Source: Nostoc cf. commune SO-36 (lineage in GTDB: Bacteria > Cyanobacteriota > Cyanobacteriia > Cyanobacteriales > Nostocaceae). From it: 64,000 bases of DNA. Below are positions 1-64,000 of this stretch, piece after piece. A program made the position numbers and the translations under genes. The stretch is taken from assembly GCF_023734775.1 (NCBI RefSeq), contig NZ_AP025732.1, positions 2,610,501-2,674,500 of the forward strand, given 5' to 3'. The notes beneath the pieces were generated by a model. It saw only the letters and a program-made list of their open reading frames with translations. It was not told the DNA's origin and searched no databases. Position 1 is the first letter of the stretch; every line of letters starts with the position of its first letter.

Positions 1-490
1 ATAACGTTATTTACGTCGCAATTTTTACACGGCGGTTGGTGGCACTTAATCTCGAATATGGTGTTTCTCTGGGTTTTTGGTAACAATATTGAAGACCGAT
101 TGGGTCATGCCAAATATCTGATTTTTTATTTAGCGTGTGGTGCTTTAGCTGCCTTGTGTCAATGGTTTATTGGGATGACTTCTGAGATTCCTTCCTTGGG
201 GGCAAGTGGTGCAATTTCTGGGGTTTTGGGAGCGTACATTATCCGCTTTCCTCACGCTAAAGTGATGACCTTAATATTTTTAGGGTTTTTTATCACTACA
301 ATCAGAGTTCCAGCACTAGTAATAATTGGACTTTTTTGTGGTGCAAAATGTCATATCCGGTCTTGCTACCCTACAAACGGCCGCTAATATGACTGTGCAA
401 ACTGGTGGAGTTGCCTACTGGGCCCACATCGGTGGTTTTGTTTTTGGGGTAATTCTCGCTCCCCTATTTGGGTTGTTTAGGCGTGACTAA
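1..490 (+). CDS. Rhomboid-family intramembrane serine protease (3' part, one frameshift)
   Basis: The gene enters from the left edge already in frame; the start codon is outside the window. The translation opens with the family's HGGWWHLISNM segment, followed by WVFGNNIEDRLGH, then the catalytic serine motif GASGAISG, and near the end the AHIGG segment that carries the catalytic histidine. Several hydrophobic segments fit a polytopic inner-membrane protease. The frame breaks in a run of six T at 332-337: removing one T joins the upstream frame to a downstream frame reading VQNVISGLATLQ and ending at a TAA at 488-490. Without that correction the upstream frame stops near 387 and loses the histidine. 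Cleavage targets of cyanobacterial rhomboids are mostly unknown. The family call is secure; whether the shift is real or a sequencing error is not. Confidence 0.85.
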
Positions 491-600
491 GTACATTAAT
501 TATTTGGAAAAAGTTGTAGCGAAACAATTGCTATCTTTCAATTCTCTGCGTTTCCTCTGTGCCAACTTTTTCTGCAAGACGGTTTGCGATTTGGCAATTA

Positions 601-2775
601 TTAGTTTTTGCTAGCACGGGCTGAAAGTTCTTCTGATTCTTCTACCCTAGATGTAAATGTTGATGATTGGGCAACTTGTTCAGGTACAGAAACGATGATA
701 TCAGCACCATTAATAATTCCTCCCAATAACCCTAATTCAGATTCAACCAACTGATCAACAGCCTCACCTAGCATATTCTCTTGTGTATAATGCGGTCGCG
801 TTACTAGTACGATTCCATCGCTGTAGGGTTGAATTAACAAAGGATCATTGGATATGCTGAGAGGACTGGTATCTAAAATGACTAGATCAAAACGTTGGCG
901 CACATCTTCCATAAGCCGCCGCATTTCGCTAGATTCAAGAATCGCAGCAGATTGCCGCACGGGGCCAGGGCTGGGAAGAATGTATAAATTTTCTATATCC
1001 GGGACTAAACGAATACATTCACTCAAGTTAGCGTAATAACGCAGGGGTTCAATAGTGGCTTCAGGGTCAGGAATTACATTCAAGGATGTACAACCAGAAG
1101 GCGATCGCAAATCTGTTTCGATAATCAAGGTTCTTTTACCAGCCCTTGCAGAAGCTATGCCCAAGTTATATGCACTTGTCGTTTTACCCTCTGAACTGCT
1201 GGTGCTAGCAATCAACACCACCTTTAAGTTTTTACCACCAATTCGGCGCAGGTTACTACGGAATTTCTCATAAAATTCTAAATAAGGAGAATCCGCAGAA
1301 AGTAAAACCGGCACTGCTCCTTGAGGTAAATCATCAATTGGCATTAAAGGCAATTCTCCCAACAGTGCCACTTCCCGTTGTTTGAGGGTCTGGCCAATAT
1401 CTTCCCTGGTTTTGAAAGTTCCTTCCAGCGCTCCCAACAAAAATATTACCCCGCCACCAATCACCACACCTAAGAACCCACCTACAGCAAGGGTAATAGG
1501 CACACTCTTAGGAGGTTTAGGATCGACAGCCACTGTGGGGCGTCTGGCAATGCTAAGGCTGCTGGTAGTTTCGGCCTCTGCGGTTTTAGCATCAGTTAGC
1601 TTCACCTGCATTTGGTCATAAATGGCTTTTTTCAGTGCAACTTCTTGTTCTAAACGCGATCGCTCTAATTGCTTATTAGGTATGAGAGAATACTCTTGCC
1701 GTAGCCGCGCTTCTTGTCGAATTTCTTGAGCTAGTTGTTGTTGCAGCGTCTCCTGTTGGGTTTGCAAAGCCACCATTTGGTTTGCCAATTGCTGGCGTGC
1801 GGGATCTAAGCTACTTTGGGTACGAATACCTGCAACGCTACCCTGAAGTGGAGCCGCCGTGCCATCACCACCTAACACCTCAGCCGCACGCTGTTGTAAC
1901 AATTCCTCAGCAGCTTGTTTTTGACGCATCAACTCAACCATTGTTGGGTGTTCCGGTCGCAAATCTTTTCTGAGTACAGCAATTTGCGACTCACTTTGAT
2001 AAATTTGCGATCGCAAGTTACCTATAATTGGATCGGCACTCAAAGCAGAAGAAATATAAGCCTGTCCGACTGTTAAGCCTAACTTATTTTGTAAACTGCG
2101 AATTTGACCATCAACCCCAGAAATAGTTAATTGAATTTGCCGTTGTAGATTTTGGCTGCCAGTAATGCCGCTTAATAAGCTGCCATTCTCTGCTGCCAAT
2201 ATTGCCGTTCGCTCTATGCGATCATACTGTTCCAGTTTCTTTTCAGCAATTTGCAATTCTCGTTTAGCTTGTGGTGTGCGATCGTTAATCTTTTCAATAA
2301 TTGCTTGTAATCGCCCAGTATTGATATCACTGCTCAACTTGATCATTGACTGCATCAATTCTGTCAATACTTGTATACCTCGTTTGGCATCAGTATCTAC
2401 ATATTTCAATTCAAAGATACTAGATTCCAACTCTCCACTCCTGGGATTTTTTTTAGGAAGAGAAAGGGCGACAGCAGTACCAAGCTTTTGCGGTTTGACC
2501 CCGACTTTTTCTGCCACTGATGCAATTATCTGATTTGACAGTAAAACTTCCTCATTCAGTTCCTTTCCTTGCTGTTGAATTTCACTACCAGTTGCAGAGA
2601 ACGACACTGGTGGCCCACTATAAGTTAGTGCGCCAGATGTTATGTAGCTAGTAGGTGGCTCTGGTTGCATAGCTACCACAGTTGACCCCGCGACAACTAA
2701 AGCAAAACTAGCTAGTCCAATCCACTTGTACTTATCGAAAGCAATAAGATAGCGCTTAACAATTGGTGGGGTCAT
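601..2775 (-). CDS. Wzc/GumC-like polysaccharide co-polymerase with BY-kinase domain
   Basis: A 724-residue inner-membrane protein with the Wzz-type layout: a transmembrane segment at about residues 19-37, a long coiled-coil periplasmic region (about 150-420), a second transmembrane segment (about 425-450) and a cytoplasmic ATPase domain. The ATPase domain shows Walker A (ASTSSSEGKTT, about 523-533), Walker A' (IIETDLR, about 551) and Walker B (LVILDTSP, about 631), the signature of bacterial tyrosine kinases that control polysaccharide chain length and export. The C-terminus is short and lacks the usual tyrosine cluster, so autophosphorylation may differ from Wzc. It is last in a minus-strand run with a Wza-like export protein, an exosortase and a sugar aminotransferase, which supports a role in exopolysaccharide assembly. 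ATG start. Confidence 0.9.
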   Translation of the reverse strand: MTPPIVKRYLIAFDKYKWIGLASFALVVAGSTVVAMQPEPPTSYITSGALTYSGPPVSFSATGSEIQQQGKELNEEVLLSNQIIASVAEKVGVKPQKLGTAVALSLPKKNPRSGELESSIFELKYVDTDAKRGIQVLTELMQSMIKLSSDINTGRLQAIIEKINDRTPQAKRELQIAEKKLEQYDRIERTAILAAENGSLLSGITGSQNLQRQIQLTISGVDGQIRSLQNKLGLTVGQAYISSALSADPIIGNLRSQIYQSESQIAVLRKDLRPEHPTMVELMRQKQAAEELLQQRAAEVLGGDGTAAPLQGSVAGIRTQSSLDPARQQLANQMVALQTQQETLQQQLAQEIRQEARLRQEYSLIPNKQLERSRLEQEVALKKAIYDQMQVKLTDAKTAEAETTSSLSIARRPTVAVDPKPPKSVPITLAVGGFLGVVIGGGVIFLLGALEGTFKTREDIGQTLKQREVALLGELPLMPIDDLPQGAVPVLLSADSPYLEFYEKFRSNLRRIGGKNLKVVLIASTSSSEGKTTSAYNLGIASARAGKRTLIIETDLRSPSGCTSLNVIPDPEATIEPLRYYANLSECIRLVPDIENLYILPSPGPVRQSAAILESSEMRRLMEDVRQRFDLVILDTSPLSISNDPLLIQPYSDGIVLVTRPHYTQENMLGEAVDQLVESELGLLGGIINGADIIVSVPEQVAQSSTFTSRVEESEELSARASKN

Positions 2776-3093
2776 GGTCGCTTCACTCCAATTAAAAATT
2801 TAAAATGACGTTCGCGGACTCGCTCTAAGGGTTGGCGCAGCCTCTCGTAGAAAAGCCATGCCGTTCGCGTTCGCGTCTCTGAAAGAGAAGGCTTTACGCC
2901 GCGCTAATAAAATTCAAAATTAGGAAGCACCAAACTAAAGATAGTGGCTTTGATATAAAACGCTATCAACTTCCTACTCTATATACCGATTTCTATCTTT
3001 AATATTTTTACATTAACGAATTCAAAACGGAGTTAGAGATGTGGCTACCTCCACTCCCAACTATTTAAAGATTGTAGCCTTCTTTTAAAGTCA
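2776..3093. repeat. Intergenic spacer with palindromic repeat block
   Basis: This gap between the Wzc-like and Wza-like genes holds no gene that I can see. Positions about 2808-2906 are a GC-richer patchwork of the short palindromic repeats found elsewhere here (GTTGGCGCAGCCTCTCGTAGA, GTTCGCGTTCGCGTCTC). Related pieces occur near 10119, 13309, 15079, 26780 and 28940, and inside murB near 16085. The rest is AT-rich leader of the downstream gene. Confidence 0.6.
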
Positions 3094-4452
3094 CTAATTT
3101 GACCCGCCACCGAAGTTGTCAAAAAACCGGAGAAAGGATTGAACATTGAAAAAAGGTTGGGTAATGGTAGTCAGGAAATTAGTGATTCTACCAATGAGGT
3201 TCCGACCAACAACAATAACATCATTATCTTGAAGTGCCACATTTTGAGAGGCATCACCACCTAGAGCTTTTTTAGCATCAAGTTTTTGGGTGACAGCTTG
3301 ACCTCGTTCAGGATCAAAGCGAACCAGAGCGATATCTCGGAGGTTAGCAATGTCTAGATTAACTCCTCCCAAGGCATCTACAAATGTACTGCCGTTAGGT
3401 AGGGCTTGAATGGAAAGACCTCCCGCAGCGTAGTTTAAAACCCGGACTCTAATCTGTGGTGTAGCCAAAGATGAACGTGCTACCAAGTTGCGGTCATAAC
3501 CGTTATCATTACCGACTTCCCGACGGGGTATGAGTATTGCATCTCCATCTTGTAAGCGTAGATTAGGGATTGAACCACCATTTTGCAGTGCTGCATACAA
3601 ATCAATAGTTTGTGAAATCACGGAACCATCGATTAACTTCCGGCTTACCTGCACTTGCCGCAGGTCTGCATTCAAGGTTGAACCACCCGATATTAGCAAG
3701 GCATCGGCAACACGAGGTGTTGCTGAATTAATCGGATAAATTCCTGGTCGAAATATTTCCCCACTAACGGTAACTTGAACTGGTCGTGTTCCTGCCAAGG
3801 ATACTACTACAATTGGATCTGGGAAAAAGCGACTCAAACCTAAACGAATTTTTTCTTGAGCTTCTTCTAGGGTTAAACCTTGTAGTGACACCGTTCCCAC
3901 TTGCGGTACGACAATGTTGCCTTCTGGACTGATTACAGCTTGAAAACTCAGGTCTTGACGCTGTGTTGCTAAGGCTAAAACTATTACCGGATCAACCACA
4001 TAACGATTCAAAGCCAAGCGAATTTTTTCTTGAGCTTCTTGCAAAGTTAAACCTTGTAATGACACCGTTCCCAATAACGGCACTATAATATTGCCTTCTG
4101 GGTTGATGGAAGCTTGAAAGCTCAAATCTGGAAAGCGCTGAACCGAAACGCTAATCCCATCTCCTATTCCTAAGCGGTATGGCCCAGGAGGACGCTGAAG
4201 CACAACGCCAACTGCATCTCCTGGCCCCAAGAGGTAACGACTGAGTTGAGGGGAAACTTCCTCATTTGCACCTGGAGGTACAACTTCAGTGCCTGGCACA
4301 GGCGAGGGGGGTTGATTTGGTGATTGTCCTTGAGGTAAAAAAGGCTGGGCAACAACAAGTTGGATAGGTGTTGTTAAAAAAACTCCTACTTGTAGACCGA
4401 CAAAACACAAGGCGCTGAATCCACGCATATAATAACTGGCATCTATGAACAT
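3094..4452 (-). CDS. Wza-like polysaccharide export protein with duplicated export domain
   Basis: A 452-residue envelope protein of the polysaccharide biosynthesis/export (SLBB) family, expected to form the outer-membrane or periplasmic exit channel for polysaccharide. A hydrophobic signal segment lies at about residues 9-30; the Met at residue 9 (position 4428) is an alternative start closer to it. A low-complexity Pro/Gln segment follows, then the export domain. The segment starting DLSFQA and containing GTVSLQGLTL occurs twice, 58 residues apart, and SLBB-like regions follow (VTVSGEIFRPGIYPI and beyond). The duplication is also visible in the DNA: 3847-3957 and 4021-4131 are highly similar. 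The gene precedes the Wzc-like gene on the same strand and follows the exosortase pair. Family assignment is firm; the polysaccharide is unknown. Confidence 0.9.
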   Translation of the reverse strand: MFIDASYYMRGFSALCFVGLQVGVFLTTPIQLVVAQPFLPQGQSPNQPPSPVPGTEVVPPGANEEVSPQLSRYLLGPGDAVGVVLQRPPGPYRLGIGDGISVSVQRFPDLSFQASINPEGNIIVPLLGTVSLQGLTLQEAQEKIRLALNRYVVDPVIVLALATQRQDLSFQAVISPEGNIVVPQVGTVSLQGLTLEEAQEKIRLGLSRFFPDPIVVVSLAGTRPVQVTVSGEIFRPGIYPINSATPRVADALLISGGSTLNADLRQVQVSRKLIDGSVISQTIDLYAALQNGGSIPNLRLQDGDAILIPRREVGNDNGYDRNLVARSSLATPQIRVRVLNYAAGGLSIQALPNGSTFVDALGGVNLDIANLRDIALVRFDPERGQAVTQKLDAKKALGGDASQNVALQDNDVIVVGRNLIGRITNFLTTITQPFFNVQSFLRFFDNFGGGSN

Positions 4453-4684
4453 CGGTGCAGAAAATACTGATACAAAAATTAGTCGCGCCGAGTGGTTATT
4501 TTACTCTAAAAATGTCCTATATGTTTCTTTTGTCTGCAAGCATTTACCCGGAAAAACAGAAGAATTTTACTAAATTTAAATTTTAACTTCATATTATCAA
4601 CATATTTTTGCTAAATTTCAGTGTGAACACAATTTACAGAAATACTGTTGATGAATCTCTGCACAAAGGCATCAATCACAAACT

Positions 4685-5407
4685 TTACAAAGGGCCTGCC
4701 ATCAATGCAGCTTGCACTGTTTCTCCAATAGACTGGGCTAAAAACCAAGATGTTTCTACCTGCCCCAAAGGTTCCATTGGAATCAGGATGCTGACGCTTA
4801 CCCAAGGAGTGCGTTGCTTATGCCACTGGGCCAATTGATCCGCCAAGAACCAGCGAAAAGGTGATGGAGTTCCGCCGTCTGGCGTAGCGTACCATTGCAA
4901 GACAGCAAAGGTTTGTTGTGGTGTGGAGGCACGAAAGAACCTAGCTTCAACTTGAGTTTGGACATTAGAAGCCAACTTTGCAGGCGGTTTCACAGTAAAT
5001 TCAGCAGAACGAAATTGAGCTACATCCCACTTTCCCCAGCGCGACCTTCCCCAGCCGTTAACGTCTGTCCACTCTACCTCTGGTTGATCCATAGGCCCAT
5101 TTTGTGGCAGCAAAAGCAGGATTGCCTGGGATTGTGAACCTTCTTTTTTAATTACCTGCAAAGACCATTTATGTTCGCCAATTTGCTGTTCTGTTTGTTC
5201 AATGTTTTGCCAGCCAGGAAGAGTTAACCCAGTCTTGCGGATTTCTCTTAACTCTTTGAGGTTAGTAATAGGTGGCGGCTGTTTCCATTGCCAGCGTCCT
5301 GTCAGGTATCCGGGAAGCCCTGCCATTGCCAGCAGTAGTAGCAATAACAAAAGTGCTGCTACCTGACTCAATTGGTTTTCCTTGAAAAATTTGGAGAAGG
5401 AAATCAT
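4685..5407 (-). CDS. Cyanoexosortase B-associated protein
   Basis: A protein of about 240 residues with one strongly hydrophobic N-terminal helix (a leucine run at about residues 17-27) followed by a soluble domain with no enzyme motif. It lies about 140 bp downstream of cyanoexosortase B on the same strand. Its layout (single membrane anchor, then a domain containing WYATPDGGTPSPFRWF) fits the partner protein found beside this exosortase, comparable in position to EpsI in proteobacterial EPS loci. I chose the ATG at 5407; an upstream in-frame TTG at 5422 has no clear ribosome binding site. The molecular role of the partner is not established. The call rests on context plus resemblance to the family. 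Confidence 0.75.
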   Translation of the reverse strand: MISFSKFFKENQLSQVAALLLLLLLLAMAGLPGYLTGRWQWKQPPPITNLKELREIRKTGLTLPGWQNIEQTEQQIGEHKWSLQVIKKEGSQSQAILLLLPQNGPMDQPEVEWTDVNGWGRSRWGKWDVAQFRSAEFTVKPPAKLASNVQTQVEARFFRASTPQQTFAVLQWYATPDGGTPSPFRWFLADQLAQWHKQRTPWVSVSILIPMEPLGQVETSWFLAQSIGETVQAALMAGPL

Positions 5408-5549
5408 TAGTAAAATTTGCAATACTTAGGCAAAATTTTACTTTATAAAAGAACATTTTGAGTTCAGTAATATTTATGACTTACGTATAAGTGTTGAAAA
5501 ATGAAGATAGTGGGACAAGGAAAATAACCATGCCCCATGCCCAATGATT

Positions 5550-6443
5550 CTAACTTTCCCCTTCTTGCTCAGTTTCTAGGGATGCTGAAAAATAGCTATT
5601 AATCCCATTCAGTAAAGGTACTAATGAAACCAGCATACAAGCAGAGTAGACATCACCACCCCACCCATCATGTAGCCATTTAAAAGCCGCTTCTTGACCC
5701 GTACCGTGAAAGAAAGTTAGTAAAGTATTACGAATGATATTGGCAATAATACTAACGATCGCAGCAAGAGATAAAAACGATATAACTGTGCGGCGTGAAG
5801 ACAAAGCATCTGTCCAATAAAGCAGCATCAAGCCTACGTAGAGAGTTGTAAACAACATTTTTAGCCCTGCACAATAGGGGGCAACTTCTACAATCCTTCC
5901 TCCCACGTAGAGATTGATTTCATCTACGGTTACTTCCATACCAAATTGATTCAGTATAAAGCCTGCTGTGCCAGCGATGAAGCTTTGCAGAGGCAAGGTA
6001 TAAGGAGCAATGAGGTAAGGTAATGCTGTTGGGGTTGCCAAAAATACTAGTAGCAGGGGAAATCCTTGCGATCGCAAACCTGATATTCCCTTAAACCACA
6101 AGCATAATCCTACCAATATAACGGGCAAGGAAAGGTTAACCCATTCTGTGACACCACTAAGATAAAAAACTGCCCCTAATAACAAGAAAACAGCGCCCAA
6201 AGGATGGATATTATCTGGCAAACGTTTCCACTTTTTTCGGTTCATCCAGCCGAGATAAGCAGCAAATGGTAAACCAATAATTCCGTGGCTAAAATATTCG
6301 TGTTCTGTACTGATATTTTTGTAGAGCCAACCATCCAACCAATGTAGCAATATCGGAGCATAAAGCAGCAGCAAAACGCCTAAAATAGCTAGATTTAATA
6401 AGCCTGATGCGTTTCTGTTTTTAATCTGTTGCTGGAGTACCAT
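5550..6443 (-). CDS. crtB: Cyanoexosortase B (exosortase/archaeosortase family)
   Basis: A 297-residue multi-spanning membrane protein carrying the three exosortase catalytic positions: Cys191 (in VAPYCAGLKML), Arg238 (in ANIIRNTLLTFFHG) and His258 (in WLHDGWGG). Exosortases are thought to recognise C-terminal sorting signals on exported proteins and to process them in step with exopolysaccharide production. Neighbours agree: an exosortase-associated protein, a Wza-like exporter and a Wzc-like co-polymerase lie downstream and a sugar aminotransferase upstream, all on the same strand. The symbol crtB used for this exosortase clashes with phytoene synthase, to which it is unrelated. No protein with an obvious PEP-CTERM tail was seen in the window, so its substrates lie elsewhere. 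Confidence 0.9.
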   Translation of the reverse strand: MVLQQQIKNRNASGLLNLAILGVLLLLYAPILLHWLDGWLYKNISTEHEYFSHGIIGLPFAAYLGWMNRKKWKRLPDNIHPLGAVFLLLGAVFYLSGVTEWVNLSLPVILVGLCLWFKGISGLRSQGFPLLLVFLATPTALPYLIAPYTLPLQSFIAGTAGFILNQFGMEVTVDEINLYVGGRIVEVAPYCAGLKMLFTTLYVGLMLLYWTDALSSRRTVISFLSLAAIVSIIANIIRNTLLTFFHGTGQEAAFKWLHDGWGGDVYSACMLVSLVPLLNGINSYFSASLETEQEGES

Positions 6444-6532
6444 GATTTTTATTGGTCATTGGTCATTTGCAAAGGACAACTGACAAAGAACAAATGTCTA
6501 ATTGTTAGATGCACATTAGGTATGAATTAATA

Positions 6533-7720
6533 TCAGGCTACCACGCTGCCCAGGTCAGCAGTGGAGGTTTCATCTACTTTAGATGAGACTGCATGAGCGA
6601 TCGCAGCGACAACTTCTTTAATTTGGCTACTGCTCAAACCAGGATACATCGGTAATGATAATATTTGCTTTGACAACTTCTCTGCTTGAGGGAAATCTCC
6701 CGGTTGATAGCCTAAGTTGCTGAATGCTGGCTGGAGATGACAAGGAATTGGGTAGTGAATGCCAGTTTGAATTCCTACTGCTGTGAGTTTTTCCTGGAGC
6801 TGCTGGCGTTCTATTGGGCAAGAATCATCAACTCGAATCACATAAAGATGATAAACATGTCCTGTATCACTTTGGTTTTCTATCGGGATAATCCCAGATG
6901 TGGCTAAGGGTGCTAGTTCTTGATCATACTGCTTGGCAATAGTCAAGCGATCGCGATTCCACTGTGGTAAGTGTGGTAGTTTCTGGTGCAAGATGGCTGC
7001 TTGTAAAGTATCCAAACGGCTATTTGTTCCGGGTTCAGTATGAAAATACTTTTGTGACGCACCATAATTTCGCAAACGCCCCATTTTCTGAGCTACTTCT
7101 GAATCTCGCGTCAACAACATTCCCCCATCCCCAAATGCTCCCAAATTTTTGCTGGGATAGAAACTAAAAGCTGCTGCTATTCCTACTGAACCAGCAAGAT
7201 ATCCGTCTCTTTGGGCGAGATGTGCTTGGGCAGCATCTTCAAAAATTAGTAGTTTGTAGGTATCGGCAAAGTTCAATAGTTCACTTGGTGATACCATCTG
7301 ACCATAGAGATGAACGGGGATAATTGCTTTAGTCTGAGGCGTAATTGCCTTTGCTGCTTCTCTTAAGTCAATTAAAGCTGTTTGACGATCGCAATCTACC
7401 AGAATTGGCTTCGCGCCAGCACGTATCACCCCAATCAAGGTGGCGATAAAGGTGTTTGCTGGTAAAATCACTTCATCGCCAGCACCAATATTACACGCTT
7501 GCAACCCCAGAGCGATCGCATCTGTTCCTGATGCCACACCAACCCCATAATCCGCTCCAGACACTGCCGCAAATGCTGCCTCAAAATCTGAGAGTGCTTG
7601 CCCTAAAATAAAATCTCCCCGTTCCAACACAGATTGGATTGCATCTTGTAATTGTGTTTGAATTGGTTCATGTTGTAACTTCAGGTCTACAAAAGGAACT
7701 CTAACAGTCATTTTATTCAT
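6533..7720 (-). CDS. DegT/DnrJ/EryC1/StrS-family sugar aminotransferase
   Basis: A PLP-dependent aminotransferase of about 395 residues, of the family that aminates nucleotide-activated keto-sugars. The PLP-binding lysine is in SFYPSKNLGAFGDGG (about residue 191), with upstream family segments ASGTDAIALGL, LPANTFIAT and IFEDAAQAHLA. It is first in the minus-strand run that continues with cyanoexosortase B and the export genes, so it probably supplies an amino sugar for the polysaccharide. The start is ambiguous: GTG 7726, ATG 7720 and ATG 7711 are in frame. A GAGGAC ribosome binding site fits 7726 or 7720; I chose the ATG at 7720. The substrate cannot be read from sequence. Confidence 0.9.
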   Translation of the reverse strand: MNKMTVRVPFVDLKLQHEPIQTQLQDAIQSVLERGDFILGQALSDFEAAFAAVSGADYGVGVASGTDAIALGLQACNIGAGDEVILPANTFIATLIGVIRAGAKPILVDCDRQTALIDLREAAKAITPQTKAIIPVHLYGQMVSPSELLNFADTYKLLIFEDAAQAHLAQRDGYLAGSVGIAAAFSFYPSKNLGAFGDGGMLLTRDSEVAQKMGRLRNYGASQKYFHTEPGTNSRLDTLQAAILHQKLPHLPQWNRDRLTIAKQYDQELAPLATSGIIPIENQSDTGHVYHLYVIRVDDSCPIERQQLQEKLTAVGIQTGIHYPIPCHLQPAFSNLGYQPGDFPQAEKLSKQILSLPMYPGLSSSQIKEVVAAIAHAVSSKVDETSTADLGSVVA

Positions 7721-7726
7721 TACCAC

Positions 7727-8450
7727 TTGTCCTCACAAAAATTTTTTCGGATGCAAAAAATAGAATAGGTTGAACGATTTTAGGCATTAATAATAAATTG
7801 AATTTATTGGATAGAGACTGAGATAAACTATCTAGTAGACTATGGGTAATTCAAAATCATGCCCGATTCATTTCATCGCCCGAAGTTGTCATCAGACTTA
7901 TGCGAAGCCCCCACTCCAACTTTTCTCAAAATTAAAAAAGCTTATCAACTCACCTTTTCCCTAATTTTGTAGCTTGCTTCCCCATAAAGATATGGTTGGT
8001 CTATTTATGTCATTCTGTATTAGGATTACCATTTCTGGGTGCTAGATTTTAACAGTAAAAATAGCTACATATAATTACAGCAATACAAACGTTGATTTTA
8101 AGTAAATTTACTTTATGTTTAAGTAAGAAAATTACTTATCTACATAAAGAATAACACCGCCTTTATATTCCATGCCTAGCATTAGCTTACCCTAGCTAAA
8201 TCAAAATCTAACGCAGTCTGATTACCAGATTCTAAGCAATAAAGACTACATCAGTGTAAACCGAGAACATTCAGCACCAGTAATTAATAAGTAGCAGACA
8301 CCACATCCTCGGCTTAACGGGAGGGATAAAAAATTTTTGCCCCAAATTTGTTTGTCAGAGGCAAAATTAGGGAATGCTTAAAAATAGCAATTGATAACCT
8401 AGAAATAGGACTTGTATCAATTATAAAATCGAGAAATTATTAAGGTAGCA
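7727..8450. other. AT-rich intergenic region between divergent genes
   Basis: About 720 bp separate the polysaccharide locus (minus) from the GAF kinase (plus), so promoters for both should lie here. No coding sequence, tRNA or mobile element is recognisable. Around 8098-8147 there is a run of interleaved inverted repeats built from TAAGTAAATTTACTTA-like words. A purine-rich stretch (GGGAGGGATAAAAAA) lies near 8320. Function is unknown. Confidence 0.5.
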
Positions 8451-10010
8451 GTGGCAATGATAGAGCCTGAAAACAAATTATTTGCCCTAAAGGATGGTTG
8501 GGATTCTCATGAATCAAGAGAACAACAACGCCTCAAAGCTTTGTCAGATTTAGGTTTGCGGCAACCAGAAACGATCCCAGTTTTTGAAGAAGCCACACAG
8601 ACTGCTGCCCACTTTTTGGAAGCACCAATTTCCATATTGGGGTTTGTGGATCATGAACGCCACTGGTTCAAGTCGGCGGTAGGCTTATCTAGGCTCGGAC
8701 TAATGAATTATTTGGCCCAAAGCCGCCAACTGTCACGCCGGGAATCATTTTGCACGCAGGTAGTAGAGAGCTTACAAATCTTTGTAATTAACGATACACA
8801 CAAGCTGACAGACCCAGTACTTGCTAGCAGCAAGTTGGTGCAGGATTATGGTATTCGTGCTTACTTAGGAGCGCCACTGATTGATGCTGAGGGTCATTGT
8901 TTGGGTGCATTGGCGGTGATGGATTTAGTGCCGCGCAATTTTACAACCCGAGACATTGAGTTTTTACAAATCATCGCTCGTTGGAGCATGAGTGAGTTTG
9001 AACGTAACCGACTCTTGCAAGGCAAACTCGAATTAAGCACTCTCAAAAGCGCTCCTATATTTTCACTTAATGACGAACGTAACACTGAGATTAAAATCAC
9101 CGCACGCACCGAAGATAGCGACTCTGTTTCTATCAAGCAACTGAAACTAGAACTTTTGGGTCAGCTAACTCACGAGCTACGTACACCATTAACATCTGTA
9201 CTTGGTATGGCTAGCGTTTTAGGACGTGAGATTTATGGGCCTTTGACGACTAAGCAGAGAGAATATTTGGAAATTATCCAACATAGTGGCCGGTACTTAC
9301 TTTCTTTAGTAAACGAAATTACCGAACTAGGAGCTATGGATGACAACTCAACTGTGCTAAATTTAGCTCCTGTGGATATTGAAATGCTATGCCAACAAGC
9401 TATCAATACCCTAGAAGAAGTGGCTAATCGCCGCGAGCAAGATATTCGCCTTTCTATAGAACCAGGACGCAATCGCATTTGGCCTTTAGATAAAGACAAG
9501 GTGCGGCAAATCCTCTATCACCTGATTTTCAGTGTGATTCAACTTTCCGCAACAGGTAGCATTGTTCGCATTCATGTTTCTTACAAAGAAGATACGCTCA
9601 ATATTACTATTTGGGTTTCCCATCCCTGGCTGGGGGACGGCATAACTGAAGTTGACCCCTACTTCCGTCTCAATTCTTTATCACTGTTAGAGTTGACAGA
9701 TGAAGTGGCGAGTTATAACACTCATGCAGAAAGCCATCAGCAACCAGCTACTTCATCAGTGGCAGTGGATAATTCCCAAAACTTGAGTGATTCTGACTCA
9801 AACTTCTTTCCTGCTAGTTCAGGTATAAATTTAGCTAAAGCACATGGAAGTCTTTCTCGTGAAAGCTTAGGTCTATTACTAAGTTGTCAACTGGCAGAAT
9901 TGCATAATGGGAATATTTTGATTCAAAGTTCACCAGAATCAGGATATCGTTATGTGCTGTCTTTACCATTGCAAATAGCGACTTCCTCGCAGGCAGTTAG
10001 CGATGTCTAG
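8451..10010 (+). CDS. GAF-domain sensor histidine kinase with degenerate ATPase domain
   Basis: A soluble protein of 519 residues. A GAF sensor domain covers about residues 40-185, then a HisKA dimerisation/phosphoacceptor helix with His241 in GQLTHELRTPLTSVLGM. The C-terminal ATPase-like region is unusual: the N-box position reads DKDKVRQILYHLIFSVI, no DxGxG motif is present, and the G2 position reads SLGLLLSCQLAE. It may therefore bind ATP poorly or act as a phosphatase or scaffold. A GTG start at 8451 is 5 nt after an AAGG site; ATG 8457 is the alternative. Neighbours are unrelated (polysaccharide locus, ictB). Kinase-family membership is clear; kinase activity is in doubt. Confidence 0.85.
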   Translation: MAMIEPENKLFALKDGWDSHESREQQRLKALSDLGLRQPETIPVFEEATQTAAHFLEAPISILGFVDHERHWFKSAVGLSRLGLMNYLAQSRQLSRRESFCTQVVESLQIFVINDTHKLTDPVLASSKLVQDYGIRAYLGAPLIDAEGHCLGALAVMDLVPRNFTTRDIEFLQIIARWSMSEFERNRLLQGKLELSTLKSAPIFSLNDERNTEIKITARTEDSDSVSIKQLKLELLGQLTHELRTPLTSVLGMASVLGREIYGPLTTKQREYLEIIQHSGRYLLSLVNEITELGAMDDNSTVLNLAPVDIEMLCQQAINTLEEVANRREQDIRLSIEPGRNRIWPLDKDKVRQILYHLIFSVIQLSATGSIVRIHVSYKEDTLNITIWVSHPWLGDGITEVDPYFRLNSLSLLELTDEVASYNTHAESHQQPATSSVAVDNSQNLSDSDSNFFPASSGINLAKAHGSLSRESLGLLLSCQLAELHNGNILIQSSPESGYRYVLSLPLQIATSSQAVSDV

Positions 10011-10394
10011 TCATGGGAATTGAGGATTGGGGATTGGGAAAGACGTATTCTTTATCTATATTTGATTAATTTGTAGCGAATTCTCTGCGTGCCTTGGCAC
10101 TTACCTCGGCGCTGCGGGAAAGCGTTCGCGTAGCGTCTCGTAGAGAAGCGCATCTACGTTTAAATTTCAACCCTCAATTCACCACAATTTATCTCAAGTT
10201 GTACTAAGTAGATGAAGGACTATCTTAACTTTATATTGACTAAAGTGGTTTCAAATTAAAGATAGTGACTGATGGCTAGGAATAAGAACGCCATTACGGG
10301 ATGTGCAATCTCCCTTATTACCTTTTTATAGCCATAGGGATTATGATCAATTCCAAGTTCTGCGTCAGCAGGCTAATTGATCACAATGTTTTTT
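10011..10394. repeat. Intergenic spacer with palindromic repeat
   Basis: Between the GAF kinase and ictB. Positions about 10119-10147 hold the dispersed palindromic repeat GTTCGCGTAGCGTCTCGTAG, after a fragment of the 'CTCTGCG' type repeat near 10081. The remainder is AT-rich and presumably carries the ictB promoter. No gene was found. Confidence 0.5.
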
Positions 10395-11813
10395 ATGAAT
10401 TTAGTCTGGCAACGATTTACTTTATCATCTTTACCGCTTAAAGAATATCTTGCTACCAGTTATGTACACCGCTCTCTGGTGGGACTGTTAAGTTCTTGGC
10501 GGCAAACCAGCATCTTGTTCCAATGGGGAGATGCAATAGCAGCTGGTTTACTCAGCTTAATATATGCTCTTGCACCTTTTACTTCAAGTACATTGGTGGG
10601 TTTGTTGCTGGTGGCTTGTGTAGGATTTTGGCTGTTGTTGACTTTATCTGATGAAGTAACACCAACAAATGTCTCTTCAGTCACTCCCATTCACCTACTC
10701 GTATTGCTTTACTGGGGAATTGCCGCAATCGCAACAGCATTATCACCTGTAAAAAAGGCGGCACTTAGTGACCTGGGCACTTTGACATTGTATTTGCTAC
10801 TATTTGTCCTTTGTGCCAGGGTATTAAGGTCGCCTCGTCTTCGATCTTGGATTATCACCCTTTACCTGCACATATCGTTAATCGTCAGTGTATATGGGTT
10901 GCGGCAATGGTTTTTTGGAGCCACAGCACTAGCAACTTGGGTTGATCCAGAATCTCCTCTAGCCAAGACTACAAGAGTCTACAGTTATTTAGGCAATCCC
11001 AACTTATTGGCTGGATACCTCTTACCAGCAGTAATTTTTAGCTTGGTGGCAATTTTTGCATGGCAAAGTTGGCTCAAAAAAGCTCTGGCAGTAACAATGC
11101 TAATTGTCAATACTGCCTGCCTGATCCTGACTTTTAGCCGTGGTGGTTGGATTGGACTAGTGGTAGCAGTTTTGGCTGTGATGGCATTGCTGGTTTATTG
11201 GAAAAGTGTGGAAATGCCTCGTTTTTGGCGTACTTGGTCACTGCCGATTGTCTTGGGAGGTTTAATCGGAGTATTGGTGCTAGCAGTGGTATTTGTACCC
11301 ATATTGCGCGAACGAGTGTTCAGTATTTTTGCTGACCGTAAAGATAGCAGTAATAATTTTCGCCGAAATGTGTGGGATGCTGTATTTGAGATGATTCGCG
11401 ATCGCCCAATTTTCGGCATTGGCCCTGGTCACAACTCTTTTAACAGTGTTTATCCCCTCTACCAACGCCCTCGTTACACTGCTTTGAGCGCTTATTCGAT
11501 TTTATTGGAAGTGACTGTGGAAACTGGCTTTGTTGGTTTAGCCTGTTTTCTCTGGCTAATAATTGTCACATTTAATACGGCATATTTGCAAATGCGACGA
11601 TTGCGACAATTGGGAAGTATAGACGGATTTTGGTTAATTGGAGCGATCGCTATTTTGTTAGGTATGCTAGCTCACGGAACCGTAGATACTGTCTGGTATC
11701 GTCCCGAAGTCAATACCCTCTGGTGGCTCATCGTTGGCTTAATTGCCAGCTATTGGATACCTTTAGCTCAAAACCAGACAAATTCATCTAACTCAGAACC
11801 AACAGTAAATTAA
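10395..11813 (+). CDS. ictB: IctB-family membrane protein (O-antigen ligase/WaaL superfamily)
   Basis: A protein of about 472 residues with roughly ten hydrophobic helices, belonging to the cyanobacterial IctB group. IctB was named for a proposed role in inorganic carbon accumulation, but structurally it belongs to the O-antigen ligase/Wzy superfamily; direct bicarbonate transport has been questioned, so the function is uncertain. Seen here are the family segments SYLGNPNLLAGYLLP, LTFSRGGWIGL and FGIGPGHNSFNSVYPLYQRPRY. In-frame upstream starts exist (TTG 10377, ATG 10386); I chose ATG 10395 because the MNLVWQ N-terminus matches the usual beginning of the family as I recall it. A strong hairpin follows directly downstream. 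Confidence 0.85.
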   Translation: MNLVWQRFTLSSLPLKEYLATSYVHRSLVGLLSSWRQTSILFQWGDAIAAGLLSLIYALAPFTSSTLVGLLLVACVGFWLLLTLSDEVTPTNVSSVTPIHLLVLLYWGIAAIATALSPVKKAALSDLGTLTLYLLLFVLCARVLRSPRLRSWIITLYLHISLIVSVYGLRQWFFGATALATWVDPESPLAKTTRVYSYLGNPNLLAGYLLPAVIFSLVAIFAWQSWLKKALAVTMLIVNTACLILTFSRGGWIGLVVAVLAVMALLVYWKSVEMPRFWRTWSLPIVLGGLIGVLVLAVVFVPILRERVFSIFADRKDSSNNFRRNVWDAVFEMIRDRPIFGIGPGHNSFNSVYPLYQRPRYTALSAYSILLEVTVETGFVGLACFLWLIIVTFNTAYLQMRRLRQLGSIDGFWLIGAIAILLGMLAHGTVDTVWYRPEVNTLWWLIVGLIASYWIPLAQNQTNSSNSEPTVN

Positions 11814-11820
11814 TATGATT

Positions 11821-11862
11821 AAGTTGTCAGTTGTTCTTCTACTCAACAACTGACAACTTTTG
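11821..11862 (+). terminator. Rho-independent-type terminator of ictB
   Basis: A perfect 15-bp stem (AAGTTGTCAGTTGTT at 11821-11835 and AACAACTGACAACTT at 11845-11859, 9-nt loop) begins 7 bp after the ictB stop and is followed by a T-rich stretch (TTGAATTTTTA). Transcription termination is inferred from structure only. Confidence 0.7.
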
Positions 11863-12001
11863 AATTTTTAATTGTCTAGTACAGGTCGGTGGTAATAAAC
11901 CTACCATTTTATTACACCCAGAAAGGGCGAAATTAAAGCACACATGAATTTTGACACTTCGACTCCCCTCAGTGTTAACTTTTAACTTCCCCCTTGCGGT
12001 A

Positions 12002-12280
12002 CTAGTCCCTGTAGGTAGTAGCTCCTGGAGCATTAGGGTCACGATAAGCGGTGGGTTCGTTATCACGCTTTTTACCAGCCAAACCAGCCAAACCAGCTAG
12101 ACCAATTAATCCTAGCCAACCCCAATCAAAATCGTTGCGATCTTCATAAGTGACCACTCTTGGAGCAGTAGTGACTTCGGGAGCAGTTGCCGTCGCTTGT
12201 GCGGATAGAGTTAAGGGTAAAATTCCCATACTCAAGGTGATAACGCTAGCACCAACAGCTGTAATGAAATTACTTTTCAT
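12002..12280 (-). CDS. Small WGxxGxxG-type envelope protein
   Basis: About 92 residues. A signal peptide (MKSNFITAVGASVITLSMG, ending near SAQA) is followed by a short variable region and a glycine-rich hydrophobic segment starting WGWLGLIGLAG, then a basic KKR and a hydrophilic tail with two YRD words. This matches the WGxxGxxG pattern of small secreted cyanobacterial proteins; the glycine-rich segment followed by basic residues resembles a C-terminal membrane anchor or sorting tail. I chose the internal ATG at 12280 because a longer in-frame start (12352) would put 24 extra residues ahead of a clean signal peptide. The (GLA)n core is encoded by a tandem repeat near 12078-12103. Function is unknown. 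Confidence 0.7.
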   Translation of the reverse strand: MKSNFITAVGASVITLSMGILPLTLSAQATATAPEVTTAPRVVTYEDRNDFDWGWLGLIGLAGLAGLAGKKRDNEPTAYRDPNAPGATTYRD

Positions 12281-12512
12281 AAGTTGTAACAATTCCTTAT
12301 ACCATCCAAACTTACTCACCACTTTATCGATTCCCGACCTTAAGAAAATCAATCTGCGGCTATAAATTTGCCATGTTATAACTCACGCTGTGGATATACA
12401 ACATACTTTTTACAGCAATCGGTTTTTTACTTTAGTGTGGTAGTTCATCGGCACTCAATACCGTTCGGTTAAGGAATTTCTTGGTTGAAGCCGGCAGTTA
12501 GGGAAGAAAAGC

Positions 12513-12979
12513 TTAATAGCTTTTCATCGCCCGTTGAATGTCACGCTGGTCTTGGCGTCGTTTCAGGTCTTCTCGCTTATCGTGGAGCTTTTTACCTTTG
12601 CCAAGGGCTATACTAACTTTTACCCAGCCCCGTTTGAGATACATTTTCAAAGGGATTAAAGTTAAACCCTGCTGTTCTACTGTGCCAATTAGCTTGCGGA
12701 GTTCTTTGCGATGCAACAGCAGCTTGCGTGTACGCCGTGGTTCATGATTAAAATATTGTCCACTAGCGTTATAAGGCGAGATATGCACATTGATTAACCA
12801 TGCTTCACCATTGCGAAGTAAAGCATAGCCATCTTGGAGATTGACTTTACCTGCACGAATCGACTTCACCTCGGTTCCTGTCAATTCATTCCAGCTTCGT
12901 AAGTCTCTAGAATTTCATACAAATAACGGGCTTGACGGTTGTCGCTAATAACTTTGTAACTGTCGTTCTTGTCGCTCAT
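12513..12979 (-). CDS. smpB: SsrA-binding protein SmpB (single-base frameshift)
   Basis: SmpB binds tmRNA and delivers it to stalled ribosomes for trans-translation. The downstream frame (12513-12884) encodes the [22 protein letters not shown] core and the basic tail [21 protein letters not shown]. The first 30 or so codons ([19 protein letters not shown]) are intact from an ATG at 12977-12979 but in another frame. The join is near 12888, where the coding strand reads GCTGGAATGAATTGACAGG; inserting one T gives AGIELTGTEV and restores a normal protein of 155 residues. The smpB call is certain. The missing base looks like a consensus error, because the rest is perfectly conserved. Confidence 0.9.
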
Positions 12980-13791
12980 TGATAATTTTGTGTGCTTGGA
13001 ATGTACCTAAAAAATTATTTGAATTGGCTTGTGAATTATGGGGTGTATCTTAGAACCGCTATAAATGGTGAACTCTATATTACCAATTTAGCTTTTCTAA
13101 GTTCACAATTAAGGTTTTCTGGCAACTTTAAGTTACCTGATACCAATTATCTGTGAGGTTGTATAGAGACAAGTTGCTTGGGCAGGTTGTCTCACCATGC
13201 CTGATTTTGTGCAGTTAGACAGAAAATTTGGTATGGCGCTAATAATCCAAATGATAAATAGAGAAATCTGTAGTCCCCCAGTATACGGAGGTTTTAAGGC
13301 TCGATAGTGTTCGCGTAACGTCTCGTAGAAAAAGGTTAGCGAGGAATGAGTGTCTATAAAAGCGTCTGACTTGCTGACGTTACCCTATCTTTTGATGCAG
13401 CCAGCCGAGGGTATCAAAAGTTCTTCAAAGGGAGATGCTGCGCGAACGAGGAGACAAAAATAAAAGTATTTATACTTACTTAGCTTTTGAGAAATAATTG
13501 ATTAAGTTAATAATTTACATTATGATACGTATCTAGTCTCCTTTATTAACTAGTTATTACAAATTACAACGCTCTTTATACCTCCCAAGCAGAGCGAGTC
13601 AAAGGCGAGTTAAAATTTATTAACTCATCCTAAAGATTTAAGATTTTCTTTATAAATAAACCCTAAAGGCAGTAATTAGCTGGTAATCCTGTCATAGTAT
13701 GAAACATAAGAACACTATTATTGTCTATGTTCACTGATGGAGGATATAGAAGTAAATTTCTGAGTAAAAAAATGCTAGGGGTGTATTATCC
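12980..13791. other. Long intergenic region between smpB and a response regulator
   Basis: About 810 bp without a recognisable gene. A dispersed palindromic repeat (GTTCGCGTAACGTCTCGTAG) sits at about 13309-13328 with related fragments to about 13460 (GCGCGAACGAGGAGAC). The region from about 13470 to 13790 is AT-rich and likely contains the promoter of the response regulator. I saw no tRNA or known riboswitch. Confidence 0.5.
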
Positions 13792-14475
13792 ATGCCCTTG
13801 ACGATCCTTGTAGTGGATGATGATTTGGGCACTCGTCTGTCTGTTAGCGACTATCTTGAACTGTCTGGCTACTCAGTAATCATGGCTAATGATGGTCGAG
13901 AGGCTTTGGCTATGGTAGATGACTATCATCCTGATTTAATTGTCACGGACATCATCATGCCAGAAATGAATGGCTATGAACTGGTGCGTCGGGTACGTCA
14001 GCAGCCAGTGTTTCGCTTATTACCTGTAATTTTATTAACAGCCCGAATTAAGACCCAGGAAAGAATTCTAGGCTACCAGTCAGGGTGCGATTTATATTTA
14101 CCTAAGCCTTTTGAATTGGAAGAGTTAGCAGCAGCAATCCGTAATCTTTTAGAGCGATCGCAAATTATTCAGTCGGAGTATCGTTTTTCTCATAAAGAGA
14201 ATTTGGGCATTTCCACCTCGACAAAAGCGGCGGATGCCCATAATTCTCTATCTACTCAAATTCAAAAATCTCACCTGCACTCATCTCTAACTCATAGAGA
14301 ACAAGAAGTCTTAGAGTTATTGACTCATGGTTTCTCTAATGCCGATATGGGTCATCAATTACACCTGAGTCCTCGCACAGTGGAAAAGTACGTTAGCAGT
14401 TTATTGAGGAAAACCTCAACCAGCAACCGAGCAGAATTAGTGCGTTTTGCGATGAAGCATGGTTTGGTGGAATAA
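13792..14475 (+). CDS. NarL/LuxR-family response regulator
   Basis: A DNA-binding response regulator of 227 residues. The N-terminal receiver domain has the acidic pair at residues 9-11 (VVDDD), phosphoacceptor Asp53 (LIVTDIIMPEMNG), the conserved Thr/Lys region (LLTARIKTQ, then YLPKPF), a linker, and a C-terminal LuxR-type helix-turn-helix (LTHREQEVLELLTHGFSNADM ... SPRTVEKYVSSLLRKT). The architecture resembles the Ycf29-like regulators of cyanobacteria and red plastids, but I cannot assign the exact orthologue. It is monocistronic, with no kinase next to it. ATG start at 13792. Confidence 0.9.
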   Translation: MPLTILVVDDDLGTRLSVSDYLELSGYSVIMANDGREALAMVDDYHPDLIVTDIIMPEMNGYELVRRVRQQPVFRLLPVILLTARIKTQERILGYQSGCDLYLPKPFELEELAAAIRNLLERSQIIQSEYRFSHKENLGISTSTKAADAHNSLSTQIQKSHLHSSLTHREQEVLELLTHGFSNADMGHQLHLSPRTVEKYVSSLLRKTSTSNRAELVRFAMKHGLVE

Positions 14476-14542
14476 AAAAATCAGGAGGAGAGACGCGATT
14501 AATCGCGTCTGTACAGGAGTGAGAAATTAAAACTCCTAATTG

Positions 14543-15013
14543 CTAACTCCTAACTTGTGTAAGCAGACCTTCACAAGCATCGATCAGTAAATCAATAACC
14601 TGATTAAATCCCTCTTGACCACCGTAATATGGGTCTGGAACTTCCTTGAGAGTGTGTCGAGAGCAAAACTCGCACATCAAACGAACTTTATGCTGATATT
14701 GCTTAGTGTGATCAAGAGCGAGGATGTTCTCATAATTTTCTTGATCCATCGCCAAAATCAAATCAAAGTCTTGAAAGTCTGATTTTTGAAACTGGCGTGC
14801 TTGACCACGTAGTTTAATCCCCAACTTAGTAGCCGCCGCAGCACTCATGCGTCTGTCAGGTGGGGTACCAATATGATAACTAGATGTACCAGCAGAGTCA
14901 CAGAGGTTGGCATCGCTCAAGCCAGCCTGCTCAATTAGATGATTCATGATGTTCTCTGCCGATGGCGATCGGCAGATGTTACCTAAGCAGACAAACAGCA
15001 ACTTGTAAGGCAT
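14543..15013 (-). CDS. Low-molecular-weight protein-tyrosine phosphatase
   Basis: A cytoplasmic phosphatase of 156 residues. The catalytic P-loop CLGNICRS (Cys near residue 9, Arg near 15) is at the extreme N-terminus, and the general-acid aspartate lies in the DPYYGG motif near residue 125. Such enzymes reverse protein tyrosine phosphorylation, including on BY-kinases; a Wzc-like kinase is encoded about 12 kb away, but any link is inference. The start is ATG 15013, which puts the P-loop at the usual distance from the N-terminus; the extended frame to 15043 adds a tail encoded by repeat sequence. Confidence 0.92.
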   Translation of the reverse strand: MPYKLLFVCLGNICRSPSAENIMNHLIEQAGLSDANLCDSAGTSSYHIGTPPDRRMSAAAATKLGIKLRGQARQFQKSDFQDFDLILAMDQENYENILALDHTKQYQHKVRLMCEFCSRHTLKEVPDPYYGGQEGFNQVIDLLIDACEGLLTQVRS

Positions 15014-15035
15014 AGATATTCTTTGTCTTTTGTCA

Positions 15036-15180
15036 GTAGTCATTTGTCCTTTGTCTAATGACTAATGACTAATGACCCTTACGGGTGACGCTCCTGCGTC
15101 GCTACCGCTTCGCTAACGCCAGTCACTCATGGGGGAAACCCCCAAGACCGCGCTGGCTCACTAATGACCAATGACTAAAA
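15036..15180. repeat. Heptamer tandem repeats plus palindromic repeat block
   Basis: The space between the phosphatase and ybaB is mostly repeats: tandem TAATGAC heptamers (about 15054-15076 and again near 15160-15178) of the STRR type known from heterocystous cyanobacteria. They enclose a GC-rich palindromic block (GGGTGACGCTCCTGCGTCGC, then GGGGGAAACCCCC at about 15131-15143). No gene is present. Confidence 0.7.
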
Positions 15181-15522
15181 TCCAGGTAACTCCAACCCAC
15201 TGGTTAATTCTTCCATACGTTCCCGCATTGTTGCTGTGGACTTGTTGTAGGCTTCTTTCATTGCCACTGTCACAAGATCAGAAAGTACTTCTGCACCTTC
15301 CCCTAGAGCATCTGGAGAAATTTCTACCCGCTTGGGTTCTTGGTTGCCACTGACAATCACTTTCACTAGACCACCGCCAGATTCTCCTTGAATCTCCATT
15401 TGCTCCAATTCTTCTTGGAGTCGCTTTGCGCCTTCTTGAACTTGCTGTGCTTTTTTAAAAGCGTCAGCCAGTTCCTTCATTTTTCCTAAGCCAAAGCCAA
15501 ATCCCTGTCCTTTACCTGTCAT
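15175..15522 (-). CDS. YbaB/EbfC-family nucleoid-associated protein
   Basis: A protein of 115 residues typical of the YbaB/EbfC family, which form DNA-binding dimers associated with the nucleoid. Visible features are a Gly-rich N-terminus ([13 protein letters not shown]), a long amphipathic helix rich in Gln/Glu ([19 protein letters not shown]) and the conserved core [20 protein letters not shown] followed by the C-terminal helix with [13 protein letters not shown]. Length matches the family. It lies downstream of murB on the same strand, an order seen in related cyanobacteria. ATG start. Confidence 0.93.
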
Positions 15523-15708
15523 AATTATTTGTACGCTTGTGCGTTGAATAACAAATCAAATTCAATTATAGATGCGGTAAGTAATTTGCCTCTTTTTTTA
15601 CCAATAATTAATGCGTCATAAAATAGGAAGTAGGGAATTGGGCATTAGGTATTGGTTATTAATTCATCTCCCTGCTTTCCCCAATACCCAGTCCCCAGTA
15701 GCCACTCT

Positions 15709-16734
15709 TTATCCACAAGCACTTTGAAACTCTCCAAGCATTTTGACTTCTGGCTCTAAATTAATAGACCAACGTTCTTGTACCTGATGTTGGATGTGGC
15801 GAATGAGACAGAAGATGTCGCTAGCTTTTGCCCCACCACGGTTAACGATAAAATTAGCGTGGAGTAGTGCTACTTGCGCTCCACCAATTTGGTAGCCTTT
15901 GAGACCAGTTTGTTCAATTAACCAGCCAGCGCTGTAAGGTTTAGGATTGCGGAACACACTACCACAACTAGGAAAGTTATATGGTTGGGTGCTTAACCGA
16001 TGCTTTTTATGTTGTTTTGTGATTGCCACAACTTTTGCTGGGTCAGCACCTGGCGCGAGTTGTAAGGTGGCTTGGGTGACTATGCGTTGGCGAAGCCTCT
16101 CCGAAGGAGACTCGCCACCTTGCAATAATGAAGTCCGGTAGCTATAACCTAACTGTTCCGGGGTAAGAGTTTCCAGCGTACCATCGGGTGAAAGTACCTC
16201 AGCACTAACTAACATATCTGCGATACAGCTATTATGTGCCCCTGCATTCATCACCACAGCACCTCCTGCTGTTCCAGGAATGCCAACAGCCCACTCTAAT
16301 CCTTGCCAACCTAATTCGGCTGCTGCCCATGCCAAACTGGGAATTGATTCTCCGGCTGCAACAGTTAATTGACCTGTCTGTGGGTCAAAGTTGCTAAAGC
16401 GGAGATGACGAGTAGCAATGACTAAGCCTGATATGCCCCCATCGCTCACCAGCAAGTTAGAACCTGCTCCCAGTGTTGTCACTTTTAAATCATGCTCTTT
16501 TGCGTATTTAAGACTTGCTTGCAGTGCTTCTAAGTTTCGGGGGGAAACGTATAAATCAGCCGCTCCTCCAACTCTATAGGAAGTGAACGCTGACAAAGAA
16601 GCCTGAGGCTTAATCGCACAATCAGTATTAGGTAAGTAAATTACTTCACTCTCCACCGAATTAGTTGTTTGTTGTTTCTTTGTATTCAAAGCAGAAACTG
16701 TGCAGACGTTTCCAGCTGCCTGGGAAATTGTCAT
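15709..16734 (-). CDS. murB: UDP-N-acetylenolpyruvoylglucosamine reductase MurB
   Basis: MurB reduces UDP-GlcNAc-enolpyruvate to UDP-MurNAc with NADPH, using FAD. The FAD-binding region shows [28 protein letters not shown] and [17 protein letters not shown]; the C-terminal domain has [11 protein letters not shown] (proton-donor region) and [16 protein letters not shown]. The protein is 341 residues. It directly follows murC on the same strand. One odd feature is a block of about ten residues ([11 protein letters not shown]) between SLLQ and [10 protein letters not shown]. It is encoded by DNA at about 16082-16117 that resembles the intergenic palindromic repeats of this genome and appears to be an in-frame insertion. 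The frame is otherwise intact. Confidence 0.95.
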
Positions 16735-16859
16735 CTTTACTTGTTATTGGTAAAATTTTTACATTTATTTACCGCAAAGATACGGTAATAGAATTAACAG
16801 ATGGAACCGTTCCTAGAGGGGTACTTTGCTCAGAAATAAAATCTTTGCAAAGTGTCCAC

Positions 16860-18325
16860 TTACGATGTGGCTTTAGCAGGCTCACAAAGTGTCGTAATTA
16901 CTTCAGGAATCACTTGATTCAAGTTACCTGCGCCCAAAAACAGTGCCAAGTCTCCTGGGCGTAGTGTTTTTAGCAAAAACTGAGACACTGAGGCTAAAGT
17001 CGGTTGATAAATTACCTGCGAATGCTGTTTAGCAATTTCCGCCGCGAAACTTTCCCCACTAATTTGCCCTAAATTGGGTTCACCTGCACTGTAAATATCA
17101 GTCAGTACAACCAAATCAGCATGGGTAAAAGACTCGGCAAATTCTTCTAAAAAGGTCAGTGTACGGCTATAACGATGGGGTTGAAAGATGGTAACTACTC
17201 TTTGCCCTGGTCTTGCCTGTAAACGTGCTGCGGCGAGAGTAGCGCGAATTTCACTAGGGTGATGAGCATAGTCATCAATGAAGGTAATGCCATTGACTTC
17301 ACCTCGGAACTCAAAGCGTCGTCTTGCTCCTTCAAACGTGGCGATACCTTTGGCAATTGCTCCAAATTCTAAGCCCAAGGCACGACCAACAGCTACTGCT
17401 GCTAGAGCATTGCTGAGATTATGCCGACTGAGCAGACGCAAGTTTAACACGCCCAAAGCTTTGCCTCTTTCCCAAACTAAAGCCGTTGGTGCCATCAGCA
17501 CGATAATCAATATTGGTGACGGTGTAATCAGCGTCGGTATCGGAGTGTAAGCTGTAGCTAATTGTGGGTTGCAAGCGAATCGCGAACTGTAGCACAATCA
17601 ATGCTACCTATTAATGTTTTACAACCCTTAGCAAAAGGTCTGGAAGATGTCAATGACTTCTTCTAATGTCTCGTAGTGGTCAGGATGATCGAGTTCAATA
17701 TTGGTAATGATGCCAATCTCTGGAGCGTGTTTTACCAAAGAACCATCAGATTCATCTGCTTCAGCTACCAAATATTGGCTTTGTCCCAGCCGAGCATTGC
17801 CTTCCCAAGCATTAACTTCGCCACCTACTAAAATTGTTGGGTCTAGACCTGCTTCCAAAAGCATATAGCCGATCATGCTACTGGTTGTGGTTTTGCCGTG
17901 TGTTCCTGCCACTGCAATACTATAGTACTCGGCAATTAAGGCGGCTAGTACATCTGAACGATGTAAAATTGGACAACCTAATTCTAGCGCTGCTTTGTAT
18001 TCTAAATTATTAGTGTTAATTGCTGTTGAACAAATGACTTGAGGCAGCTTTGGCTTAGTATCAGCAGGTAATTGTTCTGGTGAATTAATACTACTGAATT
18101 TGCCAATACCTGAGGGCGAAAGAATTCGAGATTGCTTGCCTCTTGTTTACCAAAAATATGAGCACCGATAGATTCCAACTTGTGCGTAATGTGGTTAGGA
18201 CGAAGATCCGAACCTGATACTGGAAATTGACGCTTTGCGAGAACGTATGCCAGAGCAGACATACCTATGCCACCGATACCAATGAAATGAAATGGTCTAC
18301 CATTAAAATCTACAGAATTAGTCAT
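16860..18325 (-). CDS. murC: UDP-N-acetylmuramate--L-alanine ligase MurC (four single-base frameshifts)
   Basis: MurC adds L-alanine to UDP-MurNAc in peptidoglycan synthesis. Conserved pieces are all present and in order: FHFIGIGGIGMSALAYVLA (nucleotide fold), AVAGTHGKTTTSSMIGYML (ATP loop), LVAEADESDGSL, IGIITNIELDHPDHY, RRRFEFRGEVNGITFIDDYAHHP and IFQPHRYSRT. They fall in different frames because of four indels: one base missing near 18093 and one extra base each near 17633-17636 (A run), 17578 and 17486. Correcting all four gives a continuous protein of 487 residues, normal for the family. ATG 18325 has a good AAAGGAG site. MurC is normally essential and single copy, so consensus error is more likely than a pseudogene. 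Confidence 0.9.
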
Positions 18326-18728
18326 TTATTGCTCCTTTTACACCACACCACACCATAATCACAAATGACACGCGTATCATAACAGGAATTTGATTTTTAC
18401 TGTAACTACTCCTGTATCAGGTTTATTTTTGATGCCCAAATGATATTTCCGCTCTGGTTTTCCTTGTTCAGAATGATTTTACCTTGGTTGGAGGTTTTTG
18501 CTATTTCTGAATTGTTCTTAAGATTATTCCGAAAATTTTGGCCGCATCGGGAAAGAAATTCTTGTAATGTCAAATACATATTTTTGGCTATCTTACTGGA
18601 ATTGGCTACATAATACATTGTTTAGTGAAACTGATTTGAAATTGCATCAAGTTTAGGCGTGAATTGAGTACAATAGTACATTGGTAATGAAACTATTTTT
18701 CAATTGCATAAAACCCAGGCTTAACTGG
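18326..18728. other. Intergenic region between divergent murC and nadD
   Basis: About 400 bp containing the divergent upstream regions. A short tandem ACACC repeat lies at about 18340-18353. A 70-codon minus-strand open frame at 18406-18618 lacks recognisable domains and I do not accept it as a gene. Nothing else stands out. Confidence 0.4.
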
Positions 18729-19355
18729 ATGCAGCAACTAGCAATTTTTGGTGGCACATTTGATCCAATTCATTGGGGACACCTGCTCGTAGCCGAGACA
18801 GCTTTGCATCAAGTATGCCTTGAAAAGGTAATTTGGGTGCCATCTCTAAATCCTCCTCACAAAGAAGCTGCTTTGTTTGAGCATCGTATGCAAATGCTGC
18901 AATTAGCCATAAAAGATAACCCAGCGTTTACTGCCTCACTAGTGGAGACAAATCGCTCTGGGACTTCTTATGCCATTAACACCCTGATTGACTTATCTGC
19001 TTGTTACCCAAATACTCAGTGGTATTGGATTGTCGGCTTGGATACTTTCCAAACCTTACCCCGTTGGTACCGTGGACACGAACTAGCACAAATGTGTGAT
19101 TGGTTAATCGCACCCCGACTGCTAGGTGGTGAGACTATAACTCAAAGCAAATTAATCTGCAAGCAAGTAGAGGAACAATTCAGGAAGCAATCACATACCA
19201 TTCACTGGCAACTCTTGAATATACCAATAGTCGGAGTTTCGTCAAGTCTAATTCGCAAATTTTGCCACGAACGCCAGTCAATTCGTTATTTAGTCCCGGA
19301 ATCGGTCAGATCATATATCACTAACAACAATCTTTACTCCCACAAATCTGAATAA
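18729..19355 (+). CDS. nadD: Nicotinate-nucleotide adenylyltransferase NadD
   Basis: NadD makes deamido-NAD from nicotinate mononucleotide and ATP in NAD biosynthesis. The 208-residue protein starts with the nucleotidyltransferase motif LAIFGGTFDPIHWGHL, including the (H/T)xGH element, and has the C-terminal ISSTxIR-like motif as VGVSSSLIRKF. PSLNPPHK and GTSYAINTLIDL are further family segments. I chose ATG 18729, which puts the motif right at the N-terminus; an in-frame upstream start (18681) would add 16 unconserved residues. It is followed by gap2 on the same strand. Confidence 0.93.
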   Translation: MQQLAIFGGTFDPIHWGHLLVAETALHQVCLEKVIWVPSLNPPHKEAALFEHRMQMLQLAIKDNPAFTASLVETNRSGTSYAINTLIDLSACYPNTQWYWIVGLDTFQTLPRWYRGHELAQMCDWLIAPRLLGGETITQSKLICKQVEEQFRKQSHTIHWQLLNIPIVGVSSSLIRKFCHERQSIRYLVPESVRSYITNNNLYSHKSE

Positions 19356-19471
19356 ATTATGTGTTTTTTTATTGATCTAACACTTTATGGTTAAAAGTGC
19401 CCCCCCCCTTTGCGATATGATTGGGGTCAACGATATCAACATATAAGCATAAATACAGAGGGCAAGACACT

Positions 19472-20485
19472 GTGATTAGAGTTGCAATCAACGGTTTCGG
19501 GCGGATTGGACGTAACTTTGCGCGTTGCTGGGTGGGTAGAGAAAATAGCAGAATTGATCTTGTCGCTATTAATGACACGTCAGACCCTAGAACGAATGCT
19601 CACCTGTTGAAGTATGACTCGATGCTAGGCAAGATCAAAGGTGCTGAAATTAGTGCCGATGACAACTCTATCATCGTTAACGGTAAGACCATTAAGTGCG
19701 TATCCGATCGCAACCCAGAAAACTTGCCCTGGAAAGATTGGGGAATCGACCTAATTATCGAAGCAACCGGGGTATTTACTAGCAAAGAAGGAGCGCTCAA
19801 GCACGTAAATGCTGGAGCCAAGAAAGTTCTGATTACCGCTCCTGGTAAAAACGAGGATGGCACTTTTGTGATTGGTGTGAATCATCATGATTATGACCAC
19901 AACATACACAACATTATCAGTAATGCTAGTTGTACTACCAACTGCTTGGCACCGATCGCCAAGGTGTTGAATGATAAGTTCGGCATCATCAAAGGTACAA
20001 TGACCACCACCCACAGCTATACAGGCGATCAGCGATTGCTAGACGCTTCTCACCGAGATTTGCGACGGGCGAGGGCAGCAGCAATCAATATTGTACCTAC
20101 CTCGACTGGTGCTGCAAAGGCAGTGGCGCTGGTTATCCCAGAGCTTAGAGGCAAGCTAAATGGCGTCGCCTTGCGCGTACCTACCCCGAACGTCTCAATG
20201 GTAGATTTCGTAGTTCAGGTTGAGAAGCGTACTATTACTGAAGAAGTTAACCAAGCTCTCAAGGATGCTGCCGAAGGCCCACTTAAAGGTATTTTGGACT
20301 ACAGCGAACTAGAACTAGTATCCTCTGATTATCAAGGTAGTGATGCTTCTTCGATTGTCGATGCCAACTTGACTTTCGTCTTGGGTAATGACTTAGTAAA
20401 AGTTATGGCGTGGTATGACAACGAGTGGGGTTACAGCCAACGAGTCTTGGATTTGGCGGAATTAGTAGCTGAAAAGTGGCAATAA
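19472..20485 (+). CDS. gap2: NAD(P)-dependent glyceraldehyde-3-phosphate dehydrogenase Gap2
   Basis: This is the Calvin-cycle and gluconeogenic GAPDH of cyanobacteria (Gap2 type), using NADP(H) or NAD(H). The 337-residue protein begins [19 protein letters not shown] (Rossmann fold) and carries the catalytic motif [36 protein letters not shown], and [13 protein letters not shown] near the C-terminus. The start is GTG 19472, which gives the standard N-terminus; upstream in-frame codons are not conserved. Directly after the stop are heptamer repeats and a probable terminator that overlaps the 3' end of thiL. No frame problems. Confidence 0.96.
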
Positions 20486-20489
20486 CTTT

Positions 20490-20545
20490 GTCATTGGTCA
20501 TTGGTCATTGGTCATTAGAAAAAGGACAAAGGACAAAGGACTATT
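20490..20545. repeat. STRR heptamer repeats downstream of gap2
   Basis: Tandem ATTGGTC heptamers (about 20491-20516) followed by tandem AAAGGAC heptamers (about 20520-20540), the short tandemly repeated repetitive sequences typical of heterocystous cyanobacteria. They fill the space between convergent gap2 and thiL. Confidence 0.75.
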
Positions 20546-21563
20546 GACCAAAATGTTGAAATCCCTGGCTAAGACTCAGAACTTGGTCAGGGAATTTTTT
20601 TTGTTCGTCGTGCAATAGTACTGTTGATCCGGCTGTAATTTTGCCCACGATCGCAGCACCTTGACCAAGATGTTGCACTAAGGCTAATGCTGACTCTTGT
20701 GGCAAGCAAAGCACTAATTCAAAGTCTTCGCCACCGTATAGAGCATATTCTAAGGCTTGCTCTTGTGTCAGCCAATGGTCAAAAGCTGCTGGCAAGGAAA
20801 TTTGCCTGCGTTGTAACACAGCGCCAACACTACTGGCGCGGCAGATTTGGATAATTGCATCTGCCAAACCATCGCTGCTATCCATACCAGCAATGGGTAT
20901 GGGGCATGGGGTTGCTAAAATTTTCCAGAGAATTGGTAAGACATCTAATCGTGGTTGTGGGTGTTGGTGGGCGCGGATTAGAGCCATTTTTTCCACTTCC
21001 TGGAGATTCTGTCCTAATTCGGGATGCAAGAGCAGTTCTAAGCCAGCGTGAGAGGCTCCATGAACGCCTGTAACGACGATCGCATATCCCGGAATAGCAG
21101 CAGAACGGCGGATAATTTGACTAGGGTTAACTTGACCAAAAGCAGTAATTGCCAGAGTTGTCACAGGCGATCGCACAATATCACCCCCGACAATTGGGGT
21201 ATTGTATTTTTGCAGGCATTCTGTAATTCCCTGGTATAGTCGCTCAACCCAACTCACCTCAATTTCACCAGGGAGTCCTAACCCGACAGTTATTCCCAAG
21301 GGGGAAGCACCCATTGCTGCTAAATCTGATAAATTGGCAGCAGCAGCTCGCCAACCAGCATCTTCTGGGGAAGTGGTGAGGTTGCTAAAATGCACGCCGT
21401 CAACTAGCACATCTGTAGTTACTACCAAAGATTGCCCTGGCGCAGTTTGAAATACTGCTGCATCATCGCCGATAATTTCTGGAGGACAGAAGCGCTGTAA
21501 TATTTCTAAAAGACCTTGTTCACCAATATCTTTTAGCTGTTGAGAACATAATTCATTGTTCAC
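20541..21563 (-). CDS. thiL: Thiamine-monophosphate kinase ThiL
   Basis: ThiL phosphorylates thiamine monophosphate to the active diphosphate. The protein of about 340 residues shows the ATP-binding and metal-binding segments of the AIR-synthase-related fold: IGDDAAVFQ, VTTDVLVDGVHFS, AANLSDLAAMGASPLGI, IVGGDIVRSP, GMDSSDGLADAI and YGGEDFELVLCLP. I placed the start at GTG 21563 because a GGA-containing site lies about 9 nt upstream; the open frame extends to a TTG at 21584 without a visible binding site. It is convergent with gap2. Confidence 0.93.
   Translation of the reverse strand: MNNELCSQQLKDIGEQGLLEILQRFCPPEIIGDDAAVFQTAPGQSLVVTTDVLVDGVHFSNLTTSPEDAGWRAAAANLSDLAAMGASPLGITVGLGLPGEIEVSWVERLYQGITECLQKYNTPIVGGDIVRSPVTTLAITAFGQVNPSQIIRRSAAIPGYAIVVTGVHGASHAGLELLLHPELGQNLQEVEKMALIRAHQHPQPRLDVLPILWKILATPCPIPIAGMDSSDGLADAIIQICRASSVGAVLQRRQISLPAAFDHWLTQEQALEYALYGGEDFELVLCLPQESALALVQHLGQGAAIVGKITAGSTVLLHDEQKKFPDQVLSLSQGFQHFGQ
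20559..20602 (+). terminator. Probable gap2 terminator inside the 3' end of thiL
   Basis: On the plus strand an inverted repeat (AAATCCCTG near 20559-20567, CAGGGAATTT near 20588-20597, with one T bulge) is followed by eight T residues (20595-20602). It lies about 75 bp after gap2 and within the last codons of convergent thiL. Function is inferred from structure only. Confidence 0.5.
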
Positions 21564-21618
21564 AATCGGTTTTCCGTGTTGCAAAATTATAAAGAAAACT
21601 GATGATTTACTTTATTTT

Positions 21619-21733
21619 AGGACTTACGCAATAACTTTCTAAAACTCTTATTTCTCCGTGTCCTCTGCGACGGCAGTCGCTCCGCGCTACCTCCCCTCTG
21701 TGGTTCGTTTTTTCATGATTTGGCGTAAGTCCT
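21619..21733. mobile_element. Small element with AGGACTTACGC inverted ends (MITE-like)
   Basis: Inverted termini AGGACTTACGCA (21619-21630) and TGGCGTAAGTCCT (21721-21733) enclose about 90 bp that contain the dispersed 'TCTCCGTGTCCTCTGCG' repeat and a GC-rich palindromic piece. It has no coding capacity. I could not see a clear target duplication. This terminus sequence is common in cyanobacterial small repeats (recalled, not searched). Confidence 0.6.
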
Positions 21734-21820
21734 GTGTTCTTTAAGGGCATACATAAGAAGTCAAGAATCTTATTTCTGATATACAGCAGTTTTATTTTGT
21801 CTAAAGTACAAGCTATGTAT

Positions 21821-21942
21821 CAATACGGTTCAGTTAAGGCTAAAACTCTGTTATCCAAGTCAATTTTTTAACGAACCGCCGAGGCGCAGAGGACGCAGAG
21901 AGAAGAAAGAGAAGAAAAAAATTGCTTAACTGAACTGTATTG
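21821..21942. mobile_element. MITE with 10-bp target-site duplication
   Basis: A 122-bp non-coding element. Left end CAATACGGTTCAGTTAAG (21821-21838); the right end (21922-21942), read on the other strand, is CAATACAGTTCAGTTAAG. It is flanked on both sides by the identical 10-mer AGCTATGTAT (21811-21820 and 21943-21952), a target-site duplication. The inside carries the widespread GAGGCGCAGAGGACGCAGAG repeat and a purine-rich run. It needs a transposase in trans; duplications of about 10 bp are typical of IS4- and ISAs1-like families, which is a suggestion only. Confidence 0.8.
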
Positions 21943-21952
21943 AGCTATGTAT

Positions 21953-22275
21953 GGGTTTTAAGGCAGGATAGCGCAGAGGTAGCGAGTCCGCAAGCGTCAG
22001 CAGGAGTATAGAAACTCTTTATATATGATTGATTTTGAGTCTATATTTTGCACCTTAGTTAATTGAAAACTGCTATATACACAACAAAATTAACTGAGAC
22101 TTTTTTAATAAAATTTAACATATATTTGCTGAACTAGTTGATGTTGTAAAATAAACAGTGGATTTTGTAAATTAACAAATTGAACCGTATATTTAAACAT
22201 CTTTGGTCTTCATTACCAAAAAAATTGCAGATGATTGGAATTTTCATTTCACCAAATTATTATGGATGGGTCTAA
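21953..22275. other. Intergenic spacer with a palindromic-repeat fragment
   Basis: After the MITE there is a short GC-rich repeat fragment (GGTAGCGAGTCCGCAAGCGT, about 21977-21996), then about 250 bp of AT-rich sequence leading to the hydroxylase-like gene. A 65-codon open frame at 22203-22400 overlaps that gene in another frame and is not accepted. Confidence 0.45.
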
Positions 22276-23034
22276 TTGACAAACCACTCATTTTGGTATT
22301 ATTGCTTTTTATTTTTTGGTATCACTCTTGCCCGATACTTTCTTATCGCTGGAGGAGCATACTTGCTCTTTTATTTAGTTTTGGGGAAGTCCCTCGCTAA
22401 CAAGAGTTTGCATTTGAAACCATTGATGAGTTGTTCCATTAAAAACGATATCGAATTATCGGTACTCTCCGCAGTGGTTTTTGCTATTTGTGGAGCCTTT
22501 ATTATCTCAGAATATACTTTGGGAGCAACGCTATTATACACTGAGCCGTACAAGTACGGGCTGTGGTATTTAGTAGTTAGCTTTATTGCGGTGTTACTTC
22601 TTCAGGATACTTACTTTTATTTTATCCATCGGATATTTCACCAACCTCTAATTTTTAAATGGATGCATTATGGACACCACCGTTCAGGAGAGCCAACACC
22701 CTGGAGTTGCTCTGCGTTCGATTTGCCAGAAGCGAACGTACAAGGAATCTTTTTTGTAGGTGTAAGCTTCATCGTTCCATTGCATTTTATCACTTTAGTT
22801 ACAGCACTTATAACAATGACTGTATGGGCAGTGTTTACCCATCTTGGATTTGAGCTATTTCCCTCGTCATCTAAAAGTTACTGGCTTGGAAAGTGGTTTA
22901 TCGGTTCTATTCATCATTCTATACATCACCGTAAATATAAAGTGCATTACGGGTTGTATTTTACCTTCTGGGACAAACTACTTGGTACTGAAGATCCTAA
23001 TTATGAAAGTGCAATCCACACAAGAGAGTTTTAA
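22276..23034 (+). CDS. Sterol desaturase / fatty acid hydroxylase family membrane protein
   Basis: A di-iron membrane oxygenase-like protein of about 252 residues with four or so hydrophobic helices. The family's histidine clusters are HRIFH (after DTYFYFI), HYGHHR and HHSIHH near the C-terminus, followed by YGLYFTFWDKLLGTE, a typical family ending. Members hydroxylate or desaturate sterols, fatty acids or carotenoids; the substrate cannot be told. The start is uncertain: the frame opens with TTG 22276 after an in-frame stop at 22273-22275, and the first ATG comes about 50 codons later. The 5' end could therefore hide an unnoticed indel. It stands alone in an AT-rich, repeat-bordered region. 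Confidence 0.8.
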   Translation: MTNHSFWYYCFLFFGITLARYFLIAGGAYLLFYLVLGKSLANKSLHLKPLMSCSIKNDIELSVLSAVVFAICGAFIISEYTLGATLLYTEPYKYGLWYLVVSFIAVLLLQDTYFYFIHRIFHQPLIFKWMHYGHHRSGEPTPWSCSAFDLPEANVQGIFFVGVSFIVPLHFITLVTALITMTVWAVFTHLGFELFPSSSKSYWLGKWFIGSIHHSIHHRKYKVHYGLYFTFWDKLLGTEDPNYESAIHTREF

Positions 23035-23278
23035 TCTTTTACGAGTCATTATTCATTGGTTATCAAACACAATATTATTTACTACTTTGTGATTGATTGT
23101 TATTTTTAGTTAATTTGATGTTGAAACCAGATTTTTACAAAAATATCGTAAATTAACTCTCAAAAGTCTTAATTTTGGAGAACTATGGCACTGTGAAGCA
23201 TACCACTTCACATTTTGCCCCTGGGTTCAACTCTACCTAAAATATCAAATTCTTTTACTTAACAATAAATCTTTTGCT

Positions 23279-23701
23279 ATGCGTCAATTATTACTAGTCT
23301 TGGCGAGTATACTAACTCTAAGCAGTTTAGATATTCCTACGATCGCGATCGCAGGCACAATGCCTAATTTACCTGAGATGCGCTTAGTTCAAAAGCTCAA
23401 CTGCAATAATGCTCAAACTCAAGCAGCAATTAATGAATGCACGAAGTTGTCTTATCAAAATGCAGATAAAAAACTGAATCAGGTTTATCAACAATTAATA
23501 TCTACACTAGAAAGGTCTAGAAAACAGAAATTGATTGCTGCACAGTTAGCATGGATTAAGTTTCGAGATACCAATTGTGAGTTTGAGAGAAGCGAATATG
23601 AGGGCGGAAGTATTGTTCCTACCATTTATTTTGGTTGTCTGGAAAATACGACAAAGCTGCGTACCCAACAATTACAAGAATATCTCAAACCTAACCCCTA
23701 A
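23279..23701 (+). CDS. LprI-like (DUF1311) secreted protein
   Basis: A protein of 140 residues. A signal peptide (about residues 1-25, ending ...IAIAGTM) is followed by a helical domain with conserved cysteines: LNCNNAQTQAAINECTKLSYQNADKKLNQVYQQL, and later LAWIKFRDTNCEFE and YFGCLENTTKLRTQQL. This matches the lysozyme-inhibitor LprI N-terminal domain family, small periplasmic proteins. Lysozyme inhibition has been shown for a few members only; here it is inference. It is monocistronic, with an ATG start. Confidence 0.8.
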   Translation: MRQLLLVLASILTLSSLDIPTIAIAGTMPNLPEMRLVQKLNCNNAQTQAAINECTKLSYQNADKKLNQVYQQLISTLERSRKQKLIAAQLAWIKFRDTNCEFERSEYEGGSIVPTIYFGCLENTTKLRTQQLQEYLKPNP

Positions 23702-24030
23702 GTATGATCGCTGTGCTACCTTCGCTTGCACCTAATATCTAAGCATATAACTGCTTGCCGGTATGATAATAGCTGAAATTAGTCGAGTTGCTTGAGAGGA
23801 TGTCTGAAAAGTTTTTTTGTATACATCTAACCCTTGGAGATCCCCCTAAATCCCCCTTAAAAAGGGGGACTTTAAGACTCATGAAAATTCCTTTTCCCCA
23901 TTCCTTACTCCCTTGTTAGTAAAGAATTGTAATTCAAAATCCCAAATCTAAACCTCAAAATTCGCATGAGTCCCTGACTACGGTAGTCTAGATGAGAGTG
24001 AATTTATCGCCTGCGATATTATATTGTTTT
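23702..24030. repeat. Intergenic spacer with C/G-rich hairpin repeat
   Basis: Spacer before hemC. A perfect hairpin (CCCCCTTAAAAAGGGGG, 23852-23868) directly preceded by CCCCCTAAAT belongs to a common cyanobacterial repeat ('CCCCCTAAATCCCCCTTAAAAAGGGGG'-like). Its place after the LprI-like gene could allow termination. No gene seen. Confidence 0.55.
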
Positions 24031-25002
24031 ATGACTTCAGTTGTTTCTAGTCCCCCACGCACTATTCGGATCGGCTCACGCAAAAGCCAACTTGCTCTGG
24101 TTCAGACCTACTGGGTACAAGAGCAACTCCAGAAAAGCTTTCCCGATATCATTTTTGAAGTCCACACCATGTCTACCCAAGGCGATAAAATCTTGGATGT
24201 AGCGTTAGCTAAGATTGGCGATAAAGGACTTTTTACTAAAGAACTTGAAGTTGGAATGCTCAATCAAGAGATTGACTTTGCGGTTCATTCTCTTAAGGAT
24301 CTGCCGACTCACTTACCTGAAGGGTTAACGCTGGCAGCAATTACTGAACGGGAAAATCCAGCAGATGCATTAGTGGTGCATGAAAAGCACAAAGATAAAC
24401 AAATTGATACATTGCCAGAAGGTGCGGTAATTGGTACATCTTCGCTGCGGCGGTTAGCACAGTTACGCCACCACTTCCCCCACTTTACCTTTAAGGATGT
24501 GCGGGGAAACTTGATTACACGGTTGGCAAAACTGGATGCAGGTGAATACGATGCCTTAATTTTGGCAGCAGCAGGATTAGAGAGATTAGGAATGAGTGAT
24601 CGTGTGCATCAAATTCTTTCCAAAGAAATCTCCCTTCATGCCGTGGGACAAGGTGCTTTAGGCATAGAATGCCGTGCTGATGATAGTGACTTGCTATCTC
24701 TACTCAAAGCGATCGAACATCCCCAAACACGCGATCGCTGTCTTGCCGAACGGTCTTTTTTACGCTCTTTAGAGGGCGGTTGTCAAGTACCTATTGGTGT
24801 AAATACAGAAATATCTGGTGAAAATTTGACCTTAACAGGCATAGTTGCCAGTGTAGATGGTCAAAAGTTTGTCAAAGATACTGTCACAGGGATTGCCAAC
24901 AATGCCGAAGCCTTAGGCATAGAACTAGCAGAACTATTGCGGCAACAAGGAGCGCAAGAAATTCTATCAGAAATTTTTGCGGTGATTCAACGCGGTTCCT
25001 AA
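24031..25002 (+). CDS. hemC: Porphobilinogen deaminase (hydroxymethylbilane synthase)
   Basis: HemC polymerises four porphobilinogen molecules to hydroxymethylbilane on the way to haem, chlorophyll and bilins. The 323-residue protein shows [77 protein letters not shown] and the dipyrromethane-cofactor cysteine in [11 protein letters not shown] chose ATG 24031, giving a short N-terminus before the conserved start; the open frame begins at 23992. The intact frame contrasts with murC. It is monocistronic. Confidence 0.96.
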
Positions 25003-25143
25003 GCAATTGGGCAAGCGGATGTGATTAGATAAGAATTGATCGCCGTTGCACAAACGATGTGCCAGACGCGACAAGTCGCATTGGTCGCGATCAATAAAGT
25101 TAATTTGACACATATAGACAGAATCGGGGAAGCAAAAATTACC

Positions 25144-26583
25144 ATGCGGATTCTATTTGTTGCAGCAGAGGCAGCACCCATTGCCAAAGTAGGAGGAATG
25201 GGTGATGTTGTTGGGGCATTACCCAAATTCCTGAGAGAAATGGGGCACGATGTGCGGATATTCTTGCCTTACTATGGCTTCCTGCCAGACAAAATGGAAA
25301 TTCCCAAAGAACCTATCTGGCGGGGATCTGCCATGTTCCAGGAATTTGCTGTTTATGAAAGCATTCTGCCTGGTACTGATGTTCCCTTGTACTTATTTGG
25401 ACATCCCGCCTTCCTACCCCGCCACATTTATTCTGGAGAAGGTGAAGACTGGCGGTTCACATTATTTTCCAATGGTGCAGCCGAGTTTGCTTGGAATTAC
25501 TGGAAACCGGAAATTATGCACTGTCATGATTGGCATACGGGGATGATTCCCGTGTGGATGCACCAAGATCCTGATATAACCACAGTCTTTACCATTCATA
25601 ATCTGGCTTATCAAGGGCCGTGGCGTTGGTACTTAGAAAAAATTACTTGGTGTCCCTGGTATATGCAAGGACATAACGTTATGGCGGCGGCGGTGCAATT
25701 TGCTAATAAGGTAAATACAGTTTCACCCACTTATGCCGAGCAAATCAAGACACCTACTTACGGTGAAACATTAGAAGGTTTGCTGTCTTTTATTAGCGGT
25801 AAATTATCTGGGATTATCAATGGCATTGATACTGAAATTTATAACCCAGAAGATGATAAATACATTGCTCAAACCTTTACTACTGATAGTTTAGATAAAC
25901 GCAAAGCTAACAAAATTGCTTTGCAAGAAGAAGTAGGATTAGAAGTCAACTCCAAAGCCTTTTTAATTGGGATTGTGACCCGATTAGTAGAACAAAAAGG
26001 CATTGATTTGATATTGCAAATCCTCGATCGCTTCCTATCTTATACAGATGCACAGTTTGTGTTGTTGGGGACAGGCGATCGCTACTATGAAACTCAGATG
26101 TGGCAATTAGCATCCCGCTTTCCCGGACGCATGGCAACTTACTTACTGTATAACGATGCCTTGTCTCGCCGGATCTACGCTGGTACTGATGCCTTTTTAA
26201 TGCCCAGTCGCTTTGAACCATGCGGGATTAGCCAAATGATGGCTTTGCGCTACGGTTCTGTACCCATTGTCCGCCGCACAGGTGGATTAGTTGACACCGT
26301 AAGCCATCATGACCCCGAAAATGCCGCAGGCACAGGTTATTGCTTTGACCGCTATGAACCGCTAGACCTTTTCACCTGTATGATCCGGGCTTGGGAAGGC
26401 TTCCGTTTCAAACCGCAATGGCAAGAACTACAAAAACGAGGCATGATTGAAGATTTTAGTTGGTATCAATCTGCTAAAGAATACGTTAAGTTGTACAGGT
26501 CAATTTTCGGTCTGCCAGAAGAAGAGGAGACACCACAACCAGAGTTAGTTTTAAACGAAGCAGTCACTAATAGCAAGTCCTAA
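25144..26583 (+). CDS. glgA: Glycogen synthase GlgA
   Basis: Transfers glucose from ADP-glucose to growing glycogen chains (GT5 family). The protein of 479 residues begins [20 protein letters not shown] with the KxGG ADP-glucose-binding motif. It contains [48 protein letters not shown], the nucleotide-binding [14 protein letters not shown], and the C-terminal [19 protein letters not shown] and [10 protein letters not shown] segments. I chose ATG 25144; the open frame extends upstream to 25036 with no conservation. A hairpin follows at 26591-26617. Confidence 0.95.
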
Positions 26584-26590
26584 AGCGCTA

Positions 26591-26617
26591 TGGGCGTACA
26601 CTATAGATGTACGCCCA
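26591..26617 (+). terminator. Hairpin downstream of glgA
   Basis: A perfect 10-bp stem (TGGGCGTACA 26591-26600, TGTACGCCCA 26608-26617) with a 7-nt loop begins 7 bp after the glgA stop. No long T run follows, so it may be a weak terminator or an mRNA 3'-end stabiliser. Confidence 0.5.
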
Positions 26618-26733
26618 TACTATTAATTACTCGTCGCTTTCGCTCTAAACTGATTCTGTTCAGAGTTTCACTTCTTCAAGCATTTCAATGCAACTCTACC
26701 ACTGCGTAAGTCTTGAGGAAAAATCTTATCGAA

Positions 26734-26896
26734 CAGAATTCAGGAGTCAGGAGTCAGAATTCAGAATGAATTCTGTACGACTGGCGGATAGCGTAGCGGT
26801 AGCGAGTCTTCTCCCAAGGGGAGACGTTTCACGAACGATAGCGAAGCGTTAGCGAGTCTGCGAGCGTCGCGTCTTGATTCTGACTCCTGAATTCTG
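26734..26896. mobile_element. 163-bp element with perfect 16-bp inverted ends
   Basis: CAGAATTCAGGAGTCA at 26734-26749 is the exact reverse complement of TGACTCCTGAATTCTG at 26881-26896. The interior holds GC-rich palindromic repeats (GATAGCGTAGCGGTAGCGAG, GAAGCGTTAGCGAGTCTGCG). It is non-coding and lies between glgA and nblA. No target duplication is obvious, so it may be a composite of older repeats rather than a recent insertion. Confidence 0.6.
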
Positions 26897-26918
26897 ACTT
26901 CTTCTTCAATTTTTTAAT

Positions 26919-27089
26919 TTAAGCTTGTTTGAGCAGATGTTTGACCAAATTATCTTTCACCATCATCTGTCGTAAAACTTCTAACAAAAATTCCTGAGCT
27001 TCTTCTTGACTCAAGCTTTTTACTTGGTCTTTCAAATTTTGTAAACGAAACTGTTGCTCTAAAGTTAGTTCGATTGGGAAGTCCATCAT
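26919..27089 (-). CDS. nblA: NblA-family phycobilisome degradation adaptor
   Basis: A protein of 56 residues starting MMDFPIELTLEQQFRLQNLK and ending VKHLLKQA. The pattern (I/L)ELTLEQQF, SQEEAQEFLLEVLRQMM and the short C-terminal helix is that of NblA/Ycf18, small helical dimers that target phycobilisomes for degradation by Clp protease during nutrient starvation. Two adjacent ATGs (27089 and 27086) follow a strong GAGGAG ribosome binding site. A GTA-N8-TAC sequence, the NtcA consensus, lies 29 bp upstream. It is divergent from cpcS. Heterocystous cyanobacteria carry several nblA copies; which one this is cannot be told here. Confidence 0.85.
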   Translation of the reverse strand: MMDFPIELTLEQQFRLQNLKDQVKSLSQEEAQEFLLEVLRQMMVKDNLVKHLLKQA

Positions 27090-27117
27090 TCACTCCTCGG
27101 ATTTACTGAATTAAAGG

Positions 27118-27131
27118 GTATTTTTTATTAC
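27118..27131 (-). promoter_or_regulatory. Candidate NtcA box upstream of nblA
   Basis: GTA (27118-27120), eight bases (TTTTTTAT), TAC (27129-27131) fit the NtcA consensus. The site centre is only about 35 bp from the nblA start codon, closer than usual for class II activation, and the word is short enough to occur by chance. nblA induction under nitrogen starvation is known; direct NtcA control here is inference. Confidence 0.35.
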
Positions 27132-27401
27132 CACTAGTGTAAAGACGTAAGCTATGGTAGACATTGCTTTTAAATATTTTATAACTGAAATCCTAAAATG
27201 TCTAAATTGTCAAGCGTTAACAAATAAAGCTTGCAAAAGTTTACAATCACATAGCAACATCTTTGCCTCTTCCTTTGTAGGGAATTTATTGAAGCTAACC
27301 GCTAATGGCTGTAATGTTTAGAATGTTTATATACCAACAACTTTAAAAAGAAAAAACTCGGAAAACATCATCCGCAGGAGTAATAAGTAGGAGTCAGAAG
27401 A

Positions 27402-28022
27402 TTGATAGACGCAATGGAATTTTTTCAGCTAAGTGCTGGTAAGTGGCGATCGCAACGTGCAACTCATCATCTGGCGTTCAAGCGCTCAGAGATAGGAGAA
27501 TCGGATATCCAGGTAGAAACTCTGGATGCCGAACATCCAGAAATCATTGAACTGTGCCGATATCATGAGATTGACCCCAGCCTTTCAGTCGGAGGGTCGC
27601 GTGTGGCTTGGCTAGGCACAATGGCTTGGGATAGAGAAGGTGAAGAGAATCATCAAGGAAAAACCATATTTGCGATCGTGCCTGATAGCGATAACCCCAG
27701 GCAAGGAAAATTACTCCGCGAAAGAGGTTATGCCGAAATCGTCCCTGTAGTCGGTCTTTTTCACATGGATGATGAAGATGGGCTAGTGTTGACAACCGAA
27801 TACGAAACAATGAGTTCCATTGAGCGATTCTGGTTTGCCAGCCCAAATATGCGACTGCGAACCAGTACAGTTAAACGGTTTGGCGGCTTCAGCACGGCAT
27901 CATTTTGTAGCGAAACTCGCATGGAAACTTCTGTTGAGGTTGCCAGTGCAGAAGAAGTTACAAAAATACAAGGGGCTGACGTTCTGGAAAAAAGACAGTT
28001 TTATTCAGTTTTGGGCTGGTGA
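27402..28022 (+). CDS. cpcS: CpcS/CpeS-type phycobiliprotein lyase
   Basis: Attaches phycocyanobilin to the Cys-84 class of sites on phycobiliproteins. The 206-residue protein carries the family's lipocalin-like barrel signature: [81 protein letters not shown] and [15 protein letters not shown] chose the TTG start at 27402 because AGGAG lies 8 nt upstream; ATG 27414 would be 20 nt from it. Its stop overlaps the next gene's GTG by 4 nt (GTGA), implying translational coupling. nblA is divergent and cpcG lies downstream, so the block is phycobilisome-related. Confidence 0.92.
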
Positions 28023-28594
28023 ATTATCTCAAGCAGAGCGATGCTTTTATCCGTGGGCGAGATTATTTGCATCTGGTACAGGGGCTAGCCCTAGAACCAG
28101 GAATGGTGGATGTGTTTGATAACTTGCGCGATCGCATCCCCATTTGCACTTGGATCGGCGAAAATATTAATACCGTAAACGCTCAGATCAACGCCTATTT
28201 AGGGCTTTGTCATGAGTGCTTTCATGCCCAAGAGCGTCGCCACATCCAAATTTTTGCAGTACCCATAGCTCAGTCCTTCGGGATAGACGGGCTGTGCAAC
28301 ATTCTCATAAACCCAATCACTATTCTGGTTGATGTCGGTCGAGTTGCACCTAGAGACTGGTTTGGTGTAGTCGTCCATGAATATGCCCATGCCCATCTAG
28401 GAGACTTTGGCCACAATGAGCGATTCGCTAACATCCTATCTCATCTCTGTTTAGGGCTAGGATTAGAACCACCCTACTGGGAAGCAGGGATGGAAGCAAC
28501 TTTGCGTAGTTGGCCTTACTGTAAATCAACCATAGATCCCCTGGAATTTTGGATAGGTCAAGGGAGTAGAGAGATTAGGGGAATGAGTAAATGA
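28019..28594 (+). CDS. Uncharacterised HExxH protein coupled to cpcS
   Basis: A protein of 191 residues, GTG start, overlapping the cpcS stop by 4 nt. It has no signal peptide. A zinc-metallopeptidase-type motif HEYAH occurs in [22 protein letters not shown] (about residues 119-140), preceded by a conserved-looking region with clustered Cys/His ([15 protein letters not shown]). This suggests a soluble metal-binding protein, possibly a peptidase of the SprT/minigluzincin type, though I recognise no named family. Tight coupling to a bilin lyase hints at a role in phycobiliprotein maturation or turnover; this is inference from position only. Confidence 0.75.
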
Positions 28595-29029
28595 AGTTTT
28601 TTCAATGTTCTATTCCCAATCTCTTAATTCCCATTAATTTCTTTTGCTAAATGTTAAAAGTTATTGCTTCAGTTCAGAAAGGTGAAACTGAATCTCCTAA
28701 TCTAAAATATGTGAATAAAGTTTTTTAGTCATTTACATGATCATTAAGCTACAAGCCCCACTCCCTTTTTTAATTAGCTATGAGTTAAATCCAGTAGGCT
28801 AATCGTTTTTCCTACTAATACTTAAATTGTGAAAAGGGGAATGGGATTACCCGCTAATTCTTAGATGATCGTGGTGAGGGATTCGGAGTCTTCTCCCTTG
28901 GCGCTAGCCTCTCCCTTTGGGAGAAGGGGAGATATTAAAAGCGATAGCCTAGCGTTAGCGAGTTCGTGAGTGTCTAGCGGTTTCTGTCGAGTCCGTTAGC
29001 GCTAGCGGTAGCGACGTAGAAGCGTCACT
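28595..29029. repeat. Intergenic region with palindromic repeat block
   Basis: The first 300 bp are AT-rich with no gene visible. Positions about 28895-29025 are a patchwork of palindromic repeats: an inverted pair TCTCCCTTTGGGAGA near 28910-28925, GCGTTAGCGAGTTCGTGAGTG and GTTAGCGCTAGCGGTAGCGA. It leads into the IS-like remnant upstream of cpcG. Confidence 0.5.
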
Positions 29030-29268
29030 TCCGAACCCGAAGGGTGAACTTCGGAACAAAAATCAATAACTGCCTTGGGAAGCAGGGCGGCTGCCTGGGT
29101 TCCTCGCAAAGTGAGGATAAAGCTGGTAACAGTAGAGAGGCAGAGTAAGCCCATCACCGGATTTGGTTTCGGACACTCAATTAATGAGTGTACCTAACGT
29201 GGCATCTGCCGATGAGACAGGAAGCCCCCGTTGTATTTGGTACTCCGAATCAGCGGTGGGTACTTCAC
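29030..29268 (+). mobile_element. Probable IS200/IS605-type right-end remnant upstream of cpcG
   Basis: Position 29221 starts GAAGCCCCCG and 29253 starts GCGGTGGGTACTTCAC: the imperfect stem-loop (about 11 bp, two mismatches) with the GAAGCCC...GGGTA(C)TTCAC ends typical of right ends of TnpB-carrying elements. An upstream open frame (29047-29148, containing INNCLGK and ending SREAE) resembles the degenerate C-terminus of such a transposase-associated protein. No intact tnpA or tnpB is present. The end of the element is only 37 bp before the cpcG start codon, so it may contribute to the cpcG leader. Based on pattern recognition only. Confidence 0.45.
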
Positions 29269-29305
29269 GGTTATTAACTTTAATTAAGAACATGGAGGCT
29301 TTAGA

Positions 29306-30073
29306 GTGGCAATTCCTCTGTTAACATACGACCCTTCAAGTCAAAACCAGCGTGTAGCTGCTTATGAAGTACCGGGTGATGAACAGCCCAGGATTTTTAC
29401 TACAGACAATTTGCTTTCTCCCTCAGATTTAGATGTTCTGATCGAAGCAGCATATCGTCAAATTTTCTTTCATGCCTTTGCTGCCGATCGCGAAACATTC
29501 TTAGAGTCCCAACTCCGTAATGGACAGATTACAGTGCGGGACTTTGTTCGAGGCTTGGTGCTTTCCAATACCTTTAGAAAAAGCTTTTACGACCTCAACA
29601 ATAATTATCGCTTTGTTGAGCAAGTAATTCAGCGCGTTCTAGGCCGCGATCCTTACAACGAGCGGGAAAAAATTGCCTGGTCAATTGTAGTCGCTACCAA
29701 GGGTATTAGAGGCTTTATTGATGAAGTCCTCAACACTGAAGAGTACCTAAGCAATTTTGGAGACTCCACAGTGCCTTATCAGCGCCGTCGGATACTGCCA
29801 TCCCAATCTGAAGGTGAGTTGCCATTCAACATCAAATCTCCGCGATATGAAGCTTACCACCGTACCAAACTGGGCTTCCCCCAAATCATTTGGCAGGTCG
29901 AAGTACGCAGATTCCTTCCACAAGAGCGAAAGCCCAAAGCAGGCGATCCAGCTCTATTCTTGTCTATGGCACAAAGTGTCAATGCAACAGGCAATACACC
30001 ACAAAGGATCTCGTCGTTCAATATCGATATCGAAAAGTCTGTACCTTATCGGCAACTGGCAGGAATTAAATAA
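29306..30073 (+). CDS. cpcG: Phycobilisome rod-core linker CpcG
   Basis: CpcG joins phycocyanin rods to the allophycocyanin core. The 255-residue protein begins [17 protein letters not shown] and has the linker (PBS) domain: [57 protein letters not shown] and INTEEYL-like [26 protein letters not shown], then a C-terminal core-binding tail. The GTG start at 29306 has a strong GGAGG 7 nt upstream. Nostoc genomes carry several cpcG paralogues, often in tandem; this one stands alone, preceded by a mobile-element remnant. An inverted repeat follows it. Confidence 0.93.
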
Positions 30074-30119
30074 CGATTTTTGGTCTGTGGCTGGCTAGTA
30101 CATCCATTTGATCATTTTA

Positions 30120-30206
30120 TAGCGTGCATAAGTCTTGGGTTAGGTAGGAATTTCATTTAGATTTAACTAAATGAAACAGACTCTATCCCATGTCTAATGC
30201 ACGCTA
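30120..30206. terminator. Nested inverted repeats between convergent cpcG and rluD-like gene
   Basis: Outer perfect arms TAGCGTGCAT (30120-30129) and ATGCACGCTA (30197-30206) enclose an inner perfect hairpin TTCATTTAG-ATTTAA-CTAAATGAA (30152-30175). The position between convergent genes suggests bidirectional termination; a small palindromic repeat element is an alternative. Confidence 0.5.
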
Positions 30207-30262
30207 ATTTTTAATAGGCATTGGGCATGGTTTTCGCAATGCTTAATGTTTGTGAAATGAGC

Positions 30263-31276
30263 TTAAAGTGTAGTTCGTCTTTTTAGCATCTCCAAAAGTT
30301 TTGTGAAATGGGCGGGAGGAGTAGCTGTCACTTCAATCAACTCCCCAGAAATAGGATGCAGCAATTTTAGCCGCCAAGCGTGCAGTGCTTGACCGGGCAA
30401 ATTTACCCCCACGGAATGACCAGAACCATAAACTCGATCGCCAACAATAGGATGACCCATTTTGCTACTATGGACGCGGATTTGATGGGTGCGTCCAGTT
30501 TCTAATTGAAAGTGAATTAAAGTGAAGTTACCAAGGCGTTCTAATACTTGCCAGTGAGTGACGGCGGCTCGTCCGCCTTGTTCAACGGGTATAATCGCCA
30601 TTTTCTTGCGGTCTTGGGGATGGCGACCAATGGGTAAGTCAATGCTGCCACTTTCAACTTTTGGCGCACCGTAAACTACACCCAAGTATTCTCGCCGTGC
30701 GGTTTTAGCTTTGAGTTGCGCTTGTAGATGATGATGGGCAACATCTGTTTTAGCGATCGCGATCGCACCTGTTGTATCCTTATCCAATCGATGGACAATT
30801 CCCGGACGTTGCACTCCGCCAATCCCTGGTAAATTGGGACAGTGTGCTAACAGTGCATTTACCAAAGTGCCATCTGGATGACCGGGCGCAGGATGGACAA
30901 CTAAACCTGCGGGTTTGTTGAGAATAAGTAACTGGTCGTCTTCGTAAAGGATATCTAAGGGGATATCTTCTGCAAGGAGTTCTAGGGGTTGAACTTCTGG
31001 TATTTCCAGAGTGATGCGATCGCCTACCTTGACATTGATCTTCTTAGATGTGCAAACTTGATCGTTAAGTTGAACATTACCCTGTTCGATTAACTGTTGG
31101 ATGCGCGAACGGGACAAATCTGGTAATTCTTGGGAAAGGTAACGGTCGAGGCGATCGCCTTTGGTGTTGACACAGTGTATCGTACTCTTAAGGGGAAGCA
31201 AGCTAGGTAAAGCATCCTCCAGTGGAGTTGATAAGCGATCGCTATTTTCTTGGATTTGTAAATTAAATTCGGTCAC
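30263..31276 (-). CDS. RluA/RluD-family 23S rRNA pseudouridine synthase
   Basis: A protein of 337 residues with an N-terminal S4 RNA-binding domain (RLDRYLSQELPDLSRSRIQQLIEQGNVQLN, about 40-100) and a catalytic pseudouridine synthase domain. The catalytic aspartate is in PGIVHRLDKDTTGAI; LVVHPAPGHPDGTLVNALLAH and ETGRTHQIRVH are further RluA-family motifs. The domain order is that of RluD, which modifies helix 69 of 23S rRNA, but the RNA target cannot be fixed by sequence reading. GTG start at 31276. Confidence 0.92.
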   Translation of the reverse strand: MTEFNLQIQENSDRLSTPLEDALPSLLPLKSTIHCVNTKGDRLDRYLSQELPDLSRSRIQQLIEQGNVQLNDQVCTSKKINVKVGDRITLEIPEVQPLELLAEDIPLDILYEDDQLLILNKPAGLVVHPAPGHPDGTLVNALLAHCPNLPGIGGVQRPGIVHRLDKDTTGAIAIAKTDVAHHHLQAQLKAKTARREYLGVVYGAPKVESGSIDLPIGRHPQDRKKMAIIPVEQGGRAAVTHWQVLERLGNFTLIHFQLETGRTHQIRVHSSKMGHPIVGDRVYGSGHSVGVNLPGQALHAWRLKLLHPISGELIEVTATPPAHFTKLLEMLKRRTTL

Positions 31277-31449
31277 AATTGCTCTGGATTATTAATTCCC
31301 CATTCTTTAAGTAAAGCGCGAAATACTTTAAAAGGGCGTTAGAAATCGTGTCATTTTCCCAAATTCGATGTAGAAAATGCACTAGCCAAAAAGCGATCGC
31401 TTAAATTTTCTCTGTCTCTACTTCTCCGTGTCCTCCGCGCCTCTGCGGT

Positions 31450-31803
31450 TCATAATTCTAAATCTATAACTTCTTGCGGCAATTCAAATAAACCATCTTC
31501 CTTAGCTTCAAAATCAGTCACTTGATACACAGCATCAATATTTAACTCACCATAAATATGAGGAAATAATTCTCCTATTTCAGCAGGTTCATAGCGAATT
31601 TCAGCTTGTACTTTATCAGAATTAATAAAAAGTAGTACCAAGTCTTTTTGACTATTAAAAAATCTCTTTGCAACCTTGAGTATTTGTGTTGATTTTGAAC
31701 AATGTATAAAACCTTCACTGTCTAATGAATCAGCGCGATATGTACCGAGATTTTTTGCTTGTTCCCATTGTTGGCGTTTGGTGATGTGGAGGATAGTATT
31801 CAT
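31450..31803 (-). CDS. DUF952 family protein
   Basis: A protein of 117 residues with the DUF952 pattern: ILHITKRQQWEQA at the N-terminus, the core SEGFIHCSKSTQI, then LVLLFINSDKV and the segment ELFPHIYGELNIDAV. The fold is related to ADP-ribosyltransferase-like or phosphotransferase-like domains, but no function is established. Its ATG overlaps the stop of the upstream KGK gene (ATGA), so the two are translationally coupled. Confidence 0.85.
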   Translation of the reverse strand: MNTILHITKRQQWEQAKNLGTYRADSLDSEGFIHCSKSTQILKVAKRFFNSQKDLVLLFINSDKVQAEIRYEPAEIGELFPHIYGELNIDAVYQVTDFEAKEDGLFELPQEVIDLEL

Positions 31804-32249
31804 GTTGCTTCTGCTTGTATCATTTTACGAATATCATCTAAAGGCGATTCAGGTTCATTAGGATTATCAGAATAAAATTCTAACACTACAATAATGTTCA
31901 GTTTGGCATCTTGCTTGTACATCAATGGAGAAACGATTCCTGTAGATACTTTTATTCTGAGTTTCCCTCCTTGCCAGTTTGTAGAGCCAACTCTGAAAAC
32001 TTTACAGTTGATGCCTTCGCTAGAAGATTGCCATGTGATATCTTCAACTTTAAAATTGACTTCGTTTATGCACAATCGGTTAAAAATTCCTGAAACAGAG
32101 AAATCACTATGATGCTCTCTTAATTGTGTACGAAATTTCTGGTTAAAATTTTCAGATATCAATTCTTTGAATCTACTAACGATATATGTATCTTTATTAA
32201 ATAACAAAACATCGGCACCAAAGTCTAAGAGTTGGCAGATATTGCTCAT
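31800..32249 (-). CDS. KGK domain-containing protein
   Basis: A soluble protein of 149 residues. It resembles the cyanobacterial KGK family: an N-terminal DVLLFNKDTYIVSRFKEL segment, a central KVFRVGSTNWQGGKLRIKVS, and the acidic C-terminal motif EFYSDNPNEPESPLDDIRKM. The family is small, largely restricted to cyanobacteria, and has no known function. It overlaps the DUF952 gene by 4 nt, so the two are probably co-expressed. ATG start. Confidence 0.8.
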   Translation of the reverse strand: MSNICQLLDFGADVLLFNKDTYIVSRFKELISENFNQKFRTQLREHHSDFSVSGIFNRLCINEVNFKVEDITWQSSSEGINCKVFRVGSTNWQGGKLRIKVSTGIVSPLMYKQDAKLNIIVVLEFYSDNPNEPESPLDDIRKMIQAEAT

Positions 32250-32468
32250 ACTAATCCTAGTAATTAATGTAAATTAGAAAGTGTCTGCATGATAATTTAA
32301 ACTAACAAACTATTCTAATCCGTAATTATTACCATCAATGCAGTAATAATACTGATATTCAAGCCGCTAAAGATAATCGCTCAAAAACATTATTTTTTAA
32401 AATCTCATAGCCAGACACTCAAATACAAAGTTTTCCTTTATGCTTTTGCGTTGCGTAAGGTTATCATT

Positions 32469-33983
32469 CTATAAATTAGGTGGAATACAAACATCTGGCG
32501 CACACAAACCAGGAAATTCCAGCGTTGTCACCTTAAAAGTATCCAAATCTACGCAACGAATAGCATGGTTATTAGTATCAGCAATATATAAATGTGAACT
32601 CAAAACGCTCAATCCCGAAGGTTCAAAAAATCGGCTATTCTTACCTTGACCATCGTGTAAACCAGTAGAACCATCTCCTAAAACTGTTTGACAATTTCCA
32701 CTGGGACTAACTAATTTAATTTTATGGTTATAGGTATCTGCCACCCACAAAAAATTTTGCGCGTATTCCACTCCTAAACAATGTTGCAAACGAACATCAT
32801 CACCTTGTCCATCTACATCGCCAAAACCAAATAAATCGCCGCTACCGCAAACAGTTCGCACTTGATAGGGTTCTACAATTCCTACACTACGAATTGAACT
32901 AACTTCACTGTCAGCAATATATAATTCTTGCCCATTATTAGTAATACCGCTAGGTTGAGCAAAAGCAGATTCGGTAAGCGAACCATCAATACAAGCTTCT
33001 GCACCAGTACCAGCATAAGTTTTGATAATACCAGTTTCTAAATCCATTTGCCAAATTTGATGCGGCCCAGCCATTGCAATAAACAGTGTATTTCCCACTT
33101 TTACTAAATCCCAAGGCGAATTCAGCGCGGTTTCTAAACCAGCACCGCCATGAGGACGGATATTGCGGCTTTGTTCACCAGTTCCTGCGATCGCTTCCAC
33201 TACTTGACGCTTTAAATCAACTCGCCGCAGCGCATGATTTTCTGTATCAGCAACATAAATAATCTCATTTTCGCCATCATAAGCCATTCCCTGCGGTGCA
33301 AAAAATTGTGCTTCACTAAAACTACCATCGGTTAAACCAGATTTTCCAGTCCCAATCAAGTGCAGAATTTCCCCGTTGAAGCTACTCACAACTAGGCGGT
33401 GATGTCCAGAATCAGCGATAAACAAACCCATTGGAGTAGCTAGAACTTTTCCTGGAAAAGCTAGAGGTGTAATTAATGGTTGGCGCTGTTTTTCTAAAGT
33501 CAAGCTGATTTCTTGAAAATTAATTGTCCCTTTGTCTTGATGTTGCTGAATTAACTTTTGAATTAACTCGTCTAAAGTGTCACGATTTCCTTCACCAGAA
33601 ATCTGGCCAATCACATAACCTTCTGGATCAATAATTATTAAAGTAGGCCAGGCACGCACAGCATACTCTTCCCAAATCCGAAAACCTCTGTCAACTACAA
33701 CTGGATGTTCAATGTCGTAGCGCAGGATAGCTTGGCGAATATTTTCTGTTTCTTTTTCGTTGTCAAATTTGGCAGAATGGACGCCGATAACGGTAAGGCT
33801 ATCTTTATATTTTTGTTCTAAATATTTCAGATTTGGCAGAATATGCAGACAATTAATACAGCAGTATGTCCAAAAGTCCAAAATTACGACTCTACCCTTG
33901 AGTTCTTTAACAGAAAAAGGTTTATCGGTGTTGAGCCAAGAGTAATTTTGTGGTAATTCGGGCGCTCTGACACGGGGAATCAT
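32469..33983 (-). CDS. Thioredoxin-like / NHL-repeat protein (NHLRC2-like)
   Basis: A protein of 504 residues. The N-terminal thioredoxin-like (TlpA/redoxin) domain covers about 1-150 with the active-site region DFWTYCCINCLHILPNL and the cis-Pro segment RAWPTLIIIDPEG. It is followed by about six NHL beta-propeller repeats (segments such as GLFIADSGHHRLVV, IIYVADTENHALRRVDL, FLWVADTYNHKIKLV and HLYIADTNNHAIRCVDL). The layout equals NHLRC2, found from bacteria to humans. No signal peptide is seen, so it should be cytoplasmic. Redox activity is plausible but unproven. ATG start. Confidence 0.9.
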   Translation of the reverse strand: MIPRVRAPELPQNYSWLNTDKPFSVKELKGRVVILDFWTYCCINCLHILPNLKYLEQKYKDSLTVIGVHSAKFDNEKETENIRQAILRYDIEHPVVVDRGFRIWEEYAVRAWPTLIIIDPEGYVIGQISGEGNRDTLDELIQKLIQQHQDKGTINFQEISLTLEKQRQPLITPLAFPGKVLATPMGLFIADSGHHRLVVSSFNGEILHLIGTGKSGLTDGSFSEAQFFAPQGMAYDGENEIIYVADTENHALRRVDLKRQVVEAIAGTGEQSRNIRPHGGAGLETALNSPWDLVKVGNTLFIAMAGPHQIWQMDLETGIIKTYAGTGAEACIDGSLTESAFAQPSGITNNGQELYIADSEVSSIRSVGIVEPYQVRTVCGSGDLFGFGDVDGQGDDVRLQHCLGVEYAQNFLWVADTYNHKIKLVSPSGNCQTVLGDGSTGLHDGQGKNSRFFEPSGLSVLSSHLYIADTNNHAIRCVDLDTFKVTTLEFPGLCAPDVCIPPNL

Positions 33984-34016
33984 AGGTAATTCGTAATTCG
34001 TAATTAATAATTTAAT

Positions 34017-34963
34017 GTGGCTGTATCTGTTGTGAAAAGACTTGAAAAATTAACTACTACGGAGTTATCAGCTTTGGTACAAGAAGCGAAAACTAAAGCT
34101 GAATACGGAAAAGTTATCGATCGCATTCCGCAATTAGCAAAAGCTAATCCTGGTTGGTTTGCAGTTCAAATCTACTGTAAATCGGGACACACCATCAGCT
34201 TTGGGGATACTGCTTGTGTCTTCCCGCTAATGAGTGTGATTAAGACATTTTGTCTACTTTATCTGCTGGAACATTTTGGAGCAGAAACAGTTTTTGGGTG
34301 GGTTGGGGTGGAATCATCGGATGCACCCTTCAATTCTTTAGAACAATTAGTTAGCGATCGCGGACACCCCGCAATCCGATGATTAATAGTGGAGCAATTA
34401 CTCTCGCTGATAAATTACCTGGAAAGGACGCTAGCGATACCTACGGTGGGCTTTGCCAACGCACTTTTTTATTTTGTCAATGGCTCAACCAATTAGCAGG
34501 TTGCCAAACTAAGGCTAGATGAGGTAAGCTAGCTTCAGTGCGATTAACCCGCTCAAAAGCCAATGAAGCGATCGCCAACTATCTTGCCGAAACAAGTCAT
34601 CTAGAAAATCCAGAAACTGCGCTGACACTTATGAGCAAATATGCTGTATCTCTGGAGAGTTGAAGATTTAGCTTTGTAGGAAAACTCCTAGCTTGTGAAA
34701 ATGGCAGTTTATGCTCACAAAACCGCCGAATTGTCAATGCTGTAATGTCAAATTGTGGACTGTACGAAGCTTCTGCCCAGTTTGCAGTCAGAGTTGGTTT
34801 ACCGATGAAATCGGGGATTGGTGGTGGACTTGTAGCAATAGTACCAAGTGAGGGGGCGATCGCTTGCTACAGTCCCACCTTGGATATGGTAGGAAATCCT
34901 GTAGTAGGGCTTGCCTTTGTTGAGGCTTTATCGCAAAAGTTAGAGTTGAGCATTTTCGGCTAA
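34017..34963 (+). pseudogene. glsA: Glutaminase (broken by at least five single-base indels)
   Basis: Glutaminase converts glutamine to glutamate and ammonia; the fold is that of serine beta-lactamases. Present in order are the SxxK region in CVFPLMSVIKTF, SSDAPFNSLEQL, MINSGAITLADKLPGKDA, NEAIANYLAETSHLENPE, GKLLACENGSL and CGLYEASAQFAVRVGLPMKSG, ending LELSIFG. The frame breaks near 34375 (CCCC instead of CCCCC), around 34510-34520, near 34622, 34664 and 34677, each by one base. Correcting them gives about 316 residues, normal for the family. The cluster of breaks in 300 bp could be poor consensus or a real pseudogene. GTG start assumed. Confidence 0.8.
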
Positions 34964-35020
34964 ATTGCCGTAGATAAAATTTACCGGATTATTAATCTCG
35001 TGAGCAATGCCAGCTACCAT
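34940..35020 (-). pseudogene. Histidine-kinase HisKA fragment
   Basis: On the minus strand 26 codons read [20 protein letters not shown] plus six more residues before TAA. This is the phosphoacceptor segment of a sensor histidine kinase and nearly matches the same segment in the kinases at 49909-55584 and 59223-60542. The match continues for about 20 codons and then ends; its 3' end lies antisense to the last codons of the glutaminase gene, and it starts 8 bp downstream of the lipoprotein gene's stop. It is too short to function and is read as a relic of a kinase gene. Confidence 0.75.
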
Positions 35021-35027
35021 TCGTCTT

Positions 35028-36755
35028 TTATGGCTGTTGCACTTGTTTTTCAGGGAATTTAGCAGATGGAGGTGTTGGTTTTACCTCTGGCTGTGGTTTT
35101 AGTGTTGGCGTAATAATTTCAGGTGCTGGAGACTCAATAATCTCTGGCAGCGTAGGTGGCAAACTAGGAGATGGCGTAACTGTTACTTGCGGAGTAGGTG
35201 TCTTGCCTGTTCGACGGTTGAAAAATCCACCAAACTTAGATTTTGTTGAAGGCACAACTTTTTCGGGTAACGGCGTTGATTTAGGAGTTGGTGTTACCTC
35301 TGGCTGTGGTTCTGGTGTTGGCGTAATAATTTCTGGCGCTGGAGACTCAATAATTTCTGGCGCTGTGGGTGGCAAGCTGGGAGATGGTGCAACAACTGGT
35401 GCTTCTGGGGTAAAGACTTTGCCCGTCCGACGGTTGAAAAATCCGCCCGACTTAGACTTTGTTGGCTGAGGCGCAACTTTTTCAGGTAAGGGCGTTGATT
35501 CAGGAGTTGGTGTTATCTCTGGCTGTGATTTTGGTATCGGAGACTCAATAATTTCTGGTGGTGTTGGAGACAAAGTAGGAGATGGTACAGCCGTTGGAAC
35601 TTCTAACTTTGGTTGTTCTGGCTGTATTTTGGATTCTTCTGGAGTTTCAGTTTCAGGGATGGGTTGTTTTTCTACCTTCGGTTGTATTTGGGGTATTTTT
35701 TCAACAGAAGGTGTAGGTTTAGGTGCAAGTCTATAATTTGGGTCTACAATAGGGCGCACCTCATCTACTGTGAGTTCTCCTCTGACAATTTTCGACAGAG
35801 TGTCTTTACCCTTTGGCTGGTAGTCAATCAACCTAACTGTGGTATTAAAGGCATTTTTGAGAGCATTTCCCTGATTATCGAGAAATTCCAGTTTTACCCA
35901 GTTTTTTCCGGGACGGAAGCCTTTAAGGTAAACTGCCTGCCAGCGATCGAAAATAAAGCTTTCACCATTAATTGTGGAGCGAATACGCCAATCACTGAAT
36001 TCGTCGTTAGCGTTTTCCTTGCCAACGAGGTGCAGGGGTGCGTTAGTTAGGTAAAAGTCTAGTAATATCGGTTCTGCTCCATAGCTGCTTTGAGGACGGC
36101 TGTAAGTTAGCAAAGGTAACTTAGGATCTGGGTTGTTGTCGTCAGTTTTGGTGAAGACGTGAAATGTTGTCTGGGCATAAGCGCCTTCATTCTTGAAGCT
36201 TTCATGCCAAGGACGGGAGGCAAAGACGCGCAGGGTATGAGTACCTGGGGATAAGTCTGGCAAAACCAAGGGCTGATTCAGGTCGTAAACAGGTATATAA
36301 GGTTGGTTATCCAGAATTACGTGTAAATGGGGCCCCAGTTGTAATTGTGAGTCCTTATATATTGGTAGATCCTTAACCTGGAAACTGGCTGTAACTTTGT
36401 TATCTTGGAAAACTTCATCAGGCTGTGGAGTAACAATTGTCACTTGTGGCTGATAAACTTCCAAAATCGGACGCAGTTCTTGGATCACAGATGGTGGGGA
36501 AACTTCCGAAAATTGCTTAGAAATTTGAGAAATCTGTGGAGAGTTTTCTCTATAACCAGTAGATACTTCCTGGCTACCAGCTTTTTCACCGCAACTAGTC
36601 AAGCTCAATACCAGCACCAATGTCATTATCCATCTGAAAATCAGGAACCTCTCAGAGAGGAGTTTGTCTAACACACTTTTCTGCCACGAGTTCATACGTT
36701 GCACCCAGCGATAGTCTTCGACAATTGACAGATTATTTTGGCTTAAACTGTCCAT
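35028..36755 (-). CDS. Proline-rich repeat lipoprotein, unknown function
   Basis: A protein of 575 residues. A hydrophobic segment ending in a lipobox ([13 protein letters not shown], Cys near residue 55) predicts a lipoprotein; the true start may be the Met near residue 21. A globular region (about 95-320) has Ig-like sequence ([38 protein letters not shown]). The C-terminal 220 residues are a Pro/Thr/Glu-rich tail with three imperfect repeats of about 70 residues containing PEIIESP and, twice, [10 protein letters not shown]. Such tails often span the periplasm or peptidoglycan. I do not recognise a named family. It lies upstream of psaA, divergently. Confidence 0.75.
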
Positions 36756-37230
36756 CTGGAACTATAGCCCAAAAGGTGAAATCTACCTCAGATCCCATCA
36801 GTTTTTCTTTGTATCTCAGGAAATTTTAAAATAAGTCATATTCTTTACAGCGTTTTACTTGCAAAACTGGAAATATGACATAAATGTTCATGAGTAATAG
36901 CAGTAAAAGCTGAGACATCCCCTACATACAGCCAAATCATAAGTTTTACGAATTGTTATTCTTTGTAAATTAAATAGATGATCTATTGACTTTTGGAAAA
37001 AAAATTTGAAGTTAAAAGGCAGATAAGGCAGGAATTACAGCAAGTTTGAATTATTGTTAAAATATCTCCAACTATCTCCAACAATGTACAACTGGAGACT
37101 CTATAATTCAACGAGAAACAACAATCCACATCGGTCTTCATCGCGGCTTCAGTAAAATTCTGGAATTTGCGGTAATGGTTAATTTTGTGGTATTCATGAT
37201 TCCTCATTCCTTATCAAGAGAGGAGGTCGA
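36756..37230. promoter_or_regulatory. psaA upstream region
   Basis: About 475 bp between the divergent lipoprotein gene and psaA, AT-rich and without a gene. It must contain the psaAB promoter. TTTACAGC-GT-TTTACTTG at 36844-36861 resembles the HLR1 element bound by the regulator RpaB in front of photosystem I genes (two TTACA-type half sites, 2-bp spacer), but it is imperfect. A GGAGG ribosome binding site precedes the psaA ATG. Confidence 0.45.
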
Positions 37231-39489
37231 ATGACAATAAGTCCTCCGGAGCGAGAGGAAAAAAAGGCAAGAGTAATCGTCGATAATGACCCAGTTCCAA
37301 CCTCATTCGAGAGATGGGCGCAACCTGGACACTTTGACAGAACCTTAGCCAGAGGTCCCAAAACCACCACATGGATTTGGAACCTGCACGCACTCGCCCA
37401 TGATTTTGATACACATACAAGCGATTTAGAAGACATTTCCCGCAAGATATTCTCAGCCCACTTCGGCCACCTAGCCGTAGTGATGGTTTGGTTGAGCGGG
37501 ATGATATTCCACGGCGCGAAGTTTTCTAACTACGAAGCTTGGTTAAGCGATCCGTTGAACGTTAGACCTAGTGCCCAAGTCGTTTGGCCCATTGTTGGAC
37601 AAGACATTTTAAACGGTGATGTTGGCGGTGGTTTCCACGGTATTCAAATCACCTCCGGTTTGTTCCAAGTATGGCGTGGCTGGGGGATCACAAACTCCTT
37701 CCAGCTTTATGTAACTGCGATCGGTGGCTTGGTATTAGCAGGCTTATTCTTATTTGCCGGCTGGTTCCACTACCACAAACGCGCTCCCAAACTGGAATGG
37801 TTCCAAAATGTGGAATCAATGCTGAACCACCACTTGCAAATCTTGCTAGGTTGTGGTTCCTTGGGATGGGCAGGCCACTTAATCCACGTGTCCAATCCGA
37901 CCAACAAGCTTTTGGATGCAGGCGTTGCTCTCAAAGACATCCCCTTGCCCCACGAGTTCATCTTGAACAAAGACTTGTTGACCGAGTTGTATCCCAGCTT
38001 TGCTGCTGGTTTAGCACCTTTCTTCACCTTGAATTGGGGTCAGTATGCTGACATCCTTACCTTCAAGGGCGGTCTAAACCCAGTAACTGGTGGCTTGTGG
38101 ATGACTGACATTGCTCATCACCACTTAGCGATCGCAGTTCTCTTTATCATTGCTGGTCATCAGTACCGTACCAACTGGGGTATTGGTCACAGCATTAAAG
38201 AGATCCTAGAAAACCACAAAGGTCCTTTCACCGGTGAAGGTCACAAAGGTCTCTACGAAAACCTGACCACATCCTGGCACGCTCAGTTGGCTACTAACCT
38301 GGCCTTCTTGGGTTCGCTGACCATCATCATCGCGCATCACATGTACGCGATGCCTCCCTATCCATATTTGGCAACTGACTATGCTACGCAGTTGTGCATT
38401 TTCACCCACCACATGTGGATTGGTGCATTCTGTATAGTCGGCGGTGCGGCTCACGCTGCAATCTTCATGGTGCGGGATTACGATCCAGTTGTGAACCAAA
38501 ACAACTTATTGGATCGGGTGATTCGTCACCGAGATGCGATTATTTCTCACCTTAACTGGGTGTGTATCTTCCTCGGCTTCCATAGCTTTGGACTTTACAT
38601 CCATAACGATACAATGCGTGCCTTGGGGCGTCCCCAAGATATGTTCTCTGATACTGCAATTCAATTGCAGCCAGTGTTTGCTCAGTGGGTACAAAACATC
38701 CACACCTTAGCTCCTGGTGGTACTGCCCCCAACGCGCTAGAACCCGTTAGCTATGCTTTCGGCGGTGGAATTTTGGCTGTAGGCGGTAAGGTAGCGATGA
38801 TGCCTATTGCTTTGGGTACGGCGGACTTCTTAATCCACCATATTCACGCATTCCAAATCCACGTTACTGTCCTAATTCTGCTCAAAGGTGTACTGTTTGC
38901 CCGTAGCTCTCGTCTGATTCCAGACAAAGCAAACTTGGGCTTCCGCTTCCCCTGCGACGGCCCTGGTCGTGGCGGTACCTGTCAAGTTTCTGGTTGGGAC
39001 CATGTGTTCCTCGGACTTTTCTGGATGTACAACACAATATCCATTGTAATTTTCCACTTCAGCTGGAAAATGCAATCAGATGTGTGGGGAACTGTAGATG
39101 CAGCCGGGAATGTGACTCACATCACTGGTGGTAACTTTGCCCAAAGCGCTATTACCATCAACGGTTGGTTGCGAGACTTCTTGTGGGCACAAGCTACACA
39201 AGTCATCAATTCATACGGCAGCGCGCTATCTGCTTATGGACTACTCTTCTTAGGCGCTCACTTTGTCTGGGCATTCAGCTTGATGTTCCTGTTCAGTGGT
39301 CGCGGCTACTGGCAAGAACTGATTGAGTCCATTGTTTGGGCGCATAACAAACTGAAGGTAGCACCAGCAATTCAGCCTCGCGCTCTGAGTATTATTCAGG
39401 GTCGAGCTGTAGGGGTAGCTCACTACCTCTTAGGAGGAATTGCCACAACTTGGGCATTCTTCCATGCACACATCCTTTCAGTAGGGTAG
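37231..39489 (+). CDS. psaA: Photosystem I P700 chlorophyll a apoprotein A1
   Basis: One half of the photosystem I reaction-centre heterodimer in the thylakoid membrane, binding P700, most antenna chlorophylls and half of the FX iron-sulfur cluster. The 752-residue protein has 11 membrane helices and many conserved His ligands (for example [54 protein letters not shown]). It has the FX-binding [12 protein letters not shown] motif and ends [11 protein letters not shown] 37231 follows a GGAGG site. It is directly followed by psaB. The frame is intact and I see no marks of the far-red paralogue, although that would need an alignment. Confidence 0.98.
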
Positions 39490-39500
39490 CAATCAGGAAA

Positions 39501-39563
39501 TTTTGGATTTGAGATTTTAGATTTTGGATTCAATCTAAAATCTATAATCCAAAATCCAAAATT
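39501..39563. repeat. Inverted repeat in the psaA-psaB spacer
   Basis: A perfect 11-bp hairpin GATTTTAGATT (39513-39523) / AATCTAAAATC (39532-39542) with outer TTTTGGATTT / AATCCAAAAT words. It sits in the 117-bp spacer. It could modulate psaA/psaB transcript ratios or mRNA processing, or simply be a dispersed repeat of this genome. Confidence 0.55.
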
Positions 39564-39606
39564 CAACTGGTATTTGATGGCTAAAGGTCAGAGGATTATT
39601 AAACCT

Positions 39607-41838
39607 ATGGCGACAAAATTTCCGAAATTTAGCCAGGATCTCGCACAGGATCCGACGACTCGTCGGATATGGTATGCGATCGCTACAGGCAACGATTTTG
39701 AAACCCATGATGGCATGACGGAAGAAAATCTTTACCAAAAGATTTTCGCAACTCACTTCGGTCACTTGGCAATCATCTTCCTGTGGGCATCCAGCCTCCT
39801 GTTCCACGTGGCCTGGCAAGGTAACTTTGAACAGTGGATTAAAGATCCCCTTCACATCCGTCCCATCGCTCACGCGATTTGGGATCCCCACTTTGGTAAA
39901 CCAGCGATCGAAGCTTTTACCCAAGCGGGTGCTAGTAATCCGGTAAATATTGCTTACTCTGGTGTTTACCACTGGTGGTACACCATCGGTATGCGGACAA
40001 ACAGTGAACTGTACACTGGTTCAGTTGGTCTGTTGTTGTTGGCAGCGGTGTTCTTGTTCGCTGGCTGGCTGCACTTGCAACCCAAGTACCGTCCTAGCTT
40101 GGCATGGTTTAAGAGCGCTGAACCCCGCCTAAACCACCACTTAGCAGGTTTGTTTGGTGTTAGTTCTTTGGCTTGGGCTGGTCACTTAATTCACGTTGCG
40201 ATCCCCGAATCTCGCGGACAGCACGTAGGTTGGGATAACTTCCTCAACACCCCACCCCATCCAGCAGGTTTGACACCTTTCTTCACCGGTAACTGGGGTG
40301 TTTATGCTCAAAACCCTGACACTCCTGGGCATATATTCAGCACATCGCAAGGTGCAGGTACTGCAATTCTGACTTTCTTGGGTGGTTTCCATCCCCAGAC
40401 AGAAGCTTTGTGGTTGACTGACATGGCTCATCACCACTTAGCGATCGCAGTTATCTTTATAGTTGCCGGACACCAGTACCGGACTAACTTCGGAATTGGT
40501 CACAGCATCAAAGAAATGCTGAACTCCAAATCCGGTTTAGTACCTGGTACAAAGAGTGAAGGTCAGTTCAACCTGCCTCACCAAGGGTTGTACGACACCT
40601 ATAACAACTCGCTGCACTTCCAGTTAGGTATTCATCTAGCTGCTCTGGGAACTGTCACCTCTTTGGTGGCACAGCACATGTACGCCATGCCTCCTTATGC
40701 ATTTATTGCTAAGGACTACACAACTCAGGCATCGCTGTACACGCACCATCAATATATTGCTGGTTTCCTGATACTTGGTGCTTTTGCTCACGGAGCTATA
40801 TTTTGGGTACGTGATTACGACCCAGAACAAAACAAGGGCAACGTCCTTGAGCGTGTGTTACAGCACAAAGAAGCGATTATTTCCCACCTTAGCTGGGTAT
40901 CTCTTTTCTTAGGCTTCCACACCCTCAGCTTGTACGTCCACAACGATGTAGTAGTTGCTTTCGGTACTCCTGAAAAGCAAATCCTGATTGAGCCAGTGTT
41001 TGCCCAGTTCATCCAAGCTGCTCATGGTAAAGTACTGTACGGCTTAGACACCTTGCTGTCTAACCCAGATAGTATTGCCAATACAGCATGGCCAAACTAC
41101 GCTAACGTTTGGTTGCCAGGCTGGTTAGATGCCATCAATGCTGGTACTAACTCCCTGTTCTTGACAATTGGCCCTGGCGACTTCTTGGTTCACCATGCGA
41201 TCGCTTTGGGTCTGCACACCACCACCTTGATCTTGGTCAAAGGTGCTTTGGATGCCCGTGGTTCTAAGCTGATGCCCGATAAAAAGGACTTCGGCTATGC
41301 CTTCCCTTGTGACGGCCCCGGTCGTGGCGGTACTTGCGATATCTCAGCATGGGATTCCTTCTACCTCGCTACATTCTGGATGCTCAACACCCTTGGTTGG
41401 GTTACGTTCTACTGGCATTGGAAACATCTAGGTATTTGGCAAGGCAACGTAGCTCAGTTCAATGAGAACTCTACATATCTCATGGGCTGGTTCCGCGATT
41501 ACCTCTGGGCTAACTCTGCTCAGTTGATTAACGGTTACAACCCGTATGGCGTGAATAACCTGTCTGTCTGGGCTTGGATGTTCTTGTTTGGACACCTAGT
41601 TTGGGCTACTGGCTTCATGTTCTTAATCTCCTGGAGAGGTTACTGGCAAGAGTTGATTGAAACCCTAGTTTGGGCACACGAACGCACTCCTCTAGCTAAC
41701 CTAGTTCGCTGGAAAGATAAGCCCGTGGCTCTGTCTATCGTTCAAGGTCGTGTGGTTGGTCTAGCTCACTTCACTGTTGGCTATGTCTTGACTTACGCTG
41801 CATTCTTGATTGCTTCTACTGCTGGTAAGTTCGGTTAA
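39607..41838 (+). CDS. psaB: Photosystem I P700 chlorophyll a apoprotein A2
   Basis: Second half of the photosystem I reaction centre. The 743-residue protein starts [20 protein letters not shown], has 11 membrane helices and conserved ligand segments ([39 protein letters not shown]), the FX motif [15 protein letters not shown] and the C-terminal [18 protein letters not shown]. The open frame extends to 39574, but ATG 39607 gives the standard N-terminus. Co-transcription with psaA is expected. A clear terminator follows. Confidence 0.98.
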
Positions 41839-41865
41839 TTGGGCTGCTAGTTTTGTAGATTAAGT

Positions 41866-41903
41866 AAAAAAAATCCCCTGCCGAAAGGTTGGGGATTTTT
41901 TTT
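41866..41903 (+). terminator. psaAB Rho-independent terminator
   Basis: The stem AAAAATCCCC (41869-41878) / GGGGATTTTT (41891-41900) with a 12-nt loop, flanked by an A run and ending in a T run, starts about 30 bp after the psaB stop. This is a textbook intrinsic terminator. Confidence 0.85.
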
Positions 41904-42261
41904 GGGTTTTGGGTGGGAAAAATAGAGAAGAGATTATTGGATACTATTTTTGATTTGGAAGTCCCCAAAGCCGGGATAATTTTATAACTAACGTGTTGAA
42001 TGTGCCTGTTTTTTATTTAAAGTAGTCGACTGATAAAAACAGTGGTTTCAGTAGAACTATTATCAAAAACAGGATTTTTATACCATTGGAGAAATCGTAG
42101 TTTAAAGAGATCGTAAATTGTCAAATATAATATCGTAAACACGCTTTACAGAACTACACAGTGTAAATAAGAATAATAGATTAACCAAAGTAAAATTTTC
42201 CTGAATACAGGTAACTAATGCTGTGATATGGAAAAGCAGTGAGTAGAGGAGAGAGAAAGCG
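41904..42261. other. Intergenic region after psaB
   Basis: About 360 bp of AT-rich sequence upstream of the SGNH hydrolase gene. A loose inverted pair of AAAACAG/CTGTTTT-type words occurs near 42008-42075. No gene, tRNA or mobile element seen. Confidence 0.4.
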
Positions 42262-43317
42262 ATGAGGGATCCTTATCTGTTGGCAGCAGGCTTGTTAACA
42301 GGATTAGCAATACCAGCATCGGCTCTTCCACATCTGTCGATTGTCCTGCCAGAAAATTCTAGATTTTTATGGGATTTAAAACAGGGTTCGCAGGCAATAA
42401 TCAGTACAAAAATTATCAATACCGTTGATCTCTCCTTACCAGAACTCAGCGGCCAAGGGTTCCAAACCCTAAAAAGTTCGCAGCCAACAGTAAGTGAGAA
42501 AAACGTCCCTAGCCTACCAGAATTCAGCAGTCAGGGATTACCAGCCCCAACAGAGTCATTAACCAACCCCAGTGCCCAAGCAACTGGTCTCTTGCTGACA
42601 TCTGGCAATCAACTTTACTATCAAAGATTAGCGGCTCTGAAAACAGGTCAGATTTATACACGCGTAAATAGTGATAATTTGCGATCATTGTGGGAGTCGA
42701 TCAAAAAACGTCAACTAACTTATGACGACTGGAAAAGTTTACTAGCTTCAGAAGCCAGAGCGATCGCTCAAGGTCAAGGTGCAAATCATCTAAGTATTTT
42801 AGTTGGTGATTCTTTGAGCATGTGGTTTCCCAGAGAAAAACTGCCTACTGGTAAATTGTGGCTGAATCAAGGCATATCTGGAGATACTTCCAGTGGCGTT
42901 TTAAAAAGATTGGGAGCATTTTCGGCAACACGGCCAAATGTGATTTACATCATGGCTGGGATTAACGACTTACGAAAAGGCGCTAGTGATGAAACAATTT
43001 TGCGTAATTATCGCCGGATTGTCCGGCGTTTACGGCAGACTCACCCACAAGCTCAAATTATTGTCCAATCAATTTTGCCTACTCGCCTACCAAGACTTTC
43101 TAACAGCCGCATTCGTCACATCAACATACAACTAACCGTGATTGCCAAAGAAGAAGGCGCTAATTATCTCAATATTTATAGCTGGTTTACGGATATGGAA
43201 GGCAATTTGCGCCCAGAGTTAACCACAGATGGGTTGCACTTGTCTCAAGAGGGATATGATGTGTGGCGATCCGCACTACAGCAGATAGAATATAAGCTCA
43301 CTCAGCGCCAAAAGTGA
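42262..43317 (+). CDS. SGNH/GDSL-type hydrolase, exported
   Basis: A protein of 351 residues. An N-terminal hydrophobic segment (about 5-22) suggests export or anchoring. A low-complexity linker follows, with two copies of a SLPE(L/F)S(G/S)QG word, then an SGNH esterase domain. Block I LVGDSLSMWF carries the nucleophile Ser (about residue 185), block II is GISGDTSSG, block III is MAGINDLRKG with the Asn, and block V is DGLHLSQEGY with the Asp and His. Likely a lipase, acyl-esterase or carbohydrate esterase acting in the envelope; the substrate is unknown. ATG start after a GGAGAGAG site. Confidence 0.88.
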   Translation: MRDPYLLAAGLLTGLAIPASALPHLSIVLPENSRFLWDLKQGSQAIISTKIINTVDLSLPELSGQGFQTLKSSQPTVSEKNVPSLPEFSSQGLPAPTESLTNPSAQATGLLLTSGNQLYYQRLAALKTGQIYTRVNSDNLRSLWESIKKRQLTYDDWKSLLASEARAIAQGQGANHLSILVGDSLSMWFPREKLPTGKLWLNQGISGDTSSGVLKRLGAFSATRPNVIYIMAGINDLRKGASDETILRNYRRIVRRLRQTHPQAQIIVQSILPTRLPRLSNSRIRHINIQLTVIAKEEGANYLNIYSWFTDMEGNLRPELTTDGLHLSQEGYDVWRSALQQIEYKLTQRQK

Positions 43318-43338
43318 GCGATCGCATCATCATCAGTT

Positions 43339-43494
43339 ATGGAATTGCGTAGACAGGCTACTAAAGAGCTAACAGCACCTGCTCATCTGCCGATTATGGA
43401 TTGGTATGAGACACTGATGCAGTTGGCCAAAACCAGTGAGGCAGATGAAAAAAGCACAACCGTATCTACAGTCCAGGAAAATGCTATAGTTTAA
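43339..43494 (+). CDS. Possible small protein of 51 residues
   Basis: An ATG-initiated frame (MELRRQATKELTAP...) lies 21 bp after the SGNH hydrolase gene, ends TAA at 43494 and overlaps the convergent larE gene by 11 bp. It reads LPIMDWYETLMQLAK in the middle, and the amino-acid use is plausible, but I recognise no family and there is no strong ribosome binding site. Listed as tentative. Confidence 0.35.
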   Translation: MELRRQATKELTAPAHLPIMDWYETLMQLAKTSEADEKSTTVSTVQENAIV

Positions 43495-44314
43495 CGCCCA
43501 AGGCTTCCCGATTCAAAACCTGATTTAACTTACCACTGCGATAACCTTCTAAATCCAAGGTTACATAGATAAATCCAAAATCTTGAAATGCCGAAACTAA
43601 TGTTTGTAAATCGTTAGCCAATACAAACTCTTTAATTTGTGCTGGTGGTAATTCAATACGTGCTGTATCCCCTTCTGATCGCACGCGCAAATTCTGCCAA
43701 CCTAGTTTTCGTAGATAAATTTCTCCTCTACCGACTCGTTGCAACTTAGCCACAGTAATCTCTTCACCATAAGGAAACCGCGAACTGAGGCAAGGTTGAG
43801 CAGGTTTATCCCACCAAGGTAAACCGAGTTGTTGCGAAAGTTGGCGAACTTCTACTTTAGTGACACCCAATTCTGCTAAAGGCGATCGCGCCCCTCTTTC
43901 TTTAGCCGCCTGAATTCCTGGGCGATAATCATGCAAATCATCGGCATTCACCCCATCCACCACATAAGGATAGCCCAACTGTAAGGCTAAAGGTTTGAGA
44001 GTGTCGTGCAACTCACTTTTGCAAAAATAACAGCGATTAACAGGGTTAGAAGTGTAATTGGGATTTTCCATCTCGTGAGTCTGGACGATTTTATGTCCAA
44101 TCCCAATAGTTGCAGCTTGAATTTTGGCATCTTCCAACTCTTCTGGCAACAGTGAAGGAGAAACAGCAGTGACAGCTAAAGCGCGATCGCCCAACACATC
44201 ATAAGCAATTTTGGCAACCAAAGTGCTATCAACGCCCCCAGAGTAGGCAATCAACGCCTGATCCATCTCTTGAAATAAGGCTTTTAATTGCTCAAATTTT
44301 TCTGTTAGCATCAT
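43484..44314 (-). CDS. larE: LarE-type ATP-dependent sacrificial sulfur transferase
   Basis: A PP-loop enzyme of about 276 residues. The ATP pyrophosphatase loop is AYSGGVDSTLVA; NRCYFCKSELHDTL holds the cysteine that, in LarE of lactobacilli, donates sulfur to the nickel-pincer nucleotide cofactor; DGVNADDLHDYRPGIQA and PCLSSRFPYG are family signatures. The larB and larC genes are not in the window, so the cofactor target is unverified; the family also includes relatives with other sulfur roles. The start is ATG 44314 or the adjacent 44311; the frame is open to 44347. A hybrid kinase lies upstream. Confidence 0.88.
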   Translation of the reverse strand: MMLTEKFEQLKALFQEMDQALIAYSGGVDSTLVAKIAYDVLGDRALAVTAVSPSLLPEELEDAKIQAATIGIGHKIVQTHEMENPNYTSNPVNRCYFCKSELHDTLKPLALQLGYPYVVDGVNADDLHDYRPGIQAAKERGARSPLAELGVTKVEVRQLSQQLGLPWWDKPAQPCLSSRFPYGEEITVAKLQRVGRGEIYLRKLGWQNLRVRSEGDTARIELPPAQIKEFVLANDLQTLVSAFQDFGFIYVTLDLEGYRSGKLNQVLNREALGVKL

Positions 44315-44374
44315 TTCCCAATCCTGCCAAAACCTTATAGCACCCAATAATTTATATTGTAGTCATTAGTTTTG

Positions 44375-44435
44375 GGGCATTGGGCATTGGTTACTTTTTC
44401 TTTCCCTGCTCCCTATTTCCCTACTCCCTACTCCC
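44375..44435. repeat. Pyrimidine-rich tandem repeat between larE and the kinase
   Basis: GGCATT-type words followed by tandem CCCTACT heptamers (about 44400-44435), the STRR-type repeats seen elsewhere. A related CCCTGCTT repeat occurs inside the adjacent kinase gene at about 44843-44893. Confidence 0.6.
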
Positions 44436-44437
44436 CA

Positions 44438-46273
44438 TCAACGAAGCTTGGTGGCTTTACTGTACTTAGCCACCAGACTGGCTAAAAGTGGTAAATCAAT
44501 TGGTTTAGAAATATAGTCATTTACTCCAGCAGCTAGACAAGTTTCGCGATCGCCTTTCATTGCCATTGCTGTTTGAATAATTACCGGAATCGTCCGATAT
44601 TGCTGATGTTTTCGCAGTTGTTGTACCAAGTTTAGACCATTGTCATCTGCCAGATAAACATCCATTAAAATCACGGCTGGGTTTAACTGTGTTAGAGCTT
44701 CCCACATCTCAGTAGCCTTCTTAACCCAAGTCACCTGATATCCCAATTTACGTAAATAAATTTGCATCAAACCAGCGTTGGGTAAATCATTTTCTACCAG
44801 CAAAATCTCTACAGACGAGCTAGGTGTGAAAGGCAAAGGAAATGAAGAAAATTCTCCTTCCCCTGCTTCCCCTGCTTTCCCTGCTCCCCCTACTCCCACC
44901 TCTTGCTTAAGAGGAAGAACGAGGGTAAAACGAGAGCCATGATTTACTTCAGATTCCACTGTCACAGAACCACCATGAATTTGGGCAAGTTTCCGAGTTA
45001 CTGCTAAACCCAAACCAGTACCTTCAATACCATCCGCTACAGCCTTGCCAATTTGGAAATAGGGCTGAAACAGTTGAACTTGGTCTTCTTGGGAAATGCC
45101 AGTGCCAGTATCCCAAACTGTAAAATGCACAAATACACCTTTGCAAGCAACCCGTAAGCCAACACTTCCTTCATTGGTAAACTTGAGAGCGTTGAAGATT
45201 AAATTCAACAGCATTTGCTTGAGTCGTAAGGGATCGGCGACTAGAGTTGTAATATCGGGTTCAATTTCTAAGCACAGTTTCAAACCCTTATTAGCGGCTT
45301 TCTCTTTCACCAGTGTCAAAACATTCATACATAGTAGTGGTACATCTACTATTTCGCACTGTACTTCTAGTTGATTCGCCTCAATTTTAGAAAGATCCAA
45401 AATATCATTAATCAGAGCTAGCAAGTGCTTCCCGCTAGACTGAATGATACTTAAATACTCTTGCTGGCGTTCTTTAGTTGGCTCAAACCCTGGAGCTAAA
45501 AGCAGATGGGTAAACCCAATAATAGAACTAAGCGGTGTGCGAATTTCGTGGCTGGTGTTTGCCAAAAACTGATTTTTGAGTTGATTAGTGCGCTCCAAAT
45601 CTTGATTAGAGTTACTTAACAGTTGATACCGTTGCTGCCAAGATAATATGTGTTTGAGTTGTAGCAAGGCTGTTGTACAGTGATTAGCAGACCTTGCCAT
45701 AAATTGCGATCTGAGTTGAGCTTGTGATTCTACGAGTGACTCATGAGCAGAGCTTAGGGGCGCTACGGCCATAAGTAGCCATCCTATAACGCTGCCAAAA
45801 TCATCAGCCAACCGCCAAGCACTCGGTGGTTGTTGATTTTCAAGCTGTTGCAAATCTTCAAGTTCTATAACCTCTTGCAATTTCAACAGCAGCTTTTTTT
45901 CTGCTGTCAGCACTTCTAGAAATAAAGGTTGTGAATTTAGGGATGGAGAGTGAGAAATATAGCAAACTGTCGCAAAAGTTTCTTGTGGTTGAAACAGAGC
46001 GATGCCTACAGCAAAATCTGTAAGCGCCAGATTACTCCTGTTAACAGTATTGTTAATCTCGTTAAGAACGGTTTGGAAAACTTCCGCTTGTGCGGCTCCT
46101 GGCTGTGGGACAGTGTTACAAGCAGAAAGCAGGTAATCATTAAGGCGACTTTGCAACTGGTTTAAGCCGCTCTCCAGCCACAGTTGTGCGCGAAGTTGCT
46201 CAATTGTTGTCAAAAGTTTTGGCGTTGCATCTATCAGTGAGTTCTGGTCTGGTAAGCTTGAATACTGCTGCAT
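44438..46273 (-). CDS. Hybrid sensor histidine kinase with receiver domain
   Basis: A soluble protein of about 611 residues. An N-terminal sensory region of about 200 residues without a clear domain is followed by a short coiled coil, HisKA with His near 242 (LANTSHEIRTPLSSIIGFTHLL) and an HATPase with N box (QMLLNLIFNALKFT), G1 (VWDTGTGIS) and G2 (GTGLGLAVTRKLA). A C-terminal receiver domain has Asp in AVILMDVYLADDNG and Lys in DYISKPI. The linker between ATPase and receiver is Gly/Glu/Ser/Pro-rich and is encoded by a pyrimidine-rich repeat like the intergenic one nearby. The start is ATG 46273; TTG 46279 is upstream. No output domain is present, so it should signal to a partner. Confidence 0.9.
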   Translation of the reverse strand: MQQYSSLPDQNSLIDATPKLLTTIEQLRAQLWLESGLNQLQSRLNDYLLSACNTVPQPGAAQAEVFQTVLNEINNTVNRSNLALTDFAVGIALFQPQETFATVCYISHSPSLNSQPLFLEVLTAEKKLLLKLQEVIELEDLQQLENQQPPSAWRLADDFGSVIGWLLMAVAPLSSAHESLVESQAQLRSQFMARSANHCTTALLQLKHILSWQQRYQLLSNSNQDLERTNQLKNQFLANTSHEIRTPLSSIIGFTHLLLAPGFEPTKERQQEYLSIIQSSGKHLLALINDILDLSKIEANQLEVQCEIVDVPLLCMNVLTLVKEKAANKGLKLCLEIEPDITTLVADPLRLKQMLLNLIFNALKFTNEGSVGLRVACKGVFVHFTVWDTGTGISQEDQVQLFQPYFQIGKAVADGIEGTGLGLAVTRKLAQIHGGSVTVESEVNHGSRFTLVLPLKQEVGVGGAGKAGEAGEGEFSSFPLPFTPSSSVEILLVENDLPNAGLMQIYLRKLGYQVTWVKKATEMWEALTQLNPAVILMDVYLADDNGLNLVQQLRKHQQYRTIPVIIQTAMAMKGDRETCLAAGVNDYISKPIDLPLLASLVAKYSKATKLR

Positions 46274-46357
46274 GGTCAACTAGACCGCTGAACAAGTTTA
46301 GCTCACATAAAAATCCGAACAGGATTTTATGTATATTAGCGGACAATTCTTTTTTAT

Positions 46358-46401
46358 TTATAAACCATAAATTATGTTGTTATAAACCATAACTTATGAT
46401 G
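46358..46401 (+). promoter_or_regulatory. Tandem 22-bp direct repeat upstream of natD
   Basis: TTATAAACCATAAATTATGT(TG) at 46358-46379 is repeated directly at 46380-46401 with two mismatches. It lies about 75-120 bp upstream of the natD start, between divergent genes. Two abutting copies of one word suggest a regulator binding site. The regulator is unknown. Confidence 0.45.
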
Positions 46402-46475
46402 TCAAATTTAGCCGCTATATAAAAAATTATTATATGAATCACTGACCTAAAATTTTTTAATGCAACATAAGGCCT

Positions 46476-47342
46476 ATGGATATACAACTTGCCCAACTAA
46501 TCGTTAATGGGATTGCAGTGGGAAGCATTATTGCTCTAGCCGCAGTCGGACTGACTCTTACTTATGGAATTTTACGGTTATCTAACTTTGCTCACGGTGA
46601 CTTTTTAACTTTAGGAGCCTATCTTACCTGGCTGATAAACACGATTGGAGTCAATATTTGGTTGTCGATGATCCTGGCGGCGGCGGGAACAGTAGCAGCA
46701 ATGCTGTTATCGGAAAAGTTACTGTGGTCAAAGATGCGCTCTATTCGTGCTACTTCCACTACGTTGATTATTATTTCTATCGGACTTGCCTTATTTATCC
46801 GCAATGGGATTATTTTTATTTGGGGTGGCAAGAACCAAAATTATAATTTACCTGTTACTCCGGCTTTAGATATTTTGGGTTTAAAGATACCGCAAAATCA
46901 ATTATTGGTATTAGGGTTGGCGGTGCTAGCAATTTTGGCGCTGCATTACCTGCTGCAAAATACCAAAATTGGTAAGGCGATGCGAGCAGTTGCTGATGAT
47001 CTGGACTTAGCCAGGGTTTCAGGTATTAATGTTGACCGAGTAATTTTCTGGACTTGGGTAATTGCTGGCACGCTTACGTCATTGGGCGGCAGTATGTATG
47101 GGTTAATTACAGCCGTGCGCCCGAATATGGGATGGTTTTTAATTTTACCATTATTTGCCTCAGTAATTCTTGGTGGCATTGGCAACCCTTACGGTGCGAT
47201 CGCAGCAGCTTTTATCATTGGCATCGTCCAAGAAATCAGCACTCCTTGGCTGGGTTCACAGTACAAACAAGGTGTAGCACTGTTGATCATGATTTTGGTG
47301 CTGCTCATTCGTCCCAAAGGTTTATTCAAAGGAACGATTTGA
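46476..47342 (+). CDS. natD: Branched-chain/neutral amino acid ABC transporter permease (LivH/NatD type)
   Basis: An inner-membrane permease of 288 residues with about eight hydrophobic helices. Family signatures are LTLTYGILRLSNFAHGDFLTLGAY near the N-terminus, the ATPase-contact loop KIGKAMRAVADDLDLARVSGI and ILGGIGNPYGAIAAAFIIGI near the C-terminus. It resembles NatD of the Anabaena N-I neutral amino acid transporter; in cyanobacteria nat genes are often scattered, in line with its isolation here. A urea or other HAAT-family permease is the alternative. ATG start. psaX is convergent. Confidence 0.85.
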   Translation: MDIQLAQLIVNGIAVGSIIALAAVGLTLTYGILRLSNFAHGDFLTLGAYLTWLINTIGVNIWLSMILAAAGTVAAMLLSEKLLWSKMRSIRATSTTLIIISIGLALFIRNGIIFIWGGKNQNYNLPVTPALDILGLKIPQNQLLVLGLAVLAILALHYLLQNTKIGKAMRAVADDLDLARVSGINVDRVIFWTWVIAGTLTSLGGSMYGLITAVRPNMGWFLILPLFASVILGGIGNPYGAIAAAFIIGIVQEISTPWLGSQYKQGVALLIMILVLLIRPKGLFKGTI

Positions 47343-47363
47343 GCAGCACCACTGCACTTTTAA

Positions 47364-47504
47364 CTACTCAATAATGTGGAAATAGTAGGCTGCCACCAAA
47401 AAATTGATAGCTAACAATAACAGTGCCCAGCCTGTGCGAAAGGCGTAGGGAGGTTTAGCTCCACTGTCGGCAACTGGGGAATTCTTCGTTGTTTTAGCAG
47501 TCAT
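47364..47504 (-). CDS. psaX: Photosystem I subunit PsaX
   Basis: A protein of 46 residues, beginning MTAKTTKNSP, with a short N-terminal stromal part (PPYAFRTGW) and one transmembrane helix ALLLLAINFLVAAYYF ending HIIE. The (Y)AFR..WA.LLLAINFLVAAYYF pattern is that of PsaX, a peripheral single-helix photosystem I subunit present in only some cyanobacteria. A TAGGAGAA ribosome binding site precedes the ATG at 47504. It sits in the space between natD and lipA. Confidence 0.88.
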   Translation of the reverse strand: MTAKTTKNSPVADSGAKPPYAFRTGWALLLLAINFLVAAYYFHIIE

Positions 47505-47611
47505 AATGCGATTCTCCTAATGTCAGGACTTTTTAAGAAATACCAAACTGGCGTACCAAATACTCAAATTCTTTAAGAATATTTGTGTGAAGTTGGGAAT
47601 TGGATTAGGGG

Positions 47612-47690
47612 GAGAGGTGACAGGTGACAGGTGACAGGGAATAATCTGTACCCTGTAACCTGTACCCTGTAACCTGTACCCTATTCCCCT
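47612..47690. repeat. STRR tandem repeats downstream of lipA
   Basis: Three tandem GGTGACA heptamers (about 47616-47637), then tandem 14-mers of the form CTGTACCCTGTAAC (about 47647-47682), filling the space after lipA. Typical heterocystous-cyanobacterial short tandem repeats. Confidence 0.75.
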
Positions 47691-47692
47691 CT

Positions 47693-48601
47693 TCACTCCT
47701 CTCCAGCATGATAGGAACTGCGAACCAGAGGCCCAGAACGAACATGGTTGAATCCCATTTCCCATGCTAATCTGCCGAGTTGATCGAATTCCTCTGGAGT
47801 CCAATATTTTTGGACTGGCAGATGTTCTAAAGAAGGACGCATATACTGCCCGATAGTCAAGCGATCACACTCCACAGCCCTTAAATCAGCCATTGCTTCA
47901 ATGACTTCATCAAGTGTTTCTCCGTGTCCCAGCATCAAACCTGATTTGGTGGGAATTGTCGAATCTATTTCTTTAACCATAGCTAGTACCGAGAGCGAGT
48001 GATCGTATTTAGCTCCCCGGCGTACTGGCCCAGTTAACCGTTGCACTGTCTCAATATTGTGATTGAAACAAGCTGGTTTGGCTTTGACAATCATCGCTAT
48101 TCGTTGGCGTTGACCTGATTCGCCAACACCAGCACCACCCCAAAAATCGGGGGTCAGCACTTCAATTTGAGTCTCTGGGTTCAATTGGCGAATAGTCGCG
48201 ATCGTCTCCACAAAGTGCCCTGCACCCTGATCGGTTAAGTCATCACGGGCTACAGAAGTCAGCACCACATAACGCAATCCCAAAAGCTGCACCGCCTGGG
48301 CTACCTTTTGAGGTTCCTCTAAATCAAGAGGCATCGGTGCATGACCTTTATCTACTTGACAGAAAGCACAAGAGCGTGTGCAAGTAGGCCCCATTAACAA
48401 GAAAGTTGCAGTTTTTTGGGCATAGCACTCTCCCCGGTTGGGACAGCGACCTTCTTCGCAAATCGTGTGAATTTGGCGCTGCTTAATAATACGTTGTACG
48501 GTAGAGATTTCACTGGCTTTGCCAATCGGGCGACGTAACCAGCTAGGCATTGCCGTAATTTCAGACTTTAGATCGGCTTGTTGTGACGAAATCATAGACA
48601 T
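47693..48601 (-). CDS. lipA: Lipoyl synthase LipA
   Basis: A radical-SAM enzyme that inserts two sulfurs into protein-bound octanoate to make the lipoyl cofactor. The 302-residue protein has the auxiliary cluster motif [12 protein letters not shown], the radical-SAM motif [16 protein letters not shown] and [10 protein letters not shown], with the C-terminal serine ligand in [16 protein letters not shown]. Many cyanobacteria carry two lipA paralogues; I cannot tell which this is. ATG start at 48601, divergent from the response regulator. Confidence 0.95.
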
Positions 48602-48829
48602 CCAAGCAAGATGCGGATATAGATGTAGTGGCCTGTCGGTTAAATATCACCATGACACAAATTGAAAAGAGCGCGAGCAAAAGTTTTGCAAAACACCTCT
48701 AGCAATGTCATTTATACCGAAATATACTATCCCCCAATTGCTAGAAATTTTGTATATAGTGGGAGGATTCTCAAGGACAATCGGCAAAGCCGCTATTTAC
48801 ACTTAAAGTTTCTGTTAGAGCAAACAGTC

Positions 48830-49513
48830 GTGGCAAGCAACAAGATTTTAGTTATCGATGACACTACAGTTGTCAGGGTAAAAGTACGAGAAATGTTGCC
48901 TCCGGGCAATTTTGACGTACTGGAAGCAAAAGACGGTGTGGAAGGACTAAATTTCATCCTTCAGGAAAAACTCAGCCTAATTATGCTGGATTTCCTGTTG
49001 CCTAAAATGAGTGGCTGGGAAGTTTTCCAGCAAGTTCAAGCCCACCCAGAGTTAAGGAAAATTCCTTTAGTGATCATGTCTGGTCGCAAGGAAGAGGTGA
49101 CGGAGAAAATTACAGAACCATTTGAATATTTTGAATTTCTGGGCAAGCCTTTTGATCAAAAGCAACTAATTAACGCGATTAAGTTAGCTATGGCCAAGGC
49201 GAAACAGCCACGCCCAGAACTAGTCCCAGTAGGAGCAGGGGTTGCTGCCAAAAATGGCACAGTTGCAACCTCTAATGTCGCAACTACTGCGGTAGCAATT
49301 CCTAGCGTTGCCAATACTGCGGTAGCAACTCCTAACGTTGCCAATGCTGCGATGCCTACGGCGGTAAGCAACGCAACTTCTAGTAATGGGGGAGTTTCCG
49401 ACGCTGAAATCAATGCGTTGAATGAGAAAATTGTCAAAATGCAAGCAGAAATTGATGGTTTGAAGAAACAGCTAACTCAGGTTGTGACTTTTATTAAACA
49501 AAAAATCAAGTAG
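48830..49513 (+). CDS. Single receiver-domain response regulator with coiled-coil tail
   Basis: A protein of 227 residues. The receiver domain covers about 1-125, with acidic residues in VIDD, phosphoacceptor Asp in LIMLDFLLPKMSGWE, Ser in VIMSGRKE and Lys in LGKPFDQ. The linker contains two tandem 10-residue units (TAVAIPSVAN, TAVATPNVAN) encoded by two 30-bp repeats at 49286-49345. A C-terminal coiled coil (INALNEKIVKMQAEIDGLKKQL) probably dimerises. It has no DNA-binding domain, so it likely acts through protein contacts, as PatA/PilG-like regulators do. GTG 48830 puts the receiver at the N-terminus; the frame extends to 48662 without conserved sequence. Confidence 0.85.
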   Translation: MASNKILVIDDTTVVRVKVREMLPPGNFDVLEAKDGVEGLNFILQEKLSLIMLDFLLPKMSGWEVFQQVQAHPELRKIPLVIMSGRKEEVTEKITEPFEYFEFLGKPFDQKQLINAIKLAMAKAKQPRPELVPVGAGVAAKNGTVATSNVATTAVAIPSVANTAVATPNVANAAMPTAVSNATSSNGGVSDAEINALNEKIVKMQAEIDGLKKQLTQVVTFIKQKIK

Positions 49514-49908
49514 TATTTGCGCTCGTTATTATTATCGCAGCCCAAAATACCCCGTTTATAATAACGGGTGTTCGATTAAAAGCGGGTAAAAATAGTTAGT
49601 TCAAAAACACTTATGTTGACAAAGCATTGTTGACAACAAAATTCAAAAATAGCAAATTACAACATATAGGTGCAATTAATGGATTGCCTCTATATGTTGT
49701 AATTTTGCGTAATTTCTATAGATGCATAAGATTAGTTTTCAAGCCTAGCAAAGCAGTCTAATACCCTACATTGTTTCCAAATCATATATTTAATAAAAAA
49801 TTATATTTTCTAATACAAATTAAACAAAAAAATCTTATTTCATGATAATCACAGTGTTTGTACGGGAATACTAAATCATAGAAGCAATAATTATGAGCAT
49901 AGTTTGCA
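49514..49908. other. Intergenic region with long imperfect hairpin
   Basis: A small hairpin CCCGTT/AACGGG lies near 49551-49568. A long inverted repeat at 49652-49708 has left arm GCAAATTACAACATATAG and a right arm that is its reverse complement apart from one extra T; the pairing continues inward for about 7 bp. It may be a small palindromic mobile element or an RNA structure. The rest is AT-rich and precedes the giant kinase gene. Confidence 0.6.
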
Positions 49909-52900
49909 ATGTTAGTAGTATCGGATACATCATATGCATTTCCTGGCTATCGTATTACCGAGCAAGTTTACTCAGGAAGTAAAACCCTAGTTTATCGGGG
50001 CATTAGAGAACAAGACCAAAAATCAGTTGTTCTCAAATTGATGCGGAATGAATATCCTTCCTTCGCGGAAATCGCTCAGTTTCGAAATCAATATATCATT
50101 ACCAAAAACCTTGATATTCCTGGCATAGTCAAAACCTATAGCTTAGAAAGCTACCGTAACAGCTACGTCTTAGTGATGGAAGATTTTGGCGGTATTTCTC
50201 TCCAAGACTGGCGACTGGAAGAAAGGGGGAAGAAGGAAAACAAACTTTCCCTCAATGAGTTTTTCCCCATTGCAATTAAAATTGCTTCTACCCTTGAAGG
50301 ACTGCATCGCAATCGCATCATTCACAAAGATATCAAGCCTGCCAACATCCTTATAAACCCTACCACAGATGAAATAAAACTCATCGACTTTAGTATTGCC
50401 ACCCCCCTACCAAGAGAAATTCAATTTCTCACAAATCCCAACATTTTAGAAGGCACGCTGGCTTACATTTCTCCAGAACAAACTGGAAGGATGAACCGAG
50501 GTATCGACTACCGCAGCGATTTTTATTCCCTCGGTGTTACTTTCTTTCAACTCCTCACCGGACAGTTACCCTTCATCACTAAAGATCCGATGGAGTTAGT
50601 TTACTCTCACATTGCTAAACAACCGTTAAAAGTCAGCCGAATTAACTCCAATATTCCACCAATTTTGTCTGACATCATCAGCAAGCTGATGGCGAAAAAT
50701 GCCGAAGACCGTTATCAGAGCGCTTCAGGGTTAAAGCATGACTTAGAAGCGTGCCAAAACCAGTGGCAAGAAACAGGAAATATTACACCCTTTGAACTGG
50801 GCGTGAGGGATATCTCAGACCGTTTCGTAATCCCTGAAAAACTCTATGGTCGTCAAAGTGAAGTTGAAACCCTACTCGCTGCTTTTAAGCGTGTGACAGA
50901 GGGGGCAACAGAAATGATATTAGTTGCGGGTTTCTCTGGCATTGGCCAAAACTGCTGTGGTCAATGAAGTCCACAAACCCATTGTGCGGCAGCGTAGCTA
51001 CTTCATCAAAGGAAATTTGATCAGTTTCAACGTGACATTCCCTTATCAGGATTCGTGCAAGCTTTTCGGGACTTAATCGCACAACTGCTATCGGAAACTG
51101 ATGCCCAAATTCAAGAATGGAAAGCCAAAATTCTCAGAGAATTGGGTACACAAACTCAGGTAATTATTGATGTAATTCCTGAACTCGAACAGATTATGGG
51201 TAAGCAACCTCCGATTACAAAAATCTCTGGCAACGCTGCCCAAAATCGGTTCAATTTATTATTTCAAAAATTCATCAAAATCTTTACTACGAAAGAACAT
51301 CCCTTAGTTATCTTTCTTGATGACCTGCAATGGGCAGATACAGCTTCTTTAAGATTAATTCAGTTATTAATGTGTGAAAGTAAGTTGTCTCCTCTATCAG
51401 AAGAGATAGAACATCTTTATGAAAAGCAGGGAGGTCTATTATTAATTGGTTCCTATCGAGATAATGAAGTTTTTAAGGGACATCCGCTTTATTTAACATT
51501 ACAACAAATTGAACAAACAGCAGTAACTATTAATACGATCACTTTAGCACCGTTAAATCAGGGTGATTTAAATCATTTCATTGCTGATACCCTTCATTGT
51601 CCTGAAGTAGCTGCTGTTGCTCTTACCCAGATGGTGTTTGCTAAAACTAAAGGCAACCCCTTCTTTTCCGCTCAATTCCTCAATTCTTTACACCATGATG
51701 GACTAATTTTCTTAAATTCTGATGTTGCTTATTGGCAATATGATATTTCCAAAGTCAAAGAAATAGCTCTCACAGACGATGTAGTAGAATTTATTGCCCT
51801 GCAAATAGGAAAATTGCCAATACATACCCAAAAAGTTTTGAAAATGGCTGCGTGTATTGGTAATCAGTTCGACTTAAAAACTCTAGCGATCGTCAATGAA
51901 AAATCTGTAGTAGATACAGCATCAGACTTGTGGCAAGCATTGCTTGATGGGCTAGTTTTACCACAGACTGAAAACTACAACATTTTTTCCCAAGATAATA
52001 ATAATCAAGATTTGATTGTTGATGGGATAGAAGCTACACAATTTTCAATTTCTAATTTACAGCTACCTAAATATAAATTTGTACATGACCGAGTGCAACA
52101 AGCTGCTTATTCTTTAATTCCTGAAGAACAAAAAAAGCCAATTCATTTAAAAATTGGGCTACTGTTATTCAACAATATTCCAGTTGTAGAACAGGAAGAA
52201 AAGATTTTTGAGCTTGTCAATCAGTTTAATATTGCAGCAGAATTCATTTCCCCTCAAGCTAAACGAGATGAACTAGCCCAGATGAATCTAATTGCTGGAC
52301 GTAAAGCTTTAGCATCTACAGCTTATCCCGCGGCCGTTAAGTATTTAACTACTGGCATCAAACTGTTGGCAGGTGATAGTTGGGAGATGAAACATCATCT
52401 CACCCTGGCTTTATATGAAACTGCGACAGAGGCAGCATACCTAGCTGGCAACTTTGAACAGATGGAGGAATTGGCAGAGGTGGTGTTGGTACGTAAACCA
52501 CTGCTAGAAAAAGTAAAAGTTTATGAAGTCAAAATTCAGGCTTATGGGGCACAGAACCAAGCATTGAAGGCTGTAAATACTGCCCTAACTTTTTTGAAAC
52601 TTTTGGGAGTGGAGTTTCCTGAGCATCCAAGTCAGTCAGATATTCAGCTAGCAATGGCAGAGTTAACATTAAATCTTAGCGGCAAGCGTATTGAGGATTT
52701 AATTGACTTGCCTGAGATGACAGAGGAGCAAGCTTTAGCATCTATGCGTATTCTATCGAGTGCGCTTGGTCATGCCTATCAAGTTTTTCCTGTAATTTAT
52801 CCCTTGTTTGCTTTTAAACAGATTAATTTATCGCTTAAATACGGTAACACTTCCTTATCAGCCTATGCCTATGTAGCTTATGGGGTAATACTCTGCGGGG

Positions 52901-55584
52901 TAGTAGGAGATATTGAGTTTGGCTATCAATTTGGGAAACTGGCTGCAAGTTTGTTAACTCGCTTTAATGCTAAAGAAGTTAAAGCTAAGGTTATAGAGGT
53001 ATTTAATGCTGCTATCCGGCATTGGAAGGAACATGCCAAGGAAAACTTAAAACCTTTACTGGAAGCATACTCTGCTGGGCTAGAAACGGGAGATTTAGAA
53101 TATGCAGCCTATGCTCTTAATGTTTATTGCTACTGTTCATATTTTGTTGGTAGAGAACTGACCGGACTGGAACAGGAGATGGCAATTTACAACAGTGCGA
53201 TCGGTCAAATCAAGCAAGAAACAGTATTTAACTGGAGCGCGATTTATCGGCAGAGTGTCTTGAACTTGATAGGTACTGGGGAAAATCCACATCTTTTAAT
53301 TGGTGAAGCCTACGATGAAGAGAAAATGTTGCCGATTCACCTGGAAGCAAATGATGGCATGGGACTGTTATATTTATACTTAACTAAATTGCATCTCTGT
53401 TGCCTATTTCAGAAATACTCTCAAGCGGTTGAAAATGCTAGCTTGGCAGAAAATTATTTACATGGTGGGATTGGACAGTTAGTTTTTCCTATATTCCATT
53501 TTTATGATTCACTAGCTAGACTGGCAGTTTATTTTGATGTTGATGAATCTGAACAAGAACAAATCTTAAATAAGGTTGTTGTCAATCAAGAAAAGATGCA
53601 GCACTGGGCAAATCATGCCCCAATGAATTATTTACATAAGTTTTATTTAGTTGAGGCAGAGCGGCATCGAGTTCTTGATCAATATATAGAAGCAATGGAT
53701 AATTACGATCGCGCGATCGCCTTTGCTAAAGAATATGAGTATATCAACGAAGAAGCTCTTGCCAACGAACTTGCCGCTAAATTTTATCTAGAACGGGGCA
53801 AACAGAAGATTGCCCAAACCTACCTAACTGATGCCTACTATGGTTACATTCATTGGGGAGCATTAGCGAAAGTTAACGATTTAACAAAACTCTATCCCCA
53901 ATTACTTACTCCTATACTCCAGCAAGAAAACCTGAGTATCCATCCCAGTGATGAAAGTACTTCTGTCAATAACATATCTATATCATCTTTATCTACCTTA
54001 AGCGATCAACAAACTGTTATTGGCTCAAAGAGAAGTATTTCTGATTCTCTGGATTTAGCCGCATTTATTAAAGCATCTCAAGCCCTCTCTGGAGAAATCG
54101 AGCTTGAGCCACTACTTTCTACTTTAATGGAAGTTGTTATGGAGAATGCAGGAGCCTCTAAATGCGCTTTAATTTTGAGTGAAGGTGATAACTTAGCATT
54201 AACTGTGACAGCAGTGTGTTCAAATTTGCATTTTGATCGTACCTATACTGAGTTTCCATCAACTTGCCTTGAATTAAGCTACGATGTTCCTGTTACTTTG
54301 ATTAACTACGTTAAACGCTCCAGAGAAATCTTAGTTATTGATGATATAAATACTGTTTCTTTTTTAGCAGGTGACAGCTACATTGTTACTGAAAAACCGA
54401 AAAGTTTGTTGTCTATACCTCTTCAAAATCAAGGTAACTTGATTGGGATTCTTTATCTAGAAAATAATCTGACTACAGGAGCATTTACACGCGATCGCGT
54501 AGAAGTTCTCAAACTCCTCACTACTCAAGCGGCAATATCTCTAGAGAATGCTATCCTCTACAAAAATTTGGCACAAGCTAAAGAAAGCTTGGAAGATTAC
54601 AACCATACTTTAGAAGAAAAAGTCCAGGAAAGAACGCAAGAACTCAACGACAAAAATCACTGTTTACAAGAAACTCTACAGGAATTGCAACGTACCCAAA
54701 TCCAATTGATTCAAAGCGAAAAAATGTCTTCTTTGGGAGAAATGGTCGCAGGAATTGCTCATGAAATCAATAACCCCATTAACTTTATTCATGGCAATAT
54801 TAATCATGCTAGTGAGTACGTCAAAGACTTGCTAGATTTAGTAGCTGTTTATCAGCAGGAATATCCCCATACTTCGCCCTTAGTTGAGGATAAAGCTGAG
54901 GAGATTGACATAGATTTTCTAGTAAAAGACTTGCCAAAGATTCTAGATTCAATGAAAGTGGGCAGTTCACGGATTAGAGATATTGTTTTGGGCTTACGCA
55001 ACTTTTCTCGCTTAGATGAATCTGAGATGAAGCCAGTAGATGTTCATGAGGGAATAAACAATACCTTAATGATTTTACAACATCGCCTTAAAGAAAAGAG
55101 CGGTCTTCCAGAAATTGAAGTTATCAAAGAATACGGAAAATTACCGGAAGTTATTTGTTATCCTGGTCAACTAAATCAGGTGTTTATGAATATCCTGAGT
55201 AATGCGATTGATGCTTTAGAAGATTCATTTCTTATTGATCATCCATCATTGGTAAATGAAAAAGAGCAAATAATAAAACACATAGACGCATCATCAGCTT
55301 CTCATAGGGTAGGGCAAATTCACATATTTACTGAACTAACAGATTCTAATACGGTGATAATTCGGATTGCTGATAACGGTTCTGGCATGACAAAAGTAGT
55401 GCAGCAAAAAATCTTTGACCCATTTTTTACCACCAAGCCAGTAGGAAGTGGCACGGGGTTGGGGTTGTCGATTAGCTATCAAATTATTGTGGATAAACAC
55501 AAGGGTAGTTTAACCTGCGATTCCACATTAGGAGAGGGGACTGAGTTTGTGATTGAGATACCAATGCAACAGTCAGATATCTAG
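49909..55584 (+). CDS. Giant Ser/Thr kinase-AAA ATPase-GAF-histidine kinase (two compensating frameshifts)
   Basis: About 1,890 residues when corrected. Domains in order: a Ser/Thr protein kinase (about 10-275; [11 protein letters not shown] catalytic loop, DFSIATPL); an AAA-type ATPase (Walker A at 50935-50960, [20 protein letters not shown] as Walker B); a long helical TPR-like region; GAF (about 1380-1550); coiled coil; and HisKA with His near 1618 ([19 protein letters not shown]) plus HATPase ([18 protein letters not shown]). One extra C near 50945 (GGCCAAAAC) and one missing A near 51020 (GGAAATTTG) shift about 25 codons and create a stop; correction restores GFSGIGKTAVV. Such hybrid kinases lie beside the terpene synthase and P450 genes in known Nostoc mini-clusters. 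Confidence 0.88.
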
Positions 55585-55955
55585 CTAGACTAGTAACGCT
55601 TCTTTTACAGCACTTCCGGCAGCTATGAGGTACATCCTCAAAGCTAAAAGCTATGTTAGGAGAGAGGCAATAAGAAAAACTGTATTGCATAATAGCGGGA
55701 AGCGCTGTAAAATACAAAGTTTGGTTAAGTAGAGCGAAACCTAAAATTTGGAAGTTTGTCGAGTTTTGCTCTGTTCTAACCAACCTAAAATTATAAAAAC
55801 CCAGTTTTTGTAACAAACTGGGTGATTTCTAAAACTCATCAAAACAACTCTGACAAGCTACTATAAATCAATTAGGTAATCCTGGAAGAACCTCTTACCA
55901 ACCTTTGTAGGGGAGGAAGCTGAATGGTTAGGTTTTTGATTCCTGAATCGATGCT
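55585..55955. other. Spacer between convergent giant kinase and P450 genes
   Basis: No gene seen. It contains the hairpin at 55799-55823 listed separately. The remainder is unremarkable. Confidence 0.45.
55799..55823. terminator. Probable bidirectional terminator
   Basis: Perfect 9-bp stem ACCCAGTTT (55799-55807) / AAACTGGGT (55815-55823), 7-nt loop, with A-rich sequence on the left and T-rich on the right. It could terminate the convergent kinase and P450 transcripts. Confidence 0.55.
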
Positions 55956-57346
55956 CTAAGATACAAGTGTAGTTGTCATATTAACTAAAGACTCTTGTCG
56001 CGCACGTCGTCCTGTAATTACCATCTTGACTCCACTGGAAGGCGCAAGGGTAAAACCTCGGCGCTGAGGTCGCTCTGTTCGTCGATCAACTAGCGCTAAC
56101 TGATAGCGTGACAAGACGGTTGCTAATACTAGCTTCATTTCAAATATAGCTAAAGCCTCACCAATACAACGACGGACACCGCCACCAAAGGGCAGAAATT
56201 CATAGGGAGAAAATTGACGTTTAATAAAGCGCTCTGGTTGAAACTCCTTTGGTTGGGGATATAAATCTTCACGCTGATGAGTTAGATAAATGTTGGGAAG
56301 CAGTACAGTCCCAGGCTCTAAAGAATGTCCCAACAGCTGGGCAGGTTCTTGTACTACTCTGGGAAAAGAGAATATGACGACGGGGTGAATTCGCAAGGTT
56401 TCATTGCAGACAGCACTTAAATATGACAGTCGGTAAATGCTCATGGGATCTGGAGAATCACCCAGGGTATCCAATTCTTGAAGTAGTTTTTCACGGACTA
56501 GGGGCTTTTGGTGAATCCAATACAATCCCCAGGCGATCGCCGTTGCTGTAGTTTCATATCCCGCAACGATTAGAGTCATCAACTGATCGCGCAACTCCTG
56601 ATCTGTCATCGATTGACCAGTGTCATCCTGTGCTGATATCAACATGGATAAGATATCGTTGCGGTGTGAATCATTTTGCTCCCTGCGTTCGCTAATTTCA
56701 GCGTAGATCAATTTATCAATTTGCTGGCGATCGCGCAGAAACTTTCCCCAAGGACTCCAAGCTCCTAAATCCTGTTGCAAGAATGAGAAAAACAATAAAC
56801 TAGAACTCAAAGGTGACTGAAAAATATCTAATATCTGCGGCAATAGATGCTTAAGTTTTGAAGTTTTTCTCCTTCATTCAAGCCCAAGACAACCTGTAAA
56901 ATAACTTGTAGGGATATTTCCTGGGTTAAATTTCGAGCAAAGAAGTGCTGATTTAGTGGTAACTGATTAAAAACTTTTGTACACAGACCACAGATCCTTT
57001 CACCATAGACCTGCATTTGCTCTCCATGAAAAGCAGGAATTACAAGTTGTCGCTGTTGTTTGTGACGAGTACCCTCTAGTAAGGCAACTGAATATTCCCC
57101 TACTAAGGGTTCGCCAATTTTGTTCATCTTGCCAACAGCAGCAAATTTATTTCTATCATTAGTTAAAATTTCCTTGATTGCTTGGGGATGGTTCACGAAT
57201 ACTACAGTGTCCCCAAAACCAATTATCTTACCAGTAAAAATGTCAGGATACTGTTGAGTAGCTTTTTCCATATATCGAACAGGGTCAGCTACCCATTGCA
57301 GCTTTTGGAGGAAAGAAGGGGTTTTTAGAGGATTAGGTAGTTGCAT
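55956..57346 (-). CDS. Cytochrome P450 of the CYP110 type (one frameshift)
   Basis: A haem monooxygenase of about 463 residues when corrected. The N-terminal frame (56828-57346) begins MQLPNPLKTPSFLQKLQW. The C-terminal frame has the I-helix oxygen-binding AGYETTATAIAWGLYW, ExxR in NETLRIHP, the PERF region and the haem-cysteine motif FLPFGGGVRRCIGEAL. The frames join near 56850, where the coding strand reads CTTCAAAACTTAAG; one extra A gives EKLQKLKHLLPQILDIF. It lies about 200 bp downstream of the terpene synthase on the same strand. In Nostoc sp. PCC 7120 the equivalent P450 oxidises the sesquiterpene made by its neighbour, so a tailoring role is likely. No membrane anchor is evident. Confidence 0.88.
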
Positions 57347-57548
57347 TTAATGGAAAGGGGTAAGGAGATATCATGAGATAACGGTTTGCTTCTTTCTGAT
57401 ATGGCATTAAAATTCAGGTTTTATAGTGAACCTTCAAAAAATAAAAGCCCAACCAATATAATCAACATAGTTGTATTTATTAGAACTGATGAAGGAGCGA
57501 TAGAGCCAATCTAACTTCCCTTTTTTATTTGGAAGCTATACTATTTAA

Positions 57549-58517
57549 TTAATATTTAGCTAGCTCCAGCATTTCTACAGTTTTGTAGCGAGCAGTGAAG
57601 GAATACCAATCGAGATTCCCACGTATCCAAGCATGAATTCCTAATATATATTTTGCCAATTCAGCATCTATTTCTTCTCCAAAAGATGGAATGCTTGCTT
57701 CCAAATCTACCAATTTTTGAATCTCATGATCGTGCATTTTTGTAGCAAGCTTCATTGCTTCTTCTAAAGAAATTTTGTGTTGGCGGTGTAGCACGAATAC
57801 TAAATTATGAACATGACCAGTTGCCAATTCTCTAGATAATGAAAAGATATCATTAGACCAGCCCAGAAGATTATTTGTAATCTCATTAAGTTGGTTAAAA
57901 ATATCCTGTTTTCGTAAAAAATCAGGAATTATCAACTGATCGCAAAGTTCAATTAATGGCAAGGCAACATCTGCACCTGCGCTTAATCTACGCATTGCAA
58001 TATAAGTCTCAGTATCGGGTACAATTCCATCTACACGGTTATTTGCTTCTTCAAAACAACCGTATAAATATTTCTCAAAGCCGCAGATGAAATAATTTAA
58101 CCATTTCAGGCTTGCTTTTTCAAGCATTCGCGCTCGTAAGTTACTTAAAGCACGACTAAGAGGTATATCGTGGCTTGTAACTTCTGCCCCATTTAATATT
58201 TCTATAAATCTCTTGTGAATACCTTTTAGAAGTTCAGGTTTTGTTTTCAAGTCTGATAGATCGCATTGATCATCCCAAATAAATAGCCAACTCAACCAGT
58301 CATTTGCTATCTTCAGTTCTTGAAAGTTACAATATGGATAGGTAGTGGCTGCTATTAAAAAAAATTTAGACTTGCAGAAACGCTGATAAGATGATTCATT
58401 TGCCAGAAGATTGAAACCGAGTACCCATTCAAGGCTATACTCTTCCAGAGAATCAATATTTTTATTGATTTGTGATGAAAAAGGACAGTATAAAGCTGGA
58501 GATATTAATCTTTCCAT
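57549..58517 (-). CDS. Class I sesquiterpene synthase
   Basis: A terpene cyclase of 322 residues. The first metal-binding motif is DDQCD (residues 82-86, in LFIWDDQCDLSD); the second is NDIFSLSRE (222-230), fitting NDxxSxxxE; an RRLSAGADVA segment (about 176) and a C-terminal WIRGNLDWYSFTARY match bacterial sesquiterpene synthases. It should ionise farnesyl diphosphate and cyclise it. With the CYP110-type P450 and the giant kinase, the arrangement equals the mini-cluster characterised in N. punctiforme (8a-epi-alpha-selinene) and Nostoc sp. PCC 7120 (germacrene A). Which product is made here cannot be read from sequence. It is not the two-domain geosmin synthase. ATG start. Confidence 0.93.
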   Translation of the reverse strand: MERLISPALYCPFSSQINKNIDSLEEYSLEWVLGFNLLANESSYQRFCKSKFFLIAATTYPYCNFQELKIANDWLSWLFIWDDQCDLSDLKTKPELLKGIHKRFIEILNGAEVTSHDIPLSRALSNLRARMLEKASLKWLNYFICGFEKYLYGCFEEANNRVDGIVPDTETYIAMRRLSAGADVALPLIELCDQLIIPDFLRKQDIFNQLNEITNNLLGWSNDIFSLSRELATGHVHNLVFVLHRQHKISLEEAMKLATKMHDHEIQKLVDLEASIPSFGEEIDAELAKYILGIHAWIRGNLDWYSFTARYKTVEMLELAKY

Positions 58518-59222
58518 AACTAATATAGTTATTCAAAATTTACAAGATACATTTTTGGAAATAAACTTTTTAAATATCAGTTTTTATACAGTGTGTAAAT
58601 TATATTTACGCCACAATTCTGATATTTAAAATATATAAATATTCCAATACTTAACTATTTATTGTTATTTTTTTTTCTTAAAAAGATATCCGGAATCATA
58701 CTGGAATCAGATTTTTTAAAAAAATAATATTTACGGAAATGTGTGTTCAGGATAAATACAGATAACATACTTACAAATTCAGTAAGAGGTAAGCAGCAGT
58801 AATTTTATTTTTACAAAAGAAACACTACTTGTCTGAAACAACAAGAGTATTAATAACTAACTTCATAACGATCGCCTTTATTAAAAAGATTGTTCAGTAG
58901 CAAAGTTGTTCTGAATTAACACCACTTTTTCAAAAGACAAGGGTAATAATGACTAATTTAAAGCCAGTCGCCTTCATGAAAAAGGATGTCCATCTATAAT
59001 CAAAATGAAAATTAGTGGCTCATTTTCATGCGGGAGCGATCGCTCCCGTAGTCGCATAGAGCAATTTAGCGTGAGAATGTTGCTGTTACCCAAGTTTTTG
59101 GGAACTATAGGATTGTCATAGGAAAAAATTTTCAGTCTATCTGCAAATAAAATAGAGGTGACTTAGCTGCGATCGCAGGGTAATAGTGAATAAGTAACAG
59201 GGAGTTAAATTAATTTAAATAC
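58518..59222. other. AT-rich region between terpene synthase and kinase operon
   Basis: About 700 bp carrying the divergent upstream regions. Two degenerate copies of a segment of about 73 bp lie 97 bp apart (58821-58894 and 58918-58990; shared words ACAAG, ACTAA, GTCGCCTT/ATCGCCTT, AAAAAG). A perfect 18-bp palindrome, CGGGAGCGATCGCTCCCG (59031-59048), is centred on a HIP1 site. No gene found; open frames here are short and AT-biased. Confidence 0.5.
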
Positions 59223-60542
59223 ATGAATTATGAGCCAGATATAAAAATGCTTTATACACCAGGAGACAGTTTAATTTTAGTGGTGGATGATACTGCTACA
59301 AATTTAGAGATTGTCTTTAGCATATTAACTAACGTCGGCTTTAAAGTTATTACAGAGAATGATGGAAAAAAGGCGATTAAACAGGTTCAAGAAAGATTAC
59401 CTGATTTGATTCTGTTAGATGTAATGATGCCTGGAATAGATGGATTTGAAACTTGTAAAAGGCTGAAAGAAAACTCAGACATTTGTGATATACCCGTAAT
59501 TTTTATGACAGCCAATTCTGATACTGAGAGTAAGGTAAAGGGTCTAAATATGGGGGCAGTTGATTACATTACTAAACCATTTCATGAAGAAGAATTATTG
59601 GCTAGAATTAAAACCCATCTGCAATTACGAAATCTTACCAAAACTTTAGAAAAACGAGTTGCCGAAAGGACAGCAGCATTATCTAGGGTATTAAAAGACC
59701 TACAAGAGTCTCAACTTCAGCTTGTACAGACAGAAAAAATGTCTGCCCTTGGTCAATTAGTAGCAGGAGTTGCTCATGAAATTAATAATCCAGTTGGTTT
59801 CATTCATGGCAATCTTGGACATGCTTCAGTATATTTCCAAGAAATGAGCAACCTCATTGATCTTTATCAGCATCACTATCCTAATCCAGTTCTAGAAATT
59901 GAAGAGCAAATTGCAGCGATAGATTTGAAGTATGTGCTTACCGATCTACCTAACTTAATTTCCTCAATGAAAGAGGGCGTTCAGCGCATTCGTGACATTA
60001 GTACCAGTCTTAGAACCTTTTCTCGAGCAGATAGCGATCGCAAAATTTCTTGCAATATTCATGATGGCATTGACAGTACAATCATGATTCTCAAACACCG
60101 CTTAAAAGCATCCGAGAATCGTCCTAATATTCAAATAATTAAAGATTACGGTAATTTGCCAGAATTAAAATGCTTTATCGGACAGCTAAATCAGGTATTT
60201 ATGAATTTGTTAGCTAACGCTATTGACGCTTTAGAGGAATCTAATATAGGACGCACCTATATTGAAATTGAAGCCAATCCCAATCAAATTTTGATTCAGA
60301 CTATTCTTGCTGAAGATAAAAACTATATCTTGATTCGGATTAAAGATAATGGAGTGGGAATGTCTGCTGATATCCAGCAAAAAATATTTGACTATTTATT
60401 CACCACCAAGCTTGTTGGTCAAGGCACAGGACTAGGATTATCAATTGCTCGTCAAATTGTTGTCGAAAAGCATGGAGGAACTCTGGAAGTGAACTCAGCA
60501 ATAGGAAAAGGTTCAGAGTTTATCATTAAGCTTCCTATTTGA
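59223..60542 (+). CDS. Receiver-histidine kinase hybrid
   Basis: A soluble protein of 439 residues. The N-terminal receiver (about 15-135) has Asp66 in LILLDVMMPGIDGFE and Lys in DYITKPFHEEEL. A coiled coil (LTKTLEKRVAERTAALSRVL) leads to HisKA with His185 ([19 protein letters not shown]) and an HATPase with QVFMNLLANAIDALEES (N box), IKDNGVGMS (G1) and [19 protein letters not shown] (G2). The kinase part is closely related to those at 61743-62786 and in the giant kinase. It is first of three genes on the plus strand, followed after 42 bp by a FIST gene. ATG start. Confidence 0.92.
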   Translation: MNYEPDIKMLYTPGDSLILVVDDTATNLEIVFSILTNVGFKVITENDGKKAIKQVQERLPDLILLDVMMPGIDGFETCKRLKENSDICDIPVIFMTANSDTESKVKGLNMGAVDYITKPFHEEELLARIKTHLQLRNLTKTLEKRVAERTAALSRVLKDLQESQLQLVQTEKMSALGQLVAGVAHEINNPVGFIHGNLGHASVYFQEMSNLIDLYQHHYPNPVLEIEEQIAAIDLKYVLTDLPNLISSMKEGVQRIRDISTSLRTFSRADSDRKISCNIHDGIDSTIMILKHRLKASENRPNIQIIKDYGNLPELKCFIGQLNQVFMNLLANAIDALEESNIGRTYIEIEANPNQILIQTILAEDKNYILIRIKDNGVGMSADIQQKIFDYLFTTKLVGQGTGLGLSIARQIVVEKHGGTLEVNSAIGKGSEFIIKLPI

Positions 60543-60584
60543 AAATCATTCCAAAAATAATTCTCCATCTATACAGATAAATTT

Positions 60585-61736
60585 ATGTTTAAGGCAGTAG
60601 TAGGTCACAGTAACGATCCAGATTCTCTATCAGCAGTTGAAGAAGTTCTTCAGCAATGTGTCAGTTCTCTTGCAGGAGATATACCAAAAGCTGGAATTCT
60701 TTTTGCTGCAATTGACTTTGAGCATTCTCTCATTTTGCAACAAATTCATCAGGCTTTTCCGGGGATTGAGTTGATTGGTGGAACCACAGATGGAGAAATT
60801 TCTTCAGTCTTAGAGTTTCAGCAGGACTCAATCAGCTTAATGTTGTTTTGCTCAGACGAAATTGAAATTTATGCAGGAGTTGGACGCAAAGTTTCAAATG
60901 ATCCAATTACTGCAACTAAACAAGCTGTGGAGCAAGCTCAAGCAAAAAGTACCGCGCCTCCAAAGCTATGCTTAACTCATCCAGAAAGCCTTACAACTAG
61001 CGGTGTCTCTATATTGAATGGCTTAAAGCTAGCTCTTGGTCAAGATGTACCAATATTTGGTGGTTTGGCAGGCGATCAATCAAGATATGAAAATACATAT
61101 CAATTTTTTCAAACGGAAGTATTAAGTGATTCTGTACCAATTCTGCTTTTTTCCGGCACAATATTGTTTTCCCACGCTGTTGCAAGTGGTTGGCATCCCA
61201 TTGGTCAAACAAGCAAAGTAACTAAAGTGGATAAGAACATTCTCTATGAAATAGATGGTAAGCCAGCTTTAGATTTTTATCATCATTATCTAGGTTTGCT
61301 TCCTCCTTCAATGGAATATCCATTAGCAGTGTTTGATCAGAATGGAGAGAGTTTTTATATAAGAGCGCCTATTGCTTACAATCAAGAATCTGGTAGCATA
61401 ACTTTTTTTGGAGATATTCCCGATCAGGCAATTATTCAAATTTCGGAAGCAGCTTATGAAGATATTATCGCCGCTTCCAAGGCTTCATTCATGAATGCTT
61501 TAGATAATTATCCTGGTGCAGAACCAAGTGCTGTTTTGCTTTTTTCATGTGTAGCTCGTCGGCAAATACTTGGTACAAGGGCACAAGAAGAGTACCAGAA
61601 TACGAAACTTTGTCTGACCGACTATTTACCTGCCTGTGGGTTTTATTCTTATGGAGAAATTGCTCCTATGGATGGAATTAGCCAGACGCAATTTCATAAT
61701 GAGACTTTTGTAACTTTAATTCTGGGAAATCGGTAA
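60585..61736 (+). CDS. FIST N/C-domain sensory protein
   Basis: A soluble protein of 383 residues composed of FIST_N (about 30-215; GIELIGGTTDGEISS, VPIFGGLAGDQSRYENTYQFF) and FIST_C (about 220-365; GKPALDFYHHYLG, LLFSCVARRQILGTRAQEEY, ACGFYSYGEIAP). FIST domains are proposed ligand sensors, perhaps for small molecules such as amino acids, usually linked to two-component or chemotaxis proteins. Here the sensor is a separate gene between two histidine kinases, only 6 bp from the second, so it is probably the shared input of both. The ligand is unknown. ATG start. Confidence 0.9.
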   Translation: MFKAVVGHSNDPDSLSAVEEVLQQCVSSLAGDIPKAGILFAAIDFEHSLILQQIHQAFPGIELIGGTTDGEISSVLEFQQDSISLMLFCSDEIEIYAGVGRKVSNDPITATKQAVEQAQAKSTAPPKLCLTHPESLTTSGVSILNGLKLALGQDVPIFGGLAGDQSRYENTYQFFQTEVLSDSVPILLFSGTILFSHAVASGWHPIGQTSKVTKVDKNILYEIDGKPALDFYHHYLGLLPPSMEYPLAVFDQNGESFYIRAPIAYNQESGSITFFGDIPDQAIIQISEAAYEDIIAASKASFMNALDNYPGAEPSAVLLFSCVARRQILGTRAQEEYQNTKLCLTDYLPACGFYSYGEIAPMDGISQTQFHNETFVTLILGNR

Positions 61737-61742
61737 CAACTG

Positions 61743-62786
61743 ATGGAAATATTAAATTACCAACAAGAAATTAAGGAACTAAAAAAAACGAATAGGATTA
61801 TCCAAAAGAAGTTGGAACGATCTGAATCAGATCGGATAAAACTTGAAGAAACAAATCAAAAAAAAGAATGTTTACTCAGGAGAGTAATTGATGAGTTAAA
61901 AGAATATCAAAATAAATTAGAGGAAAGAAGTAATGAGCTAGAAATGATGCTTCTTAATCTTCAGGTAATGGAGAATAAGATGTCTACTTTGGGAAGTATG
62001 GTCGCAGATGTAGCTCATGAAATTAACAACCCAGTTGGCTTTATTGCAGGTAATCTAACTCCGGCTAAAGAGTATATTGAGGATTTATTACATCTCATCG
62101 ACCTTTATCAGCAGACCTATCCCAAAGCATCTGGGCAAATTCAAGAAACAATCAGAGTGATTGACTTAGAATATGTGCGTGAGGATCTACCTAAACTTAT
62201 TTCCTCAATGAAAGAAGGTACAGATCGTATTTCCAACATTAGCAATAGCCTGCGAACTTTCTCTAGAGGAGATACAGAACAAAAAGTTCTGTTTAATCTT
62301 CATGAAGGTATTAACAGCACTCTCCTGATTCTCAAGCACCGTTTACAAGCTAATAAGATTCGTCCGGCGATTGAACTAGTTAAATATTACACAGAATTTC
62401 CCCTAGTAAAATGCTTTCCAGGACAATTGAATCAGGTATTTATGAATTTATTGGCAAATGCTATTGATGCTTTAGAAGAATCTAACTATGGACGGAGTTT
62501 TAATGATATTAAGGTAAATCCCAATCAAATTACAATTCATACTGCTCTCACTGAAGATAACAATCATGTCTCGATTCGGATTCAAGATAATGGGGTGGGA
62601 ATATCGGCTGATGTTCAGCAAAAAATGTTTGACCATTTATTCACAACTAAACCTGTGGGGAAAGGAACAGGATTAGGATTATCAATTGCTTATCAAATAA
62701 TTGTCCAAAAGCATCAAGGTACTCTAGAAGTAAATTCTATGTTAGGAAAAGGTTCTGAGTTTATAATCACTATTCCACTTTATTAA
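61743..62786 (+). CDS. Soluble sensor histidine kinase with coiled-coil N-terminus
   Basis: A protein of 347 residues. The first 78 residues are a charged coiled coil without a sensor domain. Then come HisKA with His92 ([19 protein letters not shown]) and an HATPase ([39 protein letters not shown]). The kinase core is strongly similar to that of the receiver-kinase at 59223-60542. The start codon is 6 bp after the FIST stop, so co-translation is likely and the FIST protein is the obvious input partner. The cognate receiver may be the one fused to the first kinase of the operon. ATG start. Confidence 0.92.
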   Translation: MEILNYQQEIKELKKTNRIIQKKLERSESDRIKLEETNQKKECLLRRVIDELKEYQNKLEERSNELEMMLLNLQVMENKMSTLGSMVADVAHEINNPVGFIAGNLTPAKEYIEDLLHLIDLYQQTYPKASGQIQETIRVIDLEYVREDLPKLISSMKEGTDRISNISNSLRTFSRGDTEQKVLFNLHEGINSTLLILKHRLQANKIRPAIELVKYYTEFPLVKCFPGQLNQVFMNLLANAIDALEESNYGRSFNDIKVNPNQITIHTALTEDNNHVSIRIQDNGVGISADVQQKMFDHLFTTKPVGKGTGLGLSIAYQIIVQKHQGTLEVNSMLGKGSEFIITIPLY

Positions 62787-62922
62787 AGTATAAAATATAC
62801 AAAATATACCCATTTATTATGGAAATAAATATTCGATTTGTGACAATAATTTTTTATAACGTAGATGCAGAACAGCTTGCCGCAAGCTACCATCATTAGA
62901 ATAGACTTAAAATATATCATAA

Positions 62923-62952
62923 ACGCCTGTTTGCGTATTAGCAAACAGGCGT
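62923..62952. terminator. Bidirectional hairpin between kinase operon and ndhB
   Basis: Perfect 12-bp stem ACGCCTGTTTGC (62923-62934) / GCAAACAGGCGT (62941-62952) with a 6-nt loop between convergent genes. It lacks a long T tract on either side, so termination is likely but not certain. Confidence 0.65.
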
Positions 62953-62988
62953 GTCTCTGAGTACAAAGTTTGGTTGAGACTCAGGTTA

Positions 62989-64000
62989 TTAAATCTTGGC
63001 AGTAGAATCAACTGAGGGTTGAGACTGACTAACTGAATCTAATTTTGGCAAAAGCAGTGGATTTTCTGCTTTGACATTAGTGTTGATTGTTGCTTGCAAC
63101 ATGGGGGTATTGGAGACGGAATTGTTCGCCAATGTAAACAGTGGATTTGACAAAATCCCTGCTATAGAAGTAGCAATTAATGTTACTACTAACCCAACTT
63201 GCAAAGGTCTTAGTCCAGGTAAATCCCAACGCACTTGTGGATAATTCTTTACCGCGTCGGACATTTCATGGGGTTCTTTAACTACCATCATCTTGACTAC
63301 ACGAATGTAGTAGTAGATAGAGACGACTGTGGTAACTAAGCCCAGCAAGACTAACCAATAAAGACCTGCTTGCCAACCAGCCCAGAATAAGTAAATTTTG
63401 CCGAAAAAGCCAGCTAATGGTGGAATACCACCCAAGGAAAGTAGGGAGATACTCAACCCCAGTGTTAAAAGTGGGTCTTTTTGATATAAGCCAGAGTATT
63501 CGGCAATCTGGTCGGTTCCCGTGCGTAGTGAGAACAGGATAATGCAGGTAAAGCCGCACAGGTTCATGAACAGGTAAACCAGTAAGTAGAATATCATACT
63601 GGCATAGCCCGCCTGTGTACCAGCAATCAAGCCAATCATCACAAACCCAGCTTGGGCAATGGATGAATAAGCTAGCATCCGTTTCATGGTGGTTTGGGCT
63701 AGGGCAACTACGTTACCCAAAATCATGCTGAGAACGGCCAGAGCAGTGAAAACAAACCTCCACTCATCAGCAACAAGGGGGAAGGCTGTTGTTAGCAAGC
63801 GGATGGCTAGGGCAAACCCAGCTGCTTTAGAACCGACTGATAAAAAGGCGATGACTGGGGTGGGAGCGCCTTCGTAAACGTCTGGTGTCCACTGGTGGAA
63901 GGGTGCAGCAGAAATTTTGAAGCCAATACCTGCGATCGCAAAAACCAGGGCAATGACTAAACCTAAAGATTGACCACCTTTCGCTGTGGCAATGCCATTA
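62989..64000 (-). CDS. ndhB: NAD(P)H-quinone oxidoreductase subunit NdhB (3' part)
   Basis: Membrane subunit of the cyanobacterial NDH-1 complex (respiration, cyclic electron flow, CO2 uptake). The frame runs off the right edge without a stop, so the N-terminal part is missing. Seen are [26 protein letters not shown], the proton-channel segment [55 protein letters not shown] and the family's loop [15 protein letters not shown]. The C-terminal tail after the last helix is longer and Ser/Asn-rich. The ATG/TTG-initiated frame ending at 63798 is only part of the gene. It is convergent with the kinase operon. Confidence 0.95.

Follow-up and report, generated by a model that had tools for sequence, protein, structure and literature searches.

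A single segment of a giant kinase, named KC, was found to have much of the history of the sesquiterpene synthase (TS) encoded nearby and part of that of the adjoining cytochrome P450. The remaining parts of the kinase have a different history, which they have in common with the flanking genes. The three genes lie in the window, that is, the whole stretch of 64,000 nucleotides from Nostoc cf. commune SO-36 that was analysed. From these sequence comparisons the cluster can be read, with a probability of about 0.7, as a matched signal-receptor unit in which the kinase would be the cognate receptor for an oxidised sesquiterpenoid. The sequence-only reading of this DNA had raised the possibility of a sesquiterpenoid signal produced or perceived by way of the kinase, and this suggestion gained strong comparative support from the KC-TS matching, the trees, the types and the controls. 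The purpose of bacterial terpenes is often obscure, as are most inputs of the large dual kinases of cyanobacteria; a synthase matched to a receptor, if true, would answer both puzzles at one locus. It would also imply terpenoid signalling with built-in specificity types, and would provide a list of loci for testing and a natural collection of terpenoid-sensing domains.

The features of the locus are listed in Table 1. The TS carries DDQCD at residue 82, NDIFSLSRE at residue 222 and RY at residue 310, and displays the Asp-rich motif, NSE triad, RY pair and PF19086 fold of bacterial class I terpene synthases. Its top PDB matches in Foldseek were T-muurolol synthase chains (TMt 0.93-0.96, 34-35% identity), and it is the single PF19086 terpene synthase match in the genome (7.41 Mb, 5 contigs). 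Beyond its own small clade the best full-length TS match reaches 66% identity, and therefore similarity alone names no product, the 8a-epi-alpha-selinene or germacrene A suggested earlier being candidates. The P450 gene starts at 57346 on the minus strand, 202 bp past the TS. Both of its halves match PF00067, and the heme cysteine motif and ExxR of cytochromes P450 are present, in a frame that is interrupted in the window; the label CYP110 is taken from the literature on PCC 7120.

In the kinase, the Ser/Thr kinase (STK) domain PF00069 scored 136.7 bits. Together with GAF, HATPase and HisKA, the last slightly below cut-off (26.3 bits against 26.9), this is the domain set of the HstK / cbSTKIII dual kinases. 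AAA_16 was matched in the two kinase pieces with 27.5 and 58.6 bits (cut-off 32.6), and an ATPase of this type followed by a predicted helical repeat solenoid corresponds to a STAND ATPase with a sensor solenoid. The NCBIfam scan of the proteins gave nothing above cut-off (for the second kinase ORF, among the best 25 of 59 families). The response regulator upstream is a possible phosphorylation partner of the kinase. Both TS motifs, the P450 about 200 bp downstream on the same strand and the convergent STK-AAA-GAF-histidine kinase (49909-55584, plus strand) had been described from the sequence alone, and all of them were located as described. That description was silent on the interrupted kinase and P450 ORFs; in close relatives the kinase gene is a single open frame, which in the window is split by frameshifts.

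Table 1. Features of the synthase-P450-kinase locus (positions in the window)
Feature	Position	Strand	Remarks
Response regulator, upstream of the kinase	48662..49513	+	same strand as the kinase; conserved flank
Giant kinase, first ORF: Ser/Thr kinase domain plus beginning of AAA/STAND-type ATPase	49909..50967	+	frame lost near 50946, Walker A
Giant kinase, second ORF (KIN_rest, 1509 aa): remainder of ATPase, helical solenoid, GAF, histidine kinase	51055..55584	+	
Segment KC (KIN_rest aa 551-850)	52705..53604	+	part of TPR-like solenoid; proposed ligand-recognition region
Kinase GAF domain	54100..54543	+	domain match
Histidine kinase module of the kinase: HisKA, HEINNP, HATPase_c	54733..55569	+	tracks flank history, not TS history
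Cytochrome P450, C-terminal part with heme-binding motif	55956..56843	-	PF00067; FGGGVRRCIG
Cytochrome P450, N-terminal part	56828..57346	-	PF00067; frame lost near 56856-56859
Class I sesquiterpene synthase (TS)	57549..58517	-	322 aa, intact; PF19086 160.6 bits

The same three gene types make up a published cyanobacterial sesquiterpene cluster, as the earlier reading had stated. In the published work, alr4685 is a germacrene A synthase and adjoins alr4686, which encodes CYP110C1 and hydroxylates germacrene A (PMC3411444); all4687 stands in a list of STK-GAF-HisKA dual kinases (PMC2176072); and a Fischerella synthase and P450 accompanied by a "putative hybrid two-component protein" are likened to the 8a-epi-alpha-selinene cluster of N. 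punctiforme (PMC4558948). Judging by the gene names, all4687 would be convergent to alr4685-alr4686, as in the window. Compared with the published cluster, the window TS is of a divergent type. The window kinase resembles the listed HstK / cbSTKIII proteins (PMC2176072) in joining STK, GAF and histidine kinase in one protein. Unlike that class in general, the linked subfamily occurs mostly beside a TS where a TS exists, and has a type-specific solenoid segment. No matched synthase-kinase polymorphism was mentioned in passages of these papers or in the titles and abstract openings among the matches listed, in a search that covered few subscription journals. The trio is already published; the matched evolution of TS and kinase as a proposed reason for the linkage of the kinase appears to be new.

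A TS match at E <= 1e-50 was obtained in 96 of the 217 genomes of the host family, a few being fragments or distant, and a convergent kinase was present within 5 kb of the TS in 81 of 90 TS loci. Nine TS loci had no kinase at this distance. In L081 and L073 the TS is close to a contig end, and the L073 kinase is at the lipA site on a different contig. Kinase and TS are about 77 kb apart in L146 and about 0.9 Mb apart on one contig in L155, while L068 has a truncated kinase on a different contig from its TS. A deletion joins remnants of TS and kinase in L055, and P450 and kinase are lost in L066, whose draft genome has no other kinase segment above 50%. For L054 and L171, no subfamily kinase was seen in the DNA stretch around the TS. 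The same holds for the surroundings of nine distant TS loci (L056-L064, TS identity 32-45%), some of them on short contigs. From the kinase side, at least 13 subfamily kinases have no neighbouring TS, and 7 of these are at the lipA site. Linkage of kinase and synthase is high when starting from the TS; starting from the kinase, it does not always hold. The P450 position is taken by a flavin amine-oxidase-like protein in L053, L115 and L116, by a FAD_binding_3 protein in L169 and by an FMO-like protein in L167, and the P450 of L157 and L160 is dissimilar (32-34% identity). The oxidase is thus exchangeable among loci, so the ligands may differ chemically.

Divergence along the locus was compared over 18 syntenic Nostoc loci, which are all bordered by lipA and the response regulator at one end and by a hybrid kinase at the opposite end. 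The median pairwise protein identity was 93% for lipA, 86% for the response regulator and 83% for the hybrid kinase, 87% for the STK part and 81% for the rest of the kinase, 78% and 72% for the C- and N-halves of the P450, and 59% for the TS. Where present, FIST and an antiporter-like gene showed 88% and 92%. Synonymous divergence was raised in the TS (pS 0.53) and the N-half of the P450 (0.51), the values for lipA, regulator, kinase, P450 C-half and hybrid kinase being 0.27-0.41. The low TS identity is general at the locus, and the idea of the window TS as a one-off foreign allele was rejected. TS divergence barely follows the flanks at the core loci (r 0.12 and 0.10), and does follow the kinase background over all 52 loci (r=0.52). 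A flanking histidine kinase, HK61743, had a median identity of 64% and pS 0.58; it is absent from several loci, its hits mix paralogues, and it was excluded from the background.

The kinase was scanned against the TS in 50-residue steps with the background removed, using partial Mantel tests. Strong tracking of the TS was found only at about aa 551-850 of the second kinase ORF. In this segment r was 0.47-0.72 at 17 core loci, declining to 0.45 and 0.32 in an adjoining shoulder (aa 851-950), and 0.44-0.56 at all 52 loci. Equally variable stretches (50-60% identity; 52 loci) gave r values of 0.13 (aa 101-150), 0.08 (301-351), -0.01 (951-1003) and 0.18 (1054-1103). The result was repeated in 28 further loci, with r=0.50 (p=0.001) for KC-TS and the box at the same position, the N-part of the kinase giving r -0.10 and the C-part 0.18 (p=0.027). 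For these statistics, TS, KIN_STK and KIN_rest hits were each required to cover 75% of the query, leaving 52 of 58 loci in the first set, the window included, and 28 of 31 in the new one (L038, L155 and L171 dropped). The new set includes L154, a near-duplicate of L099 of the first set, which was excluded from the clustering into types with its exceptional pairs, from the same-type comparison, from the analysis of the P450 and flanks and from that of the type-specific KC positions. The floor of the Mantel p-values was set by 500 to 2000 permutations, and with related sequences those of the partial tests are only approximate.

Tree comparisons agreed with the scan. They were carried out with 17 loci (the 18 core loci minus L112) and with 22 of 24 core candidates, those having all flank genes. 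With 17 loci, placing the KC alignment on the TS tree cost 138 log units, compared with 690-927 for trees from the flanks or from other parts of the kinase, and the TS alignment lost 144 on the KC tree and 757-1101 on the others. With 22 loci, the losses were 78 for KC on the TS tree versus 1318-1407 on the others, and 151 for TS on the KC tree versus 1485-1598. For the P450 alignment of these 22 loci, the loss was 302 with the TS tree, 478 with that of KC and 1088-1164 with the other three. Topology-only tests with re-optimised branch lengths changed these losses little. TS and KC had 10 of 19 splits in common, P450 and TS 7, and P450 and KC 5; the kinase N-part, the C-part and the flanks had 7-8 among themselves, and with any one of these TS, KC and P450 each had only a single split in common. 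Since re-optimised lengths and common splits agree, a mere effect of long versus short branches was rejected. The strict AU test rejected every foreign tree, including the TS tree for KC (deltaL 78-138); hence, the histories of KC and TS are similar and not identical.

As controls, two unlinked HstK-type kinase groups were chosen by frame length and identity, the paralogues in L211 and L212 being set aside for their uncertain orthology across strains; the groups cover 9 and 10 of the 16 core genomes searched. The first (9 genomes, centre 93% identical) gave r=0.12 (p=0.32) versus TS. Group B (10 genomes, centre 40% identical) gave r=-0.17 (p=0.88), a value for a group that may mix paralogues. 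The linked kinase in those same genomes reached r 0.84 (p=0.003) and 0.71 (p=0.0005). The flanks showed no relation to the TS (lipA 0.01, response regulator -0.08, hybrid kinase -0.05), and the STK part a weak one (r=0.23, p=0.005). Among unlinked kinases of the linked subfamily, the centre evolves as fast across species, and the few close pairs belong to one group. Fast KC evolution is thus not specific to TS-linked copies, and was rejected as evidence of a link by itself: unlinked kinases also have a fast centre at 60-80% background identity, and the centre of group B, with only 40% identity, does not follow the TS.

The match takes the form of discrete types. Among 282 pairs with similar kinase background, the 225 with TS below 70% had KC medians of 63-64, and the 53 with TS above 80% a KC median of 86 (range 61-100); none of 3160 pairs combined TS <62% with KC >85%. 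When 79 loci were clustered at 74% identity, 34 TS types and 37 KC types were obtained, singletons counted. Eight multi-member sets coincide in TS and KC, and one large KC set spans three TS types. The difference between same-type and different-type pairs of similar background was 0.16-0.23 within KC and <=0.08 elsewhere. As in a pherotype, the signal-making gene and the receptor segment are of one type and the flanks are not, with six exceptional pairs. These have TS >80% and KC <=65% (L154 excluded) and are not independent, L047 occurring in two. In five of them the P450 identity is 57-76 (N half) and 65-74 (C half), the sixth having no P450 data; conversely, L071/L149 have P450 68/73 yet KC 91. 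Over 66 loci, KC followed TS given P450 (r=0.54) and P450 given TS (r=0.39), with r=0.09 for TS and P450 given KC. Overall, the P450 makes an independent contribution to the KC match, and KC depends on both enzymes. Co-variation of the TS with KC is distributed along the entire TS, and the type-specific KC positions are about half hydrophobic, with few charged.

The structure prediction, based on an alignment of 76 of 94 sequences, placed KC within a TPR-like solenoid, with a Rap pheromone receptor and the MalT sensor domain as top structural alignments. When ranked by Foldseek E-value, unrelated TPR proteins led, MalT domain III was at rank 30 and Rap proteins were outside the top 50. The solenoid profile gave one weak match only among solved-structure sequences, to a designed protein. 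TPR-like solenoids are common, and a common fold by itself shows no function. The RRNPP quorum-sensing receptors (Rap, NprR, AimR), defined by a TPR fold plus a cognate peptide, are similar in fold, and the kinase is not counted among them. MalT is a STAND regulator whose TPR-like domain III binds maltotriose. Unlike MalT-like regulators, the window protein has kinase outputs instead of DNA binding, and its proposed ligand is a terpenoid.

In the proposed mechanism, the synthase would make a sesquiterpene, which the P450, or the replacement oxidase in other strains, would oxidise. The oxidised sesquiterpenoid, as presumed ligand, may bind directly to KC in the helical solenoid that separates the ATPase from the GAF domain, and binding would switch the STAND-type ATPase and through it the Ser/Thr and histidine kinase outputs. 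ComQXPA and agr similarly combine a variable signal-making gene with a matching variable sensor part at a conserved locus. By comparison, the signal proposed here is a sesquiterpenoid instead of a peptide, and the receptor is presumably a cytoplasmic dual kinase. ComQXPA is described as a polymorphic quorum-sensing locus in PMC4008528. In its widest form, which is put forward tentatively and at somewhat less than even odds, heterocyst-forming cyanobacteria would carry a polymorphic pheromone system of type-specific oxidised sesquiterpenoids, with dozens of synthase/oxidase types. Every type would have its own matching solenoid to read it, in a STAND-type dual Ser/Thr-histidine kinase, and types would be swapped between strains as lock-and-key pairs.

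Other explanations of the match were considered. KC and TS could have been co-exchanged through recombination of adjacent genes with no functional match, and it is true that both have raised divergence and that the intervening P450 likewise leans to the TS history. However, the C-part of the kinase, which lies between KC and the P450 and TS on the DNA, retains the history of the flanks, contrary to what simple linkage would give, and the hypervariable centre of an unlinked kinase ignores the TS; hitch-hiking appears very improbable. The TS and P450 proteins might instead contact the solenoid, the interface co-evolving without a small molecule. Such contacts would also link KC to TS and KC to P450 while leaving TS and P450 nearly unlinked, and TPR-like solenoids, to judge from many structural matches, often bind proteins. 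Against this, the charge-poor, half-hydrophobic type-specific positions are more in keeping with a pocket than with an exposed interface, the co-variation extends along the whole TS, and the kinase is kept at the five loci where flavoenzymes replace the P450 as well as at the two with the dissimilar P450, making a protein-protein match improbable, if slightly less so than hitch-hiking. A more serious candidate, still considered unlikely, is that the kinase reads the terpenoid of its own cell for feedback or stress control, with no cell-cell signal. This would fit the kinase domain matches, among which there is no membrane-spanning domain, and the activation of alr4686, the PCC 7120 P450 gene, by the iron regulator FurA (reported in PMC4788461). 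On the other hand, many discrete matched types at one locus of one genus resemble the diversifying selection expected for intercellular signals, although such types would also be compatible with internal sensing.

In this strain the kinase gene has two frameshifts and the P450 gene has one. Compared with 11 relatives per site, the kinase has an extra C at about 50946 (Walker A motif) and a missing A near 51013, and in the P450 one A is absent around 56856-56859; all three are single-base indels, two of them inside A runs. With relative G383 as reference, 9 of 44 genes on the right side (60 kb) and none of 17 on the left side (51 kb) are interrupted in this genome, that is, 9 of 61 nearby genes on both sides, the reverse counts being 1 of 47 and 1 of 16. 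With relative G453, 4 of 30 are interrupted, the window kinase counted (reverse 2 of 29). Since many neighbouring genes are likewise interrupted in this assembly, assembly error is at least as likely as pseudogenisation, and the frameshifts were rejected as proof of pseudogenes.

A decaying cluster, with P450 and kinase as pseudogenes and the TS alone working, is somewhat doubtful for this strain, the only one to which it applies, and it would fit the receptor model elsewhere. Besides the three frameshifts, decay is suggested by the close relative L066 with kinase and P450 deleted, by L206/L068, where the kinase is truncated at residue 1177 of KIN_rest and a separate contig bears a frameshifted TS, by L207, where a TS remnant of about 116 residues stands beside an unbroken kinase match and the P450 was not found, and by L146/L196, which have no P450 near TS or kinase and a TS-kinase distance of about 77 kb. 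It is opposed by the numerous interrupted genes across this assembly and by L067, which has TS, an unbroken P450 match and a kinase part visible up to the contig end. Loss of the kinase in the close relative G453 was rejected, an unbroken kinase being present about 77 kb off.

The sesquiterpene synthase cluster, composed of the synthase, a P450 and a convergent giant Ser/Thr kinase-AAA-GAF-histidine kinase, was found to be disrupted in those strains most closely related to the window strain (loci L066, L146/L196, L068/L206 and L207). The manner of disruption differs among them, and deletions, a truncated kinase, a synthase remnant or the separation of synthase and kinase were observed. In the genome of the window strain itself, 9 of the 44 genes compared at about C1:2680800-2727800 were interrupted relative to the related genome G383, which suggests that this part of the assembly contains errors or else numerous pseudogenes.

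Variants in gene content were also detected. In genome G330 (locus L038, 5491-10436), the intact pair is accompanied by an additional P450 and by another synthase copy, which is broken. At locus L168 (9436-10677), a gene for an MFS transporter is placed between synthase and P450; this protein is a possible exporter of the cluster product.

Genes bordering the cluster in the window
Feature	Position	Location
Response regulator	48662-49513	Upstream of the giant kinase
Response-regulator/histidine kinase, FIST-domain protein and further histidine kinase	59223-62786	Adjoining the cluster, synthase side

Portions of the synthase-side set border the synthase in many Nostoc loci. Its FIST-domain protein resembles the NO sensor NosP, with a score of 91.5 bits, under the NosP cut-off of 450. 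On the kinase side, the response regulator displays conserved ends joined by a variable linker (60% identity, alignment columns 181-240).

A second group of dual kinases, which combine Ser/Thr kinase and histidine kinase in one protein (L222-L231), is not linked to the synthase. Between Nostoc species, their centre is 40% identical, compared with 71-81% for the ends. Three consecutive kinase matches of this type were found at G480:C247:487-18270. The group may recognise other ligands that vary between strains, or may be a mixture of paralogues.
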